Assembly: GCF_030373225.1 (NCBI RefSeq)
Contig: NZ_JAUCZG010000006.1
Coordinates: 87,159-151,158, forward strand
DNA from: Hydrogenophaga sp.
Lineage (GTDB): Bacteria > Pseudomonadota > Gammaproteobacteria > Burkholderiales > Burkholderiaceae_C
Direction of reading: 5' to 3'
DNA length: 64,000 bases
The position numbers and the translations under genes are program-made. Under the pieces are notes generated by a model. That model saw only the letters and a list, made by a program, of their open reading frames with translations, had not been told where the DNA came from and made no database searches. Positions 1 to 64,000 of the stretch are shown piece by piece. Numbering within the stretch: position 1 is the stretch's first letter; each line of letters begins with the position of its first letter.

Positions 1-556
1 GCACCGGGTGTCCGGCCCGGGTCTGGCAGAACGTCCAGTGTTCGCCGCTGGTGTAGCTGGAAGCCGTCACGCCCAGCGCGTGGATCACATGCTGTTCCAG
101 CGCCCGCTCCAGCCCCTGAAGGTTGATCGCGCGGTGCAGCGTGTCCACCAGCGGCAGCGTGTCGAGCAGGGCGCGGTGGCGCCGCACCTGTCGCGCCAGC
201 GTCCAGCCCGCCGCCAGCCGGTTGGCACGCACCCAACCGGGGGCTTGCAACCGGTACACATGATCCGAGCGCAGACCCGTCCAGAACCTGGCCAGTTGCG
301 GCAAGGCGGCCAGGCCTTGTTCCGCCACGCTGGCGAGATAGGCCGCGTTGAGGGCGCCGGCCGAGGTGCCGAACAACCATTGAAACGGGAAGGCCCGGCT
401 GCCGGCCGGCTGCATGGTCGCCATCGCCTTGAGCACGCCGGCCTGGTAGGCGGTGCGCGCGCCGCCGCCCATCAGCACCAGTGCGCAGGCGTCGGGCGTC
501 ACCGCCTGTGAAGTGGGCGTCAGCACGTTGTGGGTGATGAGGGTGTCGAGAGACAT
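1..556 (-). CDS. Patatin-like phospholipase (3' end beyond the window)
   Basis: Read on the reverse strand from the ATG at 556; the ORF track missed it because it runs off the left edge. The 185 visible residues carry the patatin oxyanion motif GGGAR at about residues 30-34, followed by AYQAGVL, and the nucleophile elbow GTSAG at 63-67 (Ser65). The family is made of Ser-Asp dyad lipid acyl hydrolases; the catalytic Asp motif would lie in the missing C-terminal part. There is no signal peptide, so it is probably cytoplasmic or membrane-peripheral. It is transcribed away from hpf, with about 265 bases between them. The plus-strand ORF 8..511 is its shadow. The substrate is unknown. Confidence 0.85.
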
Positions 557-822
557 GGGCGCTTCTGATCCGGGAAAGGGCACATCCTGCGGGGGGCGGT
601 CACCAGCTGCACAGCATAGGCGATGCGATCCTGCGCTGCAGCATCCTTGCGCCACACGCCTCACAAGGGTGCCATCCCGGACCGATCGCACGCATTGTTG
701 CCCTTGCCGACTTGCGCCGCATGGCTTTCGTGGGCATAGTGGGATCAAGACATCCCAGTGGCCGTCGGGAGGTCTCGCCCCAGGCGGCTTGTCTCAACCC
801 GGAGCAATATGGAGGCTCTTTC

Positions 823-1152
823 ATGAACCTGACGATCAGCGGTCACCACCTCGAGGTCACACCCGCCCTGCGCGGTTACGTCACCAGCAAACTTGAACGC
901 ATATCCCGACACTTCGACCAGGTGGTCGACATGAAGGTGCTGCTGACGGTGGACAACCTGAAGGAAAAGGACCTGCGACAAAAAGCGGAGTGCAACATCC
1001 ACGTCAAGGGGCGCGACCTGTTCGCTGAAAGTGCCCACGCCGATCTCTACGCTGCGGTGGACGAGCTGGCCGACAAGCTGGACCGGCAGGTATTGCGGTA
1101 CAAGGACAAGACGCAAGACCATCACCACGACTCGGTCAAGCGTTTGATGTGA
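823..1152 (+). CDS. hpf: Ribosome hibernation promoting factor (HPF/RaiA family)
   Basis: The product is 109 aa and begins [17 protein letters not shown], the usual start of short HPF proteins, which bind the small ribosomal subunit and promote inactive ribosome dimers in stationary phase. The track start at 712 is too early: the ATG at 823 has a GGAGG site eight bases upstream and gives the family length. The His-rich C-terminus ([11 protein letters not shown]) is typical of proteobacterial short forms. In many betaproteobacteria it lies beside rpoN and ptsN. Here ptsN follows, but rpoN is not directly upstream. A good terminator separates it from ptsN. Confidence 0.93.
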
Positions 1153-1204
1153 CGCATGTCACGGGTGAAAGCCCGTGGGCCGAAAGCCTATGCTGCGCTG
1201 CAGC

Positions 1205-1235
1205 AAGCCGCTTGGAATGTCAAGCGGCTTTTTTG
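1205..1235 (+). terminator. Rho-independent terminator after hpf
   Basis: A perfect 10-bp stem AAGCCGCTTG / CAAGCGGCTT with loop GAATGT runs directly into a T-tract. It lies about 50 bases after the hpf stop and should end the hpf transcript before ptsN. Confidence 0.85.
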
Positions 1236-1295
1236 TGCCATCAGTCTAGCCATCCCCGCTCAACTGGTCATAATTTGCGGTCCTAGAGGGCTCAC

Positions 1296-1766
1296 ATGAA
1301 CCGACTATCTGCCATATTGCCCGCCGCGCAAGTGCTCGTCAGCGTTGACGCAACGAGCAAGAAACGCGCTTTCGAAGAAGCTGGGCTGCTGTTCGAGACC
1401 CTGCACGGACTCAACCGGGCACTCATCACCGACAGCTTGTTCGCCCGTGAACGCCTGGGCTCGACCGGGCTGGGTCACGGTGTGGCCATTCCCCACGGAC
1501 GCATCAAGGGTCTGAAGCAGCCCCTGGCCGCCGTGTTCCAGCTGGCCAGTCCGATCGGCTTCGATGCACCGGACGAGTTGCCGGTGCAATTGATGATCTT
1601 TCTGCTGGTTCCCGAGGCCGCCACACAGAAACACCTTGAAATCCTCTCCGAGATCGCCGAGTTGTTGAGCGACAGCGGTCTGCGCGAGCAGATGAAGGCA
1701 TCGGTCGATGCCGCAGCGCTCCACAAGCAGATCACGTCCTGGCAGTCGGCCCACGCCGCCGCCTGA
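1296..1766 (+). CDS. ptsN: PTS IIA-like nitrogen-regulatory protein
   Basis: The product is 156 aa, one PTS EIIA type-2 domain (IIA-Ntr). The phospho-acceptor histidine is in the motif GVAIPHGR (about residues 62-69). In proteobacteria, PtsN receives phosphate from the PtsP-NPr chain and regulates potassium transport, nitrogen and carbon balance through its phosphorylation state rather than transporting sugar. It lies between hpf and hprK, the standard order for beta- and gammaproteobacteria. A cytoplasmic protein. The start ATG at 1296 fits the family alignment. Confidence 0.93.
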   Translation: MNRLSAILPAAQVLVSVDATSKKRAFEEAGLLFETLHGLNRALITDSLFARERLGSTGLGHGVAIPHGRIKGLKQPLAAVFQLASPIGFDAPDELPVQLMIFLLVPEAATQKHLEILSEIAELLSDSGLREQMKASVDAAALHKQITSWQSAHAAA

Positions 1767-1773
1767 GGTTGTT

Positions 1774-1830
1774 GGCCCCCACACGCCACCGCTGCGCGGG
1801 TCGTATCCCAACGGGGGTGGCGGTCCCGCC
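1774..1830. repeat. Diverged copy of GC-rich dispersed repeat (family 2)
   Basis: This gap sequence shares its core with the repeats at 34633, 37564 and 40103: GCCCCCAC...CCGCTGCGCGGGTC followed by an opposing C-run/G-run. It is the most diverged of the four copies. It sits in the ptsN-hprK gap. The following 40 bases hold a short direct repeat (GGCAAATTGGTGGCAAAT) and no gene. Confidence 0.5.
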
Positions 1831-1887
1831 GATGGCAAATTGGTGGCAAATCGACCGCCCCCCCGTTGCACAGCGGAGTGAACGCGC

Positions 1888-2838
1888 TTGAAGCCCACCG
1901 TTGTCAGTGCCGATGTCCTGTTCGAGGACCACCGGGAGGCCTTGAAGTGGCAATGGATCGCCGGGCTCGGTGCATCCGAGCGGCGCTTCGACGAGGTCGC
2001 GATCCGAGCGGCCCGATCAGGCGCCGATCTGGTCGGCTACCTCAACTACATCCACCCCTACCGGGTGCAGGTGTTCGGCGAGCGTGAGGTGGCCTACCTC
2101 ACCAGCAAGGACCAGGAAGACAACAAACGCCGGGTGGCGCGCATCGTCACCCTCGAGCCCCCGGTGCTGGTGGTGGCCGATGGCCAGACAGCACCCGATG
2201 CGCTCACCGCCATGTGCGAACGCGCGCAGATTCCGATGTTCTCCACGCACGAGTCGGCGGCCTTCGTCATCGATGTGCTGCGTGCCTACCTGTCGCGCCA
2301 TTTTGCCGACCGTGCCTCCATGCACGGCGTGTTCATGGACATCCTCGGCATGGGCGTGATGATCACCGGTGAGTCGGGGCTGGGCAAGAGCGAACTCGGA
2401 CTGGAACTCATCTCGCGCGGTCATGGCCTGGTGGCCGATGATGCGGTGGACCTCTACCGCATCAACCAGACCAGCATCGAGGGACGCTGCCCCGAGCTGC
2501 TGCAGAACCTGCTGGAGGTGCGTGGCATCGGCTTGCTCGACATCAAGGCCATCTTTGGCGAGACGGCGGTGCGCCGCAAGATGCGGCTGTCGCTGATCGT
2601 GCACCTGGTGCGGCGCGAGACCCTGGAGCGCGACTATGAGCGCATGCCCCACGAGCCGCTCTACCAGGACGTGCTCGGCGTGCCGGTGCGCAAGGCGGTG
2701 ATCCAGGTGGTCGCCGGCCGCAACATCGCGGTGCTGGTCGAGGCCGCCGTGCGAAACACCATCCTGCAGCTGCGCGGCATCGACACCTATCAGGAGTTCG
2801 TTTCGCGCCATCGCGCGGCGATGTCGCGCCCGGAGTAG
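1888..2838 (+). CDS. hprK: HPr kinase/phosphorylase
   Basis: The product is 316 aa. A P-loop GESGLGKS (about residues 161-168) follows the HPrK N-terminal domain, and the C-terminal half has the family's [15 protein letters not shown] segment. In Gram-positives it phosphorylates Ser46 of HPr. In betaproteobacteria it works with the nitrogen-PTS and is usually encoded next to ptsN, as here. The start is a TTG at 1888 with GGAG about ten bases upstream; no in-frame ATG nearby fits the N-terminus [15 protein letters not shown]. The stop is four bases from the convergent fur stop. Confidence 0.93.
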
Positions 2839-2842
2839 GGCG

Positions 2843-3283
2843 TCAGCTCCGCGCCGTCCGGCCTCTGTGGGGGCAGTCGGTCTTGGTGCAGTTGGCGTAG
2901 AGCGAAAGCGCATGCTCCTGCAGCAGGAAACCCCGTGTTTTGGCCACCATCTGCTGGCGCTTCTCGATTTCGGCGTCAAAGAATTCCTCCACGCGCCCGC
3001 AGTCCAGGCACACGAGGTGGTCGTGGTGCTGACCTTCGTTCAGTTCATACACCGCCTTGCCCGATTCGAAGTTGCTGCGCGTGAGCAGCCCGGCCTGTTC
3101 GAACTGCATCAGGACGCGGTAGACCGTGGCCAGTCCGATGTCGGAGCGTTCTTCGAGCAGGACGCGGAACACGTCTTCGGCCGTCATGTGACGCTGTTTG
3201 GCGTTCTGGAACACCTCGAGGATCTTCAGTCGCGGCAACGTGGCCTTCAGGCCTGTGCTTTTGAGCTCTTCGATGTTGGTCAT
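2843..3283 (-). CDS. fur: Ferric uptake regulator
   Basis: The product is 146 aa. An N-terminal winged helix ([13 protein letters not shown] ... [20 protein letters not shown]) is followed by the metal-binding dimerisation domain with [11 protein letters not shown] (about residues 86-96) and C-terminal cysteines (CTKTDCPH). Fur represses iron-uptake genes when loaded with Fe2+. It is divergent from bamE, an arrangement shared by many beta- and gammaproteobacteria, and convergent with hprK. The ExbB/ExbD pair downstream of bamE is the kind of iron-import energiser Fur often controls; that link here is inference. Confidence 0.95.
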
Positions 3284-3322
3284 GGCGTTGCGCGCTGGGC
3301 GTGGGTTCGGGCGTCGGGATCT

Positions 3323-3353
3323 TTGCGGTGCCTTCGAGCCCCAAGACTACAAT
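3323..3353 (+). promoter_or_regulatory. Possible promoter in the fur/bamE divergent gap
   Basis: TTGCGG (3323) and TACAAT (3348) are spaced 19 bases apart, reading toward bamE. The -10 is good, but the -35 is weak and the spacing long. The AT-rich stretch just after it (ATGAAAGCATCATATCG) could hold a Fur-type operator, though no clean 19-bp Fur box is visible. Confidence 0.35.
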
Positions 3354-3441
3354 GAAAGCATCATATCGTCAGCGTCTGGCGCACGCTGCATTTTTGCCCC
3401 GGCAACGCGTGCGCGCGCGCCCCCTTCCACGGTTCGACCCC

Positions 3442-4041
3442 ATGCACTTCCCATCACCCGCTTGCGCTTCTCCGACGCCGCAGGGTCGGCCCATTCGCCG
3501 CTCGGTTGTCCTGCTCTGTGCCCTGAGTTCGCTGGTCGCGATCTCGGCCTGCTCCAGCGTCACCAGCCGCCTGCCCGGCATCACCAGCCTGGTCACGCCG
3601 TACAAGATCGACATCCTTCAAGGCAACGTGGTCACGCGCGAGCAGGCCGCTGTGCTGCAGCCCGGCATGACCCGCGAACAGGTGCGTGACATCCTGGGTT
3701 CGCCGCTGCTGGCCAGCGTGTTCCACGCCGACCGCTGGGACTACGTCTTCACCTTCCGCCGTCAGGGCCAGACACCGCAGCAGCGCCGCCTGACCATCTT
3801 CTTCAAGGCGAATGCGCTCGAGAGATTCGAGGCCGACGAGCTGCCCAGCGAGGCGGAATTCGTGGCCTCGCTCGACGCCGGTCGCAAGTTCGGCAAGGTG
3901 CCGCCGCTGCAGGCCACCGAAGCCCAGCTCAAGGCCTTCGACGAGCGCAACAAGACCACCGCGCCCGCCACGCCCGCATCCCCCGCGCCGGAGCCCGCCA
4001 CCAGCTACCCACCGCTGGAGACCCCGGGGACGGCGCGATGA
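3442..4041 (+). CDS. bamE: Outer-membrane assembly lipoprotein BamE (SmpA/OmlA family)
   Basis: From the ATG at 3442 the product is 199 aa. A signal peptide ends in lipobox VAISAC (Cys37), followed by the BamE core ([27 protein letters not shown] ... WDYVF). BamE is a small lipoprotein of the Bam complex, which folds outer-membrane beta-barrels. The C-terminal Ala/Pro-rich tail (about residues 172-199) is an extension common in this group. The 47 extra residues of the track ORF overlap the fur promoter region and are rejected. It overlaps dapB by four bases (ATGA), so the two are translationally coupled. Confidence 0.92.
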
Positions 4042-4856
4042 GTGGCGCGGCCGACCTGCAACGGGTGTGTGTCGCCGGCGCCAGCGGCCGCATGGGTCAG
4101 ATGTTGGTGGAAGCCGTGCGTGCCAGTGACGACTGCCGGCTCGGTGGCGCGCTCGACATCGAAGGCAGCCCGATGCTGGGCCATGACGCGGCGGGTTTTG
4201 CCGGCCAGGCCAGCGGTGTGCTCATCACCGCCGACCTCGCCCGTGGCCTGGGCGGCAACCACGCACTGATCGATTTCACCCGCCCCGAAGGCACGCTGGC
4301 GCACCTGCGCGAATGCGTCAGGCTGGGTGTGAACGCGGTCATCGGCACCACCGGCTTCAACGATGAGCAAAAGGCCGCGATCGCCGAGGCCGCGAAGTCG
4401 GTTGCCATCGTGCTGGCGCCCAACATGAGCGTGGGCGTGAACGTCACGCTCAAGCTGCTGGAGATGGCAGCCAGGGCCATGGCCACCGGCTACGACATCG
4501 AGATCATCGAAGCGCACCACCGCCACAAGGTGGATGCTCCCAGCGGCACCGCGCTCAAGATGGGCGAGGTGATCGCCGGCGCGCTGGGTCGCGATCTCAA
4601 GGACTGCGCGGTGTATGCGCGCGAGGGCGTCACGGGCGAGCGCGATCCATCGAGCATCGGCTTTGCCACCATCCGGGGTGGCGACATCGTGGGTGACCAC
4701 ACGGTGCTGTTTGCAGGCATCGGCGAACGCATCGAGATCACACACAAGTCGAGCAGCCGTGCCACGTATGCACAGGGCAGTCTGCGCGCGGTGCGGTTCC
4801 TCAAGGGCAAGACGCACGGCCTCTACGACATGTTCGACGTTCTGGGTTTGCGCTGA
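4038..4856 (+). CDS. dapB: 4-hydroxy-tetrahydrodipicolinate reductase
   Basis: The product is 272 aa. It catalyses the NAD(P)H-dependent step of lysine/diaminopimelate synthesis. The nucleotide-binding motif GASGRMGQ is at residues 14-21, and the catalytic/substrate signature [17 protein letters not shown] lies in the middle. Length is standard. The start overlaps the bamE stop, and exbB follows ten bases after the stop, so bamE-dapB-exbB-exbD probably form one transcript. A cytoplasmic enzyme. Confidence 0.96.
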
Positions 4857-4866
4857 AGCCGGCAAC

Positions 4867-5535
4867 ATGGGCGGCGGAGGGTCCCTCGGTCTCGTTCAGA
4901 CTTTCGCGCAGGCCGATGCGGCGGGCCGCGCGGTTGCCCTGTTGCTGCTGGCCATGTCGGTGGCCACCTGGGTCGTCATCTTGTGGAAAGGCTGGCTGCT
5001 GCGCCGCGCCGCCCGCGACCTGCAGCTGAGCACCGCCGCTTTCTGGCAGGCCGCCGATCTGGATGACGCCCAGCGCCGTCTGGGCATGTTCGACGCGCAG
5101 CAACTCGTGCGGCCGCTGCTGCAGGCTGCAACAGGCCTGTCCAGCGCCCCGATGCACACGCTGGCCGCCGCCGGTGACCGTTCCCAACAGCTCACCCGCG
5201 TGCTGCGTGAGGCCCTGCATCGTGTGTCGGACCGCCTGCAATATGGTCAGGTGCTGCTGGCCAGCGTGGGCTCCACCGCGCCGTTCGTGGGCCTCCTGGG
5301 CACCGTCTGGGGCATCTACAACGCGCTCGGCGGCATCGGGCTCGATGGTGGTTTGCGCATCGAACAGGTCGCGGGCCCGGTGGGCGAGGCCCTGGTGATG
5401 ACGGCGGCGGGTCTGGTGGTGGCGATTCCTGCGGTGCTCTCCTACAACGTGCTGGGCCGTCAGATCGCGCGCATCGAGGCCGATCTCGAGGGCTTCGCGC
5501 GCGACTTGCGCGAATGGATGGTGCATCAGCCATGA
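4867..5535 (+). CDS. exbB: MotA/TolQ/ExbB-family proton channel protein
   Basis: From the ATG at 4867 the product is 222 aa. There are three predicted membrane spans: residues ~17-37, then a pair in the C-terminal half (ASVGSTAPFVGLLGTVWGIYNAL and the span around VMTAAGLVVAIPAVL), a layout typical of ExbB/TolQ. With the next gene it should form the inner-membrane motor that uses proton-motive force to energise TonB- or TolA-dependent outer-membrane processes. It could be either ExbB or TolQ; no tolA, tolB, pal or tonB is nearby, so the specific partner is undecided. The stop overlaps the next start (ATGA). Confidence 0.88.
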   Translation: MGGGGSLGLVQTFAQADAAGRAVALLLLAMSVATWVVILWKGWLLRRAARDLQLSTAAFWQAADLDDAQRRLGMFDAQQLVRPLLQAATGLSSAPMHTLAAAGDRSQQLTRVLREALHRVSDRLQYGQVLLASVGSTAPFVGLLGTVWGIYNALGGIGLDGGLRIEQVAGPVGEALVMTAAGLVVAIPAVLSYNVLGRQIARIEADLEGFARDLREWMVHQP

Positions 5536-5963
5536 GTTTCGGCAGGCTGGAGAGGCGGGCGGGCCACAAACCCATGAGCGAGATCAACGTCACGCCGCTG
5601 GTCGACGTGATGCTGGTGTTGCTGGTGATCTTCATCATCGCAGCACCCTTCATGGCCGACCGGCTGGCCCTGCGGCTGCCCAAGGCCGAGCTGCCGAAGG
5701 CGGCCACGATCGCCGAGTCCGGGCCCTTCGTGTCGCTGGCCATCGACAGCCAGGGGCGCGTGCAGTGGGACGGACAGGTCGTGGACGAGTCCTTGCTGCG
5801 CCAGCGCCTGCTCGAGACCGCACAGCGCGATCCTGCCACCGAGCTGCAACTGCGCGCCGATGCCGGCCTGCCCTACGGACGCGTGGTCTCGCTGATCGGC
5901 ATGGCGCAATCGGTCGGACTCACCCGCATCGGCTTCGTGGCCGAGGCACACGCCCCGCGCTGA
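5532..5963 (+). CDS. exbD: ExbD/TolR-family biopolymer transport protein
   Basis: The product is 143 aa from the ATG at 5532, which overlaps the exbB stop. A short cytoplasmic N-terminus with the family motif MSEINVTPLVDVMLVLLVIF holds the single membrane helix and the conserved Asp (in LVDVM) that carries protons. The periplasmic domain follows. It partners the preceding ExbB. The track start at 5514 is upstream of the coupled start and less likely. Confidence 0.9.
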   Translation: MSFGRLERRAGHKPMSEINVTPLVDVMLVLLVIFIIAAPFMADRLALRLPKAELPKAATIAESGPFVSLAIDSQGRVQWDGQVVDESLLRQRLLETAQRDPATELQLRADAGLPYGRVVSLIGMAQSVGLTRIGFVAEAHAPR

Positions 5964-6073
5964 TTGCCTGAGACGGCGGGCAGCGCGCGGCCCAAGGCCT
6001 AAAATCCGCCATTCCCCCGCGCCGTGGCGCAGCTTCTCACCTCACCGTCGCCGGCTGGTCCGGACCCTGGTTC

Positions 6074-8785
6074 ATGCAAGAAAAATACGCCCACAAGGAA
6101 GTTGAGCGCGCTGCGCACGCCCACTGGAACGCCACCGACGCCTACCGCGTGACGGAAGACGCAGGCAAGAAGAAGTTTTACGCCTGTTCCATGCTGCCCT
6201 ACCCCAGCGGCAAGCTGCACATGGGCCATGTGCGCAACTACACCATCAACGACATGCTCACGCGCCACCTGCGCATGAAGGGCTTCAACGTGCTCATGCC
6301 CATGGGCTGGGACGCGTTCGGCCTGCCCGCCGAGAACGCTGCATTGAAGAACGGTGTGCCGCCGGCGAAGTGGACGCATGAAAACATCGCCTACATGAAG
6401 CAGCAGATGCAGGCCATGGGCCTGGCGATCGACTGGTCGCGCGAAGTGGCCACCTGCGACCCGACTTACTACAAATGGAACCAGTGGCTGTTCCTGAAGA
6501 TGCTGGAGAAGGGCATCGCCTACCGCAAGACGCAGGTCGTCAACTGGGACCCGGTGGACCAGACGGTGCTGGCCAACGAGCAGGTGATCGACGGCAAGGG
6601 CTGGCGCACCGGTGCGCTGGTCGAGAAGCGCGAGATCCCGGGCTATTACCTCAACATCACGGCGTACGCCGAAGAGCTGCTCGACCACGTGCAGATCGGC
6701 AACCCCAAGGCCACGCTCAACGGCTGGCCCGACAAGGTGCGTCTGATGCAGGAGAACTGGATCGGCAAGAGCGAGGGCGTGCGCTTTGCGTTCCCGCACG
6801 ACATCAAGGGCCACGACGGTGCCTTGATCGGCGAAGGAAAGATGTACGTGTTCACCACGCGCGCCGACACCATCATGGGCGTGACCTTCTGCGCCGTGGC
6901 GCCCGAGCACCCGCTGGCCTCGCACGCCGCCTCGAACAACCCGGCGCTGGCCGCCTTCATTGAAGAGTGCAAGACCGGTGGCACGACCGAAGCCGAACTC
7001 GCCACGCAGGAAAAGAAGGGCATGGCCACGGGTCTTTCCGTGACGCACCCCTTGACCGGTGAGGCGGTGGCCGTGTGGGTGGGCAACTACGTGCTGATGA
7101 GCTACGGCGACGGCGCCGTGATGGGTGTGCCCGCGCACGACGAGCGGGACTTTGCGTTCGCGAAGAAGTACGACCTGAAGATCCAGCCCGTGGTGGCGGT
7201 CCAGGGCGAGACTTTCAGCCTGGACGCCTGGGCCGACTGGTACGGCGACAAGCAGCGCGCGGTGTGTGTCCATTCCGGTGACCTGGACGGCCTGCCGTAC
7301 AAGGCGGCGGTCGACGCGGTGGCCAGCCAGCTCGCGGCCAGGGGCCTGGGCGAGAAGAAGACCACCTTCCGCCTGCGCGACTGGGGCGTGAGCCGCCAGC
7401 GCTACTGGGGCACGCCCATTCCCATCATCCACTGCAGCGAACACGGCGCGGTGCCCGTGCCCGAGAAAGACCTGCCGGTGGTGCTGCCGCAAGACTGCAT
7501 TCCCGATGGCTCGGGCAACCCGCTGCACAAACACGAGGGTTTTCACGCGGGCGTGGTGTGCCCGGTGTGCGGCCAGCCCGCGCGCCGCGAGACCGACACC
7601 ATGGACACCTTCGTGGATTCGTCCTGGTACTTCATGCGCTATTGCGATCCGGACAACGCCGAGCACATGGTGGCCGAGGGCGCCGACTACTGGATGCGGG
7701 ACCAGCATGCCGCGACCGGCGGCAGCGGCATGGACCAGTACATCGGTGGCATCGAACACGCCATCCTGCACCTGCTCTACGCGCGTTTCTGGACCAAGGT
7801 CATGCGCGACATGGGGCTGGTGAAGATCGACGAGCCCTTCACGCACCTGCTCACCCAGGGCATGGTGCTCAACCACCTCTACAGCCGGCGCACCGCCAAG
7901 GGCGGCAAGGATTACTTCTGGCCGCACGACGTGGAGACCGTGTTCGACGAAGCCGGCAAGGTCGTGGGGGCGAAGCTGAAGAACCCGGCCACCAGCGGCG
8001 ACGGTTTGCTGCCCGTGGGCACGCCCATCGACTACGAGGGCGTGGGCACCATGTCCAAGTCGAAGAACAACGGCGTGGACCCGCAGGACCTGATCGAGAA
8101 GTACGGCGCCGACACCGCGCGCCTCTACACCATGTTCACCGCTCCGCCCGAGGCCACGCTGGAGTGGAACGACGCGGCGGTGGAGGGCAGCTACCGTTTT
8201 CTGCGCCGGGTGTGGGCTTTCGGTCTGAAGCTCTCGGCCACCCCTGGCCTGGGCGCGCTGGCCGCCGGCGTGTCGAAGCAACCGCTGTCCAAGGGGGCGA
8301 AGGCGCTCCGTCTGGAGCTGCACACCGTGCTCAAGCAGGTGGACTACGACTACCAGCGCATGCAATACAACACCGTGGTCTCCGGAGCGATGAAGATGCT
8401 CAACGCGCTGGAAGACTTCAAAGGCGATGCCGGCTCGGGCGACAACGCGGCGCTGAGCGAGGGCTTCGGCATCCTGCTGCGCTGCATCTACCCCGCCACG
8501 CCGCACATCGCCCACACGCTGTGGAGCGAGCTGGGCTATGCCGGCGAGCTGCTCGATGCGCCGTGGCCGGAGCCCGACGAGGCCGCTTTGCAGCGCGACG
8601 AGATCGAACTCGTGCTGCAGATCAACGGCAAGCTGCGTGGCAGCCTGCTGGTGCCGGCCCAGGCCGACAAGGCCGCCATCGAAGCGGCCGCGCTGTCCAG
8701 CGAGGCCTTCATCAGGCAGGCCGCGGGTGCAGCGCCGAAAAAGGTGGTGGTCGTGCCGGGCCGCCTGGTCAACGTCGTCCTTTGA
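6074..8785 (+). CDS. leuS: Leucyl-tRNA synthetase
   Basis: The product is 903 aa, a class Ia synthetase charging tRNA-Leu. The HIGH-type motif is KLHMGHVRN (about residues 48-56). The central CP1 editing domain contains [15 protein letters not shown], and the KMSKS-type motif is [12 protein letters not shown] (about 659-670). A Zn-type cysteine pair ([10 protein letters not shown]) lies in the middle. The long minus-strand ORF 5999..8848 is a compositional shadow. It is followed by lptE and holA in the order usual for Burkholderiales. Confidence 0.98.
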
Positions 8786-8795
8786 AAGTCTGCGC

Positions 8796-9338
8796 ATGAC
8801 GAACCCACGCCACGAGCACCCGCGCCGACGCACCTGGCTGCAACTCACGCTCGCTGCGACCGCGCTGGGCCTGTCGGGCTGTGGCTTCGCGCTGCGTCAG
8901 GCGCCCACGTTTGCTTTCGGCACGCTGCGCCTGCAAGGCATGGAGGGCACGCAGGTCAGCCGGGAGCTGCGCGAGGCGCTGCAGGCCAACGGCGTGCGCG
9001 TGCTCACATCGGCCACGCCGGCCACGGGCCCGGGTGCCCAGGTCGCGCAGGCGGTCCTCACCGTGCTGGTCGACCAGCGCGAGCGGGTGGTGGTGGGCCA
9101 GACGGCCGCGGGCCAGGTGCGCGAGCTGCAGCTGCGCACCCGTTTCGTGTTCCGCCTGCGCACCCCCGCCGACAAGATCCTGATCGACGACACCGAGCTG
9201 CTGCTCGAGCGCGACATCAGCTTCAACGAAACCCAGGTGCTCGCGAAGGACGCCGAAGAGGCGATGCTCTTTCGCGACATGCGTGGTGACGTCGTGCAGC
9301 AGGTGATCCGCCGCCTGGCGGCGGTGAAATCCCTCTGA
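8796..9338 (+). CDS. lptE: LPS-assembly lipoprotein LptE
   Basis: The product is 180 aa from the ATG at 8796, ten bases after leuS. The signal peptide ends in lipobox LGLSGC, followed by GFALRQ, the typical mature start of LptE. LptE plugs the LptD barrel and helps place lipopolysaccharide in the outer leaflet. The conserved C-terminal segment DDTELLLERDISFNETQVLAKDAEE matches the family. The leuS-lptE-holA order supports the call. Confidence 0.92.
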   Translation: MTNPRHEHPRRRTWLQLTLAATALGLSGCGFALRQAPTFAFGTLRLQGMEGTQVSRELREALQANGVRVLTSATPATGPGAQVAQAVLTVLVDQRERVVVGQTAAGQVRELQLRTRFVFRLRTPADKILIDDTELLLERDISFNETQVLAKDAEEAMLFRDMRGDVVQQVIRRLAAVKSL

Positions 9339-9354
9339 AGCCCGGCCCCCCGCC

Positions 9355-10413
9355 ATGCAGATTGCCGCCCCCCAGCTCGCTGCCCAGCTGCAACGCGGCC
9401 TGCGCAGCCTCTACACCCTGCACGGCGACGAGCCGCTGCTGATCCAGGAGGCGGCCGACGCCATCCGTGCGGCGGCGCGCCAGCAGGGGTGCGGCGAGCG
9501 CACGGTGCACACCGTGGCCGGCGCGCATTTCGACTGGGGCGAGGTGCTCGCCAGCGGCGGGTCGATGAGCCTGTTCTCCGACCGCCAGCTGATCGAGATC
9601 CGCATCCCGTCGGGCAAGCCCGGCAAGGACGGCTCGCAGGTGCTGCAGCAGATCGCGCAGGCGGCCGAGAACAACGACAGCACGGTCACGGTGGTGATCC
9701 TGCCGCGGCTGGACATGGCCACCCAGAAGGGGGCCTGGTTCGCAGCGCTCGACAGCTTCGGCGTGACGGTGCGTGTTGAAGCGGTGGACCGCAAGACCTT
9801 GCCGCATTGGATCGCGCAGCGCCTGCAGGCGCAGGGCCAGTGCGTGCTGGCGGGCGAGGAAGGCCAGCGCACGCTGCAGTTTTTCGCTGACCGGGTCGAG
9901 GGCAACCTGCTCGCGGCGCACCAGGAGATCCAGAAGCTCGCGCTGCTGCACCCGGCCGGCGAGCTGTCGCTCGAGCAGGTGGAGTCGGCGGTGCTCAACG
10001 TGGCGCGTTACGACGCGTTCAAGCTCGCCGAAGCCGTTCTGGGCGGGCAAGGCGTGCGGGTGCAGCGCATGCTCGACGGCCTGCAGGCCGAGGGTGAGGC
10101 GCCGGTGCTGGTGCACTGGGCGCTGTCCGAGGACATCCGCACCCTGCACCGCGTGCGCACCGCGCTCGACGCGGGCCGCCCCTTGCCCATGGCCCTGCGC
10201 GAGAACCGCGTTTGGGGCGTCAAGGAAAAGCTCATGGAGCGCGCGCTGCCCCTGCTGAGCATGGCCACGCTGACCCGCTGGCTGGACGATGCCCACACGG
10301 TCGACGGCATCGTCAAGGGTCTGAAGGCACCGGGCTGGCCGGCCGATCCGTGGCAGGCGTTGCAGCAGATGGCGATGAAGGTGGCGGGGGCTTGCGCGTT
10401 GCCTGCGCGCTGA
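9355..10413 (+). CDS. holA: DNA polymerase III delta subunit
   Basis: The product is 352 aa with the N-terminal YTLHGDEPLLIQEAADAIR motif of the clamp-loader delta subunit, which opens the beta sliding clamp. Its helical C-terminus (QALQQMAMKVAGACALPAR) is encoded on DNA that is also read antisense as the tail of the convergent sensor kinase: the two ORFs overlap by about 100 bases. In many relatives proA follows directly; here proA is about 17 kb away. Confidence 0.94.
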   Translation: MQIAAPQLAAQLQRGLRSLYTLHGDEPLLIQEAADAIRAAARQQGCGERTVHTVAGAHFDWGEVLASGGSMSLFSDRQLIEIRIPSGKPGKDGSQVLQQIAQAAENNDSTVTVVILPRLDMATQKGAWFAALDSFGVTVRVEAVDRKTLPHWIAQRLQAQGQCVLAGEEGQRTLQFFADRVEGNLLAAHQEIQKLALLHPAGELSLEQVESAVLNVARYDAFKLAEAVLGGQGVRVQRMLDGLQAEGEAPVLVHWALSEDIRTLHRVRTALDAGRPLPMALRENRVWGVKEKLMERALPLLSMATLTRWLDDAHTVDGIVKGLKAPGWPADPWQALQQMAMKVAGACALPAR

Positions 10414-12421
10414 CGTCCGCCGCCGCGGCCTGGTCGGGCGCCGGGCACGGCACCCTCAATCCGAAGCAGGTTCCCTTGTGCAGCGTGGAGCGCAGTTCGA
10501 CCCGGATGCCGAGCAGATCCGCACATCCTTTGACGATCGCCAGCCCCAGACCCAGACCCTGTTGCTGGCCCATCAGGTGTCTGCCGCGCTGGTGCATGCG
10601 AAACACCAGCTCCTGCTCGTCGGGCGCAATGCCGGGGCCGGTGTCCCACACCTGGATCAGCAGGTGACCGGAGCGCTGGCGGCAACCCAGCAGGACGCCA
10701 CCCGTCTTCGTGTACCGAAAGGCGTTGGAAAGCAGGTTGCAGAGCATTCGCTCCAGCAGGGCACAGTCGCTGTGCACCAGCGCGAGGCTGGGCGTGACGT
10801 GCCAGCTCAGGCCGCGCTGCCGCGCAATCGGCGCAAACATCGAGTCGATCCGGTCCAGCATGTCCTGTACCGAAAAGGTCTGGATGTCCGGCTTCAGGTC
10901 GGACCGCTCCAGATGCACCGCCATCGCCAGGGAGGCGAGCAGTTCGTCGGCCACCTGCAGTGCCGACTGCATGTGTCTGGTGGCCTCATGGCTGGAGCCG
11001 TTCGGTGACTGGCGGTGGATGCTCTCGATGGCCAGGCTGATGGCATACACCGGCTGTTGCAGATCGTGGGCGACGGCCGCCATGAAGCCGGATTTTTCAC
11101 GCAGCGCCGACTCGGCGAGTTCCCGCTCCGCCGTTTCGTGTCTGCGCGCGGCCTCCGCAGTGGCCCGGGCCTTGCGCTCGGCCATGATCCGGTCTGCCAG
11201 GGCGAGCGAAAGCATCAGCATTTCGAAGGCAGATGCCAGCAGAATGCCGTTGTCGAGCAAGGGGTGACTCGACAGAAATCCGATCTGCACCAGGACGCGC
11301 AACAGACCCGCCACGGCGATCGCGGTCCACCCCAGCAGGAAGTACGCAGCACCCGGCGTTTTCAGTCGGGCGCCCAGAGCGGCTGCGATCTGGATGAGGA
11401 ACGCGGTCAGCAACCCCATGGGAACAATTAGCAGATTGGAAACTTCCAGCGGGGTCAACCAGACATGGCTGGCGATCACGGGTATCCAGGCAGCCGCACC
11501 CAGGCGCAGTGCCAGGGCCAACCGGGGTGCCGTCTCGCTCAGGCGAAGGAAGCGAAGGGTGAAGACGAGTGCCATTGCGCAAAACACGCTGGAGGAGAGG
11601 CTCAGCAGCGGAATGGTGAGCAAGGCATGCCCGGGCCACAGCAGGTGTGGGCCGATGCCGGTGTTTCCCAGCTGGAAGACCACCAGCGACAGTCCGAACC
11701 CCAGATAGCTGGCATAGGCGGTGTCACGCAGGCGGACCGCCAGAAAGCCGTTGTACGCGAGCAGTCCGGCCATGAGCCCGAAGTACGCAGCGAGCAGGCT
11801 GTATTCACGCAGCTCGCGGTCGCGCCAGGCGCTGGACCGCCACAGTTCAAGCTTCATCTGCAGAAGCGATTCGGAGCGCACCCGCAGGTAGACGGTGTGG
11901 GTCTGACGGGCTTCGAGAACGATGGGGAAGGTGGGGTGGCGGCCGGGCGTGGCCACACCCTGGACCTGCGCCTGAAGGCCTCCGTAGGCCACTTGTGGCG
12001 GCGCGCCGGGTGTCTCCAGCACCATCAGCACACCGGCCAGGTGAGGGCTGGGCAGCGTCAGCGTCCAGTCGCCACCGCCTTTGTCATCGGTGGTGAGGGT
12101 CAGGCGAAACCAGAGGGTGGTCGACACGCCTGCGAAGTTGCCCGCGCCGCGTCGCTCGCTCAGCAGATGCCACTCGCCCTCGGCGGGCGGCACCGAAGCA
12201 TTCTCCAGCGCCGGTGCGAACCGGTATTCCAGCAGGTCGGTGGCTTGCAGCCGCTGTTGTCCGCCGTCGACCTGCAGCGCTGGTGCAGCCTCGACCGTTG
12301 ATGCCGCGCAGAGCCACCAGACCATGAGCCCGAGCGCGCGCGGTGCCGCCCCACGCACGGCACGACAAAAGGCCTGCCATGGCCGAACCAGAAAAGAGGG
12401 CCGTGGGTCCCGGGTGCTCAT
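10313..12421 (-). CDS. 7TM-DISM type membrane sensor histidine kinase
   Basis: The product is 702 aa. Signal peptide to about residue 46; periplasmic 7TMR-DISMED2-like sensing domain (~50-200); seven closely spaced membrane helices (~205-410); short coiled coil rich in Ala/Glu/Arg; HisKA with AHDLQQPVYA (His452); and HATPase_c with N-box NLLSNAFRYT (~562), DTGPGI (~593) and GLGLGLAIV (~622). There is no receiver domain, and no response regulator lies beside it. The last ~33 residues are Pro/Ser/Ala-rich, lie antisense to holA and look like run-on rather than domain. The ligand is unknown; related DISM domains are thought to bind carbohydrates. Confidence 0.88.
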   Translation of the reverse strand: MSTRDPRPSFLVRPWQAFCRAVRGAAPRALGLMVWWLCAASTVEAAPALQVDGGQQRLQATDLLEYRFAPALENASVPPAEGEWHLLSERRGAGNFAGVSTTLWFRLTLTTDDKGGGDWTLTLPSPHLAGVLMVLETPGAPPQVAYGGLQAQVQGVATPGRHPTFPIVLEARQTHTVYLRVRSESLLQMKLELWRSSAWRDRELREYSLLAAYFGLMAGLLAYNGFLAVRLRDTAYASYLGFGLSLVVFQLGNTGIGPHLLWPGHALLTIPLLSLSSSVFCAMALVFTLRFLRLSETAPRLALALRLGAAAWIPVIASHVWLTPLEVSNLLIVPMGLLTAFLIQIAAALGARLKTPGAAYFLLGWTAIAVAGLLRVLVQIGFLSSHPLLDNGILLASAFEMLMLSLALADRIMAERKARATAEAARRHETAERELAESALREKSGFMAAVAHDLQQPVYAISLAIESIHRQSPNGSSHEATRHMQSALQVADELLASLAMAVHLERSDLKPDIQTFSVQDMLDRIDSMFAPIARQRGLSWHVTPSLALVHSDCALLERMLCNLLSNAFRYTKTGGVLLGCRQRSGHLLIQVWDTGPGIAPDEQELVFRMHQRGRHLMGQQQGLGLGLAIVKGCADLLGIRVELRSTLHKGTCFGLRVPCPAPDQAAAADVSAQATRKPPPPSSPSAATPATDRPASPVPSDP

Positions 12422-12482
12422 GGACGGGCGACCGGGATGCGGAGTGGTCGTTCGTTGCCGTGCCTGCGACGATGCCGCGGGT

Positions 12483-13442
12483 TCAGGCGCCGTTCACCGC
12501 CGTCTCCCGGTAGGCCGATGGCGACACGCCCGTGTGCTCGCGGAACACGCGGCTGAAGTGCGCCGTGTTGTTGAAGCCCCAGGAGAACGCGATCTCGGTG
12601 ATGGTGCGCGGCACGCCGGTGCTCTGGCGCAGTTCGCGCATGCAGGCCTGGATTCGCTGGCGCTGGATGTAGTGCGCGGGGGTGTCTTCGTCGGCGCTGA
12701 AGGCATTGTGCAGGTGGCGCTTGCTGCAGTTCAACGCCTGGGCGATGTGGTCGAGCGACAGCGCCGGATCGCGCAGGTGCTGGCCGATGTGCTCGCGGAT
12801 GCGGTCGCGGAAGGCCTCGAGCTGGGTGACGCTGTTCCCGCGCCCGGCGAGTTCCTGCAAGGACAGGCGCACCAGTTCCACGATGAGCTCGCCCGCGCCG
12901 CGCGCTGCGGTCTCGCTCATCTGCGGCAGTTCCTGGTAGGTGCTGCGCATGGTCTCCAGGGCCACGCGTGCAATGCCGCTCACGCCGCCCACGTGTCTCG
13001 CCATCAGCGGCTCCAGCTTGATGCCGCGCTCGGTCAGCTGGTCCTTGGGCAGCATCACGATCAGGTGCTCGACCCGCTCGGGGTTGGCGATTTCGTAGCT
13101 GCCGGTGGTGTCGTAGATGGCCCAGCCGCCGGGCCGCACCCAGGCCTCGCGGCCCTGCTGCTGCACCGCCGCGCTGCCCTGCCAGGGTGCCACGATCTTG
13201 AGGTAGGCGCGCTCGCTGTCGCGCGCCAGCTGCGGGCTCTTGAGCACGCGGTGGCGGTTGGCCTCGAGCTTGGTGAGCACCACGTCGCCCGCGGTCGATG
13301 CGCTCATGTGACCGTCGAAACCGGTGTCGCCGTACAGGTCGGACTGCAGGCCGCCGAAATGTGTCCAGACCCAGTCGCGCCAGATGGCGGCGCGCTCGAT
13401 CGGCGCGACGCTGTCGGTGCTCATCACGGAGGCAGCGGCCAT
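12483..13442 (-). CDS. AraC-family transcriptional regulator
   Basis: The product is 319 aa. The N-terminal half matches the AraC-binding-like domain of FeaR/NahR-type activators (about residues 20-190). The C-terminal AraC double helix-turn-helix (about 215-315) includes ITEIAFSWGFNNTAHFSRVFREHTGVSPSAYR. It is divergent from the ABC transporter/aldehyde dehydrogenase operon, with a 193-base gap, and is its probable regulator. The domain type and the NahF-like dehydrogenase suggest an aromatic or arylalkyl effector; that is inference. Confidence 0.9.
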   Translation of the reverse strand: MAAASVMSTDSVAPIERAAIWRDWVWTHFGGLQSDLYGDTGFDGHMSASTAGDVVLTKLEANRHRVLKSPQLARDSERAYLKIVAPWQGSAAVQQQGREAWVRPGGWAIYDTTGSYEIANPERVEHLIVMLPKDQLTERGIKLEPLMARHVGGVSGIARVALETMRSTYQELPQMSETAARGAGELIVELVRLSLQELAGRGNSVTQLEAFRDRIREHIGQHLRDPALSLDHIAQALNCSKRHLHNAFSADEDTPAHYIQRQRIQACMRELRQSTGVPRTITEIAFSWGFNNTAHFSRVFREHTGVSPSAYRETAVNGA

Positions 13443-13635
13443 GGGGGTCTCCGGGGGTGTCAGGGCCTCAAATTATCGGGCGCACCGTCTGGCCCTGCAT
13501 CGCACAAGTTTGAGGGTTTACCCGGGGCGCCGTGCACGTTCCGTCAAGCAGGTAGTGCACCCACAGCACAGCGCGCAGCGTGTGTCCTGCCTACCATTCG
13601 GCTCTCAGCCCACCCACATCCGCAGGAGACACAAC
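13443..13635. promoter_or_regulatory. Divergent control region between the AraC regulator and the ABC operon
   Basis: 193 bases with no gene. It should hold both promoters and the AraC-family sites. I see two GTGCAC words about 23 bases apart and a strong ribosome-binding site (CAGGAGAC) before the substrate-binding protein, but no convincing -35/-10 pair. Confidence 0.4.
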
Positions 13636-14835
13636 ATGGTTCAAGCCAATCGCCGTCTGGTCATCAAGAGCGCCGCCGCCGCGGTGGGCGCCATGTCCTT
13701 CGCTCCCCAGCTCATGGCGCAATCCGCACCGGTGCGCGTCGGCTATTCGATGTCGCGCACCGGCCCCTGGACGGGTGGCGCGCAGGTGAGCCAGGAGCCC
13801 AACTACCTGCTGTGGGCCGAGCAGCAGAACGCCGCGGGTGGTCTCGATGTCAAGGGCGTCAGGCGCCAGATCGAGCTCATCAGCAGCGACGACCGCAGCG
13901 ACACCGAGACCGTGGTGCGCACCTACGAAAAGCTCATGGGCAGCGACAAGGTCGACCTCGTGCTGCCGCCCTGGGGTTCCAACGCCAACTTCGCCGTGGC
14001 CCCGCTGGCCAATCGCTTCCAGTACCCGTTTCTGGCGCCCACCGCGCTCTCGCGCCGGCTGGTCGAGATGCGCCTGCCGTATTTCTTCCTGCTGCTGCAG
14101 CAGCCCGCGCCCATGACCAACGCGCTGGTCGACATGCTCAAGGCCAACGGCGTGAAGACCGTGGCGCTGATCTACGTGGACGACCTGTTCGGCCTGGAGA
14201 ACTACGCCGCCTTCAAGGTGGCGCTGCAGGGCAGTGGCATCACCATGGTGGAAGACAAGAGCTACCCCGGTGGCGTGAAGGACCTCTCTCCGGTGTTGCG
14301 CTCGATGAAGGACAAGAACCCCGACGCCTTTGTGGGCTTCACCTACCCGCCCGACACCATCCTGGCCAGCCGCCAGGCCAAGGAAGTGGGCTTCAACCCG
14401 AAGTTCTTCTACGCCTCGGTGGGCACGGCCTTCCAGCTCTACCGCAACGTGATGACGCCCGCCGGCGCCGAGGGCGTGCTCGGCATGGGCTCGTGGAACA
14501 GCAAGACCAGCCCGGCAGCCAAGGCCTACTTCGACGCGCACACCAAAAAGTTCGCCGGCAAGGAACCCGACCGCTGGGCCAGCGGCGCCTGCTGGGCCGG
14601 CCTGGAGATCCTCACCAGCGCGGTGAAGGCCCAGGGCCTGGACCGCAAGGCGATCCGCGACCACGTGGCCGGCACGACCCACAAGACCATCATCGGTGAC
14701 GTGAAGTTCAACGGCAGCGAGAACGTGGGCACGCCGGGCACCGTGAGCCAGTGGCAGAACGGGGAGTTCGAGGTGGTGTGGCCGAAGAGCGTGGCCACGG
14801 CAGCGTTGAACCCCAACAAACCTGTTTGGAAATAA
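13636..14835 (+). CDS. ABC transporter periplasmic substrate-binding protein (branched-chain/LivK type)
   Basis: The product is 399 aa from the ATG at 13636, which has GGAG nine bases upstream; the track start at 13324 lies inside the divergent regulator and is rejected. A Tat-like or Sec signal (NRRLVIKSAAAAVGAMSFAPQLMAQS) is followed by a Peripla_BP_6 fold (VRVGYSMSRTGPWTGGAQV...). It is the first gene of a complete LivKHMGF-type uptake operon. Such systems carry amino acids but also many aromatic acids and amides; the neighbouring aldehyde dehydrogenase hints at the latter. Confidence 0.9.
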   Translation: MVQANRRLVIKSAAAAVGAMSFAPQLMAQSAPVRVGYSMSRTGPWTGGAQVSQEPNYLLWAEQQNAAGGLDVKGVRRQIELISSDDRSDTETVVRTYEKLMGSDKVDLVLPPWGSNANFAVAPLANRFQYPFLAPTALSRRLVEMRLPYFFLLLQQPAPMTNALVDMLKANGVKTVALIYVDDLFGLENYAAFKVALQGSGITMVEDKSYPGGVKDLSPVLRSMKDKNPDAFVGFTYPPDTILASRQAKEVGFNPKFFYASVGTAFQLYRNVMTPAGAEGVLGMGSWNSKTSPAAKAYFDAHTKKFAGKEPDRWASGACWAGLEILTSAVKAQGLDRKAIRDHVAGTTHKTIIGDVKFNGSENVGTPGTVSQWQNGEFEVVWPKSVATAALNPNKPVWK

Positions 14836-14857
14836 ACGCCCTCGTGTACCCGCACAT

Positions 14858-14901
14858 CCGTTCGCCCTGAGCTTGTCGAAGGACAAGCTCAGGGCGAACG
14901 G
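14858..14901. repeat. Dispersed REP-like repeat (family 1), perfect inverted pair
   Basis: A perfect 20-bp inverted repeat CCGTTCGCCCTGAGCTTGTC / GACAAGCTCAGGGCGAACGG with a four-base GAAG loop. It lies between the binding-protein stop and the permease start. Related copies are at 16870, 18605, 32368, 58263 and 63612. Confidence 0.9.
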
Positions 14902-14928
14902 GGTTGTGTTTCCGGTCCTCCAAATCAC

Positions 14929-15831
14929 ATGTCCTTCTCCGCCTGGCTCGAACTGCTTGCCTCCGGCCTCATCACCGGCGGCATCTATGCGCTCGTCGCT
15001 CTCGGACTGAACCTGCAGTACGGGCTGATGCGCATCCTGAACATTGCGCATGGCGAGTTCCTCATGGTGGGGGCCTACCTCACCTGGATGGCACAGACCT
15101 CGCTCGGCCTGAACCCGCTGTTCATGGTGCCGGTGTCGTTCGCGATGCTGTTCGTGCTGGGCTGGGTGGTGCACCGGCTGTGTTTCCGCCGCCTCACCGC
15201 CACCTCGCCCAACCTCGACATCTTTGAAGCGCGTGGCCTCATGGTGGCCTTCGGGCTGATGTTCCTGGTGCAGAACTTCGCCTCCTGGATGTGGGGCGGC
15301 GACCTGCGCGGCTACGACTTCCTGACCGATCCGGTGCAGATTCCACTGCCCACGGGGGAGGCGCAATTTGCCGGCAACAAGCTGCTGGTGTTTGCGCTGG
15401 CCCTGCTGTTCTCGGGCGCGCTCATCGTGCTCATGCGCACCACCTTGCTGGGCAAGGGCGTGCGCGCGCTGATGCAGTCGCCCACCGGCGCGCAGCTCAT
15501 GGGCATCAACACGCGCCGCCTGCACCCGCTCATGTTCGGCATCGGCCTGGGTCTGTCGGGCGTGGCGGGTTGCCTGATCTCGATGGCCTACACCATCAGC
15601 CCGTCGATGGGCGAGCCCTACACCATCACCGCGCTCATCGTCATCACGCTCGGCGGCTTCGGCAGCATGGGCGGCGCGCTGGCCGGCGGCCTGCTGCTGG
15701 GCGTGATCGAAGCCCTGGGCATGCACTTCACCAACCCCTCGCTCAAGGCCTTGTTGAGCTACGTGGTCTTCATCAGCGTGCTGCTTTTGCGGCCTGAAGG
15801 TCTGTTTTCCCGCAAGTCAAGAAAAGCATGA
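14929..15831 (+). CDS. Branched-chain-type ABC transporter permease (LivH family)
   Basis: The product is 300 aa, a very hydrophobic inner-membrane protein with about eight spans. It has the LivH-type N-terminus SGLITGGIYALVALGLNLQYGLMRILNIAHGEF and the C-terminal TALIVITLGGFGSMGGALAGGLLLGVIEA. It should form the transmembrane channel with the LivM-type partner that follows, overlapping by four bases (ATGA). Confidence 0.93.
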   Translation: MSFSAWLELLASGLITGGIYALVALGLNLQYGLMRILNIAHGEFLMVGAYLTWMAQTSLGLNPLFMVPVSFAMLFVLGWVVHRLCFRRLTATSPNLDIFEARGLMVAFGLMFLVQNFASWMWGGDLRGYDFLTDPVQIPLPTGEAQFAGNKLLVFALALLFSGALIVLMRTTLLGKGVRALMQSPTGAQLMGINTRRLHPLMFGIGLGLSGVAGCLISMAYTISPSMGEPYTITALIVITLGGFGSMGGALAGGLLLGVIEALGMHFTNPSLKALLSYVVFISVLLLRPEGLFSRKSRKA

Positions 15832-16856
15832 CCTCCCGTCAGTACCTCATCCGCGACCTGCTGGTCCTCTTCGGCCTCACCGGCTGGGCGCTGGCGCTGC
15901 CGGGCTTCGCCAGCGAGTTTGCCGTGTCCATGGCGCTCACCTGCCTGATGTACATCGCGCTCTCGTCGAGCTGGGCGCTGTTCTGCGGCACCACGCGCTA
16001 CCTGTCGCTGGCCACCTCGGCCTTCTTCGGCATCGGCGCCTACACCAGCGCCATCCTGCTGGAGCAGCTCTCGTGGGTGCAGGCCATCGCCATGGGCTCC
16101 CTGATCGCGGCTGCAGTGGCGGTGGTGATGGGTGCGGCCGTGCTGCACCTGCGCGGCACCTATTTCGCGGTGCTCACCTTCGGCATGACCGAGTTGATCC
16201 GCCACGCCATCAGCTATTTCGAGAAGAGCGTGACCGGCACCGTGGGCCGCGTGCTCATGGTCGTGCCCGACCGCGACACCATCTACCTCACCGTGCTGGC
16301 ACTGGCGGTGATCACGGTGGCGCTGTCGATCACCATCCGGCGCACCCGTTTCGGCCTGGCCATGCTGGGTATCGGGGCCGACGAACAGCGGGCGCAGACA
16401 CTGGGCGTGAACACGCGCTGGGTGAAGGTGGCGGGTTTTGCCCTCACCGCCGCGGTGGCCGGTGCGGTGGGCGCGGCCATGTCGGTGCGCTGGACCTACA
16501 TCGACCCGCACACCGTGTTCAACCCCTTCATCGGATTCCAGACCGTGCTGATCGCGCTCATTGGCGGGGCGGCCACCCTGTGGGGGCCGTTGATCGCCGC
16601 CATCGTCTTCAGCGTGCTGGCCGAAACCCTGCGCCTGCAGGTGCCGCAGATCTACATGATGTCGCTGGGGTTGCTGCTCATCCTGTCGGTGCTGTACCTG
16701 CCCGGAGGCCTGGCGTCGCTGCGCACCGAGACGTTCCGCGGTTGGCGCGATGGCGCGAAGGCCTGGTGGACAGAGACGCGCGACGATTGGAGTGGTGAGA
16801 CGAAGCGGCGCAAGCAACTCGACAAGAGCCTGAGGGAGCGCCGCGATGTGTTTTGA
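15828..16856 (+). CDS. Branched-chain-type ABC transporter permease (LivM family)
   Basis: The product is 342 aa. The membrane core has the family segments TRYLSLATSAFFGIGAYTSAILL, LHLRGTYFAVLTFGMTELIRH and IALIGGAATLWGPLIAAIVFSVLAETLR. It ends with a charged cytoplasmic tail (about residues 305-342, many Arg/Lys/Trp) that extends past the usual end of the domain. It is translationally coupled to the LivH-type gene. A repeat separates it from the ATPase genes. Confidence 0.92.
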   Translation: MTSRQYLIRDLLVLFGLTGWALALPGFASEFAVSMALTCLMYIALSSSWALFCGTTRYLSLATSAFFGIGAYTSAILLEQLSWVQAIAMGSLIAAAVAVVMGAAVLHLRGTYFAVLTFGMTELIRHAISYFEKSVTGTVGRVLMVVPDRDTIYLTVLALAVITVALSITIRRTRFGLAMLGIGADEQRAQTLGVNTRWVKVAGFALTAAVAGAVGAAMSVRWTYIDPHTVFNPFIGFQTVLIALIGGAATLWGPLIAAIVFSVLAETLRLQVPQIYMMSLGLLLILSVLYLPGGLASLRTETFRGWRDGAKAWWTETRDDWSGETKRRKQLDKSLRERRDVF

Positions 16857-16869
16857 AGTGAAGCAAGCT

Positions 16870-16944
16870 CCGTTCGGGCTGAGCTTGTCGAAGCCCCTCC
16901 ACGCACACATCGCAAGAGCCCTTCGACAAGCTCAGGGCGAACGG
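16870..16944. repeat. Dispersed REP-like repeat (family 1), inverted pair with long loop
   Basis: CCGTTCGGGCTGAGCTTGTCGAAG faces CTTCGACAAGCTCAGGGCGAACGG across about 27 bases. It lies in the livM-livG gap. The arms differ only at GGG versus CCC within the stem. Confidence 0.88.
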
Positions 16945-16982
16945 TTTGAGGCGGGCCCGATGCTGCGTGGGAGAAACCTGAC

Positions 16983-17786
16983 ATGACCGCGCAACCCCTT
17001 CTCGACGCCCGCGACATCACCGTGCGCTTCGGTGGTCTCACCGCGGTGGACGCGGTCAGCGCGCGCTTCATGCCTGGCGAGCTGGTGGGCATCATCGGTC
17101 CCAACGGAGCGGGCAAGACCACGTTTTTCAACGCCATCTCCGGCGTCACGCAGGCCACCAGCGGCAAGCTGCTGATGCAGGGGCGCGAGCTCAGTGGCCA
17201 GGGGCCGCACCGCTTCGCCGCCGCCGGTCTCGCGCGCACCTTCCAGACCCCGCGCACCTTTGCAGACATGCTGGTGCGCGACAACATCGCGTTCGGCCTC
17301 AAGTTCGCCGGTCGCCGGCCGCGCAAATACATCTGGTGGGGCGAAGAGACGACCGTGCCCTGGGTGCTGCGCACGCCCGCGAGCATCCTGGGCCTGATCG
17401 GTCTGTCCGACCAGGCCGATCTGCCGGCCGCGGCCATCACACCCTCGCAACAGCGCCTGCTGGAAATCGGCATGGCGCTGGCCACCCGGCCGCGCATGCT
17501 GCTGCTCGACGAAGTGGCCGCCGGTCTCACCGAAAACGAGGTCGAAGAGATGGCCCGCCTGATCCGGCGCCTGCGCGACGAGCTCGACCTCACGGTGGTC
17601 TGGATCGAGCACGCCGTGACCACGCTGCTGCGCCATGTGGAGCGCGTGATCGTGCTGCACCAGGGCAGCAAGATCGCCGACGGAACGCCTGCCGAGGTGG
17701 TGCGCAATGCCGAGGTGATCGAGGCCTACCTGGGTGACGAGATGAACGAGCCCGATGCCCGGACCCCCGAGGAGGCCACCGCATGA
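16983..17786 (+). CDS. Branched-chain-type ABC transporter ATPase (LivG family)
   Basis: The product is 267 aa. The Walker A is GPNGAGKTTFFN (about residues 39-50), Walker B MLLLDEVAAGL, and the H-loop is in VVWIEHAV. The ABC signature is ITPSQQR, where LivG of E. coli has a glycine form; some LivG subfamilies share this looser motif, so it is probably functional. It energises the transporter with the LivF-type partner, and the stop overlaps that start (ATGA). Confidence 0.9.
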   Translation: MTAQPLLDARDITVRFGGLTAVDAVSARFMPGELVGIIGPNGAGKTTFFNAISGVTQATSGKLLMQGRELSGQGPHRFAAAGLARTFQTPRTFADMLVRDNIAFGLKFAGRRPRKYIWWGEETTVPWVLRTPASILGLIGLSDQADLPAAAITPSQQRLLEIGMALATRPRMLLLDEVAAGLTENEVEEMARLIRRLRDELDLTVVWIEHAVTTLLRHVERVIVLHQGSKIADGTPAEVVRNAEVIEAYLGDEMNEPDARTPEEATA

Positions 17787-18598
17787 TGTGGTACCGCCCC
17801 AACCCGTTTGAACTCGGCGGCGGCGCACGCGCGCGCCTCAAGGTCGATGGACTGTCGGCCGGTTACGGCGCCTTTCTCGTGCTGCGCGACCTGAAGCTCG
17901 ACATCCAGCCCGGCCTCACCGTGGTGCTCGGCCCCAACGGCGCGGGCAAGACCACCTTGCTCAAGGCGCTCAACGGGCTGATCCCGCGGGTCGGCACGGT
18001 GCTGCTGGACGGGCGCGAGTTGCCCGAGAAAACGCACGAGATCGTGCAGGCCGGCGTGGCTCTGGTGCCCGAGGGCCGCCAGCTGTTTCCACAGCTCACG
18101 GTGAGGGAAAACCTCGAACTCGGTGGCTGGCTGGTGCCCAAGGCGCAACGCCCCGAGCGCCTGGCCCAGGCCTTCGTGGATTTCCCCAAGCTCAAGGAGC
18201 GTGCCTCGCAACTGGCGGGCACCATGAGCGGCGGCGAGCAGCAGATGGTGGCGGTGGCGCGCGCCATGATGTGCGCGCCGCGCCTGCTGATGCTCGACGA
18301 GCCGTCGCTCGGCCTGGCGCCGAAGATGGTCGACGAACTGCTCACCATCGTGCGCCGCATTGCCGACAGCGGCACCACCGTGCTCATGGTCGAGCAGAAC
18401 GTGAAGAAGGCCCTCGCCGTGGCCGACCGGGGCCATGTGATGGAACGCGGCACCCTGGTGGCCAGCGGCCCGGCGAAGCTGCTCGCGCGCTCCACCGTGA
18501 TCCGCGAGGCCTACCTCGGTGCCGACAAGGACCCCGCCACCGGCACCACCAGTGCGGCCGATGCGGTCCAGCGACGCAAGGCCGTGGCGACCACTTAA
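17783..18598 (+). CDS. Branched-chain-type ABC transporter ATPase (LivF family)
   Basis: The product is 271 aa. Walker A is GPNGAGKTTLLKAL, the signature is the canonical MSGGEQQMVAVARAM, Walker B is LLMLDEPSLGLAP, and the H-loop region is VLMVEQNVKKAL. The N-terminus is about 15 residues longer than the core (MMWYRPNPFELGGG...). It is the last transporter gene; the aldehyde dehydrogenase follows after a repeat. Confidence 0.93.
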   Translation: MMWYRPNPFELGGGARARLKVDGLSAGYGAFLVLRDLKLDIQPGLTVVLGPNGAGKTTLLKALNGLIPRVGTVLLDGRELPEKTHEIVQAGVALVPEGRQLFPQLTVRENLELGGWLVPKAQRPERLAQAFVDFPKLKERASQLAGTMSGGEQQMVAVARAMMCAPRLLMLDEPSLGLAPKMVDELLTIVRRIADSGTTVLMVEQNVKKALAVADRGHVMERGTLVASGPAKLLARSTVIREAYLGADKDPATGTTSAADAVQRRKAVATT

Positions 18599-18604
18599 GT
18601 GCGT

Positions 18605-18653
18605 CGTTCGGGCTGAGCGGGTCGAAGCCTTTCGACAAGCTCAGGGCGAACGG
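18605..18653. repeat. Dispersed REP-like repeat (family 1), inverted pair
   Basis: CGTTCGGGCTGAGCGGGTCGAAG is followed closely by CTTTCGACAAGCTCAGGGCGAACGGG. It fills most of the 86-base gap between the LivF-type gene and the aldehyde dehydrogenase, ending about 20 bases before the latter's ribosome-binding site. Confidence 0.85.
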
Positions 18654-18684
18654 GAATGTGAAACCGATCCAACAGGAGAACCCC

Positions 18685-20139
18685 ATGTCCGACATGTCCA
18701 TGCTCATCAACGGCCTCAAGGTCACCGCCGAAAAGGGCGCCACCTTCGAGCGCCGCAACCCGCTCGACGGCAGCGTGGCCACGCGCGCACCCGCCGCTTC
18801 GCCGGCCGACGCGGTGATGGCGGTGGAGGCCGCCGCCGAAGCCTTCAAGACCTGGAGCGAATCCGGCCCGAGCCTGCGCCGCGCCTTGCTGCTCAAGGCC
18901 GCCGACGCACTTGAAGCCAAGACGCCCGCATTCATCGAGGCCGTGTCGGCAGAGACCGGCGCCACCGGCATGTGGGGCGGCTTCAACGTGATGCTCGCCG
19001 CCGGCATGATCCGCGAGGCCGCCTCGCTCACCACCCAGGTGTCGGGCGAAGTGATTCCGTCCGACGTGCCCGGGTCGCTGGCCATGGGCATTCGCCAGCC
19101 GGCCGGCGTCGTGCTCGGCATCGCACCGTGGAACGCCCCCATCATCCTGGCCGTGCGTGCCATCTGCGTGCCGCTGGCGTGCGGCAACACCGTCATCCTC
19201 AAGGGCAGTGAGAACTGCCCGCGCACCCACCAGCTCATCATCGAGGCGTTCCAGGACGCGGGCTTTCCGCCCGGCGTGGTGAACTACATCACCAATGCCC
19301 CGGCCGATGCGGGCGCGGTGGTCGAAGCCATGGTGGCCCACCCGGCGGTGCGGCGCGTGAACTTCACCGGCTCCACCAAGGTCGGCAAGATCATCGCGGC
19401 CACCTGTGCCCGTTACCTCAAGCCGGTGGTGCTCGAGCTCGGCGGCAAGGCGCCGCTGGTGATCCTGGACGACGCCAACCTGGACGACGCGGTCAACGGC
19501 GCGGCCTTCGGCGCGTTCGCCAACAGCGGCCAGATCTGCATGAGCACCGAACGCATCATCGTGGACAACAAGATCGCCGACGCTTTCGTGAAGAAGTTCG
19601 CCGACAAGGCCAAGGCGCTGCCCGTGGGCGATCCGCGCAAGCCCGAGCCGGTGGTGCTCGGCTCGGTGATCGGCATGGGCACGGTCAACCACTGCAATGA
19701 ACTGATCGACGACGCGCTGGCCAAAGGCGCCAAACTGGCGTGCGGTGGCAAGTCGGACACCACCCTCATGCCCGCGACCGTGCTCGACCACGTGACGCCG
19801 GCCATGCGCATCTACCACGAAGAAACCTTTGGCCCGGTGAAGTGCGTGGTGCGCGTGAGCGGCGTGGAAGAAGCGATTGCCTGCGCCAACGACAACGAGT
19901 ACGGTCTCTCGGCCGCCGTGTTCGGCGGCGACATCGCCCGTGCCTTCAACGTGGCCCGCAAGATCGACAGCGGCATCTGCCACGTCAACGGTCCCACCGT
20001 GCACGACGAAGCGCAGATGCCGTTCGGCGGCGTCAAGGGTTCGGGCATCGGTCGGTTCGGTGGCAAGGCCGGCATCGCCGAGTTCACCGAACTGCGCTGG
20101 ATCACCTTGCAAACCACGCCCCGTCACTACCCGTTCTGA
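18685..20139 (+). CDS. NAD-dependent aldehyde dehydrogenase, salicylaldehyde/vanillin dehydrogenase-like
   Basis: From the ATG at 18685 (CAGGAGAACCCC upstream) the product is 484 aa; the 138 extra track residues cover livF and the repeat. It is an ALDH-fold enzyme with the cofactor segment GIAPWNAPIIL, LELGGKAPLVILDDA (general-base Glu), nucleophile Cys in SGQICMSTERI, and EETFGPV. It resembles NahF-type salicylaldehyde dehydrogenases along most of its length, including the YPF C-terminus. It oxidises an aromatic or short aldehyde to the acid. Transcribed with the ABC transporter, it may act on the imported compound or its product. Confidence 0.88.
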   Translation: MSDMSMLINGLKVTAEKGATFERRNPLDGSVATRAPAASPADAVMAVEAAAEAFKTWSESGPSLRRALLLKAADALEAKTPAFIEAVSAETGATGMWGGFNVMLAAGMIREAASLTTQVSGEVIPSDVPGSLAMGIRQPAGVVLGIAPWNAPIILAVRAICVPLACGNTVILKGSENCPRTHQLIIEAFQDAGFPPGVVNYITNAPADAGAVVEAMVAHPAVRRVNFTGSTKVGKIIAATCARYLKPVVLELGGKAPLVILDDANLDDAVNGAAFGAFANSGQICMSTERIIVDNKIADAFVKKFADKAKALPVGDPRKPEPVVLGSVIGMGTVNHCNELIDDALAKGAKLACGGKSDTTLMPATVLDHVTPAMRIYHEETFGPVKCVVRVSGVEEAIACANDNEYGLSAAVFGGDIARAFNVARKIDSGICHVNGPTVHDEAQMPFGGVKGSGIGRFGGKAGIAEFTELRWITLQTTPRHYPF

Positions 20140-20195
20140 AGCCGGCAGCCGGCTTGAAGGGCACGGGTGTCGATGCCCGTTCAAGCCTCGCTTTT
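20139..20195 (+). terminator. Hairpins after the aldehyde dehydrogenase, possible terminator
   Basis: AAGCCGGCAGCCGGCTT at the stop codon is followed by a second stem CTTGAA(G)GGCA ... TGCC(CG)TTCAAG (20153-20185) and a short T-run (CTTTTG). There is no strong U-tract, so termination is uncertain. Confidence 0.35.
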
Positions 20196-20353
20196 GAACC
20201 ACTCGGCACCCTTCGCCGACTGAAATAGTACCCAGGGAGAATTCATCGGACAGACCTGAATAACTAATCTTTGCAGTGGCGCCGGTCAGACCTGTCCGGC
20301 CTTCTGCGTGGCCTCTGGCACGCGTGTCCCACCCCCCCCGCGAGTCCATTGCC

Positions 20354-21802
20354 ATGCCACTGCCCGGTCTGTCCCGTTGCGCCTTCGTCGTGCTGGGCGC
20401 AACGCTCCTGCCTGCCACCTCCGTGGCCAGGGATCTCCTTCCCGTTTCCGCCGGTGCCACACAGCCGGCGCCTGCCGACGGCAGCCCCACCGAGCCGGAC
20501 CGCCGGCCAGGGCGCACCCCCTCGGCCGCTGCGTCTGTGCAAGCCGGCGGCCTGACGCTCAACGAACAGGGGGCCAGCTACCGCAGCGGGTCCAGCCGCG
20601 AGCGCCTGCAGTTGCGCCTGGGGGCGAACACCGGCGTGGACGCCGGGGCTTCGGTGGGCGTCGACTACGCCAGGCTGCTGAATGATCGTTGGGCACTCGG
20701 CGTCAACGCCAGCGCCGGTGCCCGCCGCGCGCAAGACCTCATGTTCAACGGCCTGTACTCGCCCGGGGCCGATCTGCACATCGGACTCTCGCTGGGATGG
20801 TTGCGCAGCACCGACAGCTACCGTTTCCACTCCGGTTCCGACGAGGTCACGGTCAACCAGGGCAGTGCCTTGCTGCGCGCAAGAAAACAGTTCGACCGTG
20901 GTTCGCTGCTCACGCACGTGAGCGCCAGCGCCTACCTCGCGCAGGCCCGCAAGCCCGATGTGGCGGATCGGGTCATGACCGAGGAAACCGCCACCCTGAT
21001 CCGCTTCCTGGTCGACCCGCGCGAGATATCGCCGGGCCGCCTGCAAGGGTTTTCTCTGGGCCTGGGCATGGCGCCCTGGCCCAACGGTGACATCCGGATC
21101 GGGCTCGGCAGCGAACGCCTGCTGCACCGGTTTCTCGACGGCTCCACAGCCGCACAGCGCCGCCTGAGCGCCAGCCTCGATGTCCGTCACACGCTGCCCG
21201 GCTGCTGGCAAGTGGAGGGCAGCGTCGCATCGGGGGTGGCCAGCAACCGCTTCAGCCTGGGTGTGAGAAAAGGCCCGTGGATGCTGGCCGCGTCGCGCGA
21301 CGCCAGCCGCCAGGCCCAGTCCAGCCAGACCCGGCTGGTCGCCGGCCTCAACCTGCCGCTGGGCCAGGCGGCGCCGGTCTGCCGGTCTGCCGCGGGTGGC
21401 TCGTTGCCGGCGCTGCAGCGGCTCGACGAGGTCTTCACCCGCCCGAGCCAGCTGCCCACCCGTGCAATGGCCCGGGTCGACCCGACCGCCCGTCCCTCCC
21501 TGCTGGCCAGTCTCGACAAAAGCGGTCTGGCCGGCGCCACCGCCACCGCCACGCCCGAGGCCCTGATCCTGAGCCTGGTCGATCCGGCGATCGCCGTGGC
21601 CGACCTGTTCATCAATGGACTGCAGGTGGCCAACGTCGGAGCCAACGGACAGCCATTGCTGTGGGTGCAGGGCACTTCCCTGTACATCGGCGTGGGCCGC
21701 CTGCCCGGCATCGCCGTGGGTCAGACGGTCCCTGTGGAAGCCGTCGTTTTGCTCGCTGGTGGCGGTCTTGCCCTGGTGTCCTTCAACGTCACCGGGAACT
21801 GA
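20354..21802 (+). CDS. Predicted outer-membrane beta-barrel protein of the Ig-repeat locus
   Basis: From the ATG at 20354 the product is 482 aa. A signal peptide (LSRCAFVVLGATLLPATSVA) is followed by a Pro/Ala-rich linker. About 300 residues then show alternating hydrophobic/polar strands with aromatic and Arg girdles (e.g. RWALGVNASAGARR, LHIGLSLGWLRSTDSYRF), as in a transmembrane barrel. The last ~90 residues look like a separate small beta domain (LILSLVDPAIAVADLFINGLQVANVG...). I do not recognise a named family; it is not clearly an intimin, TpsB or usher. Only three bases separate it from the giant Ig-repeat gene, so they are surely co-transcribed. Role inferred: export, anchoring or display of that protein. 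Confidence 0.6.
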   Translation: MPLPGLSRCAFVVLGATLLPATSVARDLLPVSAGATQPAPADGSPTEPDRRPGRTPSAAASVQAGGLTLNEQGASYRSGSSRERLQLRLGANTGVDAGASVGVDYARLLNDRWALGVNASAGARRAQDLMFNGLYSPGADLHIGLSLGWLRSTDSYRFHSGSDEVTVNQGSALLRARKQFDRGSLLTHVSASAYLAQARKPDVADRVMTEETATLIRFLVDPREISPGRLQGFSLGLGMAPWPNGDIRIGLGSERLLHRFLDGSTAAQRRLSASLDVRHTLPGCWQVEGSVASGVASNRFSLGVRKGPWMLAASRDASRQAQSSQTRLVAGLNLPLGQAAPVCRSAAGGSLPALQRLDEVFTRPSQLPTRAMARVDPTARPSLLASLDKSGLAGATATATPEALILSLVDPAIAVADLFINGLQVANVGANGQPLLWVQGTSLYIGVGRLPGIAVGQTVPVEAVVLLAGGGLALVSFNVTGN

Positions 21803-21805
21803 GCC

Positions 21806-24800
21806 ATGCAAGCCTCCCCTTTGTCCTCGCGGATGGGCCGCGCCTTCCTGACCCACCTGGCCTCCTGGCTGCCACGACCGCGTCGGTTGCTGGTGCTGCT
21901 GCTCCTGTGCACGCCACTGGCATGGGCGTCGGTGAGCATCACCGGAATGGTCATCACCACCCTGCAGCAGATCTCGTTTGCGCAGGACAGTGTGGACCTG
22001 GTGGTGAACCAGACCGCCACACAGACGGCCACCAGCCGCTACAGCCGGGGCCCCGTGACCTATGTCAGCAGCCATCCCGCCGTGGCCGAGGTGGACGCAC
22101 GCAGCGGCGCCGTCACCGCGCTGCAGGTCGGGTCCGCCACGATCACCGCCACGCAGGCGCCCGCCGCTCCCTATCCGTCGGCCAGCGCCCGTTACACCGT
22201 GCGGGTGTCGGGGCAGGCCCCCGTCTTCAATCCCTGGGCGTTGGCGCCCGTGGTGTTCGGCACGCCATCGTTCAACCTGGCGCCACCCACATCGAACAGC
22301 CAGGGCGCCATCACCTACAGCAGCGAGAACCCGGCCGTGGCCGACGTCACGCCGCAAGGAATGGTCGAGGTGAAGGGCGTTGGAAGAACCGGAATCGTGG
22401 CGCAGCAGGCCGCGCAGGGTGGTTTCGCGGCCGCCAGCACCCGGGCCGAACTGGAGGTTCTTCCGGTCGTCCCGGTGCTCACCTGGAGCGATCAGATGGT
22501 GACCCTGGGGACCACCATCACCCTGCAGCCACCCGCCAGCCAGACCGGGCTCACCCGGCCGTTCACCTACACCGTGGCAGACAGCCTGCTGGCCGACGTG
22601 ACAGCCAACCAGATCACTGGCCGGGGTGTGGGCACGACCCGCATCCGTGCGCAGGTCGAGGCCGGTGGCAACCATGCCGAAGCCAGCGTGGAAGCGGTGC
22701 TCACCGTGCGCGCCGCAGACTTCTTCATCACCGGCTTCAACGACATCGTGCGCACCTTCGATGCGGTGGACAGCGCCGCCAATGCGTTCGATCTGCCCGA
22801 CCTGGACAAGCCCTCCGGCAGCTCCGCCGGTTTCAGCTTCACCAGTTCCGACCCGTCGGTGGCCACCGTTGCGGGCCAGCGCGTGACCGTGCTCGGGGTG
22901 GGCAGCACCACGCTGACGGCAACACTGTCTGCCGATCCGCTGCGCCACGGGCCCGCCACGGCCAGCGTCCGCCTGCAGGTGCTGCCGGCGCTGCCGCTGG
23001 TCACCTTCGCCCCGATCGCCAAGGCGGTGGGTGATGCGGCATTCGTGCCGGCTTTCATCAGCAACAGTGGGGGCGCGGTGACCTTCTCGCTGGTCAATCC
23101 CGAGCCGCCCGATCTGGCCACGCTGGCCAGCGACGGCAGCATCACCCCCGTCAAGCCGGGCACCGCCACGCTGATGGCCACACAGGTCGAGGCGGGCCAC
23201 TTTGCCGCCAGCACCCACACCACGACGCTGACCATCACCGCCCAGCCTCTCGTTGCCAACACGCTGGCACTGGCACCGTTCGAAAAACTCGCGGTGGACA
23301 CCCCCTTTGTCCCCGCCTGGACCCTTCGAAACAGCACGGCCGAGCCGATTGTCGTGACCAGCAGCAACAGCGCGGTGGCAACGGTCGGCAACGACGCGCA
23401 GACCGTCACGCTCACCGGCCTGGCGGGCACCAGCCTGATCACGCTCACCCAGCAGGCCACGCCCACGCACGCCGGTGCATCGGTGAGCGCCCTGATGACC
23501 GTGCGCCAGCAGCCGGCCACGGCAGCGTCGTTGACGCTGTCGGACATGTCCAGGGTCTTTGGCGATGCCGCCTTCACGCCGCAGGTCGGCACCTCCAGCG
23601 ATGGGGCGGTCAGCTTCAGCAGCGGCAACGAAGCGGTCGCCGTCGTCGACAGCACGGGGCGCTTCATCCGCATCGTCGGGGCCGGCCGCGCCAGCATCAC
23701 CGCACGCGTGGCATCGACCGCCCGGTTCCAGGGCGCAGAGGCCACCGCCACACTCACCGTGAACCCGCGCGACCCGGGCCTGCAGGTCCGGGATGTCTAC
23801 CGACAACTTGCCATGGGCCCCTTTGATCTTGCCGTGGAAAAGCGTGGCAATGGTGTGGTCACGGTGACCAGCAGCAATGCCGCCGTGGCGACCGTCGGAG
23901 GAGCGCAAGGCCTGACCATCACGCCGCTGAGCCCGGGACAGACCACGGTCACCGTGACGGTCGCGGAGGATGCCAACCACACGGCGTCCAGCGCCAGCGC
24001 GAGGGTCCACATCACGGCAGAGCAAGCCTCGTTGCGTTGGTCGGTCCCGCCGCAAATCGTCTTTGATGCGGCCGCTCCGACGCTGACGTTGCCGGTGCTG
24101 GAGTCCAACAACCGCTCGGGTGCCATCAGCTACAGCAGCAGCGACACCAGCGTGGCCACCCTCGTCGGCAACACGCTGACCCTCACCGGCAGGGCCGGCA
24201 GCGTGACGCTGACTGCCACACAGGCCCCGGGAGACGGCTATGTCGAGTCACGGATCAGTGCCAACGTGAACGTGGTGCTTTCCGCACCGACCACCATCGA
24301 ACCTGTGGCACCCACACTGGTGGTCGACGCGCTGATCGAGCGTTCGCTGGCGCAGGGCGCATTCCGCCCGGCCATCCAGACCAACAGCCCGGGTGCCATC
24401 ACCCTGAGCGTTCTGTACGGTCCGGTGACCCTGGGTGCCGACGGCCGCACACTGACACCCACCGCGTCCGGTGAAGCCGCTGTCAAGGTGGTCGTGGCGG
24501 CCACCGCTGCCTTCACCACCGCCGAGAGGACCATCGTCATCAAACTGTCGGCCGGCGCGCCGGTGATCGAGTTTGCGCCCATGACGCGCAACTTTGACGA
24601 TGCCGACTTGACGTTCGACATCCCGACACCGCTCTCGAACAGTCCGGGTGCGTTCACCTACATCAGTCTCGATCCTGGCGTGGCCGAAATCGTCAGCGGC
24701 ACACAGATCAAGGTCAAACGCGCCGGAACCGCCGTCATCCGGGCGGTGCAGGCCGCGGCCTTTCCGTACGAGTCTGGGCAGGCCGACACCACGCTGACCG

Positions 24801-27565
24801 TGCATGCGCAGCCCAACACCCTGAGCTTCGGCGCCCGGCGGGCCATCACCCGCAGCACCAGCGACCTGCCGTTCGCCTTGCGTGCCACGTCGAACAGCCC
24901 GACGACCATCGAGTACCTCTCGACCAACGAGGCGGTGGCCACCATCGATGCCAACGGCGTGGTCACGCTCCAGGGTGCGGCGGGCAGCACGGTCATCGTG
25001 GCCACGCAGGTCACGGGCTGGACCCAGTACGCCCCCGGTCGCGCCGAGATCGCTCTCACCGTGACACCACCCGAGGCCACGGGCCTGACGCTGTTCGACT
25101 TCACGGTGCCGGTCGATCGGGGCACGGTGCTCCCGCCCTACACCACGCTCAGCAGCCGCCCGGTGGTGGTCGAGGTGGACAACGCCCTGGTGGCCACGGT
25201 GGAGCCCGATGGCCAGACCCTGCGCCTGCTCTCGGTCGGCACGGCCGGGGTCACGGTGAAGCACCCCGCCACCGACACCCAGGCCGAGGTGGCCGTGCGT
25301 GCCGTGTTGACCGTCGGACCCGCCACACCGGTGATGTCGGGCTTGCCCACCGCCATCGAGCGCACCTGGACCGGCACCAGCACAGCCATCACGCTGTCAC
25401 CCCTGTCGCCCAGCAACGGTGAGTTCAGACTGAGCAGCGACGCGCCCGGCGTGGCGCAGGTCAACGGGCTCACCGTCACGCTGGTGGGGCCCGGCACCGC
25501 CCGCCTGACGCTGACCCAGGGGCCGGACGCTTCGTGGTCGGGCGGCAGTGTCGTCATCCCGGTGACGGTGAATCAGGCGCTTGCTTCACTCGACAACATG
25601 ACCCGCAGCCATGGCGACCCTGGTTTCGAGCTGCCCGCCATGCTGGGCGGCGTGTCGGTCAGCTACACCAGTGACAACCCTGCGGTGGCGCTCATCGGCG
25701 GCGCCGACAGCCGCACCGTGAGCCTGACCGGCGTGGGCACGACCGTGCTGACAGCACGCAGCGGTGCCAATGGGGTGGTGGCCTCGGCCGTGCTGACCGT
25801 TCAAGCCGGACTGCCCCGCTTGATCCTGGCCGACACGGTGCTGCCCTCCACAACCCTGGCGACCACCCTCAGGGCCACGTCGAGCAGCACGGGCGCCATC
25901 CGCTATGCCGTCACCGGCGGCGCCACCGGCATCGTTCGGCTCGACGCACAGGGCATGCTGCTGGTCCAGGGCACGGGCACCGTGCAGGTGACCGCCACCC
26001 AGGCGCCCGATGCCAACCACCTCCAGGCCAGCGTGGTGGCCAGCATCACCATCGCAGCGGGGGATCCGGGCTTTGTCGTGACCTCGGCGCCTGCCGCGCC
26101 TGTCCTGCAGGGCGGCACCTTCGAGATCCGGTACCGGGCCAACAGCCTGGCCGGAGCCGGTGACGTCGAGCCCATCCTTCTGGCCTTCCAGGGTTCGGAC
26201 GTCAGCCTCAGCAACCACATCACGCTGATCTCCCAGTCGATACCCACCCGGGTGGATGAAGACGGTGTCATGGTCTTCAGGATGGCCATCGATGCACCGG
26301 TGGGAGCGGGGCACCGCATTGGCTTCTCTTTCCGGTCGACCGACCCCGGATTCAACACCCTGGTGGCCAACAGTCCTCCGGTCGCCAGGAACATCGAGGT
26401 CGCTGCCGTGGACCAGCAGTACAACCTGGGCTTGCCGTTCACGCTGGACTTCAACATCGAGAACACGGTGGTGGTCCCGTCTGTTCGTGACAGCCGCGGC
26501 AACCTCGCGCCCTTGGTCAGTTGCAACCTCAGGTCCAGCAACCCGGCCGTGCTGCGCGAGGATTACTCCAACGACAACCCTCACCAGGGCTGGCGCACCG
26601 TGGGGGTGGGAGAGGCCACCTTGTCCTGCTCGAACCATGCCGGCGTGCGCGGCGTGACCGTGACCGTTCTGCCGGGCGATCCGAAGCTGCGCGGCTTCGA
26701 GTCCATGAGCCTGAGCCTGGATGCGCCGACGCGCCCCATCGTGGAGCCGGTTTCCCTCAACACCACGGGAGCCTGGACCTACGAGATCCTCAACAGCCAG
26801 AGCGCGACCGGCGCGCTCGTCGCGGTGATCGAAAACGGGGCGGTGGTGGCCAGGGCGCCCGGCAGCGCCGTGCTGCGCGCCAGGCAGGCGGCTGCGGGGG
26901 CGTACCGCGCGGCACATGTCGACGCACTCATCAGCGTGTCGCCTTCGGTGCTCACGGGCTTCCAGGATGTCACCATGACCTTTGGCGACGCCGATTTCCG
27001 CATGCCGCTGCCCGGCAGCAGCGACACCACAACACCGTTTGTGCTGACCAGCAGCAACCCCGATGTGGCCACCATTTCCGACCTCAACCGGGTGAGCATC
27101 CGGTCAGCGGGCACGGCCATCATCACGGCGACGCAGGGCCAGTCCCGGCCCGTCACCGCCGTGCTCACCGTGCGCAAGGCGGTTCCCCGGCTGGTGTTGC
27201 GGGTGAAGCCCTGGGTCGAGTTCGAGCAGGAAACCTGTCCGACGCTCCCCCCGACCCTGATCACCTGGCCTTTGCCCAACCAGACCACCCTGGCCGGTGT
27301 GAGCCTTGTCAGCGACAGCGATGGCGCCGTCCAGTACGGATCTTCCGGTGGGTTTTTCTGGAACTGGAACCGGTCTCAGCCCACGCCGGGCAACGTCGGG
27401 CAACTGGCGCTGGCGGTTCCCGACCAGAGCGGGCGCTCGCCGCGCCTGACCCACCGGATCTGGGTGACCCAGGCCGAGTCTGCCAACCACCTGTCGGCCA
27501 CCAGTGAAGCCTTCGAGTTCATGGTGTCCGACAGCCTCCCCGCCACCGCGCCCTGCTCCCGGTAG
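21806..27565 (+). CDS. Giant exported protein of about 20 bacterial Ig-like (Big/MBG-type) repeats
   Basis: The product is 1919 aa. The N-terminus has Arg-rich then hydrophobic sequence ([16 protein letters not shown]), a signal peptide. The rest is a run of ~80-100-residue beta repeats with recurring motifs: an FGDAxF-like start, xSSNxAVATV in the middle, GxxTITATQ near the end and LTVxxx as closing strand. I count about 20 units; units around residues 1430-1560 are atypical. The C-terminal ~130 residues differ and contain two cysteines (EQETCPTL and the terminal APCSR). No LPXTG, lipobox, autotransporter barrel or enzyme motif is visible. It is likely a stalk-like adhesin or matrix protein held by the preceding barrel. 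The antisense ORF 20264..24055 is a shadow. Confidence 0.75.
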
Positions 27566-27574
27566 CGGTCCAAT

Positions 27575-27602
27575 GAACCAGGGGCATGGCAGCCCCTGGT
27601 TC
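27575..27602 (+). terminator. Hairpin after the Ig-repeat gene
   Basis: A perfect 11-bp stem GAACCAGGGGC / GCCCCTGGTTC with loop ATGGCA, ten bases after the stop. It has no U-tract, so it may be a terminator or a 3' stability element. It also lies in the leader of proA. Confidence 0.55.
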
Positions 27603-27644
27603 GTGCCGGGTGCAGCGGGGCGACGGCTCTGCGAAAATCGCGCG

Positions 27645-28925
27645 ATGAACGCGACCAACACCACCGAACTCATGCACACCCTGGGCCAGCAGGCCAAAGC
27701 GGCCTCGGCGCTCATGGCCCAGGCCAGTGCGGCCACCAAGCAGCGCGCCTTGCTGGGTCTGGCTTCCCTGCTGCGCGCCAACGTTGACGCCCTGCAACAG
27801 GACAATGCCCGGGACCTCGACCGTGCCCGTGCCGCCGGCCTGGCCGAGCCGATGGTGGATCGTCTGAAGCTCACGCCGAAGGTGATCGAGACCTGCGCCC
27901 AGGGTTGCGAACAGCTCGCGGCCATGCCCGAGATCATTGGCGAGATCACCGGCATGAAGCAGATGCCCAGCGGCATCCGGGTCGGACAGATGCGGGTGCC
28001 CCTCGGCGTGTTCGGCATGATCTACGAGAGCCGCCCCAACGTGACCATCGAGGCCGCCTCGTTGTCCATCAAGAGCGGCAACGCGGCCATCCTGCGCGGC
28101 GGCTCCGAGGCGATCGAGTCCAACCGGACCCTGGCCGCACTGGTGCAACGCGCCATGGTCGATGCCGGCCTGCCCGCCGACGGCGTTCAGCTCGTGCCCA
28201 CCACCGACCGCGCTGCCGTGGGCCAGCTCATCACCATGCCGCAGTACGTGGACGTGATCATTCCGCGCGGCGGCAAGGGGTTGATCGAGCGCATCAGCGC
28301 CGAAGCCAGGGTGCCGGTCATCAAACACCTCGATGGCAACTGCCACACCTACGTGGACGACCCCTGCGACCTGTCCATGGCGGTGACCGTGGCCGACAAC
28401 GCCAAGACCCAGAAATACAGCCCCTGCAACGCCACCGAAAGCCTGCTCGTGGCGCGTGGCGTGGCGGCCGGCTTCCTGCCGAAGATCGGCGCCATCTTTG
28501 CGGCCAAGGGCGTGGAAATGCGCTGCTGCCCCGAAAGCCGGGCGATGCTCGCGACCGTGCCGGGTGCGAACCTCAAGGAGGCGACCGAGGCCGACTGGTC
28601 CGAGGAGTACCTGGCTCCTGTCATCAGCATCAAGCTGGTCGAGGGTGTGGACGAGGCCATCGCCCACATCAACCGCTACAGCAGCCACCACACCGACGCC
28701 ATCCTCACCACCGACCACCGGCATGCGCAGCGGTTTTTGCGTGAGGTTGATTCGGCAAGCGTCATGGTGAATGCGAGCACCCGCTTCGCAGATGGGTTCG
28801 AGTTCGGCCTGGGCGCTGAAATCGGCATTTCGACCGACAAGTTCCACGCGCGCGGGCCGGTCGGTGTCGAGGGCCTGACCTCGCTGAAGTACGTGGTGCT
28901 GGGCGAGGGCGAGGTGCGGGGCTGA
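27645..28925 (+). CDS. proA: Glutamate-5-semialdehyde dehydrogenase (gamma-glutamyl phosphate reductase)
   Basis: The product is 426 aa from the ATG at 27645; the track extension covers the hairpin and the end of the previous gene. It catalyses the NADPH-dependent second step of proline synthesis. Family motifs: [30 protein letters not shown], catalytic Cys in [12 protein letters not shown], and [20 protein letters not shown]. Length is standard. In related genomes it usually follows holA directly, so its separation here marks the right edge of the accessory block. Confidence 0.96.
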
Positions 28926-28950
28926 TCGGGGGGGGCGAGCCGCCGTCGCC

Positions 28951-28981
28951 TTGAAAGGGTGTCACACGGCCCCATTACACT
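28951..28981 (+). promoter_or_regulatory. Predicted sigma-70 promoter for gshA
   Basis: TTGAAA (28951) and TTACAC/TACACT (28975) are spaced 18-19 bases apart, about 40 bases before the gshA start. The composition is more AT-rich than the surroundings. Confidence 0.5.
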
Positions 28982-29018
28982 GACTACCCCCACCCGTTGC
29001 CGCCCAAGGCCCTCTCCT

Positions 29019-30311
29019 ATGGTCCCCCACCTCGTCACTGCCCTGACCGGCCCCATCAACGAGCTTGAGCAGCGCATCCTCGAGTCCACACCGGTGATCG
29101 AGCGGTGGTTCCGGCTGGAGTGGATGGAACACACGCCGCCGTTCTACAGCTCGGTGGACGTGCGCAACGCCGGCTTCAAGCTCGCTCCTGTGGACACCAA
29201 CCTCTTTCCCGGCGGCTGGAACCACCTCACCCCCGAGATGATTCCGCTGGCGGTGCAGGCGGCCATGGCCGCGATCGAAAAGATCTGCCCGGAGGCGAAA
29301 AACCTGCTGCTGATTCCCGAGAACTCCCGCGACTCCTTCTACCTGAGCAACCTGGCCCAGCTGCAGCGCATCTTCTACATGGCCGGTCTCAATGTGCGGC
29401 TGGGCTCCATGTCCAACGACATCAAGGTGCCCACCACGATCGAATTGCCCGGCGGCGAGAAGGTGGTGCTGGAGCCTTTGATCCGCACCAAGCGGCGCCT
29501 GGGCCTGAAGAATTTCGACCCTTGCACCATCCTGCTCAACAACGACCTGAGCGCCGGCGTGCCCGGCATCGTGGAAGACCTGCACGAACAGTACCTGCTG
29601 CCGCCGTTGCACGGAGGCTGGCCGACGCGGCGCAAGAGCCACCACTTCAAGGCCTACGAGGAGGTGTCCAAGCGCTTCGGCAAGCTGCTGGGCATGGACC
29701 ACTGGCTGATCAACCCGATGTTCAACCAGTGTGGCGAGGTCGACTTCAACACCGACGCGGGGCTCGAGTGCCTGCGCAGCAACACCGACGCCTTGCTGGG
29801 CAAGATCCGCCGCAAGTACAAGGAATACGGCATCAACGAGAAGCCGTTTGTGGTCGTGAAAGCCGACAACGGCACCGGCGGCATGGGCATCCTCACGGTG
29901 CGGGACGCCCGCGAGATCGACAACCTCCCGGACAAGACCCGGGCCCACATGGCCGTGACGCAGGCCGGGCAGGCGGTGCACGAGGTGATCATCCAGGAAG
30001 GGGTGCTGACCAACGAGCGCATCAACAGCGCCGTGGCCGAACCGGTGGTCTACATGATGGACCGCTATGTGGTCGGCGGCTTCTACCGCGTGCATGCCGA
30101 CCGCGGTGTGGACGAAAACCTCAACGCCCCCGGCTCCAGCTACGTGCCGCTGGCTTTCGAGCAGAGCGCCCAGCTGCCGCAGCCCGGTGTGAAGCCGGGT
30201 GCCAGCGTGCCCAACCGCTTCTACATGTACGGGGTGATCGGCCGTCTGGCCATGCTCGCGGCCAGTTACGAGCTGGAAGCGACCGACCCCGACGCCGAGG
30301 TCTACGAATGA
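29019..30311 (+). CDS. gshA: Glutamate-cysteine ligase (proteobacterial GshA type)
   Basis: From the ATG at 29019 the product is 430 aa. It matches the betaproteobacterial glutamate-cysteine ligase family rather than the E. coli form: [35 protein letters not shown], and an ATP-grasp-like stretch [17 protein letters not shown]. It makes gamma-glutamylcysteine, the first step of glutathione synthesis. The partner gshB lies about 3.3 kb downstream on the same strand, separated by kup and a BenE-like gene. The track's 20 upstream residues cover the promoter and are rejected. Confidence 0.9.
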
Positions 30312-30412
30312 GTTGCTGCGGCGCAACATAAACCCAGAAGCCGCGTTTTGGGGCGCCCAGCCCACCGACACGCCGGCCGGCACAGGCGCAGAATCGCGAT
30401 CCCCGGACAACG

Positions 30413-30440
30413 AACCCAGGCCCAAAAGGCCGGGTTTTTT
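30413..30440 (+). terminator. Rho-independent terminator between gshA and kup
   Basis: AACCC-A-GGCC / GGCCGGGTT stem with loop CAAAA and a six-base T-run. It ends one base before the best kup start codon (GTG at 30442), leaving no room for a ribosome-binding site between them. Confidence 0.8.
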
Positions 30441-30441
30441 C

Positions 30442-32310
30442 GTGTCAGCTTCCAAATCGTCTCTTGCCGCGCTCACCCTGGGCGCCATCGGCGTGGTCTA
30501 TGGCGACATCGGCACCAGCGTGCTGTACGCCGTCAAGGAGGTCTTCGGATCCGGCCACGTCGAGTTCACCCACGCCAATGTCTACGGCGTCCTGTCCATC
30601 CTGTTCTGGACGCTCACCGTCATCGTCTCGCTGAAGTACGTGCTGCTGGTGCTGCGGGCGGACAACGGCGGTGAGGGCGGCCTGATCGCGATGCTGGCGC
30701 TGGCCTCCACCGCGGTGAAAGACCGGCCCGGGCTGCGCCAGGCCCTGCTGGCCATCGGCATCTTCGGCACGGCGCTCTTCTATGGCGACGGCGTCATCAC
30801 GCCGGCCATCTCGGTGCTCTCGGCGGTCGAGGGCCTGGAGGTGATCTCGCCGGCCTTTCGCCAGTACGTGGTGCCGATCACGCTGGTGGTGCTGTTCGCG
30901 CTGTTCGCGGTGCAAAAACGCGGCACCGGCGGCATCGGCCGGTTTTTCGGCCCGATCACGGTGGTGTGGTTCATCACCATCGCGGTGCTCGGCGTGGTGC
31001 AGATCGTGGACCACCCGGAGATCCTGGCCGCGCTCAGTCCGCACCATGCGCTGCGCTTCATGTGGCAGCAGCCCGGCACCACCTTCATCATCCTGGGCGC
31101 GGTGGTGCTCTGCGTCACCGGTGCCGAAGCGCTCTATGCCGACCTCGGCCACTTCGGCAAGAAGCCGATCCGGCTGGCCTGGTTCCTGGTGGTCATGCCC
31201 TGCCTCACGCTGAACTACTTCGGCCAGGGCGCCCTGTTGCTGGCCCGGCCGCAAGCCGTGGTCAACCCCTTCTTCAACATGGCGCCCGACTGGCTGCTGC
31301 TGCCCCTGGTGCTGCTGGCCACCATGGCCACGGTGATCGCCTCGCAGGCGCTCATCACCGGGGCCTTCAGCGTGACCAAGCAGGCCATGCAGCTGGGCTA
31401 TCTGCCGCGGCTGCAGGTGCAGCACACCAGCGAGCACGACACCGGCCAGATCTACATGCCCTTCGTCAACTGGGCGCTGTTCGCTGCGATCGTGCTGGCG
31501 GTGGTGATGTTCCGGTCGTCGACCAACCTGGCTGCGGCCTACGGCATCGCGGTCACGCTGGACATGTTGATCACCACCGTGCTCACCTTCTACGTGATCC
31601 GCTACAGCTGGAAGTACCCGCTGTGGCTGTGTCTGGCGGCCACCGGCTTTTTCTTCGTGGTGGATCTCGCGTTCTTCACCTCCAACCTGCTCAAGCTGTT
31701 CGCCGGCGGCTGGTTCCCGCTGCTCATCGGCGGCGTGGTGTTCACGCTCATGATGACCTGGAAGCGCGGCCGCAGCCTCATGGCCCAGGCCCAGCAAGCC
31801 GATGCACTGGACCTGCCGAGTTTTCTGGAAGCCGTTTTCGTGAGCCCGCCGGTGCGGGTCGCCGGCACCGCCGTGTTCCTCACCGCCGAGCCGGGCACCG
31901 TGCCCAACGCCATGCTGCACAACCTCAAGCACAACAAGGTGCTGCACGAGCAGAACCTGTTCGTGACCGTGCGCAGCCACGAAGTGCCCTGGATCGCCGC
32001 CGGCCAGCGCCTGCAGATGCAGGCGCTGGCGCACGACTGCTGGGCCGTGACGCTGAACTACGGCTTCAAGGACGAGCCCGACGTGCCCAAGGCCTTGCAG
32101 CTCATGCGGGGACACGGCTGTGAACTCGAACCCATGACCACCAGCTACTTCTTGTCCCGCGATGTCGTCACACCCACGCTGGGCGGCGGCATGGCGCCAT
32201 GGCGCGAAAAGCTGTTCGCCCAGATGCACCACAACGCCAGCGCGGCCGCGCAGTTCCTGCACCTGCCGAACAACGCGGTCATCGAGCTGGGCTCGAAAAT
32301 CGAAATCTAG
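30442..32310 (+). CDS. kup: Low-affinity potassium uptake protein Kup
   Basis: I choose the GTG at 30442: it gives 622 aa, exactly the usual Kup length, and the normal N-terminus [30 protein letters not shown]. The track's TTG at 30313 adds 43 residues that span a terminator. About 12 membrane helices in the first 430 residues are followed by a C-terminal cytoplasmic domain. Family motifs: [19 protein letters not shown] and [19 protein letters not shown]. It is a proton-coupled K+ importer of the inner membrane. The immediate upstream terminator is odd (see findings). Confidence 0.93.
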
Positions 32311-32367
32311 ACAGACCGGCCTGCGCGCTGCGCCGCTTGGGCGGGTGGCTACCCCCACGCCCACCCT

Positions 32368-32439
32368 CCGTTCTGGCTGAGCCTGTCGAAGCCCTCGCCA
32401 ACACCCCGGCATGCCCCTCGACAGGTTCAGGGCGAACGG
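32368..32439. repeat. Dispersed REP-like repeat (family 1), inverted pair with long loop
   Basis: CCGTTCTGGCTGAGCCTGTCGAAG faces CCTCGACAGGTTCAGGGCGAACGG across about 25 bases in the kup-benE gap. It is preceded by a GC-rich stretch vaguely like repeat family 2. Confidence 0.85.
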
Positions 32440-32463
32440 GAGGGGGTTGTCGTTCCGAGCGGC

Positions 32464-33666
32464 ATGGACAATCGCTCCATGGCCTTTCTCCGTGATGTGA
32501 AACTCTCTGCAGCCACCGCCGGCTTCGTCGCGGTGCTGGTGGGCTTCACCAGTTCGGTGGCCATCGTGTTCCAGGCGGCGCAGGCGTTTGGCGCCACGCC
32601 GGCGCAGATCACCTCGTGGATGTGGGCGCTCGGGCTGGGCATGGGTCTGGCCTCGGCCATTCCCTCGCTCATCCTCAAGCAGCCCGTCATGGTCGCCTGG
32701 AGCACACCGGGTGCGGCGGTGCTGGCCACGGCGGGCATCGCCGGGGGCTTCTCCATGGCCGAAGCCATCGGCGCCTTCATGGTCTGCGGCGCACTCATCA
32801 CGCTGGTGGGCGTCACCGGCTGGTTCGAGCGCGTGATGAACCGGATCCCGATGGCGATGGCCGCCGCCTTGCTGGCCGGCGTGCTGGCGCGCTTTGGCCT
32901 GCAGGCCTTTGCTGCTGCGCAAACCGCACTGGTGCTGGTGGTGCTGATGCTGCTGGCCTACCTGCTCGGGCGGCGACTGGCGCCGCGCTATGCGGTGGTG
33001 ATCACGCTGGTGGTGTCCGTGGCCTTCGTGGTGCTGCGCGGCCAGTTCAACGCCGGTTCGCTCACGCTGGCGCTGGCCATGCCGGTCTTCACCGCGCCGG
33101 TGTTCACGCTGGCCGCCCTCACCAGCCTGGCGCTGCCCTTGTTCGTGGTCACCATGGCCTCGCAGAACCTGCCGGGTGTGGCGGCCATCCGCGCAGCGGG
33201 CTACAGCATGCCGATCTCGAAAATCATCACGCTCACCGGCGTGGTCACGCTGCTGCTCGCGCCCTTCGGCGCGTTCGCGCTCAACCTCAGTGCCATCACG
33301 GCGGCCATCTGCATGGGAGAAGAAGCCCACCCCGACCCGAAGAAGCGATACACCGCCGCCGTCACCTGCGGCGCCATCTATGTGCTCATCGGCCTGTTCG
33401 GTGCGGCCGTCACCGGGCTGTTGATCGCGTTCCCGCGCGAGCTGGTGCTGGCCATCGCCGGCATCGCCTTGCTGGGCAGCATCGGTGGCGGCCTGAATGT
33501 GGCTCTGAAGGACGACACCCACCGCGAAGCCGCGCTGATCACGTTTCTGGTCACGCTCAGTGGTGTGGTGATTGCCGGCATCGGTTCGGCCTTCTGGGGC
33601 GTGGTGGCCGGCGCCCTGGCGCTGTTTGTGCAACAGTACGGCCTTCGTCAGAAAAGCAAGCCATGA
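32464..33666 (+). CDS. BenE-family (benzoate/proton symporter-like) membrane transporter
   Basis: The product is 400 aa with about 11-12 hydrophobic helices. It has BenE/YdcO-family features: AGFVAVLVGFTSSVAIVFQAAQAFGATPAQITSWMWALGLGMG, the TPGAAVLATAG loop, and MASQNLPGVAAIRAAGY. Characterised BenE proteins take up benzoate with protons, but the family is broad and the substrate here is not shown. It overlaps gshB by four bases (ATGA), so the two are co-translated although their functions look unrelated. Confidence 0.85.
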   Translation: MDNRSMAFLRDVKLSAATAGFVAVLVGFTSSVAIVFQAAQAFGATPAQITSWMWALGLGMGLASAIPSLILKQPVMVAWSTPGAAVLATAGIAGGFSMAEAIGAFMVCGALITLVGVTGWFERVMNRIPMAMAAALLAGVLARFGLQAFAAAQTALVLVVLMLLAYLLGRRLAPRYAVVITLVVSVAFVVLRGQFNAGSLTLALAMPVFTAPVFTLAALTSLALPLFVVTMASQNLPGVAAIRAAGYSMPISKIITLTGVVTLLLAPFGAFALNLSAITAAICMGEEAHPDPKKRYTAAVTCGAIYVLIGLFGAAVTGLLIAFPRELVLAIAGIALLGSIGGGLNVALKDDTHREAALITFLVTLSGVVIAGIGSAFWGVVAGALALFVQQYGLRQKSKP

Positions 33667-34607
33667 ACATCCTCGTTGTCGCCGACCCGCTGGTCACCTT
33701 CAAGACCTACAAAGACACCACCTTCGCCATGATGCGCGAGCTGCAGAAACGTGGCCACAGCCTGGCCGCCTGCGAGCCGCAGCATCTGCAATGGCAGACC
33801 GGCCAGCCCGTGAGCGCGCTGGTGCGCCGCATCGAGCTCACCGGCGCTGCCGATGACTGGTACCGCGTGCTGCACCAGGGCCGCGAGGCTTTGCACACGT
33901 TCGACGCGGTGCTCATGCGCAAGGACCCACCGTTCGACAGCGAGTTCTTTTATGCCACGCACCTGCTGGAGCAGGCCGAGCGCGAGGGCGCCAGGGTGTT
34001 CAACAGCCCGCGGGCGCTGCGCGACCACCCGGAAAAGCTCGCGCTCATGGAGTTCGCCCGGTTCGCGCCGCCGACCCTGGTCACGCGCTCGCCCGAAGCG
34101 ATCCGCCACTTCCACGCCGAACACAAGGACATCATCCTCAAGCCGCTGGACGGCATGGGGGGCATGGGCATCTTTCGCGTCGGTCCCGACGGCATGAACC
34201 TGGGCTCCATCACCGAAACGCTCAACCAGGGCGGCGCCACCAGCGTGATGGTGCAGGCCTACCTGCCAGCCATCGTGGAAGGCGACAAACGCCTGCTGCT
34301 CATCGGCGGCAAGGTCGCACCCTTCGTGCTCGCGCGCATTCCTCAAGGCACCGAGCTGCGCGGCAATCTCGCGGTCGGTGGCAAGGGCGTGGCCCAGCCG
34401 CTGAGCGATACCGACCGCGCGATCGCCGAAGTGGTCGCGCCCATCCTCGCTGCGCGCGGCCTGCTGCTGGTGGGGCTGGACATGATCGGCGACAAGGTGA
34501 CCGAGATCAACGTGACCAGCCCGACCTGTTTCCAGGAAATCCTGCAGCAGACCGGCTTCGATGTGCCGGCGATGTTCGTCGATGCGCTGGAAGCGGCGAT
34601 GGCATGA
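33663..34607 (+). CDS. gshB: Glutathione synthetase
   Basis: The product is 314 aa from the ATG at 33663, overlapping the previous stop; the long track ORF from 32616 is a frame extension through the BenE-like gene. It has an ATP-grasp fold with [40 protein letters not shown] (glycine-rich ATP loop), [15 protein letters not shown] and [13 protein letters not shown]. It adds glycine to gamma-glutamylcysteine. With gshA upstream the window encodes the whole glutathione pathway. Cytoplasmic. Confidence 0.96.
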
Positions 34608-34942
34608 GCGAAGAAGACGAGGAAGCCGCAGCGCCGGGCCGCCCCAGGCAAGGCGAGCCCCCTCTGGGGGCAGCGACCCGCGAAGCGGCGCAGCGTGGGG
34701 GCTCTGATGGTCAGCCTCGCAACCCGCTGCACGGCCTGACGCTGGAGGCCATCGTCACCGCGCTGGCCGACCACTACGGCTGGGAAGAACTCGGCCGGCG
34801 CATTCCGGTGCGCTGTTTCAACCTGGACCCCAGCGTGGGTTCGAGCCTGCGGTTTCTGCGCAAGACACCGTGGGCCCGCGAAAAGGTCGAGGGGCTGTAC
34901 CTCTTCATGCTGCGCGAAGAGCGCCGCGCCGGCCGGGGCTGA
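34604..34942 (+). CDS. VF530-family DNA-binding-type small protein with a repeat-derived N-terminus
   Basis: The product is 112 aa. Residues ~43-107 match the VF530 (DUF2132) family: [57 protein letters not shown]. The family has a small helical fold with a suggested nucleic-acid role; function is unproven. The first ~38 residues ([26 protein letters not shown]) are encoded by dispersed repeat family 2. Overlaps gshB by four bases. Confidence 0.8.
34633..34702. repeat. GC-rich dispersed repeat (family 2) inside a coding sequence
   Basis: Reads GCCGGGCCGCCCCAGGC ... GCCCCCTCTGGGGGCAGCGACCCGCG ... GCAGCGTGGGGGC. It is the reverse complement of the 40103 copy. It lies in frame at the N-terminus of the VF530-family gene. 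Confidence 0.8.
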
Positions 34943-34964
34943 AGGGCACTGCGGCCGGCGGTGC

Positions 34965-35297
34965 TCAGTGCACCGTGGCCCTGGAAAACACGTTGAGCAC
35001 CACCACGCCGGCAATGATCAGGCCCATGCCGAGCAGGCCAGCGGCGTCGATGCGCTGCCCGTAGAGCAGCCAGGCCACGGCGGTGATCAGCACGATGCCC
35101 AGGCCCGACCAGACCGCGTAGGCAACACCCACCGGCACGCTTTTGAGCACCACCGACAGGCAGTAGAACGCCACGCCATAGCCCACCACGACGATCAGTG
35201 ACGGCACGAGTCGCGTGAAGCCCTCGCTCGCCTTCAAGGCGGTGGTGCCGATCACCTCGGCCACGATGGCCAGTCCCAGCATCATCCAGGCGTTCAA
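34965..35297 (-). CDS. Small multidrug resistance (SMR/EmrE-type) transporter
   Basis: From a TTG at 35297 (GGGAG six bases upstream) the product is 110 aa, the exact EmrE length; the track ORF begins 59 residues too early. There are four membrane helices with the EmrE signature [17 protein letters not shown] (the membrane Glu that exchanges protons and drug) and [16 protein letters not shown]. It probably works as a dimer exporting cationic compounds from the inner membrane. It is divergent from the alpha/beta hydrolase gene. Confidence 0.9.
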
Positions 35298-35434
35298 TCG
35301 GTGGTCTCCCCTGGGGTTCAAAGTTGTCTGAAGAAGGCAGACTCTGCCACAGCAAGGCATCGGTTGTCTGTCCGCTGCCAACGCCTGAGTGGGCAGAATG
35401 CCCGGACGCGCCCTCGGTGGGCAGGAGGAAACCG

Positions 35435-36376
35435 ATGCGGATACGGAAGTTTTTCGGCCTGGCGGTGCTGGCACTGCTGGGCCTGGCGGGTGTCTGGGTG
35501 GCGACGAACTGGGCGCCCGATCGCCCGGTGGCGTCGCTCAAGGCCCGCTGGGCTCCCGCGCCCTCGCAGTTCGTTCCGATCGCGGGCATGGACGTGCACC
35601 TTCGCGATGAGGGTCCGCGTGACGACCCGCTGCCCATCGTGCTGGTGCACGGCACCTCCGCCAGCCTGCACACCTGGGACGGCTGGGTCGAGGCCCTCGC
35701 AGGGCAGCATCGCGTGATCCGCGTCGACCTGCCTGGGTTCGGACTCACCGGGCCATCACCCGACGGAGACTACAGCCTGCCCGCTTATGCGCGCTTCATC
35801 GTGCAGGTGATGGACCAACTGGGCGTGCAGCAGGCCGTGCTGGCAGGCAACTCCCTGGGTGGGGCGGTGGCCTGGAAAACCGCCGTGGACCACCCGGCCC
35901 GCGTCGGCAAGCTGGTGCTGGTGGATGCGGCCGGCTACCCGATGGCGGCGCAGTCCATTCCCCTGGGTTTTCGGCTGGCGAGCATGCCGGCACTCGCGCC
36001 CCTGCTGCGCAACGTGCTGCCCCGGGGGCTGGTCGCATCGAGCGTGCGCAATGTGTATGCCGACCCCGACAAGGTCACGCCGGCGCTGATCGACCGCTAC
36101 CTTGAACTGAGCTTGCGTGAAGGCAACCGCGAGGCGCTGCGCGCCCGTCTGCAGGCCGGCAACGAAGCGTTCACCGCGCAGATCGCGCAAATCAGGCAAC
36201 CCACGCTGGTGCTGTGGGGCGCGCAAGACCGTCTGATCCCGCCGTCGCAGGCGCAGCACTTTGCCCGCGACATCCAGGGCAGCCAGGTGCAGGTGTTCGA
36301 AGGCCTGGGCCATGTTCCCCACGAGGAGGACCCCGCTCGCACCGTGGCGGCGGTGCAGGCGTTTCTCGGGCAGTGA
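35435..36376 (+). CDS. Alpha/beta hydrolase, membrane-anchored or exported
   Basis: From the ATG at 35435 (AGGAGGA upstream) the product is 313 aa. The N-terminus [23 protein letters not shown] is a signal anchor. The hydrolase core has the oxyanion motif [13 protein letters not shown], nucleophile elbow GNSLGG, acid in [10 protein letters not shown], and His in [12 protein letters not shown]. It resembles esterases or haloalkane-type hydrolases; the substrate is not predictable from sequence alone. It probably faces the periplasm. A standalone gene with the SMR transporter divergent and an ABC operon convergent. Confidence 0.88.
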
Positions 36377-36481
36377 AAGGGCGGCCCATGCCGCCTGTGA
36401 ACAGTCGCCCGGACCGGGGACCGCGCACCCGTTCCCCGCCTTCAGATGGCACCAGGCATGAACGTCACGCCGCGCGCTGCG

Positions 36482-37309
36482 TCACAACTTTTCCGTCTCG
36501 CCCGACTTCGGTTGCCACTTCATCAGCCGTTTCTCGATCTTGCCCACCATCGCATCGAGCGTCAGCGCAAAACCGGTGAGCACCACGATGCCGGCCATGA
36601 CGGTGTTGATGTCGAAGCTGCCCTCGGCCTGCAGAATCAGGTAGCCCACACCCTGGCTCGAACCGAGGTACTCGCCCACCACCGCACCCACGAAGGCCAG
36701 GCCCACCGAGGTGTGCAGCGAGCTGAACACCCAGCTGGTGGCGCTGGGCAGGTACACATGGCGCAGCAGCTGCTTCTGGCTCGCGCCCAGCATGCGCGCG
36801 TTGGCGAGGATGACCGGGCTCACTTCCTTCACGCCCTGGTAGACGTTGAAGAACACGATGAAGAACACCAGCGTGACACCCAGCGCCACCTTGCTCGCGA
36901 TGCCCAGCCCGAACCACACCGCGAAGATGGGCGCCAGGATGATGCGCGGCATCGAGTTCATGGCCTTGATGTAGGGCTCCAGGATGGCCGAGGCCATGGG
37001 CGAGAGTGCCAGCCACAGGCCGCCGCCCAGACCACCGAGCGCGCCAATGGCAAAGGCCAGCACGGTTTCGGTGAGGGTGACGCCCAGGTGCCTGTAGATG
37101 TCGGCGTCGGTGACGAACCAGACCCAGATGCGCTCGGCCACGCGCAGCGGTTCACCGAAGAAGAAAGAGGCCTGGCGATCGTTCTCGAACATGAAGTTCG
37201 GCAACAGGCCGGGCGTGGTCATGGCGTACCAGAACACAATGAGCGCCACCAGCAGACCGACCTGCCACACGCGCAAGTTCCCGGGACGCGGTTTGATGAA
37301 ATTCCACAT
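36482..37309 (-). CDS. ABC transporter permease (nitrate/sulfonate/taurine type)
   Basis: The product is 275 aa with about six helices. The BPD-transport EAA motif is in ILANARMLGASQKQLLRHVYLPSATSWVFSSLHTSVGLAFVGAVVGEYLGSS. It is the third gene of a minus-strand operon (binding protein, ATPase, permease) with gaps of 1-3 bases. The family imports sulfonates, nitrate, HMP-type pyrimidines or aromatic acids; no neighbour fixes the substrate. Confidence 0.88.
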   Translation of the reverse strand: MWNFIKPRPGNLRVWQVGLLVALIVFWYAMTTPGLLPNFMFENDRQASFFFGEPLRVAERIWVWFVTDADIYRHLGVTLTETVLAFAIGALGGLGGGLWLALSPMASAILEPYIKAMNSMPRIILAPIFAVWFGLGIASKVALGVTLVFFIVFFNVYQGVKEVSPVILANARMLGASQKQLLRHVYLPSATSWVFSSLHTSVGLAFVGAVVGEYLGSSQGVGYLILQAEGSFDINTVMAGIVVLTGFALTLDAMVGKIEKRLMKWQPKSGETEKL

Positions 37310-37312
37310 GGC

Positions 37313-38200
37313 TCAGGCCACCTTGAGTTGTTGCTGGTAGCCCTTGAGCACCTCTTCGCGCATCACGGCCCAGATGGCCGCGTGCAGTTCGATGAAGCGG
37401 GCCGTGGTCTTGATTTCGGCCACATCGCGGGGGCGGGGAATGTCGATCACGAACTCACCGATGGGGTGGCTGGCCGGGCCGGCGCTGAGCACCACGACCC
37501 GGTCACTCATCGCGATGGCCTCGTCCAGGTCGTGCGTGATGAACAAGACGGCCTTGCGGCCGTTGCCCCCTTGCGCTTCGCGCTGTCCCCCCGAGGGGGA
37601 GTGCACCGGGCTTGGGGCGGCCCGGCGCCCGCTGCCGGCGGCCCAGAGGTCCAGCACCTCGTTCTCCATCAGTTGCCGTGTCTGGATGTCGAGCGCGGAG
37701 AACGGTTCGTCCATCAGGATGATGTCGGGGTCGAGAACCAGCGTCTGCGCGAGGCTCGCGCGCTTGCGCATGCCGCCGCTCATCTGGTGCGGGTAGCGAT
37801 CGCCGAAGCCGCCCAGGCCCACGCGGCGCAGCCAGTCTTCGGCCTGCGCGCGGGCGTCCGCCTCGGACGCGCCACGGAACGACAGGCCCGCCATCACATT
37901 GCCCAGCGCCGTGCGCCAGGGCATCAGGCTTTCGGTCTGGAACATGTAGCCCGCTCGCGTGTTGATGCCGGTCAGCGGCTGGCCGAACACGCTCACCGTG
38001 CCGGTGCTCGGGGAAAGCAGGCCCGCTGCGACGTTGAGCAGTGTGCTCTTGCCGCAGCCGGTCGGCCCCACCACGCTGACGAATTCACCAGCGCCCACGG
38101 TCAGTGTCACATCGCGCACGGCGGTGTAGCGCTGACCGGGGTCGTCCTTGCTGATGAACGTGCAGGAGACATCCTGCAGATCGATCGCTGGACTGGTCAC
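37313..38200 (-). CDS. ABC transporter ATPase (nitrate/sulfonate type) with a repeat-derived insertion
   Basis: The product is 295 aa, about 25 longer than expected for the family. Walker A is GPTGCGKST (45-53), signature MSGGMRKRASLAQ (140-152), Walker B DIILMDEP (159-166), and the H-loop is FITHD (His223). Residues ~189-214 (GSGRRAAPSPVHSPSGGQRE...) are encoded by dispersed repeat family 2 and lie between the D-loop and the H-loop, where homologues go from LDLWAA almost directly to RKAVLF. All catalytic motifs are intact and the frame is kept, so it may still function. Confidence 0.88.
   Translation of the reverse strand: MTSPAIDLQDVSCTFISKDDPGQRYTAVRDVTLTVGAGEFVSVVGPTGCGKSTLLNVAAGLLSPSTGTVSVFGQPLTGINTRAGYMFQTESLMPWRTALGNVMAGLSFRGASEADARAQAEDWLRRVGLGGFGDRYPHQMSGGMRKRASLAQTLVLDPDIILMDEPFSALDIQTRQLMENEVLDLWAAGSGRRAAPSPVHSPSGGQREAQGGNGRKAVLFITHDLDEAIAMSDRVVVLSAGPASHPIGEFVIDIPRPRDVAEIKTTARFIELHAAIWAVMREEVLKGYQQQLKVA
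37564..37638. repeat. GC-rich dispersed repeat (family 2) inside the ABC ATPase gene
   Basis: GCCCCCTTGCGCTTCGCGCTGTCCCCCCGAGGGGG ... GGGCTTGGGGCGGCCCGGCG. It shares the opposed C-run/G-run and the TTGGGGCGGCCCGGCG end with the copy at 40103. It sits in frame in the coding sequence; the right boundary is approximate. Confidence 0.82.
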
Positions 38201-38201
38201 T

Positions 38202-39227
38202 TCAACCTTTCGGGTATTTGGCGTTCGCTTTCTGGACGAAGGCGTTGGTGTAGACCGCGTTCAGGTCGAGCCTGGCCGCAGCCAGCTTCTCGTCCACGCT
38301 GGCCAGCGCGCGGAAGGCCGTGTCCGCGCCCTTGACCGGAAAGCTGCCGTCGGGCGAGAGCGCGCCCTTGGCAGCCATGAAGGCGTCGATGTAGACCGCG
38401 CGATCACCCAGCAGAAAACCCTCGGGCACCGTCTTGATGATGTCGGCCGCGCCAGCGCTCTGAATCCATTTGTTCGCGCGCACCATGGCGTTGGTCAGGG
38501 CTTGCACGGTGTTGGGGTTTTTGTCCAGGAAGGGTTGGGGCGCGTACAGGCAGCCCGCCGGCATGGGGCCACCGAACACCTTTTCCGACTCGGCGACGAT
38601 GCGCGTGTCCGAGATGATCTTCATGTCGCCCGAGCGCTGCAACAGCGTGACCACGGGGTCGAGGTTGCTCATCGCGTCGATCTGACCCGAGCGCATGGCC
38701 GCCACCGCACCATTGCCCGCGCCAACGCCGACGATGCTCACGTCGCCGGGCTTGAGACCCGCCTTGGCCAGCACGAAATTGACCATCACGTTGGTCGAAC
38801 TGCCCGGCGCGGTCACGCCGATCTTCTTGCCCTTGAGGTCGGCGATCGTTTTGTAGCCGGCCATGGTCTTGGGGTTGATGCCCAGCACGATCTGCGGCGC
38901 CAGGCCCTGCAGCACGAAGGCGCGCATCGGCTGGCCCTTGAACTGCATGTTGACCGTGTGCTCGAAGGCGCCCGAGACGACGTCGGCACTGCCACCCACC
39001 ACCGCGGCCAGTGCGCGCGAGCCGCCGGCGAAGTCGGCGATGGTCACATCCAGCCCCTCGTCCTTGAAGTAACCGAGCTGCTCGGCGATGGTCAGCGGCA
39101 GGTAGTACAGCAGGTTCTTGCCGCCCACCGCGATCGTGACCTTGGGCTTTTCGATCGACTGGGCGACCGCGAACGGGGGCAGCACAGCCGCGACGATGCC
39201 GCCGGCCACGAGGTGTCTTCTTTGCAT
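38202..39227 (-). CDS. ABC transporter periplasmic substrate-binding protein (NMT1/SsuA-type)
   Basis: From the ATG at 39227 (AGGAGAC upstream) the product is 341 aa. Signal peptide QRRHLVAGGIVAAVLPPFAVAQS. The NMT1-like/TauA fold has VTIAVGGKNLLYYLPLTIAEQLGYFKDEGLDV, ADFAGGSRALAAVVGGSADVV and KKIGVTAPGSSTNVMVNFVL. It is the first gene of the operon with ATPase and permease. Substrate unknown. Confidence 0.88.
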   Translation of the reverse strand: MQRRHLVAGGIVAAVLPPFAVAQSIEKPKVTIAVGGKNLLYYLPLTIAEQLGYFKDEGLDVTIADFAGGSRALAAVVGGSADVVSGAFEHTVNMQFKGQPMRAFVLQGLAPQIVLGINPKTMAGYKTIADLKGKKIGVTAPGSSTNVMVNFVLAKAGLKPGDVSIVGVGAGNGAVAAMRSGQIDAMSNLDPVVTLLQRSGDMKIISDTRIVAESEKVFGGPMPAGCLYAPQPFLDKNPNTVQALTNAMVRANKWIQSAGAADIIKTVPEGFLLGDRAVYIDAFMAAKGALSPDGSFPVKGADTAFRALASVDEKLAAARLDLNAVYTNAFVQKANAKYPKG

Positions 39228-39326
39228 GGGTTTGTCTCCTTCATTGAGGGGGTGAACAACGGGCTGCGCAAGGTGCCCGTGCCGGTGCATGTTAGCCCGG
39301 GGGAGTACCCGGCGCCATCCGTGGAA

Positions 39327-40091
39327 TCACGGCAGTGGCAGGCCGTCCACGAACACCTTGAGCTCGTCGGGGGCGAAGGATGTCCACTGCTCGTTGCTGG
39401 TCAGCGGCGTGGTCACCACCACCGCGGCGCGGTCGCCGGGCTGGTTGAGGTCGGCGAAGTTCACCGTCCAGTCCTGGTCCATCAGCGTGGCCTGGGCGAA
39501 CGGATGCTGGCGCACCAGCCAGTGCAGCCGGGTGCTGCAGTGCGCCCACAGCGCCTCGCCGTTGGAGAGCAGGAAGTTGAAGCTGCCGAAGCGTCGCACC
39601 CCGGGCAACAGTTCGCGCAGCGTGAGGGTGAGCTCTTCCACGCTGGGCAGGCCCGCGTGCGATTTGGCGAGCTCCTGCATCAGCCAGCAGAACGCGCGCT
39701 CGCTGTCGGTGGTGCCCACCGGACGGAAGTGGCTGTGCAGGTTCGGAAAGTAGTCCTTGAGGTCGCCGTTGTGTGCGAACACCCATTGCCGGCCCCAGAG
39801 CTCGCGCACAAACGGATGGGCGTTCTCCAGCGACACCTCGCCGATGGTGGCCTTGCGCACGTGGGCAATGATGTTGCGGCTCTTGAGCGGGTAGCCCTGC
39901 AGGAAGCTCGCCATGGGCGACTGCGCCGCACTTGCATGGTCGACGAACAGGCGCAGGCCCTTGCCTTCAAAGAACGCGATGCCCCAGCCGTCGGCGTGGT
40001 GGTCGGTGTTGCCACCGCGCTGGCAGAAGCCGGTGAAACTGAAAGACGCGTCGGTGGGGGTGGCGCAGTTGAGGCCGAGAAGCTGACACAT
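39327..40091 (-). CDS. Class II glutamine amidotransferase (YafJ-type)
   Basis: From the ATG at 40091 the product is 254 aa. It begins MCQLLGLN, exposing Cys2 as the N-terminal nucleophile after Met removal; homologous Ntn-amidotransferases share GNTDHHADGWGIAFFEGKG, IIAHVRKATIGEVSLENAHPF and WVFAHNGDL. It releases ammonia from glutamine, but the acceptor reaction of YafJ-like proteins is not known. The 51 extra N-terminal residues of the track ORF are translated repeat and are rejected. Monocistronic. Confidence 0.88.
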   Translation of the reverse strand: MCQLLGLNCATPTDASFSFTGFCQRGGNTDHHADGWGIAFFEGKGLRLFVDHASAAQSPMASFLQGYPLKSRNIIAHVRKATIGEVSLENAHPFVRELWGRQWVFAHNGDLKDYFPNLHSHFRPVGTTDSERAFCWLMQELAKSHAGLPSVEELTLTLRELLPGVRRFGSFNFLLSNGEALWAHCSTRLHWLVRQHPFAQATLMDQDWTVNFADLNQPGDRAAVVVTTPLTSNEQWTSFAPDELKVFVDGLPLP

Positions 40092-40102
40092 CGAGGTATT
40101 TT

Positions 40103-40174
40103 GCCCCCACGCTCCGCCGCTGCGCGGGTCGCTGCCCCCCGGGGGGGCTGATTCGCCTTGGGGCGGCCCGGCGG
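40103..40174. repeat. GC-rich dispersed repeat (family 2), intergenic copy
   Basis: GCCCCCACGCTCCGCCGCTGCGCGGGTCGCTGCCCCCCGGGGGGGCTGATTCGCCTTGGGGCGGCCCGGCG fills the gap between the amidotransferase and MFS genes. It is the most complete copy and is used here as the reference. The C-run/G-run centre can form a hairpin. Confidence 0.82.
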
Positions 40175-40200
40175 CGAATCGTGTTTTGCTGATGGGCGTC

Positions 40201-41682
40201 TCAGCGCTCGCGCAGCTTGAGCGCCGCCACCACAGCCACTGCACAGATCGCCGCCAGCATCAGAAACGTTTCGTCAAACGCCGCCATGCGGGCCGGGCTG
40301 GTGGTGCCGGTGTCGAGCAGGGCGCCGTGCGCGGCCACGCGCCACTCCAGCACGATGCCGCACAGGCTCACGCCGGCCGCGCCGCCGAGCATGCGCAGGA
40401 AGTTGATGACGCTGGCGCCTTGCGGTATGTGGCTGCGATCGAGTCCGCGCATGGCGCCGATGTTGAGCGAAGGCAGGATGAAGCCCAGGCCGATGCGGCC
40501 CAGGATGGCCCAGGTGATCAGCAGGGGAATGATCTGCGCCGGGCGGCTCAGGTCGATGGTGACCATGAGTGCGAACGAGGCGGCCAGCAGCACCAGGCCG
40601 ATGCTCACCAGCCGGTGCGTGGGCTGCCGGTCGGCCAGCCGCCCGACCACGGCGATGCTCACCGCCAGCACCAGGCCGGCCGGCAGCAGGATGGTGCCCA
40701 CGGACGACGCCGACAGGCCCAGGCCCATCTGCATGTAGACCGGCAGCAGGTAGGTGGAGCCGAACAGCGCAATGCCGTAGATGAAGGCCACGATGCTGCC
40801 CATGGCGAAGCGCCGGTCCTTGAACAAGGAGAGGTTCATCAGCGGGTCCACGCCCTGCCCGGGGTGGCGCAGGCGGCGCTTGAGCGTGCGCCGCTGCAGC
40901 ACCACAAAGGCCACCAGCAGCAGCGCCGCCCCACCGAGCAGCAGGCCCGCGCCCAGCACGGTGCCGCCCTGCAGCTGCACCAGCCCGTTGAGCAGGCACA
41001 GCGTTCCTGCCGCGGCCAGCAAGAGCCCGCGCCAGTCCAGGCCGGCGCCCTGGCGGTTGGCCGCGAGACCACCGGGTGAGGTCGTGGGCACATAGCGCCG
41101 TGCCAGCCACAGCGAGGCCAGGCAGAACGGCACCACCATGAAGAAGATCGAGCGCCAGCCGAAACCGTCCACCAGCAGGCCGCCGATGCTCGGGCCCAGC
41201 GCCGGCGCGAGCACCACGCCCATGCCGAAGATGCCGCTGGCGCGTCCCTGCTCGTGCGGCTCGAAGGCGCGCAGGATGATGATGGCCGGGATCGGCTGCA
41301 CCACCCCGGCGGCCAGGCCCTCGGCCACGCGAGCAGCGAGCACGAGCGCGAACGAGTCGGCAAGACCACCGGCCACGCCGCCCACCAGCAACAGCCACAT
41401 GCAGCCCGCGTAGGTGCTGCGGTAGCCGTAGCGCGCGAGCAGCCAGGGCGTGGTCAGCATCGAGACCGTCATCGCCGCCATGAAACCCGAGGTGGCCCAC
41501 TGGGCGCGCTCCTGGCCGAGCACGAAATGCTGGCTCAGGTCGGGAATGGCCACGTTGATGATGGTGGACGACATGATCGAGGCCATGGTGCCCACCATGA
41601 CCGAGAGCAACAGCAGCCAGCGGTAGCGTTCGCCGTAACGCGCGCGCAGCGCCGGCAGTGTGTGGTCGTCCGGCTCAGCCAT
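40201..41682 (-). CDS. MFS drug-efflux type transporter (DHA2 family)
   Basis: From the ATG at 41682 the product is 493 aa with about 14 predicted helices, as in EmrB/QacA-type pumps. Motifs: INVAIPDLSQHFVLGQERAQWATSGFM (helix 1 region), motif-A-like LLARYGYRS, and motif-C-like GIFGMGVVLAPALGPSIGGLLVD. It would export drugs or metabolites with proton exchange. No HlyD/EmrA partner is adjacent. Its first eight bases overlap the end of the upstream CWC gene. Confidence 0.88.
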   Translation of the reverse strand: MAEPDDHTLPALRARYGERYRWLLLLSVMVGTMASIMSSTIINVAIPDLSQHFVLGQERAQWATSGFMAAMTVSMLTTPWLLARYGYRSTYAGCMWLLLVGGVAGGLADSFALVLAARVAEGLAAGVVQPIPAIIILRAFEPHEQGRASGIFGMGVVLAPALGPSIGGLLVDGFGWRSIFFMVVPFCLASLWLARRYVPTTSPGGLAANRQGAGLDWRGLLLAAAGTLCLLNGLVQLQGGTVLGAGLLLGGAALLLVAFVVLQRRTLKRRLRHPGQGVDPLMNLSLFKDRRFAMGSIVAFIYGIALFGSTYLLPVYMQMGLGLSASSVGTILLPAGLVLAVSIAVVGRLADRQPTHRLVSIGLVLLAASFALMVTIDLSRPAQIIPLLITWAILGRIGLGFILPSLNIGAMRGLDRSHIPQGASVINFLRMLGGAAGVSLCGIVLEWRVAAHGALLDTGTTSPARMAAFDETFLMLAAICAVAVVAALKLRER

Positions 41683-41902
41683 GCGGGCCCGCTGCGGCGG
41701 CCGCACAGCGTGCGCAGATGCAGGCCAGGCCGGCGGACGCGGCGGGCACGCTGCCCAGCAGTTCGGCGCTGAAGGTGGCGCCCACACACCAGCAGGGGCC
41801 CTGCGGCTGGCCGGTCTCGCGCTCGATCTCCATCGCGCAGCGGTTGGGCTCGCCGCACAGCGGGCAGCGCGAGGGGTCGGTCTCGGGGGTGGAGGCGGTC
41901 AT
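41675..41902 (-). CDS. Cysteine-rich CWC family protein
   Basis: The product is 75 aa. It matches the small CWC family: RCPLCGEPNRCAMEIERETG followed by GPCWCVGATFSAELL and a C-terminal CICARC. The paired cysteines suggest a zinc-binding knuckle. The family has no established function. It overlaps the MFS gene by eight bases, so the pair is probably co-transcribed. Confidence 0.8.
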   Translation of the reverse strand: MTASTPETDPSRCPLCGEPNRCAMEIERETGQPQGPCWCVGATFSAELLGSVPAASAGLACICARCAAAAAGPHG

Positions 41903-42036
41903 GGGCGTTGGGGGTACTGGCGCGCCGCAAGGGCGGTGGCTGAAGGCTATGGTAGTTTCAATGCCTTCCCGTTCGTCATGGTGTCTGCCATGGTCCCGGC
42001 AGTCCGGCGCGAGGGCGCCGATCGCACCACTTCCCC

Positions 42037-42753
42037 ATGCCCAAGTCCGCGCTTTTCCGCCGCACCGCCCTCCTGATGGCGCTGCTCCTGCCCGCCTGGG
42101 CTGCTGTGGCCGCCGGCCCTGCCGGCCCCGGCGTGCCCGACACCATGGCCCAGCGCATGCTGGCCTGCACCGTCTGCCACGGCGAGCAGGGTCGTGCCAC
42201 CCGCTCGGGCTACTTTCCGCGCATCGCGGGCAAACCCGCCGGTTACCTCTACAACCAGCTGGTGCACTTTCGCGCCGGGCGCCGTCACAACGAGGGCATG
42301 TCGTCGTTGCTGGATTCGCTCAGCGACGATTACCTGCGCGAGATCGCGGCGCACTTTGCCAGCCTGGACCTGCCGTATCCGGCGCCGCCGGCCAGTGACG
42401 CGCCAGCGACCGTTCTCCAGCGCGGCGAGACCCTGGCCTTGCGCGGCGACCCTGCGCGCGATCTGCCCGCCTGCGTGACCTGCCATGGCCAGGCGCTGAC
42501 CGGCGTCAACCCGGCGATCCCGGGCCTGCTCGGCCTGCCGCGCGACTACCTCATTGCCCAGCTGGGGGGCTGGCAGACCGGGTTGCGCCGTGCCAGTGCG
42601 CCCGACTGCATGGCCCACGTGGCCCGGCGCCTGAGTGGTGGCGACGTGAGCGCGGTGGCGGGCTGGCTGGCCGTGCAGCCCCTGCCGGTGAACACCCGCC
42701 CCGCGCCAGCCACCGCCGTGCCGCTGCCGCTGCGCTGCGGCAGCGAGGGTTGA
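42037..42753 (+). CDS. Di-haem cytochrome c
   Basis: The product is 238 aa. Signal peptide TALLMALLLPAWAAVAAG. Two c-type haem sites: CTVCH (44-48) and CVTCH (146-150), each in a cytochrome c553/c4-like domain (e.g. YFPRIAGKPAGYLYNQL). It is a periplasmic electron carrier. It is followed two bases later by a tri-haem cytochrome gene, so the two likely form one electron-transfer unit. The dehydrogenase or oxidase they serve is not in the window. Confidence 0.88.
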   Translation: MPKSALFRRTALLMALLLPAWAAVAAGPAGPGVPDTMAQRMLACTVCHGEQGRATRSGYFPRIAGKPAGYLYNQLVHFRAGRRHNEGMSSLLDSLSDDYLREIAAHFASLDLPYPAPPASDAPATVLQRGETLALRGDPARDLPACVTCHGQALTGVNPAIPGLLGLPRDYLIAQLGGWQTGLRRASAPDCMAHVARRLSGGDVSAVAGWLAVQPLPVNTRPAPATAVPLPLRCGSEG

Positions 42754-42755
42754 GC

Positions 42756-44027
42756 ATGGCCCGTCGCCTCACTCCCCTGCGCCTGAGCCTGCTGGTGTTG
42801 CTGGCCGGCCTGGGCGCGCTGGCGCTGGTGGTGCTGCTGCAACTGCGCGGCGCACCGCTCGAAGGCGCGGGTGTCCCGCTGGCCATCACCCCGGGGCTGG
42901 TGGAGCGCGGGGCCTACCTGGCCCGTGCCGGCAACTGCATGGCCTGCCACACCGACCGTGGCGGTGCGGCGTATGCGGGCGGACGCGCCGTGCCCACCCC
43001 GTTCGGTGCGGTGCTCTCGACCAACCTCACGCCGCACAAAGCCACCGGCATCGGGCAATGGAGCGCGGCCGATTTCTGGCGCGCCATGCACCACGGGCAG
43101 TCGAAAGACGGCCGGCTGCTCTACCCCGCCTTTCCCTACACCAGCACCACGCTCGTCACGCGCGAGGACAGCGACGCGCTGTACGCCTTCCTGCAGAGCC
43201 AGCCGGCGGTGGAGCAGCCCAACCGGCCACACGGGCTGCGGTTTCCCTACAACACGCCAGTCGCGCTGGCGGTGTGGCGTGCGCTGTATTTCGAGCCGGC
43301 CTCCTTCGAGCCGGCGCCCGAACAAAGCGCCGAGTGGAACCGGGGTGCCTACCTCACGCGGGGTCTGGCGCATTGCGCCGCCTGCCACGCCGAGCGCGAC
43401 CCGCTGGGCGGCAGCAGCCCGGCGCAGGCCTTTCGCGGTGGCCTGATGCCCGCGCAGGACTGGGTCGCACCCTCGCTGCGGTCGGCCCGCGAAGGCGGCG
43501 TGGCCCACTGGGACACGTCGCAGGTGGTCGCCCTGCTCAAGGCCGGCGTGGCCGACGGCGCGTCGGTGATGGGGCCGATGGCCGAGGTGGTGCTGCACGG
43601 TACCCAGCACCTGAGCGATGCCGACCTGCGTGCCATGGCGGTGTTTCTCCAGGCGCTGCCGCCGCACGAGACGCCGCCGGCGACGGTGGAGGCGGCCGAC
43701 CCGCAGCAGATCGTGCGCGGCGAGCAGCTGTATGCCCAGCAGTGCGCGCAATGCCACGGCGACAGCGGCGAAGGCAGCGCCGGTGTCTACCCGCGGCTGG
43801 CCGGCAACCGCGCCGTCACGCAGGACACGCCCCACAACGTCGTGCAGGCGATCCTCGGCGGTGGTTTCGCACCCGCCACCGCGGCCCACCCGCGGCCCTA
43901 TGGCATGCCGCCCTACCGCACGCTGCTCAACGACGAGGAGGTGGCTGCGGTGGCCACCTACCTGCGCCAGTCCTGGGGCAACCGCGCGGGCGCCGTGTCC
44001 GGTCTGGCGGTGCAGCGCATGCGTTGA
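42756..44027 (+). CDS. Tri-haem cytochrome c (alcohol/gluconate dehydrogenase cytochrome subunit type)
   Basis: I prefer the ATG at 42756 over the TTG at 42750, giving 423 aa. The N-terminal signal anchor is LRLSLLVLLAGLGALALVVLLQL. Three haem sites: CMACH (61-65), CAACH (207-211) and CAQCH (330-334). The three-domain layout and segments such as PTPFGAVLSTNLTPHKATGIGQWS match the membrane-bound cytochrome subunits that pass electrons from periplasmic dehydrogenases to quinone or oxidase. No dehydrogenase catalytic subunit is adjacent. Confidence 0.9.
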   Translation: MARRLTPLRLSLLVLLAGLGALALVVLLQLRGAPLEGAGVPLAITPGLVERGAYLARAGNCMACHTDRGGAAYAGGRAVPTPFGAVLSTNLTPHKATGIGQWSAADFWRAMHHGQSKDGRLLYPAFPYTSTTLVTREDSDALYAFLQSQPAVEQPNRPHGLRFPYNTPVALAVWRALYFEPASFEPAPEQSAEWNRGAYLTRGLAHCAACHAERDPLGGSSPAQAFRGGLMPAQDWVAPSLRSAREGGVAHWDTSQVVALLKAGVADGASVMGPMAEVVLHGTQHLSDADLRAMAVFLQALPPHETPPATVEAADPQQIVRGEQLYAQQCAQCHGDSGEGSAGVYPRLAGNRAVTQDTPHNVVQAILGGGFAPATAAHPRPYGMPPYRTLLNDEEVAAVATYLRQSWGNRAGAVSGLAVQRMR

Positions 44028-44124
44028 GGCCGTGGTCCTTGACCAGGATCATTGGCGGGCGGCCTCGCCGCCGCTACAGTGGGCGGGCCTGCCGCACCCG
44101 CGGCGGGCGACGCCACCCACCGAC

Positions 44125-44712
44125 ATGCCATCACCCCGCCCGTTCCTGCCGCGCCGTGTCACCGCCCTGTTGCTCGGTGCCGCGCTGGGCCTGCTGGGCG
44201 GCTGCACTTCGCTGTTGCCCACCTCCCGAACCGACGTCACGTCGGGCTGGACCAGCTACGACGATGCCGAGCGCGCGCTGGACACGCTCAAGCCCTTCGA
44301 GGCCCGCCGCGACGAGGTGCACCGCCAGGGCCTCGATCCGCGCCGGGGTCCCGGCATCACGGTGCTGCATTTCGCCGATGTGCTGCAGCGTTTCACGGCG
44401 GTGGTGCAGAGCCGTCCGGACCATGTGGATGCCGGCGTGAACGCCTGCCTGCAGGCGGGCCAGCGCTGCAGCGGCTACGCCATCTCGGTGAAAAAACTGG
44501 CGCGCCAGCGGGTCGGCAACTTCTGGGTCGATTCGCTCGACTTCCGCCGCGAAACCGTCACCACCGGCTGGAGCGTCGAGGTGCTGCTGGTGTTCGTCGA
44601 CGACACCCTGGTCTACAAGCTCATGGGTGGCCAGCCCACCATCCGCGAGGTCGACGTTCAGCGCAAGCCCCTGGGGCCGTTGCAGGGTTGGGGCCAGCAG
44701 CTCGCACGCTGA
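44125..44712 (+). CDS. Lipoprotein of unknown function
   Basis: From the ATG at 44125 the product is 195 aa. The signal peptide ends in lipobox GLLGGC, so it should be lipid-anchored. The mature part (TSGWTSYDDAERALDTLKPFEARRDEVHRQGLDP...) resembles conserved proteobacterial hypothetical lipoproteins, but I know no function. The longer track ORF from 43618 is an out-of-frame extension through the cytochrome gene. Confidence 0.75.
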   Translation: MPSPRPFLPRRVTALLLGAALGLLGGCTSLLPTSRTDVTSGWTSYDDAERALDTLKPFEARRDEVHRQGLDPRRGPGITVLHFADVLQRFTAVVQSRPDHVDAGVNACLQAGQRCSGYAISVKKLARQRVGNFWVDSLDFRRETVTTGWSVEVLLVFVDDTLVYKLMGGQPTIREVDVQRKPLGPLQGWGQQLAR

Positions 44713-44781
44713 CCCGCTGCGCCCGGGTGGGCTTTGGGGCCGGGCCCTGCAGGCCTCGGGGGCAGCCCCTAGACTGCGGCG

Positions 44782-45528
44782 ATGACTCCTCGCCACTGGA
44801 CCGTTCTGCCCGTGCTGGCCACCGTCGCCGCGGTGGCCATGCTGTTCGCCACCGGCTGCGCCGCCTGGCGCATCGGCCAGGCGGCCGAACTGGCACGCCA
44901 GAGCACGCCTTACCGGCAAAGCCCGGTGAACGCGACCCTGAGCCTGCTGATCGTGGGCGACAGCACCGGCGTGGGCACCGGGGCGAGCTCCCCCGAGGCC
45001 AGTCTGGCGGGTCTGCTGGGTCGCGCCTATCCGCGCCTGCGCATCGACAACCGTGCGCGCGACGGCGCGACCTTTGCCGACGTCGTGCGCCAGTTCGAGG
45101 GCGCGCAGCGCCACGACCTGGTGCTGGTGCAGGCGGGCGGCAACGATGTGATCCGCCTGCGCAGCGACGAAGACGTGCGCGCCGACATTCACCGTGTCAC
45201 CGAGCTGGCGCGCGAGAGATCCGACCGCGTGGTGCTCATGCCTGCAGGCAATGTCGGCAATGCGCCGTTTTTCTTCGCGCCGGCCTCGCAGTTCATGACG
45301 AGCCGCTCGCGCCGCCTGCACGGCTTCGTGCGCGAGTCGGCCGAGCGCCATGGTGCCGTGGTGGTGAACCTCTTCAAGGAACGGTCCGAAGACCCGTTCG
45401 TGCAAACGCCGGGGCTGCACGCGGTGGACGGGCTGCACCCCAGCGACGCGGGCTACCGGCTGTGGCGCGACGAGTTGCTGGCCCAAAGCGGCTGGGCCGA
45501 CGTCCTCGAGCAGGCCCGGGCGCGGTGA
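44782..45528 (+). CDS. SGNH/GDSL-type hydrolase, exported
   Basis: The product is 248 aa. N-terminal signal or anchor helix VLATVAAVAMLFATGCAAW (a lipobox-like ATGC is present). Block I LIVGDSTGVGTGAS supplies the Ser nucleophile, block III is GGNDVIRL, and block V is DGLHPSDAGYRLW (catalytic Asp and His). It is an esterase or acyl hydrolase acting in the periplasm. Substrate unknown. Confidence 0.88.
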   Translation: MTPRHWTVLPVLATVAAVAMLFATGCAAWRIGQAAELARQSTPYRQSPVNATLSLLIVGDSTGVGTGASSPEASLAGLLGRAYPRLRIDNRARDGATFADVVRQFEGAQRHDLVLVQAGGNDVIRLRSDEDVRADIHRVTELARERSDRVVLMPAGNVGNAPFFFAPASQFMTSRSRRLHGFVRESAERHGAVVVNLFKERSEDPFVQTPGLHAVDGLHPSDAGYRLWRDELLAQSGWADVLEQARAR

Positions 45529-45589
45529 AGACGGAAAACCGACGGAGAAGCCGGCCCGCCGCGGCCCTGATCGGGGCTGCGCCCCGGGG

Positions 45590-47176
45590 TCAGACGCCCG
45601 CCACCACGCCGTCGCTGCGCGGGTCGGCCGCTCCCTCGATCACCCCGTTCGGGTGGCGCACCAGGGCGCCGGCGTGGCCCATGGTGTCGCTGAAGGCGGC
45701 GTCGAACACCTCCACCTCGTGGCCGGCGGCCTTGAGCGCGTCGATCAGTGCCGGCTCGAAGCGGCTCTCCAGTTTGAGCGAGGTGGTCACGCCGCCCCAG
45801 GTGCGCCCGAGCAGCCAGCGCGGCGCGGTCACGGCCTGCTGAAGGCCCTGACCAAAGCGGGCGTAGCGCGTGAAGACCGCCGCCTGCGTCTGTGGCTGAC
45901 CCTCGCCGCCCATGGTGCCGTAGGGCATCACGCGGCCGTCGTCGAACAGGGCCAATGCCGGGTTGAGGGTGTGAAAGGGTCGGTGGCCCGGCTTGAGCAC
46001 GTTGAGTGCCTTCGGATCGAGCGAAAAACTCGTGCCCCGGTTCTGCCAGACGATGCCGGTGTCCTGCAGCACCACGCCCGAGCCGAATTCCCAGTAGACG
46101 CTCTGGATGAAGCTCACCGCGCGGCCCTGCGCGTCGATGCAACCCATCCAGATGGTGTCGCCGGGCGCGGCCAGGTCGGGCCAGGGCAGCGCCTTGTCGC
46201 GGTCGATGTCGGCGGCCAGTTCGCTCAGCGCAGCGGGCTTCAGGAAGGACTTCGGGTCGGCCGGCAGGCGCTGCGGATCGGTCACCACGCGCTCGCGCAC
46301 GCGAAAGGCGCGTTTGGTCGCTTCCACCAGGCCGTGCACGTGGGCGAAACCTTCACCCTCGGTCACGCCCAGGCGCTCGAACAGGCCCAGGATCATCAGC
46401 GCCGAGAGGCCCTGCGTGGGCGGCGGCAGGTTGTACACGGTGCTGTCGTTCAGGCGCACCGAGAGCGGCTCGACGAACTGCGCCTGGTAGGCCGCGAGGT
46501 CGCCGGTGCGCAGCGGGCTGCCCACCCGCTCCAGTTCGGCACCGATGCGGGCGGCCAGTTCTCCGCGGTAGAAATCGTCCAGCCCGCGTTCGGCCAGCTG
46601 TTCAAGCGTGCGGCCCAGCGTGGGCTGCTTGAGGATGTGGCCCACGGCCGGCGGCTGCCCGTCGACCAGGTGCGTCTGGGCGAAACCGGGCGCGTCTTTC
46701 AGGCCCTCGAACTTTTCGCGGGTGAGCGCGGCCTGGCTTTCGGTCACGGCAATGCCGTTGCGGGCATGGCGAATGCCGTCGGCCAGCAGGCGCGGCAAGG
46801 GCAGGGCGGGCCCCCACGCGGCGGCCACTTCGAGCGCCCTGGACCAGCCGCCGATGGTGCCGGCCACGGTGAGCGCAGCCTTGGGGCCGCGCGCGGGAAT
46901 GGCCTCGTGCCCGGCGTAGAAGTCCAGGTCGGCCAGCGCGGCGGCCGGGCCACAGGCGCTGATGGCCACCGGCTCCTTGCCCGGTTCGTGGATGAGCCAG
47001 AAACCGTCGCCGCCGATGGCGTTCATGTGCGGGTAGACCACGGCAATGGCGGCGGCCGCGGCCACCATGGCCTCGACCGCATTGCCGCCATCGCGCAGCA
47101 CATCGCGCCCGGCCTGCGCGGCCAGGTGGTGCGGCGCGACAAACATGCCGCCCAGGGCGGTGAGGGTGTGAATCAT
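45590..47176 (-). CDS. Gamma-glutamyltransferase-family N-terminal nucleophile hydrolase
   Basis: The product is 528 aa. The autoprocessing Thr is in APGDTIWMG (Thr341); GGNAVEAMVAAAAAIAVVYPHMNAIGGDGFW and GTMGGEGQPQTQAAV are family segments. There is no signal peptide, so unlike E. coli Ggt it is probably cytoplasmic. The family includes glutathione hydrolases and acylases on other gamma-glutamyl amides. It is the last gene of the TRAP/TSUP operon, so it likely processes the imported compound. Confidence 0.87.
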   Translation of the reverse strand: MIHTLTALGGMFVAPHHLAAQAGRDVLRDGGNAVEAMVAAAAAIAVVYPHMNAIGGDGFWLIHEPGKEPVAISACGPAAALADLDFYAGHEAIPARGPKAALTVAGTIGGWSRALEVAAAWGPALPLPRLLADGIRHARNGIAVTESQAALTREKFEGLKDAPGFAQTHLVDGQPPAVGHILKQPTLGRTLEQLAERGLDDFYRGELAARIGAELERVGSPLRTGDLAAYQAQFVEPLSVRLNDSTVYNLPPPTQGLSALMILGLFERLGVTEGEGFAHVHGLVEATKRAFRVRERVVTDPQRLPADPKSFLKPAALSELAADIDRDKALPWPDLAAPGDTIWMGCIDAQGRAVSFIQSVYWEFGSGVVLQDTGIVWQNRGTSFSLDPKALNVLKPGHRPFHTLNPALALFDDGRVMPYGTMGGEGQPQTQAAVFTRYARFGQGLQQAVTAPRWLLGRTWGGVTTSLKLESRFEPALIDALKAAGHEVEVFDAAFSDTMGHAGALVRHPNGVIEGAADPRSDGVVAGV

Positions 47177-47201
47177 CCGGGGTCTCCTGTGTGTTGTGAG
47201 G

Positions 47202-48038
47202 TCAGGTCAGCAATCCGTAGAACATGCGCGCGGCCGTCAGTGTGAGAAACACCGCGAACACCTGTCGCAGCCGCCGGGCGTCGATCGAGTGTGCGAGTTT
47301 CGCACCCCAGCCGGTGGTGGCGAGCGTGGCCGGCACGATCAGTGCAAAACCCAGCAGGTTCACGTAGCCCACGCTCAAGGGGGGGCGCAGCGGCACGTCC
47401 AGCCCGTTGAGGACGAAGGCGATCGCGCCGGGAATGCTGATCACGGTGCCCAGCATGGCGCCGGTGCCCACAGCCGTGTGCATGGGCACACGCAAGGCAT
47501 TGAGGATGGGCACGCTGAGCGTGCCGCCGCCAATGCCCATGAGCGTGGACACGCCTCCGATGCCGCTGCCGAGCAGGGTGCTGCCCAGGGGGCCCGGCAG
47601 GCCGTCGGCCAGCGCAAAGCCGTCGCGCTTGAACGCCATGTTCAGCGCGACCACCAGCGCCACACTGGCAAACACAGCGGTGAGCACCTGGCCGCTGAGG
47701 AAGCCGCTGGCGATCGAACCGGCGATCACGCCCACCACCACGCCGGGCATGAGCTTCTTCAACAGCGCCACATCCAGGCTGCCGCGTTTGCGGTGGGCCC
47801 GGCTGGACATGATGGAGGTGGGGATGATGGTCGCCAGCGACGTGCCCACGGTGACATGCATCCGCACCGACTCGTCGATGCCCAGCAGTGTGAACAGGTG
47901 GTAGAGCACCGGCACGATGACGATGCCGCCGCCCACGCCCAGCAGGCCGGCCAGCACGCCCGCCACCAGGCCGGTGGCGAGCAGGGCCAGCGCCAGCCCC
48001 AGCAGCCAGGCGGTGCTGTGATTCGTGAAGAGTTCCAT
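47202..48038 (-). CDS. TSUP-family (TauE/SafE) membrane transporter
   Basis: From the ATG at 48038 the product is 278 aa with about eight helices. The twin family motifs are GVLAGLLGVGGGIVIVPVL and STLMGIGGGTLSVPIL. TSUP proteins export sulfite, sulfoacetate or other small organic anions. It lies five bases after dctM and 25 before the gamma-glutamyltransferase gene, i.e. inside the operon. This suggests a sulfur-containing or organic-acid waste product of the imported substrate. Confidence 0.88.
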   Translation of the reverse strand: MELFTNHSTAWLLGLALALLATGLVAGVLAGLLGVGGGIVIVPVLYHLFTLLGIDESVRMHVTVGTSLATIIPTSIMSSRAHRKRGSLDVALLKKLMPGVVVGVIAGSIASGFLSGQVLTAVFASVALVVALNMAFKRDGFALADGLPGPLGSTLLGSGIGGVSTLMGIGGGTLSVPILNALRVPMHTAVGTGAMLGTVISIPGAIAFVLNGLDVPLRPPLSVGYVNLLGFALIVPATLATTGWGAKLAHSIDARRLRQVFAVFLTLTAARMFYGLLT

Positions 48039-48043
48039 GGCGC

Positions 48044-49369
48044 TTACCAGCCGATCGCCTTGGGCAACCACAGCGCGATCTGCGGGTACAGGAACAGCAG
48101 CACCAGTGCGATGAACTGCAGCCCGATGAAGGGCACCACGCCCTTGTAGATGTCCTTGATGTTCACCTCGGGCGGTGCCACGCCCTTCAGGTAGAACAGC
48201 GCCCAGCCAAAGGGCGGGGTGAGAAAGCTCGACTGCAGGTTCATGGTGATGAGCATGGCCAGCCAGACCGGGTCCACACCGAGGTTGATGAGGATGGGCA
48301 GGAACAGCGGCACCGCGATGTAGCTGATCTCGATCCACTCGACGAAGAAGCCGAGCACGAAAATGATGAGCATCATGAACCAGACCGCGGTGTTCACCCC
48401 GCCCGGCAGGGCTTCGAACATGCCGGCGATCAACTCCTCGCCCTGCAGGCCGCGGAACGACAGTGCGAACACCTGCGCGGTCATGAGGATGAACATCATG
48501 ATGGCGGTGATCTTGCTGGTGTCCAGCGCGGTGGCCTTGAGCGTGGCCCAGCTGAAGCGGCCCGACAGCACCGTGATGATCACCGCGCCCACGGCGCCCA
48601 TGCTGGCCGCTTCGGTGGGGGCGGCGATGCCGCCGACGATGGAGCCGAGCACCGCCACCACCAGCATGACCGGGGGCACGAGCACCTTGAAGAACCGCAC
48701 CCAGAGCTGACGTCGCGAGACCGCGTCGCGCTCGGCCACCGGAATCGGCGGCATGGAGCCGGGTCGCAGCCAGCCCATGACGAGCAGGTAGGCGATGTAC
48801 ACGCCGGCGAGCAGCATGCCCGGACCCACGGCGGCCGCGAACAGCGTGCCCACCGAGAGCTGCATGATGTCGGACAGCAGGATCAGGATGAGGCTGGGCG
48901 GGATGATCTGGCCCAGCGTGCCCGATGCACAGATCACGCCGCAGGCCACGCTCTTGTCATAGCCGCGCCGGATCAGGGTGGGCAGGGTGAGCAGGCCCAG
49001 CGTGATGATGGTCGCGCCCACGATGCCGGTGGTGGCCCCCATCAGCACGCCGAACAGCACGATGCCCACGGCCATGCCGCCCTTCACATTGCCCGCGATG
49101 TGACCCATGACGTCGAGCAGGTCGTCGGCCAGGCGCGACTTCTCCAGCATCACGCCCATGAAGACAAACAGCGGAATGGCCATCCACTGGTAGCCGCTGA
49201 CGATGCCGTAGAAACGCGCGGGCAGCAGGTTGAACAGCACCTCGCCGAAACCCAGCCAGCCGAACACGAAGCCGGTGACCGCCAGGCTGATGGCCACCGG
49301 GATGCCGATCATCAGCATGGCGAAGAAGCCCACCAGCATGAAGATGGCGTAAGTCGACATTTCAAACAC
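48044..49369 (-). CDS. TRAP transporter large permease (DctM type)
   Basis: The product is 441 aa, highly hydrophobic with about 12 spans, and has the DctM-like N-terminus FEMSTYAIFMLVGFFAMLMIGIPVAISLAVTG and GTLGQIIPPSLILILLSD. It forms the sodium-driven channel of a tripartite ATP-independent periplasmic transporter. It overlaps the small permease gene by eight bases. Confidence 0.92.
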   Translation of the reverse strand: MFEMSTYAIFMLVGFFAMLMIGIPVAISLAVTGFVFGWLGFGEVLFNLLPARFYGIVSGYQWMAIPLFVFMGVMLEKSRLADDLLDVMGHIAGNVKGGMAVGIVLFGVLMGATTGIVGATIITLGLLTLPTLIRRGYDKSVACGVICASGTLGQIIPPSLILILLSDIMQLSVGTLFAAAVGPGMLLAGVYIAYLLVMGWLRPGSMPPIPVAERDAVSRRQLWVRFFKVLVPPVMLVVAVLGSIVGGIAAPTEAASMGAVGAVIITVLSGRFSWATLKATALDTSKITAIMMFILMTAQVFALSFRGLQGEELIAGMFEALPGGVNTAVWFMMLIIFVLGFFVEWIEISYIAVPLFLPILINLGVDPVWLAMLITMNLQSSFLTPPFGWALFYLKGVAPPEVNIKDIYKGVVPFIGLQFIALVLLFLYPQIALWLPKAIGW

Positions 49370-49898
49370 GGGCCGACTCCCCGGTGGAGGACGGGGGTGC
49401 CAGGGGCGCGTCCAGCAGGCGCAGCAGCTGCGCGAGCTGCTGCAGCACCAGCAGACCGTAGCCCAGCGGAATCAGCGACTTGACCAGCCAGCGCAACGGA
49501 ATGCCGCCGGGGTCTGGCGAGGCCTCGCTGATCGATCGCGACTGCTCCACGTAACCCAGCGACAACCAGATGAACAGCAGGCTCACGGTGATCAGCAGCA
49601 GCGCCGAGACCACGTCGACCACCCGCTTGCCCAGCGGGGAGTAGCGCGCGTAGAACAGATCGACGCGCACGTTCTCGCCGCGCTGCAGCGCGTGGCTCAT
49701 GCCCAGGAGGATGAGGGCGGCCAGCAGGTGCCATTCAAGTTCCTGCGCCCACACCGAGCCGAGGCTGAATGCGTAGCGCAGGAGCACGTTGGTGGCGACC
49801 AGGCCGATCATGACCAGCGCGATCCAGGCGGTGAGCCCGCCGATGCGGTCGATGACGCCCTCGATGAAAGCGGCCAGCGGCCGCAGTGCCTTGAGCAT
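49362..49898 (-). CDS. TRAP transporter small permease (DctQ type)
   Basis: The product is 178 aa with four helices. The DctQ signature region is LRYAFSLGSVWAQELEWHLLAALILLGMSHALQRGENVRVDLFY. It works with the large permease and binding protein on either side of it in the operon. Confidence 0.9.
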   Translation of the reverse strand: MLKALRPLAAFIEGVIDRIGGLTAWIALVMIGLVATNVLLRYAFSLGSVWAQELEWHLLAALILLGMSHALQRGENVRVDLFYARYSPLGKRVVDVVSALLLITVSLLFIWLSLGYVEQSRSISEASPDPGGIPLRWLVKSLIPLGYGLLVLQQLAQLLRLLDAPLAPPSSTGESARV

Positions 49899-49913
49899 GA
49901 CGCTGTGCCCCGA

Positions 49914-50999
49914 TCAGCCGCGAACCTTGAGGTGGTAAGCCTCTTCGCTCACCTCGGTCCAGCGGTCGTACTTGGCCTTGAAGGCGAAGTAGGAGTCGTG
50001 CACCTTTTTCGTCAGCGGGTCCTTGATGGCTTCGGCCAGCACCTTGTCGGTCTCCACCTTCAGCGCCTTGATGACGTCGTCGGGCAGCGGACGCGCGATC
50101 ACGCCCTGGTTCTTCACCAGGTCGTCCATGGCTTCGGAGTTGGCCTTCTGGCACCAGCCTTCGCTGATCACGTTGCAGGCGGCCGAGGCGTTGGTCACGA
50201 TGGCCTTGAGGTCGGCGGGCAGCTTGTCCCAGGCGGCCTTGTTGATCAGCAGCTCCGACACCGTGGACGACTCGTGCCAGCCGGTGGTGTAGTAGTACTT
50301 GGCAGCCTTCTGCAGGCCCAGGCGACGGTCCTGGAACGGGCCGACGAACTCGGCCGCGTCGATCACGCCGCGCTCCAGCGCGGGGAAGATTTCGCCGCCC
50401 GGCAGCACCTTCACGTCCACGCCGAGGTTGGCGTAGACCTTGCCGGCCAGGCCGGGGATGCGCATCTTCAGGCCCTTCAAGTCGGCCACGGTCTTGATCT
50501 CCTTCTTGAACCAGCCGGTCATCTGCACGCCGGTGTTGCCGCAGGGCAGGGCGACCATGCCGAAGGGCGCATAGACCTCGTTCCACAGGTCGATGCCGCC
50601 GCCGTCGTACAGCCAGCCGTTCATGCCCTGGAAGTTCATGCCGAAAGGCACGGCGGTGAAGTACTGCGCAGCGGCGGTCTTGCCGGTCCAGAAGTAGGCG
50701 TTGGCGTGGTTCATCTCGACCGTGCCGGCGCGCACGGCGTCGAAGCCTTCGAACGCGGGGATCAGTTCACCGGCGCCGAACACCTGGATGTTCAGGCGGC
50801 CGTCCGACATCTCGCGGATGCGTTTGGCCAGATCGGTGGCGCTGCCCGGACCGTCCATGTAGAAGGGCGAGCCCTTGCCGTAGGCGCTGGTCATCTTCCA
50901 GTTGAAGCGGGCCGACTGCGCGTTGGCAATGACGGGGGCACCGAGCACGCTGCCGGCAACGGCGGCGCGGGTGAGGAACTGGCGGCGGATCAGGGACAT
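49914..50999 (-). CDS. TRAP transporter periplasmic substrate-binding protein (DctP family)
   Basis: From the ATG at 50999 the product is 361 aa; the 103 upstream track residues lie in the promoter gap. Signal peptide LIRRQFLTRAAVAGSVLGAPVIANAQS, with a possible twin-arginine. DctP fold: KRIREMSDGRLNIQVFGAGELIPAFEGFDAVRAGTVEM, LKGLKMRIPGLAGKVYANLGV. The subfamily with TAxAYGKGSPFY-like starts binds 2-oxo or lipophilic carboxylates in characterised cases; the ligand here is unknown. First gene of dctP-dctQ-dctM-TSUP-ggt. Confidence 0.9.
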   Translation of the reverse strand: MSLIRRQFLTRAAVAGSVLGAPVIANAQSARFNWKMTSAYGKGSPFYMDGPGSATDLAKRIREMSDGRLNIQVFGAGELIPAFEGFDAVRAGTVEMNHANAYFWTGKTAAAQYFTAVPFGMNFQGMNGWLYDGGGIDLWNEVYAPFGMVALPCGNTGVQMTGWFKKEIKTVADLKGLKMRIPGLAGKVYANLGVDVKVLPGGEIFPALERGVIDAAEFVGPFQDRRLGLQKAAKYYYTTGWHESSTVSELLINKAAWDKLPADLKAIVTNASAACNVISEGWCQKANSEAMDDLVKNQGVIARPLPDDVIKALKVETDKVLAEAIKDPLTKKVHDSYFAFKAKYDRWTEVSEEAYHLKVRG

Positions 51000-51369
51000 G
51001 GCGGCACTCCTGTGAGGGGTTGAGGGGTCGGGCGGGGAGGGAAAGGCTGCCGTTTGTAAGGCGGCGTGCTTCCCACTTCGCAAGGCCCATGCCATGTGAA
51101 ATTCGGTTCCAAGTCGTTGATTTGATTGGTCTCGTCGCCGTTTTGGTTGGCATGCTTCCGAAATGGTGCATGTGGCGGCGAGGGGGATGAGCGGTGCCCG
51201 GTGCCGATTGTTCAGTGACCTGGCGTTTCGGTGCCGTTTGTCATCCGATCTGCCGGCTGGGGCTGCGCATGGAAACCACGGCGGCAACCGGAGGCGTCCC
51301 CTGGGCACAAACGGTAGCCAGGCCCGCTTTGGTGCGCGCGCACCAAAGCGGGCGTGAGGGCCGGATCGG
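51000..51369. promoter_or_regulatory. Control gap between the TRAP operon and the Lrp/AsnC gene
   Basis: About 370 bases without a gene. It should hold the TRAP operon promoter (reading left). A more AT-rich patch lies at 51100-51150. A perfect 14-bp palindrome GCCCGCTTTGGTGC-GCGC-GCACCAAAGCGGGC is at 51322-51353, just past the regulator's stop. It has no U-tract on either strand, so it is a weak terminator or possibly an operator. No -35/-10 pair is convincing. Confidence 0.4.
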
Positions 51370-51855
51370 TCAGAGGCGCGCGCCGCCGCGGCGGTTCTTC
51401 ACGCGCGTGAGCAGGGTCTTGCAGTCCACTGAGAGGATCTCCGGCCGGTTGAAGATGTGGCGGTGCACGAAGGCCTCGAAGCTCTCGGGGCTCTGCGTGA
51501 GCGCATGCACGTGCAGGCTTTTGAGGTCGCTCATGATGTAGAGGCTCACCACCTCGGCGCAGTCGGCGAGCTCTTGCGCAATGCGCTCGATGGCCGCCGG
51601 CGCGACCACGATGTCGAGAAAGGTCGAGTTCACCTGCCCCAGCTTCTCGGGGTTGATCACGGCGGCGAACAGCTCGATCACGCCGCTGGCCTGCAGCCCC
51701 TGCACCTTGGCGCGCGCATGCGCCCGCGAAATGCCGAGCTGGCGTGCGATGTCGGCAAACGAGGCCCGGCCGTCCTTCACCAGGATGTTGAGCAGGGCGG
51801 TGTCGAGCTTGCTGAGCGCGATGTCGGCCGCCTGGGAGGGTGGGTTCTGGGTCAT
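51370..51855 (-). CDS. Lrp/AsnC-family transcriptional regulator
   Basis: The product is 161 aa. The helix-turn-helix is near the N-terminus (LDTALLNILVKDGRASFADIARQLGISRAHARAKVQGLQASGVI), followed by a RAM/AsnC ligand-binding domain. It lies upstream of, and in the same direction as, the TRAP/TSUP/gamma-glutamyltransferase operon and probably senses its substrate, typically an amino acid in this family. The link is inferred from position. Confidence 0.88.
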   Translation of the reverse strand: MTQNPPSQAADIALSKLDTALLNILVKDGRASFADIARQLGISRAHARAKVQGLQASGVIELFAAVINPEKLGQVNSTFLDIVVAPAAIERIAQELADCAEVVSLYIMSDLKSLHVHALTQSPESFEAFVHRHIFNRPEILSVDCKTLLTRVKNRRGGARL

Positions 51856-51997
51856 GCCGCAGCCTCAAGCAACTGGCGGGCCAGTGGCTTCGGTGGTCTG
51901 CGGGCATGCCCTGCCGTCCGTCGCCTGCATGCCCCCACTGCGCCCATGCCCTGTTCATCACCTGCACACAGGCGTACAACCGCTCTGAGGAAACGGT

Positions 51998-52786
51998 ATG
52001 AACAGTATGGTTCGTTTTTTTCAGCTGGCCTCCCTCGCCCTGGCGGGGTTGCTGGTCGCTTCCGCAGCGGTGGCCCGCACCGCCTGCGTGCAGGATCCCG
52101 CCCGCGCCCACGAGCTGCGTGTGCTCGATGAAATCCAGATCACCGAGCTGATGGAGCGCTTTGACGTGGTGGCGGCCCCGCAACGGCTGCGCCACATGCT
52201 CGCCAGCCTGGTGGAAGCGTCAAGCCGGCTGCGCCAGGGGCCGGCCGTGCACCTGCTGGCCTACCAGGACGCCGAGCTCAACGCCTACGCAGCCGACCAC
52301 GGCATGATCATCCTCACCAGCGCCATGTGGAGTGCCAGGGAAGCCCTGTCGGACGACGAACTGGCCGCGGTCATGGCGCACGAGCTCGCGCACATCGAGG
52401 AGCGCGACTCGTTGGTGGAAGCCTGCGCCAACCTGCAGCGCCTGGGGCAGCCCGCCATGCGCTTTGAAGAGGCCCGCGACCGCATGGCACTCGAGATGTT
52501 CAACCCCCGCTCGACCCTGGCCCGCCAGGCGCAGCAGCAACTGCACGCGCAGGAGCACGCCGCCGATGTGCGCGCCATCGAACTGCTGCGCGCGGTGGGC
52601 CGTCAACCACAAGCCATGGTGAGCGTGCTGGCCAAGATCCACGGCACCACCCCGTCGGCCCTGAACCTGTTGATGGGCACCACGCACCCGGAGCTGCGTG
52701 TGCGGCTGGAGAAGGCGCAGGCGGCGGTGGATGCGGTGAAAGCGCAGGGATCTGGCCTGATCCCGCAGAAGCTCTCTGAACCTTGA
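51998..52786 (+). CDS. Exported M48-family zinc metalloprotease
   Basis: The product is 262 aa. Signal peptide QLASLALAGLLVASAAVA. The zinc site is HELAH in VMAHELAHIEERDS, with the third ligand Glu in AQEHAADVRAIELL. It is a periplasmic peptidase related to BepA/LoiP-type quality-control proteases but without TPR repeats. RBS GAGGAAA precedes the ATG. A single gene with its own leader. Confidence 0.88.
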   Translation: MNSMVRFFQLASLALAGLLVASAAVARTACVQDPARAHELRVLDEIQITELMERFDVVAAPQRLRHMLASLVEASSRLRQGPAVHLLAYQDAELNAYAADHGMIILTSAMWSAREALSDDELAAVMAHELAHIEERDSLVEACANLQRLGQPAMRFEEARDRMALEMFNPRSTLARQAQQQLHAQEHAADVRAIELLRAVGRQPQAMVSVLAKIHGTTPSALNLLMGTTHPELRVRLEKAQAAVDAVKAQGSGLIPQKLSEP

Positions 52787-52853
52787 TGGCGATGGCCGTC
52801 ACGGACTGTTGGAGATATTGACAACAAGTGATTGGCAGGCCAAACTTCCCCGC

Positions 52854-53150
52854 ATGGGAGCCAAGTTGCTGGTCAGACAGCGGGTCGAAGTTGGCGAGAG
52901 CGCTTTCGCCGAACTGGTCGTGTGGGAGCTGCCGCAACCACTGCTGGGTAGCCAGCACAAGTTCAAGTACCGCCTTGCATACGTTGTCCTTGGCGCATGT
53001 GTGCTGCGGTACGACAACGAGGCTGGCAAGGGTGATCACCGGCACTGGGGTCGCGAGGAGATCAGCTACCGCTTCACGAGCCCGACGCAATTGATGGCCG
53101 ATTTCTTTGAAGACATCCAGAGGTACAACCATGACCACGCTGACGATTGA
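52854..53150 (+). CDS. TumE-like toxin of a type II toxin-antitoxin pair (DUF6516)
   Basis: I prefer the ATG at 52854 (98 aa, MGAKLLVRQRVEVGESAFAELVVW), which aligns with the usual start of the family; the track begins at a TTG 15 codons earlier. Family motifs: FKYRLAYVVLGACVLRYDNEAGKGDHRH and FTSPTQLMADFFEDI. These proteins are annotated as TumE-family toxins paired with a winged-helix antitoxin, exactly as here; the next gene overlaps by 20 bases. The ribosome-binding site for either start is poor. Confidence 0.72.
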   Translation: MGAKLLVRQRVEVGESAFAELVVWELPQPLLGSQHKFKYRLAYVVLGACVLRYDNEAGKGDHRHWGREEISYRFTSPTQLMADFFEDIQRYNHDHADD

Positions 53151-53475
53151 CGTGCGTTCGCTGACCGATTCGCTGGCCGACGCTGCGCGTGCCATGCAGA
53201 CAGGCAAGTCGGTCGGACCTCGGTACAGCTTTTCGTCGCCACAGGCGCTCATGCGAACACTCGGGGGAAAACGGTTCGATCTGATCCAGGCCCTGAGCGG
53301 CGCCGGCCCCGTCACCATCCGCGAAGCTGCGCGGCGCGTCGAACGGGATGTGAAGGCCGTGCACAGCGATGTGCAGGCGCTGCTGGCCTGTGGCGTGCTT
53401 GACAAGACCGATGACGGCAAGATCGAGTTTCCGTATGACGCGGTGCATGTGGACTTCATGCTGAAGGCGGCGTGA
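53131..53475 (+). CDS. Winged-helix antitoxin (TumA / HVO_A0114-type DNA-binding protein)
   Basis: From the ATG at 53131 the product is 114 aa. The C-terminal winged helix VTIREAARRVERDVKAVHSDVQALLACGVLDKTDDGKIEFPYDAVHVDF matches the HVO_A0114 family of small regulators encoded after DUF6516 toxins. It probably neutralises the toxin and represses the pair. It overlaps the toxin by 20 bases and the following broken gene by four. Confidence 0.75.
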   Translation: MTTLTIDVRSLTDSLADAARAMQTGKSVGPRYSFSSPQALMRTLGGKRFDLIQALSGAGPVTIREAARRVERDVKAVHSDVQALLACGVLDKTDDGKIEFPYDAVHVDFMLKAA

Positions 53476-54512
53476 CTGTGGGGTGCCCGATCTGCCTGAG
53501 CGATGAGTCAACTGAGAGCAGTCATCCAACTCGAGACGCGTTGACCGTTGCCTGCTTCCAATGCGGTGACATTGTTGTTTCGAGAAGTGCTGTTGCCTCG
53601 CTGCGCTCTGTGGCAGACCAAAACCGCTGGAAGCTTTCGGCATGGGTTCGCGAGTACGCCCCGTCGATTGTCGTGTCTTCTGACTTAGAGCGGGCATTGG
53701 AGAGTGCTGCGCCTTCGTTGACGCACCGCGCAGATCGCATGCTTCGCTGGATCGTCGGTGCATACCCTCCCGGTACAAGCTTCTCTCTGGATGAACTCGG
53801 TAAGTAGAAGATATACGACAGTCCTCCTGGCTTGGTAGTGCTTGGGGGCTCATTGATCGCCAGCCCGCTCGTCCCCATCGGCTGGAATAGAACGGTGGAA
53901 GAGATGCTGTTCATGGTGATGGAAGTGCTGTGCAATGAACTGGAGCATCTCGTCAGTGAGGACAACCGGAGCTATCAGGTGAGTCCCAAGGGGCTCCTTT
54001 ATCTGGAGGGCCGTAGAAGCCAAGCTTCGGCGATTGGCTTCTGTGCGATGTGGTTCAGCCCCGAAGTTCAGTCGCTATGGAGTGACGTCATTGAACCAGC
54101 CATTCGTGCTTCTGGATATGAACCGCTGCGCATCGACTCGAAACAGCACAACGGAAAAATCGACGACGAAATCATGGCGTCTATCCGTGCTGCGGGATTC
54201 GTTGTCTCAGACTTCACTGGCAATCGCGGTGGCGTTTACTACGAAGCCGGCTTCGCGCACGGGTTGGGGTTGCCAGTGATCTTCATGTGTCGTGAGGGCG
54301 ATGATTTGCATTTCGATGTTCGCCAGTACAACTGCACTTTCTGGACACCCGACAAACTGCAAGACACCCAGGAGCGGTTGAAGAACCGCATTCTTGCCAC
54401 GCTGGGGCAGGGGCCCTTGCAGCTCCAGTCGTTGGGCCTTCGTCAATCCTGCGCAAGACGCTGGCAGAGTTCTTCCAGCGGCATCGCTTCAATGCCCTGC
54501 CCCATCGGATAG
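53472..54512 (+). pseudogene. Zinc-ribbon protein with nucleoside-deoxyribosyltransferase/TIR-like C-terminus, split by an in-frame amber stop
   Basis: Two track ORFs (53472..53807 and 53832..54512) are in the same frame, separated only by TAG at 53805-53807 and eight further sense codons. Read through, they give one protein: zinc ribbon CPIC ... CFQCGD (Cys5, 8, 28, 31), a middle winged-helix-like region, and a C-terminal Rossmann-like domain with DSKQHNGKIDDEIMASIRAAGFVVSDFTGNRGGVYYEAGFAHGLGLPVIF. That last motif is shared by nucleoside 2-deoxyribosyltransferase-like and TIR-like effector domains. Either the gene is dead, the stop is read through, or the TAG is a sequence error. The far C-terminus overlaps the convergent ATPase gene. 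Confidence 0.72.
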
Positions 54513-55613
54513 ACCTCGCTGCCCGGATACACCACCACCTTGTGCTGCGGCCGCAGGTCTTCGCAGGCCGAGTGAAAGCCGCGCTCGACCTTCGGGCTCA
54601 GGCTGCGTTTGACTTCCACGGCCCAGAGCGTTCCGTCGGGCTGGCTGAGAAGCAAGTCGATCTCGGCGCCGCCGCTGGTGCGGTAGAAGTGGCCCTGCAC
54701 CCCCGCGGGCGCGCTGGTCAACAGGTTCTCCACCACCATGCCCTCCCAACTGGCGCCCACCACCGGGTGCGACAGCAGCGTTTCCATGGAGCCGATGTCG
54801 AGCAGCGCATGCACCAGCCCACTGTCGCGCACATAGACCTTGGGTGACTTGACCAGTCGTTTGCCCACGTTGGCGTGCCAGGGCTGCAGGCGGCGCACCA
54901 GCAGCAGGTCGCAGAGCAGGTCGATGTAGCTGTGGGCGGTTTTTGCGTCCACGCCGAGGTTGCGCGCGAGCTGGGCAAGGTTGAGCAGGCCGCCTTGCTG
55001 GTGGGCCAGCATGGTCCAGAAGCGCCGCAGGGTCTCGGCGGCGATGCGCGGGCCCAGTTGCGGGATGTCCCGTTCCAGGTAGGTGCGGATGAAGTTCTGC
55101 CGCCAGCGCAGGCTGCGTGTGTCGTCGGGCGCGGTGAAGCTGTCGGGAAAACCACCGCGCAGCCACAGCATGTCGGTCGTGCCTTCGCCGGTTTCGCGGG
55201 CGTTCAGTGGGCCGAGTTCCAGGTAGGCGATGCGACCCGCCAGTGTTTCGCCCGATTGCTGCAGCAGGTTCAGCGAGGCCGAGCCCAGAAGCAGGTACAG
55301 CCCCTGGCGTCGCCCGTCGCGGCGGGCCTGGTCGATCAAACCGCGCAGCACGGGAAACAGCGCAGGCGTGCGGTGCACTTCGTCAACGATGACCAGCTTG
55401 TCCTGGTGCTGCGACAGGTACAGCTCAGGCTCACCCAATCGCGCGCGGTCGCGTTCAGACTCCAGGTCCAGATAGAGGCTGGGCCGCTGCCGTGCCACTT
55501 CCAGCGCCAGCGTGGTCTTGCCCACCTGCCTGGGCCCGAGCATGGCAACGAACGGCAGGCATGTGGGCCAGTTCGTCGAGCAGACGGGGGGTGGCTTGGC
55601 GGTCAAACATCAT
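54443..55613 (-). pseudogene. DUF4143-type AAA ATPase with an N-terminal frameshift
   Basis: The track ORF (54443..55606, 387 aa) has Walker A LGPRQVGKTTLA, Walker B KLVIVDEVHR and the C-terminal DUF4143 nuclease-like domain (GAEIDLLLSQPDGTLWAVEVKRS). Its first ~18 residues (TAKPPPVCSTNWPTC) look wrong. One frame over, an ATG at 55613 gives MMFDRQATPRLLDELAHMPA, the normal family start. One extra base near 55546-55554 (plus strand AACGAACGG) explains the break: removing it joins HMPAV to VAMLGPRQ. Either a real frameshift or a sequencing error; the rest is intact. Confidence 0.75.
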
Positions 55614-55656
55614 TGCAACTATGGAGTTTCATTCCATGATTTGCAAGGATAAATCC

Positions 55657-55959
55657 TCACGTTTCTGAGCGCGAAAACCTTGCCACCAGCGCCTCACCCC
55701 AGGCCCACGGCCCGGTGAGCGTCAGCGTCACGGTGGTCCAGTCACCCTCGGTTTGCACCAGCTGGTCGGCGTCCCACGCACCGCCCTCGTCGAGCGGGCC
55801 GCGCGGGCCGGGGCTGTGTTGTTCGGCCCAGGCGAGCACGGCCTGCACTTCCTGCATCACCTCGGGCAACTGCGAGGCTCGCACGCTGGCCATGGCGTCC
55901 CAGGTGCCGGTGCCTTCGCCGTCGTCGCTGGTGTCGAAGAGGAGGTATTGAAGCTGCAT
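55657..55959 (-). CDS. Conserved hypothetical protein
   Basis: From the ATG at 55959 the product is 100 aa, acidic and Trp-rich (MQLQYLLFDTSDDGEGTGTWDAMASV ... GDWTTVTLTLTGPWAWGEALVARF). It has no signal peptide or recognised domain. The composition and strong codon bias suggest a real gene. The 22 upstream track residues cover the malate synthase terminator and are rejected. Confidence 0.65.
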   Translation of the reverse strand: MQLQYLLFDTSDDGEGTGTWDAMASVRASQLPEVMQEVQAVLAWAEQHSPGPRGPLDEGGAWDADQLVQTEGDWTTVTLTLTGPWAWGEALVARFSRSET

Positions 55960-55984
55960 GCGTCGATTGTCTGTGCCCGACGCC

Positions 55985-56012
55985 ACGAAAAACGGCGCCC
56001 GAGGGCGCCGTT
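55985..56012 (-). terminator. Rho-independent terminator after malate synthase
   Basis: On the minus strand, AACGGCGCCC-TC-GGGCGCCGTT is followed by a T-run (TTTTTCG). It lies about 20 bases past the glcB stop and separates it from the small hypothetical gene. Confidence 0.85.
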
Positions 56013-56032
56013 GTGAATGACTCAAGCCGGAA

Positions 56033-58243
56033 TCAGGCAGCCGCCTTCACTTTCAGGCGCCAGGCATGCAGCAGCGGCTCGGTGTAGCCGCTGGGCTGTG
56101 CCTTGCCCTTGAACACCAGGTCCAGCGCCGCCTGGTAGGCCATGCTGGTCTTGAAGTTGCCGGCCATCTTCTTGTAAAACGGGTCGCCGGCGTTCTGGCC
56201 GTCCACCACGGCGGCCATGCGCTCGAAGGTTTGGGTCACTTGCGCTTCGGTCACCACGCCGTGGTGCAGCCAGTTGGCCATGTGCTGGCTGGAAATGCGC
56301 AGCGTGGCGCGGTCTTCCATCAGGCCCACGTTGTGGATGTCGGGCACCTTGGAGCAGCCCACGCCCTGGTCGACCCAGCGCACCACATAGCCCAGGATGC
56401 CCTGCGCGTTGTTGTCCAGCTCCTGCTGTTTCTCGGCCTCGCTCCAGTTCGGCGTGGCCGTCACGGGCACGGTCAGCAGGCCGGTGAGCAGCACGTCACG
56501 CTCCTTGTTCGCGTCGATCTTCTCCAGCTCTTTCTGCACGTCACTCACCAGCACCTGGTGGTAGTGCAGGCTGTGCAGCGTGGCGCCGGTGGGGCTGGGC
56601 ACCCAGGCGGTGTTGGCACCGGCCTTGGGGTGTGCAATCTTCTGCTTGAGCATCTCGGCCATCAGGTCGGGCATGGCCCACATGCCCTTGCCGATCTGTG
56701 CGCGTCCGCGCAGGCCGCAGCTCAGGCCCACCAGCACGTTGTTGCGCTCGTAGCTCTGGATCCAGGCGCTGGTTTTCATGTCGCCCTTGCGCACCATGGG
56801 GCCGGCCAGCATGGCGCTGTGCATCTCGTCGCCGGTGCGGTCCAGGAAGCCGGTGTTGATGAAGGCCACGCGGCTCGAAGCCGCGGCAATGCAGGCCTTG
56901 AGGTTCACCGAGGTGCGGCGCTCTTCGTCCATGATGCCGAGCTTGACCGTGCTCTCGGGCAGGCCGAGCAGTTGCTCCACGCGGGCAAAGAGTTCGGCGG
57001 CAAACGCCACCTCGGCCGGGCCGTGCATCTTGGGCTTGACGATGTAGACCGAGCCCTTGCGCGAGTTGCGGATGGCGTCTTTCTTCGTGCGCTTCAGGTC
57101 GTGCAGGGCGATGGTGGTGGTGACCACCGCGTCCATGATGCCTTCGGGAATTTCCTGGCCGTCCGCGCCCCACAGGATGGCCGGGTTGGTCATGAGGTGG
57201 CCCACGTTGCGCAGGAACATGAGCGATCGGCCATGCAGGCGGACCTTGCCCTGGCCGCTGGCGGCGGTGTATTCGCGGTCGGCGTTGAGGCCGCGGGTGA
57301 AGGTGGTGCCGCCCTTGCTCACCGATTCGGTCAGCGTGGCCTGCAGGATGCCGAGCCAGTTGCTGTAGGCCAGCACCTTGTCTTCAGCGTCCACCGCGGC
57401 AATGGAGTCTTCGAGGTCGAGGATGGTGGAGAGCGCGGCTTCCAGCACCAGGTCGCTCACGCCGGCGGCGTCGGTCTTGCCAATCGGCGTGTTGCGGTCG
57501 ATCTGGATGTCCAGGTGCAGGCCGTTGTGCTTGAGCAGCACCGAGCTGGGGGCCTTCGTCTCACCCTGGTAGCCCACCAGCTGCGCCTTGTCGGCCAGCT
57601 TGGCTGACCCGCCTTCGGCCAGGCCCACCACCAGCTCGCCGTCCTTGTTGATCTTGTAACTGGTGGAGCCTACATGCGAGCCCTTCTTCAGCGGCGCGGT
57701 GCGGTCGAGCACATGGCGCGCGTATGCAATGACCTTGGCGCCGCGCTTGGGGTTGTAGCCACCCTTCTTGCCGATCTTCTCGCAACCCTTGTCATCCGAG
57801 ATCACGTCGGTGCCGTACAGCGCGTCGTACAGCGAACCCCAGCGCGCATTGGCGGCGTTCAGCGCATAGCGCGCATTCAGGATCGGCACCACCAGCTGCG
57901 GTCCGGCCTGCACCGCCAGCTCGTCGTCCACATTCTTCGTGGTCGCGCGCACCTTCTTGGGCTGCGGCACCAGGTAGCCAATGCCTTCAAGGAAAGAGCG
58001 GTACGCCGCCATGTCGGCAATCGGGCCAGGGTGGGCCGCGTGCCAGGTGTCCAGCTCGGTCTGCAGGCGGTCGCGCTCGGCGAGCAGCGCGGCGTTTTGG
58101 GGCGCGAGGTCGGCCACGATGGCGTCAAAGCCCGCCCAGAAGGCGGACTCGCTCACGCCGGTGCCGGGCAGCACCTTCTGGTTGATGAAATCGGCGAGCA
58201 CGGTGGCGACCTGAAGGCCGTGGATCTGGGTGCGTTGTGTCAT
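56033..58243 (-). CDS. glcB: Malate synthase G
   Basis: The product is 736 aa. It condenses glyoxylate with acetyl-CoA to malate. The long G-type form is recognised by [32 protein letters not shown], the catalytic barrel segment [23 protein letters not shown], and the C-terminal [26 protein letters not shown]. No isocitrate lyase is adjacent, so it may serve glycolate/glyoxylate use or the glyoxylate shunt from elsewhere. A family-1 repeat arm lies in its leader. Confidence 0.97.
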
Positions 58244-58262
58244 GGTGGATTCACTGGTGAGG

Positions 58263-58287
58263 GCTTCGACAGGCTCAGCCCGAACGG
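58263..58287. repeat. Dispersed REP-like repeat (family 1), single arm
   Basis: GCTTCGACAGGCTCAGCCCGAACGG, one arm only. It starts about 20 bases upstream of the glcB start codon, in the gap to the dehalogenase gene. Confidence 0.8.
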
Positions 58288-58314
58288 GAGGGTGGGGAGG
58301 GTGAGAAAAGGAAA

Positions 58315-59013
58315 TCAGTCAAAAAAGGCGAGCACATCGCCCAGCTGGTTGCCGGTGCGGTGGGGCTGGGTGCCGAGCTCTTCAAACGGCAGATTTTGCC
58401 GGTTCACCCACAGCGTGCGGTAGCCGTACCAGGTGGCGGCCAGTGCGTCCCAGGCGTTGCTGCTGACGAACACGATCTGCCCGCAGGCCAGGCCGGTGGC
58501 TTGTTCGCCCAGTGCGTAGGCCTCGGGGTGGGTCTTGTACTTGCGGATCGGGTCGACGCTGATCACGTGATCGAGCAGACCTTCCAACCCCGCGCTGCGC
58601 ACCGCAATGCCCAGCATGTCGGGGTCGCCGTTGCTCAGGATGCCGGTGGCCACGCCGCGCTCGCGCAGCGCCTGCAGCACGGCGCGGTTCTCCGGAAAGG
58701 CCGAGAGGTGGCGGTACTGGTTCATGAGTCGCGCAGCGCGCTCTTCAAACGCGGGCCAGTTGCTGCGCGCCTCGGGTGCAATGGTCTTGATGGCGTAGGC
58801 GAGGGCACTCTGCGTGAGCGCCCAGAACGGCCGGTAGTGCGCGCCGTTGTCGCTGGTGGTCACCAGCCGCGTGTACTCGATCTGCTTGTCGCGCCACAGC
58901 GTGGCCAGACGTGAGCCTTGCCCAGGGAAGAGCTGCTCGGCGAGCAGGCCCACGCTGTACACGTCGAAGAGCGTGCCGTAGGCGTCGAAGAGGACTGCGC
59001 GGGGTTTTTGCAT
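58315..59013 (-). CDS. Haloacid dehalogenase, type II
   Basis: From the ATG at 59013 the product is 232 aa; a start at 59031 (238 aa) is also possible. HAD-superfamily motifs: nucleophile Asp in [15 protein letters not shown], motif [10 protein letters not shown], Lys in [10 protein letters not shown], and motif [25 protein letters not shown]. Characterised members hydrolyse L-2-haloacids; many annotated ones have other small substrates. It lies 70 bases upstream of glcB, so a glyoxylate- or 2-hydroxyacid-related role is conceivable but unproven. Confidence 0.9.
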
Positions 59014-59109
59014 CCCTGCACTGTATTCCACACTTTCTCAGGCATTAATGACTGCCTTTGGCGAGCATCAGTGACATTTAGGTGCGCAATAAGCGACCAA
59101 GCGAGTTCC

Positions 59110-59739
59110 TCATGGCTTCAACCACAAGGCGAATCGTCTGCTCCAGGTCAACGGGGGAAGGATGGTCGCAAGCTTGTGGAGATGCGCCTTGCCCTCTGCA
59201 ATCGTCGGCCGGGGACCGGGTGCCGTCTTGCTCGCCTCCAGCATCGAGTAGTGCGCCAGATGTGTCGTCGCCTTCAGCCCCATGGCGGGTCGGCAGTTGG
59301 CCGCTGCCACTGCGGTGGACAGGGTTGCGGCCAGCACCAAATCTGCCGGTGTCAGCCCCTGGCGTTGTGCAAACGCCCAGTAGACGGGCTCGAACGTGTC
59401 GCGCGCCTGCTGCATCGTCAGGCGCCGCTCATCACAGGAGCCGACTTCAAGACTCTCGACCGTTTCGTCTCCGGAATCACCTCGCGCAGCCATGACCGCA
59501 ATCAAGTTGAAGCATTCGGGCAGACGAGCGTTCACTTCCTCACTCAAGACGACGGTTCCAGGCTTGACGTCCACACGACCGTCCACTTCCAACCTGTACA
59601 GGATGGTGCCTGCCATCCATGCTGAACACGCGAGATAGGTGGCCGCATGCACATTGCCGCCATCGATGAGAGGCTTTCTGATCACAAGATCCAAAGTGTC
59701 TGCGGCTTGTCGAATGTGAGAATCGTTCCAATCGCTCAT
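59110..59739 (-). CDS. Hypothetical protein
   Basis: From the ATG at 59739 (GAAGGAAG upstream) the product is 209 aa, soluble and mainly helical by composition. I recognise no domain. It lies at the start of the region downstream of the CdiA-like locus and is less GC-rich than housekeeping genes nearby, so it may belong to that accessory cargo. Confidence 0.6.
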   Translation of the reverse strand: MSDWNDSHIRQAADTLDLVIRKPLIDGGNVHAATYLACSAWMAGTILYRLEVDGRVDVKPGTVVLSEEVNARLPECFNLIAVMAARGDSGDETVESLEVGSCDERRLTMQQARDTFEPVYWAFAQRQGLTPADLVLAATLSTAVAAANCRPAMGLKATTHLAHYSMLEASKTAPGPRPTIAEGKAHLHKLATILPPLTWSRRFALWLKP

Positions 59740-59796
59740 GGTTACTTCCTTCAAAAATGTTGAGTGAGCAGTTCATTTGTTTGATTTTGGTGTTGA

Positions 59797-60078
59797 TCAA
59801 CGGCAGCGGTGCGGACTCTGCGGCTTGAGTTCCTCTTTCGTCTTCACATTGCGAATCACGATCGTGGCGCCGCGATGTACGGAGCAAAAGCCCGCGAGCA
59901 CGGTGTAAATACTTCGCCCATCTGCAATCGTGACCATGCCGGTTTTGATCGGCTTTCCCTGCGCATCGGTCGCCTCGAATCCAAAATAGCCCTCGGGCGT
60001 GGAGCAGGCGCTTGCAAGCAAAAGTGCAAGTGAAGCGAATGAGGTTTTCAACGTACGCGTCTGGATATATTTGTTCAT
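59797..60078 (-). CDS. Small lipoprotein, unknown function
   Basis: From the ATG at 60078 (AAGGAAAAAC upstream) the product is 93 aa. The signal peptide ends in lipobox LLASAC, followed by a compact beta-rich domain with a cysteine (GFCSVHRGATIVIRNV) and a C-terminal Cys. Unrecognised. It lies within the minus-strand run that follows the CdiA-like toxin. Confidence 0.6.
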   Translation of the reverse strand: MNKYIQTRTLKTSFASLALLLASACSTPEGYFGFEATDAQGKPIKTGMVTIADGRSIYTVLAGFCSVHRGATIVIRNVKTKEELKPQSPHRCR

Positions 60079-60198
60079 ATGTTTTTCCTTGGTTTTAGAA
60101 AATGTTGGAGGGTTTACATAATTCGGTGGTATCCCCGGCGCCCAGCGCCTACCATTCAAAAGATGTTGCCTTTGTGTCCGCCGTACACAAGCGGAAGC

Positions 60199-60456
60199 CT
60201 ATTGTTGACGTGGCTTGCCGCCTGTGGTTTGCTCAATCACAATGACCCAATTTCGTTCTTCGGCCTCTCTTTCAAATCGAGCAAAAAGTTCTTTTAGATG
60301 CCGTCTCTTGATTGCCGTATTTGATCCGTCCCAGCAAGGCCTTAGTGGCAAAACCAGATAAAATTTCGCCTCCAAAATCCATTCGCCTACGAAAGTGTTA
60401 GTGTGAGTTTCATCTTCTGTCCAAGTAATGGACCAAGGAGTGGACTTGGTGATCAT
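60199..60456 (-). CDS. Hypothetical small protein
   Basis: The product is 85 aa from the ATG at 60456 with AAAGGA upstream. Trp-rich and mixed-charge (TPWSITWTEDETHTNTFVGEWILEAKFYLVLPLRPCW...). No known domain. It follows the presumptive immunity gene by about 110 bases on the same strand. Low-to-moderate confidence that it is real. Confidence 0.5.
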   Translation of the reverse strand: MITKSTPWSITWTEDETHTNTFVGEWILEAKFYLVLPLRPCWDGSNTAIKRRHLKELFARFEREAEERNWVIVIEQTTGGKPRQQ

Positions 60457-60567
60457 TGAGAATCCTTTGCGAGGCTGTTAATGTGCTTTCGAATGGCCCA
60501 AGAAACAACGTCGAAGGTATTCAGAATATGCCAAAAATCGGCGATGTGGATTGATTGATGACGGTGG

Positions 60568-61101
60568 CTATTTCAATTGCTCTTTGTCTTGATTGTTTAG
60601 GCAGCGATCGTACCCATCTCTATCGGTTGATTTCATCAAGATTACGGAGTTAAAAAAACTGCGTTTGCTTTGAGTTGTTCCATCCCGTATCGCTGCAAGC
60701 CCTTGCAAAGTGATTATTGGCAAAAGCTTGTCGAACGCCTGCAGATGGGTGTGCAAATTGTCCATTTTGATGGCGGCGTGAGAGGTAAATAGATCTAGGT
60801 CAGGGTGATCTTCGAATCTTTGTAGCCGCAATAATTCGATGTCAAGCAGATTGAGGTCAAGGCAAATTCCAAGAGCTGACCCACCCCAAATCATCAAACT
60901 ACTTGTAATGTCTATTAAAGAAACTTCGAGATAGTTTTCTCGAAGCACATCCTTTACTTCAATGATCAGGCCGTGTCTATGCAGGAGTAGGCTATATTGA
61001 TCGTTTTTCATGCACAATTTGGCGCGCATTTCGTTTTTCTTAAGAAACTCTTGAACGAATGCGATATTGGCTATTTGAACGATTTTCTTGCTGGTGATCA
61101 T
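60568..61101 (-). CDS. Presumptive immunity protein for the CdiA-like toxin
   Basis: From the ATG at 61101 the product is 177 aa. The start overlaps the stop of the CdiA-like gene (ATGA), and AAAGGATGG lies about eight bases upstream, so it is translated right after the toxin. It is clearly AT-richer than the rest of the window. I recognise no family. Position, overlap and composition are the standard signs of a CdiI-type immunity gene, which would bind and block the toxin tip. The track's longer ORF runs into the toxin gene and is rejected. Confidence 0.72.
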   Translation of the reverse strand: MITSKKIVQIANIAFVQEFLKKNEMRAKLCMKNDQYSLLLHRHGLIIEVKDVLRENYLEVSLIDITSSLMIWGGSALGICLDLNLLDIELLRLQRFEDHPDLDLFTSHAAIKMDNLHTHLQAFDKLLPIITLQGLAAIRDGTTQSKRSFFNSVILMKSTDRDGYDRCLNNQDKEQLK

Positions 61102-64000
61102 TTGAACCATCCTTTGATTTCGATCCACTGGGTACCGCTGAGATTGATTGGTTTGTAATCGAGCTTCGCAAGATATTGCAGCTCCTGCGCATAGACCCCA
61201 AGAGGGCGGCCGGACTTGGCATCGATATACATCCATTTATCCATGGGTATCGTTGCCAGCGCAATATCATCTTGTCTTAATACGGCTTGATCTAAAAATG
61301 GCCGATTTATTTTTTCGAAGAATTGGCCGGCTGCAGCTTCTTCAACTTCCTTGCTGACATTCAGCACGTTAAAGCTGCCTGGCCTTGCACCGAAATCGAT
61401 CGATTCATGTGCGTGCATTTGCTCGTTGATTGCACTATTCATGTCGGACGCAAATCGCCCTAAAACAGTGGTCGTTTTATGCGGATTGGGCGGAATGACT
61501 CCTGCAGAGGTTTGTAGACCAACTGGCGAACTGGAGGATCCATCAGCCCAAAAGTTGTTGTCAATCCTTGCTTGGTTCTTGGCTTTCGCTTCAGCTTCGG
61601 CCACTACCTTGGCAACCTGCGCACGCTTGACCGCATCGACTGTGACCTTCGCCCCGCCGGTTGTTATCGCAGTCACGCCGCTGCCCAGCGTGATCAGGTC
61701 CACCAACGCCTCGCCCCTGACACTGGGGTCTGTGCTGTTGAGCCTTGCGCTCAGATCTGCAGGCAGGCCCGTGATGGCGTTGGCGCTGTCGATCAGTGTC
61801 TGCTGCATGCCGTTTTCGGCAATCGCCTGCACGGTCATTGCAATGCCGACAACAGCACCCGCCAGCATCCCTGGGGGCGAGATTTTGAGCAGACCCTTGC
61901 CCACTCCGTGGAGGAAGGGGTTGCCTACCGCCTGCCGGTACTTGAATGCCTGGCTTTGAACGCTTGCACGTTCTGCCGTATCGACCAGATTGCCGAACTG
62001 GCCCGTGTAGCTCTTTGATGCGAACTGGATTGCCGCAGTCCAGCTCTGGCAGGCGGCGCTTGCGGGGCTTTGGCACGCTTGATCGATTTGCTGGTCGCGC
62101 CAGACATCAAGCCGATTGAGATGATCGATCTCGGCCTGTATTTTCTGACGGCAGGCTGCGTCTGTGCATGCGCGCAGATCACCATGCAATTTCAGACGTC
62201 TACTGGCTTCAGCGTGCGTCAGAAAGTTGTTCTGTACCTCGTTGAATGCTGCGGTAGCGCCTGAGATGCCTCCAGCACCGGCACCCAAGGCGGTGCTCGC
62301 TGCGGCCGTGATCACATCCCTCAAGAGGCCTTCAATGCCTGCTTCTTGCAGTGCATTGGCCACCACGGGCGCAGTGAGCGTGCCAGCGGCTGCGCCCGCT
62401 GCACCGGCCGCGCCGCCAGTCAACGCGCCGATGGTGGTGTGAGCTAGCAAACGAAGGGTGCCGTTGTCGCCCCAGTTCGACTCCATTTGTTGGGCCTGGG
62501 CGAGGAGGTCGGTCCTTCTGTCCGGATCGGGTTCGGCGTTAGCCTGCTCGCGCAAATCGCCAGCCCGTTTCAACTGGGTGGTGGCGTAGTCGCCAACAGC
62601 TTTGCTGGCTTGCTTGCCGAACTCGGCGGTGATGGCAATCTGCGCGTTGACCTCATCCTTGACGCGCTCCCTGTCGAAGATCGGCGCGATGCCGCTTTCG
62701 GCGTCCCCTGTTCTGGCCTGCGTTTCACCTGCGATACCCGAGATTGCCGAGGCGGTGACCGACGTAGCGGCGCCCTTGTCCGAGCCGATGCCAGCACTGC
62801 CCACCGGCCCGGTGGGCGCAACGGCCGACGCCTTTTCCACCGCGGTCTTCGCCGTGCTCTGATCCCCCAGCTTGCCGCTGAGGGACGCGTTCACCGAGTA
62901 ACCGTCGGCCTGGTACGCAGACTGGTTGTGAATAGCGGAGATCTCAAGCCCGCCCTGGCTGTCGAACCGGTTGGCACCGGCCTCCACCGCCACCTGCGTG
63001 CTGGTGATCGCGCCGCCGATCAACGTGGTCTTGCCACGGGTGGTCACGTCAAAGCCGCCGTCGCCTGCGCGGATGGCGCTTTGTTCCCTGACGCTGGCGT
63101 AGGTGCTGTCGATTCCGGTCTTGCCGACACCACCACTGACGCTGGACGCGCCGTAGCACAACGGTGGGATGCACAGGCTCACGCCTGCGCTGGCGCTCTC
63201 GCTCTTCTCGCTGTAGGTGGCTCGGTCCTGCAGGCTCTCGATGATCAAGTCGCCGCCGATGCTTGCCTGAACATTCGGAGCTGTCACCACGGCGCCGCGC
63301 AGCGTGGTGTCCGCGCCCGATTCGAGCTCGACCCGCTGGCCGGCCCGAACGTGGGTGTTGTTGTGGGTGATCTCTTCGTCTTTGCCTTGGCCCTTGCTGC
63401 GGCTGGCGTTGACGTTGATGCTGAAGCCTGTCTGTGCGCCGCCCACGTTGAAGCCCATGCCGACGCTGCCGCTCTTGCTGCTGTGGCTGTTGGTCTCACG
63501 TGTGGTGCTGGTGGCAGCCAGCAGGTGAATGTCACCTTCGGCCTTGAACCGAGCGGTGTCGCCGGCTTCGACCGAGCTGCCCTGGATGAGAATCGAGCCA
63601 GGGTCGGGATGCCCTTCGACAGGCTCAGGGCGAACGGCGGAAGGGATTGCGGTCAGTGTCACATCGCCCCCAGCCACCACGTTGGAGCCGTGCGCGCCTA
63701 CGCGCACGACCTCGCTGTTGCTCTGGCTCTTGCTGGAGCCGAGATTGATGTTGATGCCGATGCTTGCCGCCGCAGCCGGGTTGTTTGCAATCGACTTCAC
63801 TGTGTCGACCACCTGCTTGCCCTGCAGGGCCGCCACCGCCAGACCCAGCGCCTGCGTTCTGCCATCGCGGGTGTTGCTCAAGGCTTCGGCGGTGTTGGCC
63901 ACGCCTTGCAGTGCGTCGATCACTGGGTTGGACAGGCTCAGCGATATACCGCTCTGCTTGAACTTCTCCGCGCTGGTGCTGCGCTCGGTGGTGCGCGCTT
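61098..64000 (-). CDS. Filamentous haemagglutinin / CdiA-like protein, C-terminal part (5' end beyond the window)
   Basis: The frame is open to the right edge, beyond the track's GTG at 63923 (about 965 codons visible). Upstream part: haemagglutinin-type beta-helix repeats (SRSKGQGKDEEITHNNTHVRAG; GGAITSTQVAVEAGANRFDSQGGLEISAIHNQSAY). Then an Ala-rich pre-toxin region with hydrophobic segments ([26 protein letters not shown]), NNFLTHAEA, a Cys-containing helical linker, and from about residue 800 of the visible part an AT-richer tip starting near PHKTTTVLG and ending EIKGWFK. The tip is an unrecognised toxin domain. Such giant proteins are exported by a TpsB/CdiB partner, not in this window. 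A translated family-1 repeat (VRPEPVEG) interrupts the repeat region. Confidence 0.85.
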   Translation of the reverse strand, partial: ARTTERSTSAEKFKQSGISLSLSNPVIDALQGVANTAEALSNTRDGRTQALGLAVAALQGKQVVDTVKSIANNPAAAASIGININLGSSKSQSNSEVVRVGAHGSNVVAGGDVTLTAIPSAVRPEPVEGHPDPGSILIQGSSVEAGDTARFKAEGDIHLLAATSTTRETNSHSSKSGSVGMGFNVGGAQTGFSINVNASRSKGQGKDEEITHNNTHVRAGQRVELESGADTTLRGAVVTAPNVQASIGGDLIIESLQDRATYSEKSESASAGVSLCIPPLCYGASSVSGGVGKTGIDSTYASVREQSAIRAGDGGFDVTTRGKTTLIGGAITSTQVAVEAGANRFDSQGGLEISAIHNQSAYQADGYSVNASLSGKLGDQSTAKTAVEKASAVAPTGPVGSAGIGSDKGAATSVTASAISGIAGETQARTGDAESGIAPIFDRERVKDEVNAQIAITAEFGKQASKAVGDYATTQLKRAGDLREQANAEPDPDRRTDLLAQAQQMESNWGDNGTLRLLAHTTIGALTGGAAGAAGAAAGTLTAPVVANALQEAGIEGLLRDVITAAASTALGAGAGGISGATAAFNEVQNNFLTHAEASRRLKLHGDLRACTDAACRQKIQAEIDHLNRLDVWRDQQIDQACQSPASAACQSWTAAIQFASKSYTGQFGNLVDTAERASVQSQAFKYRQAVGNPFLHGVGKGLLKISPPGMLAGAVVGIAMTVQAIAENGMQQTLIDSANAITGLPADLSARLNSTDPSVRGEALVDLITLGSGVTAITTGGAKVTVDAVKRAQVAKVVAEAEAKAKNQARIDNNFWADGSSSSPVGLQTSAGVIPPNPHKTTTVLGRFASDMNSAINEQMHAHESIDFGARPGSFNVLNVSKEVEEAAAGQFFEKINRPFLDQAVLRQDDIALATIPMDKWMYIDAKSGRPLGVYAQELQYLAKLDYKPINLSGTQWIEIKGWFK
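63612..63638. repeat. Dispersed REP-like repeat (family 1) inside the CdiA-like gene
   Basis: CCCTTCGACAGGCTCAGGGCGAACGG, a single arm lying in frame within the haemagglutinin repeat region. On the minus strand it encodes the peptide VRPEPVEGHP. Confidence 0.85.

Follow-up and report, generated by a model that had tools for sequence, protein, structure and literature searches.

Our analysis of a 64,000-nt stretch of Hydrogenophaga DNA (hereafter, the window) found a predicted outer-membrane barrel protein, P0001, encoded next to a separate giant rod of Ig-like repeats, P0002, and we consider it somewhat probable that the two form a dedicated surface-display module, with a translocator and anchor that resembles that of ZirTS in its working, a barrel that is not homologous to it, and the Ig rod. 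The barrel and Ig genes share a history and are paired beyond chance. Besides this pairing, co-occurrence and shared history, the observations behind the display reading are the layout of the proteins, their cysteine patterns and, in a structural model, the Ig-like fold of the barrel protein's last domain. Export of the rod by the barrel would follow by analogy with known systems, and we infer a role in adhesion for the pair. The barrel has no name in databases, and the rod, from one close relative to the next, ranges from ~4 to 18 units.

The window comes from a Hydrogenophaga genome of 4.0 Mb. Between its aldehyde dehydrogenase gene (ending at 20139) and proA (starting at ~27645) lie exactly two genes, both on the + strand and with the same GC content as their surroundings:

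20354..21802, + strand: barrel gene P0001, an open reading frame from the ATG at 20354 to the stop at 21802 (482 aa), with an AlphaFold2 model and nine homologues
21806..27565, + strand: gene for the Ig-repeat protein P0002, an open reading frame of 1919 aa, exported, with a Big_2 match and 18 complete units
27573..27604, + strand: 13-bp perfect stem-loop 3' of the Ig gene, a possible transcript end, with no T run (the region folds with a z-score of -2.9)

The junction between the genes reads TGA-GCC-ATG, that is, a gap of 3 nt with the reading frame shared. The first-pass annotation had described a barrel with its own signal peptide, followed after three bases by a 1919-residue exported protein, and the open reading frames confirm this, with the signals judged by eye. 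A terminator scan found no terminator behind P0002.

The barrel profile was positive in 9 of 67 Hydrogenophaga genomes, and a profile of the partner's N-terminus picked out the same nine, the other 58 having neither protein. In the rest of the family, full-strength matches to either protein were confined to one genome of a sister genus (G199), where both are present and adjacent. An adjacent-pair search in other genomes had been proposed at first pass; it gave ten pairs, all adjacent (gaps of 3, 1, 1, 1, -4, 3, 4, -4, 70 and 1 nt, so that nine of the ten overlap or lie no more than 4 nt apart), and no homologues occurring apart were seen among the 67 genomes of the genus and the rest of the family. 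The expectation that barrel and rod are two polypeptides instead of one was likewise borne out, as they are separate genes at all ten loci. Distances between the barrels correlated with those between the partner N-termini (r = 0.90, permutation p = 2e-4), although genomes of one genus share history, and both this test and the co-occurrence test overstate significance.

The pairs occupy at least five genomic settings. In one genome with a pair of its own elsewhere (G009, L082), the aldehyde dehydrogenase and proA orthologues lie 33 nt apart and the site between them is empty. At the same junction in another genome (G017, L081) we saw a different gene in reverse orientation, apparently rhodanese-like as judged by eye. 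Accordingly, the pair moves or is lost as a two-gene unit, and the junction (window positions 20139-20354 and 27565-27645) seems, from these sequence comparisons, to be a variable site within the genus. On reading, the weak partner matches in other genera (a classical autotransporter, lipoproteins and an IPTL-CTERM protein) proved to be unrelated Big_2 proteins, with no such barrel upstream. Separately, a locus in the same bacterial family (L056:7304-11614) encodes a classical autotransporter-like protein that contains an Ig-type region and whose C-terminal barrel ends in a typical aromatic residue.

The barrel protein is made up of the following parts:

20354..20431, + strand: signal peptide, residues ~1-26, judged by eye from the sequence
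20600..21349, + strand: beta-barrel domain, residues ~83-332, from DSSP of the AlphaFold2 model
21203..21205, + strand: Cys284, in a probable periplasmic turn (LPGC), invariant in 10/10
21350..21496, + strand: linker, residues 333-381, with a helix at 352-361, from model and alignment
21380..21382, + strand: Cys343, in the post-barrel linker, invariant in 10/10
21497..21796, + strand: C-terminal Ig-like beta-sandwich domain, from a model of the domain alone and Foldseek

The barrel expected at first pass holds in the AlphaFold2 model, which was made from an eight-sequence alignment and has a mean pLDDT of 76, with the barrel blocks mostly at 80-95; all alignments behind the models and profiles are shallow, at 8-10 sequences. 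DSSP assigned 16 strands between residues 73 and 332 of the model. On the assumption that the long loops are extracellular and that the short turns lie in the periplasm, we infer 14 membrane strands and assign the rest to an N-terminal strand and a hairpin within a loop, an arrangement that would place both ends of the barrel on the periplasmic side. Cys284 and Cys343 are the sole two cysteines outside the signal peptide and occupy identical columns in all ten barrel proteins, and they probably form a disulfide that ties the start of the linker to the periplasmic turn.

The linker holds ten invariant residues (R356, L357, R363, P364, L367, P368, A373, V375, D376 and P381), and its residues 361-380 are among the best conserved stretches of the protein. 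In the full-length model the linker reaches a pLDDT of 78-86, compared with 43-62 when modelled without the barrel, in which case its helix and short strand disappear. In the models, then, it is the barrel that gives the linker its order, which fits a plug or a path through the lumen; the reading that places the linker in the pore is based on the gain in pLDDT and not on seen contacts. The C-terminal beta domain (residues ~396-481) has a pLDDT of ~90 when modelled alone and turns out, as modelled, to have an Ig-like fold, its best Foldseek matches being CopC, LAG3 and SiiE (probability near 1, no E-value below 0.001). The extra ~90-residue beta domain noticed at first pass can accordingly be recognised in the model, as can the supposed likeness to an inverse autotransporter, with barrel, helix, linker and Ig-like domain all within P0001. 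This domain might, as proposed at first pass, dock the partner; no homology was found between it and the partner's Ig units.

In the rod protein, we distinguished five segments:

21806..21931, + strand: long signal peptide, residues ~1-42, judged by eye
21932..22471, + strand: first two Ig units, the partner's best conserved part by alignment and a candidate docking end
22505..25570, + strand: expanded array, units 3-14, mostly missing (as alignment gaps) in the relatives of 452-993 aa
26054..26716, + strand: non-standard segment, residues 1417-1637, without a unit match, containing Cys1573 and Cys1608
27188..27562, + strand: C-terminal module, residues ~1795-1919, with the cysteine pair C1811/C1917

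Pfam Big_2 matched P0002 with an E-value of 1.2e-31, and a profile built from the protein's own units picked up 18 complete copies, one per ~85 residues, plus a fragment at the C-terminal end. The first-pass description of P0002 as almost entirely Ig went too far, since neither residues 1417-1637 nor the final 125 residues consist of standard units, while its remark on the missing anchor stands: no C-terminal membrane anchor is visible in P0002, and no lipobox was seen by eye at the end of its signal peptide. Relatives have 4 to 8 units in 452 to 993 residues, and full-length partners span 522 to 1919 aa. P0002 owes its size to ~1000 extra residues (units 3-14) between conserved N- and C-terminal parts. 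The C-terminal module has its cysteine pair in all nine full-length partners, the two cysteines being 85-116 residues apart and the last of them preceding the C-terminus by 2 or 5 residues. The lectin tip of intimin also contains a disulfide whose last cysteine lies equally near the C-terminus, a resemblance to the end of P0002 and not a test of it. At one locus (L011:11685-13040), the partner next to an intact barrel gene has just 452 aa and lacks the C-terminal cysteine module; this partner may be truncated, or may reflect a sequencing or assembly error.

Secretion of the Salmonella protein ZirS, whose gene lies 26 bp downstream of zirT, needs ZirT, a barrel of the intimin type that carries an Ig passenger of its own (PMC2270342), and for SinH/SinI and for IatB and its neighbour a similar pairing of such a barrel with a separately encoded exported protein has been proposed (PMC6714894). 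Because of this ZirT/ZirS precedent and the inverse-autotransporter-like layout of the pair, we favour the reading in which the Ig rod is translocated by the barrel and stays held by it. Both proteins would reach the periplasm via Sec, and the P0001 barrel would be inserted in the outer membrane with both of its ends toward the periplasm. A Cys284-Cys343 disulfide would fasten the proximal end of the linker at the periplasmic mouth; the linker and its conserved helix would presumably occupy the pore, and the small Ig-like domain would lie outside. The rod would be guided out through or beside the barrel, perhaps with its conserved N-terminal units first; its N-terminal end would remain held at the barrel by a putative binding contact, and its disulfide-closed C-terminal module would be the distal tip. 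If the barrel does export the rod, then the pair keeps apart what intimin-like proteins fuse, and the start of transport, the pulling of the Ig chain and its holding become separately testable.

The pair most likely works like ZirTS, as far as analogy can tell, yet by the sequence of its barrel it is not a member of that group. It shares with ZirTS(U) adjacent barrel and exoprotein genes, Sec signals on both products (here by eye), horizontal acquisition, and a barrel protein with its own C-terminal Ig domain or domains. At the same time, the ZirT barrel is of the intimin type (IAT) while P0001, by profile, is not; neither PMC2270342 nor PMC6714894 describes ZirS as a long Ig rod, while the partner here has from 4 to 18 units of the Big_2 type plus a cysteine pair at its C-terminal end; and the genes here overlap or nearly so. 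The first-pass annotation had suggested that a two-gene display system of this kind could be undescribed, which is not borne out: ZirTS(U) precedes it, as do the proposed pairings of SinH/SinI and of IatB and its neighbour (PMC2270342, PMC6714894). Together with ZirTS, the present pair, if export is true, would suggest that two-gene inverse-autotransporter-like secretion arose more than once.

Alternatively, the barrel could be an anchor or receptor only, with the Ig protein folding in the periplasm, leaving by type II secretion and then being captured at the surface by the Ig-like domain of the barrel protein. That the partner has disulfide-bearing modules points to periplasmic folding before such export, and InvL offers a precedent, this invasin-like Ig adhesin lacking a barrel and needing type II secretion (PMC9245377). 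InvL resembles P0002 as an Ig-repeat, adhesin-like protein with no barrel in the same chain, but it is a lipoprotein for which no dedicated barrel partner is described (PMC9245377), whereas P0002 has a barrel partner and, by eye, no lipobox. GspD scored above its curated cut-off in all ten pair genomes; this shows a type II system to be present, as would be necessary but not sufficient, and the count covers pair genomes alone, so it lends no specific support to that route. Intimin-type translocators, for their part, can pass a disulfide-bearing tip domain, which counts against this alternative, and the translational coupling of barrel and partner suits a translocator and its substrate better than a catcher for type II secretion. 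On balance we think type II export with capture by the barrel unlikely.

We also considered whether the pair is a true inverse autotransporter that has been split in two and has diverged, its barrel being homologous to those of ZirT and intimin beyond what sequence can recognise. In intimin, a helical turn plugs the periplasmic mouth, followed by a conserved Arg, a linker that crosses the lumen, a strand in a small exit sheet and an Ig domain (PMC13078405), and the parts of P0001 come in the same order as in intimin and YchO (barrel, helical turn, conserved Arg, linker, strand, Ig-like domain). P0001 is also close to YchO (464 aa) in size and layout, each consisting of a barrel that carries one small passenger domain, and by eye there are shared patterns with intimin and YchO in the linker, R-x-D-x-V...R, and in one strand pair, D-x-W-x-x-G-x-N, although the linker likeness to the intimin type, being by eye, is not counted as evidence of homology. 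The profile searches, on the other hand, speak against such a relationship. IAT_beta (PF11924) matched none of the ten barrel members at E-values up to 5 and was absent from 20 relatives' genomes, while the controls YeeJ and YchO gave 1e-113 and 1e-102. In hhalign, the P0001 family against an IAT profile gave a probability of 0.5%, compared with 99.9% for the control; that profile was built from three proteins, and the Pfam result weighs more. Moreover, the model has ~14 strands instead of 12, and Foldseek with the whole model returned only generic barrels with low TM-scores, neither intimin nor invasin appearing in the top 50. A split inverse autotransporter therefore appears quite improbable.

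The differences from the inverse autotransporters of type Ve (intimin, invasin, YeeJ, YchO) extend to the stalk, which is there part of one polypeptide and here a separate protein at 10/10 loci, with only one Ig-like domain following the P0001 barrel. The units are of the Big_2 type here and of the Big_1 type there, no LysM is present here, and there is no detectable sequence relation. The likeness lies in the order of barrel, helix, conserved linker and Ig-like domain, and in an Ig stalk with a disulfide-bearing tip, P0002 ending in its cysteine-pair module. Two-partner secretion (type Vb, TpsB/TpsA) similarly has an outer-membrane barrel gene next to that of a very large exported partner, but Pfam found no POTRA or ShlB domain in the ten barrel proteins and no TPS domain in the partners, which matched Ig-type families and weak noise instead. 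An ordinary two-partner system with a true TpsB (ShlB, E 1.1e-95) is encoded elsewhere in the pair's own genome (G000:C36:44130-45077).

No Usher domain was matched in any of the ten barrels either, and TpsB, usher, IAT and Omp85 were all dropped as identities for P0001 after zero profile matches, in agreement with the first-pass impression that the barrel resembles neither TpsB nor an usher nor intimin. Neither the single sequence nor a ten-sequence profile found a family or relative of P0001 in Pfam, NCBIfam or PDB, and the protein is, at the level of sequence, not detectably related to known translocator families. A five-sequence barrel profile run over genome contigs found four loci, all in Hydrogenophaga. 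Order- and phylum-wide searches, in which few candidates were scored per genome and remote relatives may escape, gave nothing further; a lone 66-residue match (E 6e-4) was judged to be noise. A plasmid collection gave no match, a scan with YchO across viral contigs found nothing, and a literature search on this gene pair or on Hydrogenophaga adhesins returned nothing relevant. The barrel family thus seems to be undescribed and, as far as searched, confined to Hydrogenophaga and one neighbouring genus. It is possible, and we suggest it tentatively, that a barrel unrelated to IAT, Omp85/TpsB and the classical autotransporters reached the inverse-autotransporter layout independently and secretes its rod as a separate protein, which would make it a translocator family outside the type V lineages. 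If so, barrel and stalk need not be covalently joined, and the mechanism has more than one evolutionary origin.

A further alternative is that both proteins are internal, the C-terminal domain of the barrel protein and the Ig rod being periplasmic, for example as a pore with a long periplasmic scaffold. With an even number of strands the linker begins on the periplasmic side, where the probable Cys284-Cys343 disulfide would keep it; both points are consistent with this. However, 18 units of ~4 nm each give an estimated rod of ~70 nm, and such a length, which is also highly variable between relatives, is too great for a periplasmic part and could not span the periplasm in extended form; in the models, the ordering of the linker by the barrel suggests entry into the pore. 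We regard a periplasmic location of the rod as very improbable. That the barrel and Ig genes are unrelated chance neighbours can be set aside, given their full co-occurrence and adjacency in ten genomes, in at least five settings, as a lone two-gene cassette.

Finally, the window contains a short repeat, TTCGACAAGCTCAG, in nine copies with no more than two mismatches (0.34 expected), at positions 14867, 16879, 16922, 18613, 18631, 32377, 58265, 63615 and 63928. Some copies form inverted pairs, and the repeat looks like an interspersed palindromic repeat family.

Follow-up and report, generated by a model that had tools for sequence, protein, structure and literature searches.

A GC-rich palindromic repeat that resembles the BRE elements of betaproteobacteria has in all likelihood inserted in frame into an ABC transporter ATPase gene of Hydrogenophaga sp., where it would be translated as a tolerated disordered loop. 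The gene lies in a 64,000-nucleotide stretch of contig NZ_JAUCZG010000006.1 that was analyzed as a whole (hereafter, the window). Until now, most examples of in-frame palindromic repeats came from Rickettsia and from a handful of species rich in REPs. In the present case, about 10 genes of one free-living betaproteobacterium are decorated with them, and one ATPase site is filled in five genera.

We propose that a repeat of this betaproteobacterial family (BRE-like, ~80 to 90 nt with its linker) entered the ATPase gene in frame, in the turn where the helix after the D-loop gives way to the strand running toward the H-loop. Translation of the repeat would add ~25 residues, rich in Gly, Pro, Arg, and Ser, as a disordered loop, with no disturbance of the nucleotide-binding fold. 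The ATPase would work normally, and the insert would have no function of its own and represent selfish or structural DNA that the gene tolerates. The patchy distribution of the filled allele would go back to between one and three insertions, or more, at this permissive site, after which lineages acquired or lost the allele through short-tract homologous recombination.

Position and Structure of the Insert

The ATPase gene (positions 37313-38200, minus strand; 295 amino acids with the insert) is flanked by genes for the permease (36482-37309, minus strand) and the NMT1/SsuA-like substrate-binding protein (38202-39290, minus strand) of the same transporter. Its best solved relatives, by sequence and by fold, are CmpD and NrtD. 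The initial annotation of a nitrate/sulfonate-type ATPase is borne out by the ABC motifs and fold of the NrtD/CmpD/SsuB type, and the protein reaches no NCBIfam equivalog cutoff. The nucleotide-binding motifs, which had been described as kept, are all present: Walker A (GPTGCGKST, 38042-38068), the Q-loop, the ABC signature (MSGGM, 37769-37783), and Walker B (ILMDEP, 37703-37720) are followed by the D-loop (SALD, 37688-37699) upstream of the insert and the H-loop (ITHD with His223, 37529-37540) downstream of it, all on the minus strand.

Alignment with orthologues that lack the insert, suggested in the initial annotation as a check, reveals a clean addition of 25 codons, GSGRRAAPSPVHSPSGGQREAQGGN, at positions 37562-37636 of the minus strand, in agreement with the ~25 extra residues first placed at 37564-37638 in an otherwise normal ATPase. 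These codons specify residues G189 to N213, which are preceded by LWAA and followed by GRKAVLFITHD; peptides predicted for the insert-bearing segment include EAQGGNGR and AAPSPVHSPSGGQR. Within the insert, the palindromic repeat occupies positions 37565-37630 (minus strand) and consists, in order, of the arm GGGC, the loop GCCGGGCCGCCCCAA, the arm GCCC, a CCCCC-TCG-GGGGG hairpin, a GCGC-GAA-GCGC hairpin, and GGGGGC. It is a short form of the repeat, with the GCGC-GAA-GCGC hairpin. All 88 non-carrier orthologues sampled and included in the tree are devoid of the insert peptide, so that none of them encodes it without the repeat, and they retain an uninterrupted short turn, mostly KK-K or KR-K, as do the outgroups.

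The AlphaFold model of the ATPase has a mean pLDDT of 88.3, with values below 50 for residues 192 to 212, which sit between the helix formed by residues 172 to 190 and the strand of residues 217 to 222 that leads to His223. In CmpD, the equivalent turn is only 2 or 3 residues long. Thus, in the model, the insert probably is a disordered loop that extrudes from this turn and leaves the nucleotide-binding fold undisturbed. Judging from secondary structure rather than from distances, the insertion site would lie at the opposite end of the strand from the H-loop, though close to it in sequence. The proximity of the catalytic H-loop had been taken to make tolerance surprising; with the site at a variable turn on the far end of the strand, tolerance appears plausible instead.

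The Dispersed Repeat

BLAST searches returned 59 matches to the repeat in the genome (E ≤ 1e-3), and a structure-like pattern gave 75 overlapping matches, compared with 0 for the reversed control pattern. At least 74 distinct copies were recognized in the genome stretches sampled; these numbers are lower bounds because draft contigs begin or end inside or beside repeat copies. Contigs C28, C31, C33, C42, C43, C12, and C8 of the window's genome, G000, start or stop in this way. In the usual unit, the loop GCCGGGCCGCCCCAA is enclosed by a variable stem and followed by a CCCCC/GGGGG hairpin and then by a second hairpin region that ends in GTGGGGGC; most units measure 78 to 82 nt from the arm to GGGGGC, and they often occur in tandem, 83 to 90 nt apart. 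Among solitary copies (L002, L003, L004, L019, L026, L242, and the one at position 40103 of the window), the arms differ from copy to copy yet still pair. In the hydantoinase B copy, the left arm resembles coding sequence of the host gene, which gives the impression of an element that brings along the complement of the sequence flanking its target. Tandem arrays display the common arms GATCCGGC or GGCCAGCC in place of copy-specific ones.

The copy at positions 40103-40180 (minus strand) is intergenic, as first reported, and lies just upstream of the start codon of a class II glutamine amidotransferase gene. At the same site, G032 has a copy with the same arms (L263) and G023 has a degenerate copy with other arms (L260), and no copy is seen in G001, G058, or G011. 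The initial annotation had presented the ATPase as a case of a noncoding repeat becoming protein sequence. Copies elsewhere are indeed mostly noncoding, but about nine other genes of the genome also contain in-frame copies, which are read in several different frames and lie on either strand, as judged from Pfam domains that continue on either side of the repeat or from alignment to solved structures.

These further copies (at loci that include L242, L026, L253, L003, L002, L244, L256, and L254) are found in the alpha subunit of methylcrotonyl-CoA carboxylase (MCC-alpha), where the repeat immediately precedes FMEMNTRLQVEHPVTE, in hydantoinase B, in a class II aldolase/adducin-domain protein, in the nitrate reductase NarG (with the repeat on the other strand), in an Atm1-type ABC exporter (two copies, also on the other strand), in the small subunit of xanthine dehydrogenase (XdhA), and in FdhD/NarQ. 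An AMP-forming ligase probably carries one as well. In the window itself, a VF530-family gene (34604-34942, plus strand) has an in-frame repeat in its N-terminal tail (34628-34702, plus strand). This insert is present also in G011, while the site is empty in G023, G058, G104, and G101; in G104 and G101, the empty allele contains GCCGGGCC scraps, possibly what is left of a repeat.

The repeat is found also in Acidovorax, Rhodoferax, Azoarcus, and Variovorax plasmids, and copies outside this genome likewise fall in frame within genes. Phosphoglycerate kinase WP_026436952.1, encoded on the Acidovorax temperans plasmid pEP1, has ~25 extra residues between ADLNVPL and GRITEDTRIRAS (repeat at L273:2001-2053), and a Fic protein of Rhodoferax antarcticus contains a copy. 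By our reading of its sequence, HypF2 of Cupriavidus necator H16 (WP_011154018.1, plasmid pHG1; L275:2501-2562) contains an in-frame repeat whose loop is closed by a perfectly paired 11-bp stem. HypF2 is part of maturase sets that are functional: maturation of the soluble hydrogenase in Escherichia coli drops when hypE1F2 is omitted (PMC3702609), and synthetic operons for the maturases, one of which contains hypF2, are reported to work (PMC5350229). No mention of the HypF2 insert was found in the passages of these papers that were consulted.

In the few Bordetella stretches examined, no clear copy was seen. A CGTC/GTCA sequence follows the 3′ end of some copies in other genera and is absent from most copies of this genome. 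Searches of Rfam gave no credible match to the repeat, no copy was found in phages, and no relevant mention of the repeat-core string was found in the literature. Mobilization by a RAYT (REPtron) was considered and rejected: the genome encodes a single Y1_Tnp transposase, and no repeat core was seen within 1.5 kb on either side of its gene. Nor is there any special coding compatibility of the repeat, as its units are open in 5.2 of 6 frames, exactly as are shuffled sequences (5.2 of 6), so that its tolerance in reading frames follows from GC content.

Distribution and History of the Filled Site

Within Hydrogenophaga, the ATPase orthologue was detected in 29 of 67 genomes (E ≤ 1e-90), four of which have the insert; in the family sample, the insert was found in 5 of 401 genomes, including that of the window. 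After the genera of the other hits had also been searched, the total came to 13 carrier genomes from five genera, with the insert at the identical codon site in each. The carriers from the four genera other than Hydrogenophaga are G178, G504, G506, G512, G299, G310, G207, G516, and G500. All carriers have the same turn, with a Gly-containing linker (GGC..) on the left of the insert and [GS]RK on the right, and the lineage-specific residues WAA and WQ stand immediately 5′ of it. As the Gly linker and the Arg-Lys pair are shared by all groups of inserts, their sequences would fit one origin better than several.

On the gene tree, built with the insert left out, the carriers are polyphyletic: 8 changes between the filled and empty states are needed, and well-supported branches force 6 or more of these. 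The operon tree of the 29 Hydrogenophaga sequences forces 3 changes, and AU tests on it reject both a clade made up of the four carriers (P ~2e-110) and the grouping of G000 with G011 (P = 0.0096). With the ATPase alone, the G000-G011 grouping is not rejected (P = 0.48), and neither is a single Rhizobacter-like group. Simple vertical inheritance of the insert is ruled out by the gene and operon trees. The linkers common to all groups would also be expected from a single ancient insertion that predated the split of the family-level clades and was followed by many precise losses, and the GCCGGGCC scraps in the empty VF530 alleles of G104 and G101 could be remnants of such losses. However, this scenario requires many exact excisions, and the uninterrupted turn of the 88 non-carriers bears no remnant of the repeat, which makes it quite improbable.

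By sequence, the inserts fall into three groups: those of Hydrogenophaga, those of g113, and those of g133/g142/g149. Within a group, each insert has more in common with the other inserts than with the repeats of its own genome, a comparison weakened by the few copies per genome outside G000; between groups, they are as distant from each other as from genomic copies. Short-tract homologous recombination that carried the filled allele across species and genus boundaries, after only a few insertions, is a plausible account, if somewhat short of an even chance. It is in keeping with insert groups that are tighter than the gene backbone, with the inserts of G310 and G516, which are ~95% identical over 96 nt with their linkers although the genes belong to different clades, and with the pattern in G000, where the 60 codons on the 3′ side of the insert are about twice as divergent from the sister species as the 60 on its 5′ side, which suggests an imported tract. 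However, no tract with >97% identity to another carrier was seen near the insert in G000 or G011, the low divergence of the inserts could also reflect structural constraint, and, since WAA and WQ abut the insert, recombination breakpoints would have to fall within a few bases.

An account in which different lineages independently acquired copies of their own repeats, time and again at one hotspot or uniquely permissive site, is somewhat unlikely, though it has several observations on its side: the three groups are no more alike mutually than to genomic copies, the g113 inserts have a CACG-AGTG hairpin type that is also found in copies of their own genomes, and REPs occur at the same recB site in Xanthomonas (PMC3733652). 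What it leaves unexplained are the linkers, which lie outside the repeat core and are alike in all groups, as independent events would not yield them unless they were selected, and the fact that, within groups, own-genome repeats are not the closest relatives of the inserts. Repeated gain, together with exchange or loss by recombination, likely contributed to the present distribution. A more far-reaching reading, in which the repeat is a mobile, protein-compatible element that repeatedly fills one codon site of a conserved gene across genera in a homing-like or recombination-driven manner, with filled and empty alleles of a conserved enzyme fold coexisting and being exchanged between species, is unlikely.

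Selection and Base Pairing in the Insert

Outside the insert, pN/pS values between carriers range from 0.09 to 0.30, and the value of 0.09 for G000 and G011 indicates strong purifying selection. An assembly artifact or a dead gene might be suspected from several draft contigs that end in repeat arrays; it is refuted for practical purposes by the occurrence of the same structure in 13 separate genomes, by the lack of stop codons, and by this selection.

Inside the insert, pN/pS is 0.6 to 1.6 and pS is 0.04 to 0.12, compared with 0.32 to 0.38 outside, both estimates being based on small counts. Base pairs of the insert changed on both sides number 7, against 2.7 in shuffled sequences, and none of 500 shuffles scored as high; sliding the partner lowers the count to 1 to 3. 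Some of the arm differences that enter this covariation test may reflect separate insertions. The pN/pS values, the low synonymous divergence, and the compensatory changes together indicate that the peptide is little constrained, whereas the palindrome is kept or young; given the conserved synonymous sites and the compensatory changes in the stem, the insert is not simply neutral DNA. In RNA folding, the inserts were no more stable than shuffled sequences, except for that of G299. Covariation is the better evidence for pairing, and we make no claim of a strong RNA structure.

The insert could, in principle, be a selected functional segment of the ATPase, such as a regulatory binding loop, since its frame is kept in 13 genomes and its loop composition is broadly retained. 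However, its pN/pS of ~1, its predicted disorder, its patchy presence among close species, and the existence of similar inserts in unrelated enzymes make this very improbable.

Relation to Known Intragenic Repeats

In-frame palindromic elements are already known as a kind (PMC3733652, PMC3767692, PMC3110155). RPE-1 to RPE-7 are described as in-frame selfish DNA in Rickettsia protein genes, and whether their same-site inserts reflect a hotspot or common origin has already been debated (PMC3767692, citing Ogata et al. 2000). The repeat studied here is similarly a short palindrome, inserted in frame in many conserved genes of one genome, with orthologues filled at the same site. In contrast to the Rickettsia RPEs, it is GC rich and belongs to free-living betaproteobacteria, many close relatives have empty sites, and the filled sites are polyphyletic over five genera. 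A palindrome in conserved genes with the frame kept is what we find in the ATPase and about nine other genes, and, by analogy, the repeat appears to work like an RPE, although we do not claim that it is one.

Di Nocera et al. (2013, PMC3733652), whose main text does not name Comamonadaceae, Acidovorax, Polaromonas, or Variovorax, described intragenic GTAG/CGTC REPs that encode ~20 to 30 amino acids in open reading frames and that occupy nearly the same recB position in two Xanthomonas species. The location inside reading frames, the similar number of residues, and same-site occurrence are shared with our repeat; however, no GTAG/CGTC-tagged unit was recognized in it, and CGTC is found only near some 3′ ends.

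A counterpart by description is BRE, reported as a 75- to 91-bp element with ~69% GC that forms tandem arrays and is mostly intergenic, with some copies wholly within coding sequence, in Bordetella, Azoarcus, Polaromonas, Rhodoferax, and Acidovorax, including Comamonadaceae (Hot et al. 2011, PMC3110155). Unit length, high GC content, the tandem habit, intragenic copies, and part of the host range agree with those of our repeat. In its available portions, the BRE account neither details in-frame protein insertions nor describes same-site recurrence. What is new here is the clear polyphyletic recurrence at one site and the number of decorated genes. The natural set of filled and empty alleles, which extends to HypF2 of the laboratory strain C. 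necator H16, allows a direct test of the old question of tolerance, exchange, or use of such inserts.

Other Sequence Elements

A second dispersed inverted-repeat family, of the CTTCGACAGGCTCAGGGCGAACGG type, is represented in the window at positions 14858-14918, 16870-16944, 18605-18670, 32353-32456, 58255-58301, and 63605-63652. In addition, a SAM_alpha riboswitch match that exceeds the gathering score (L249:2586-2661, minus strand) is located near an array of the repeat.
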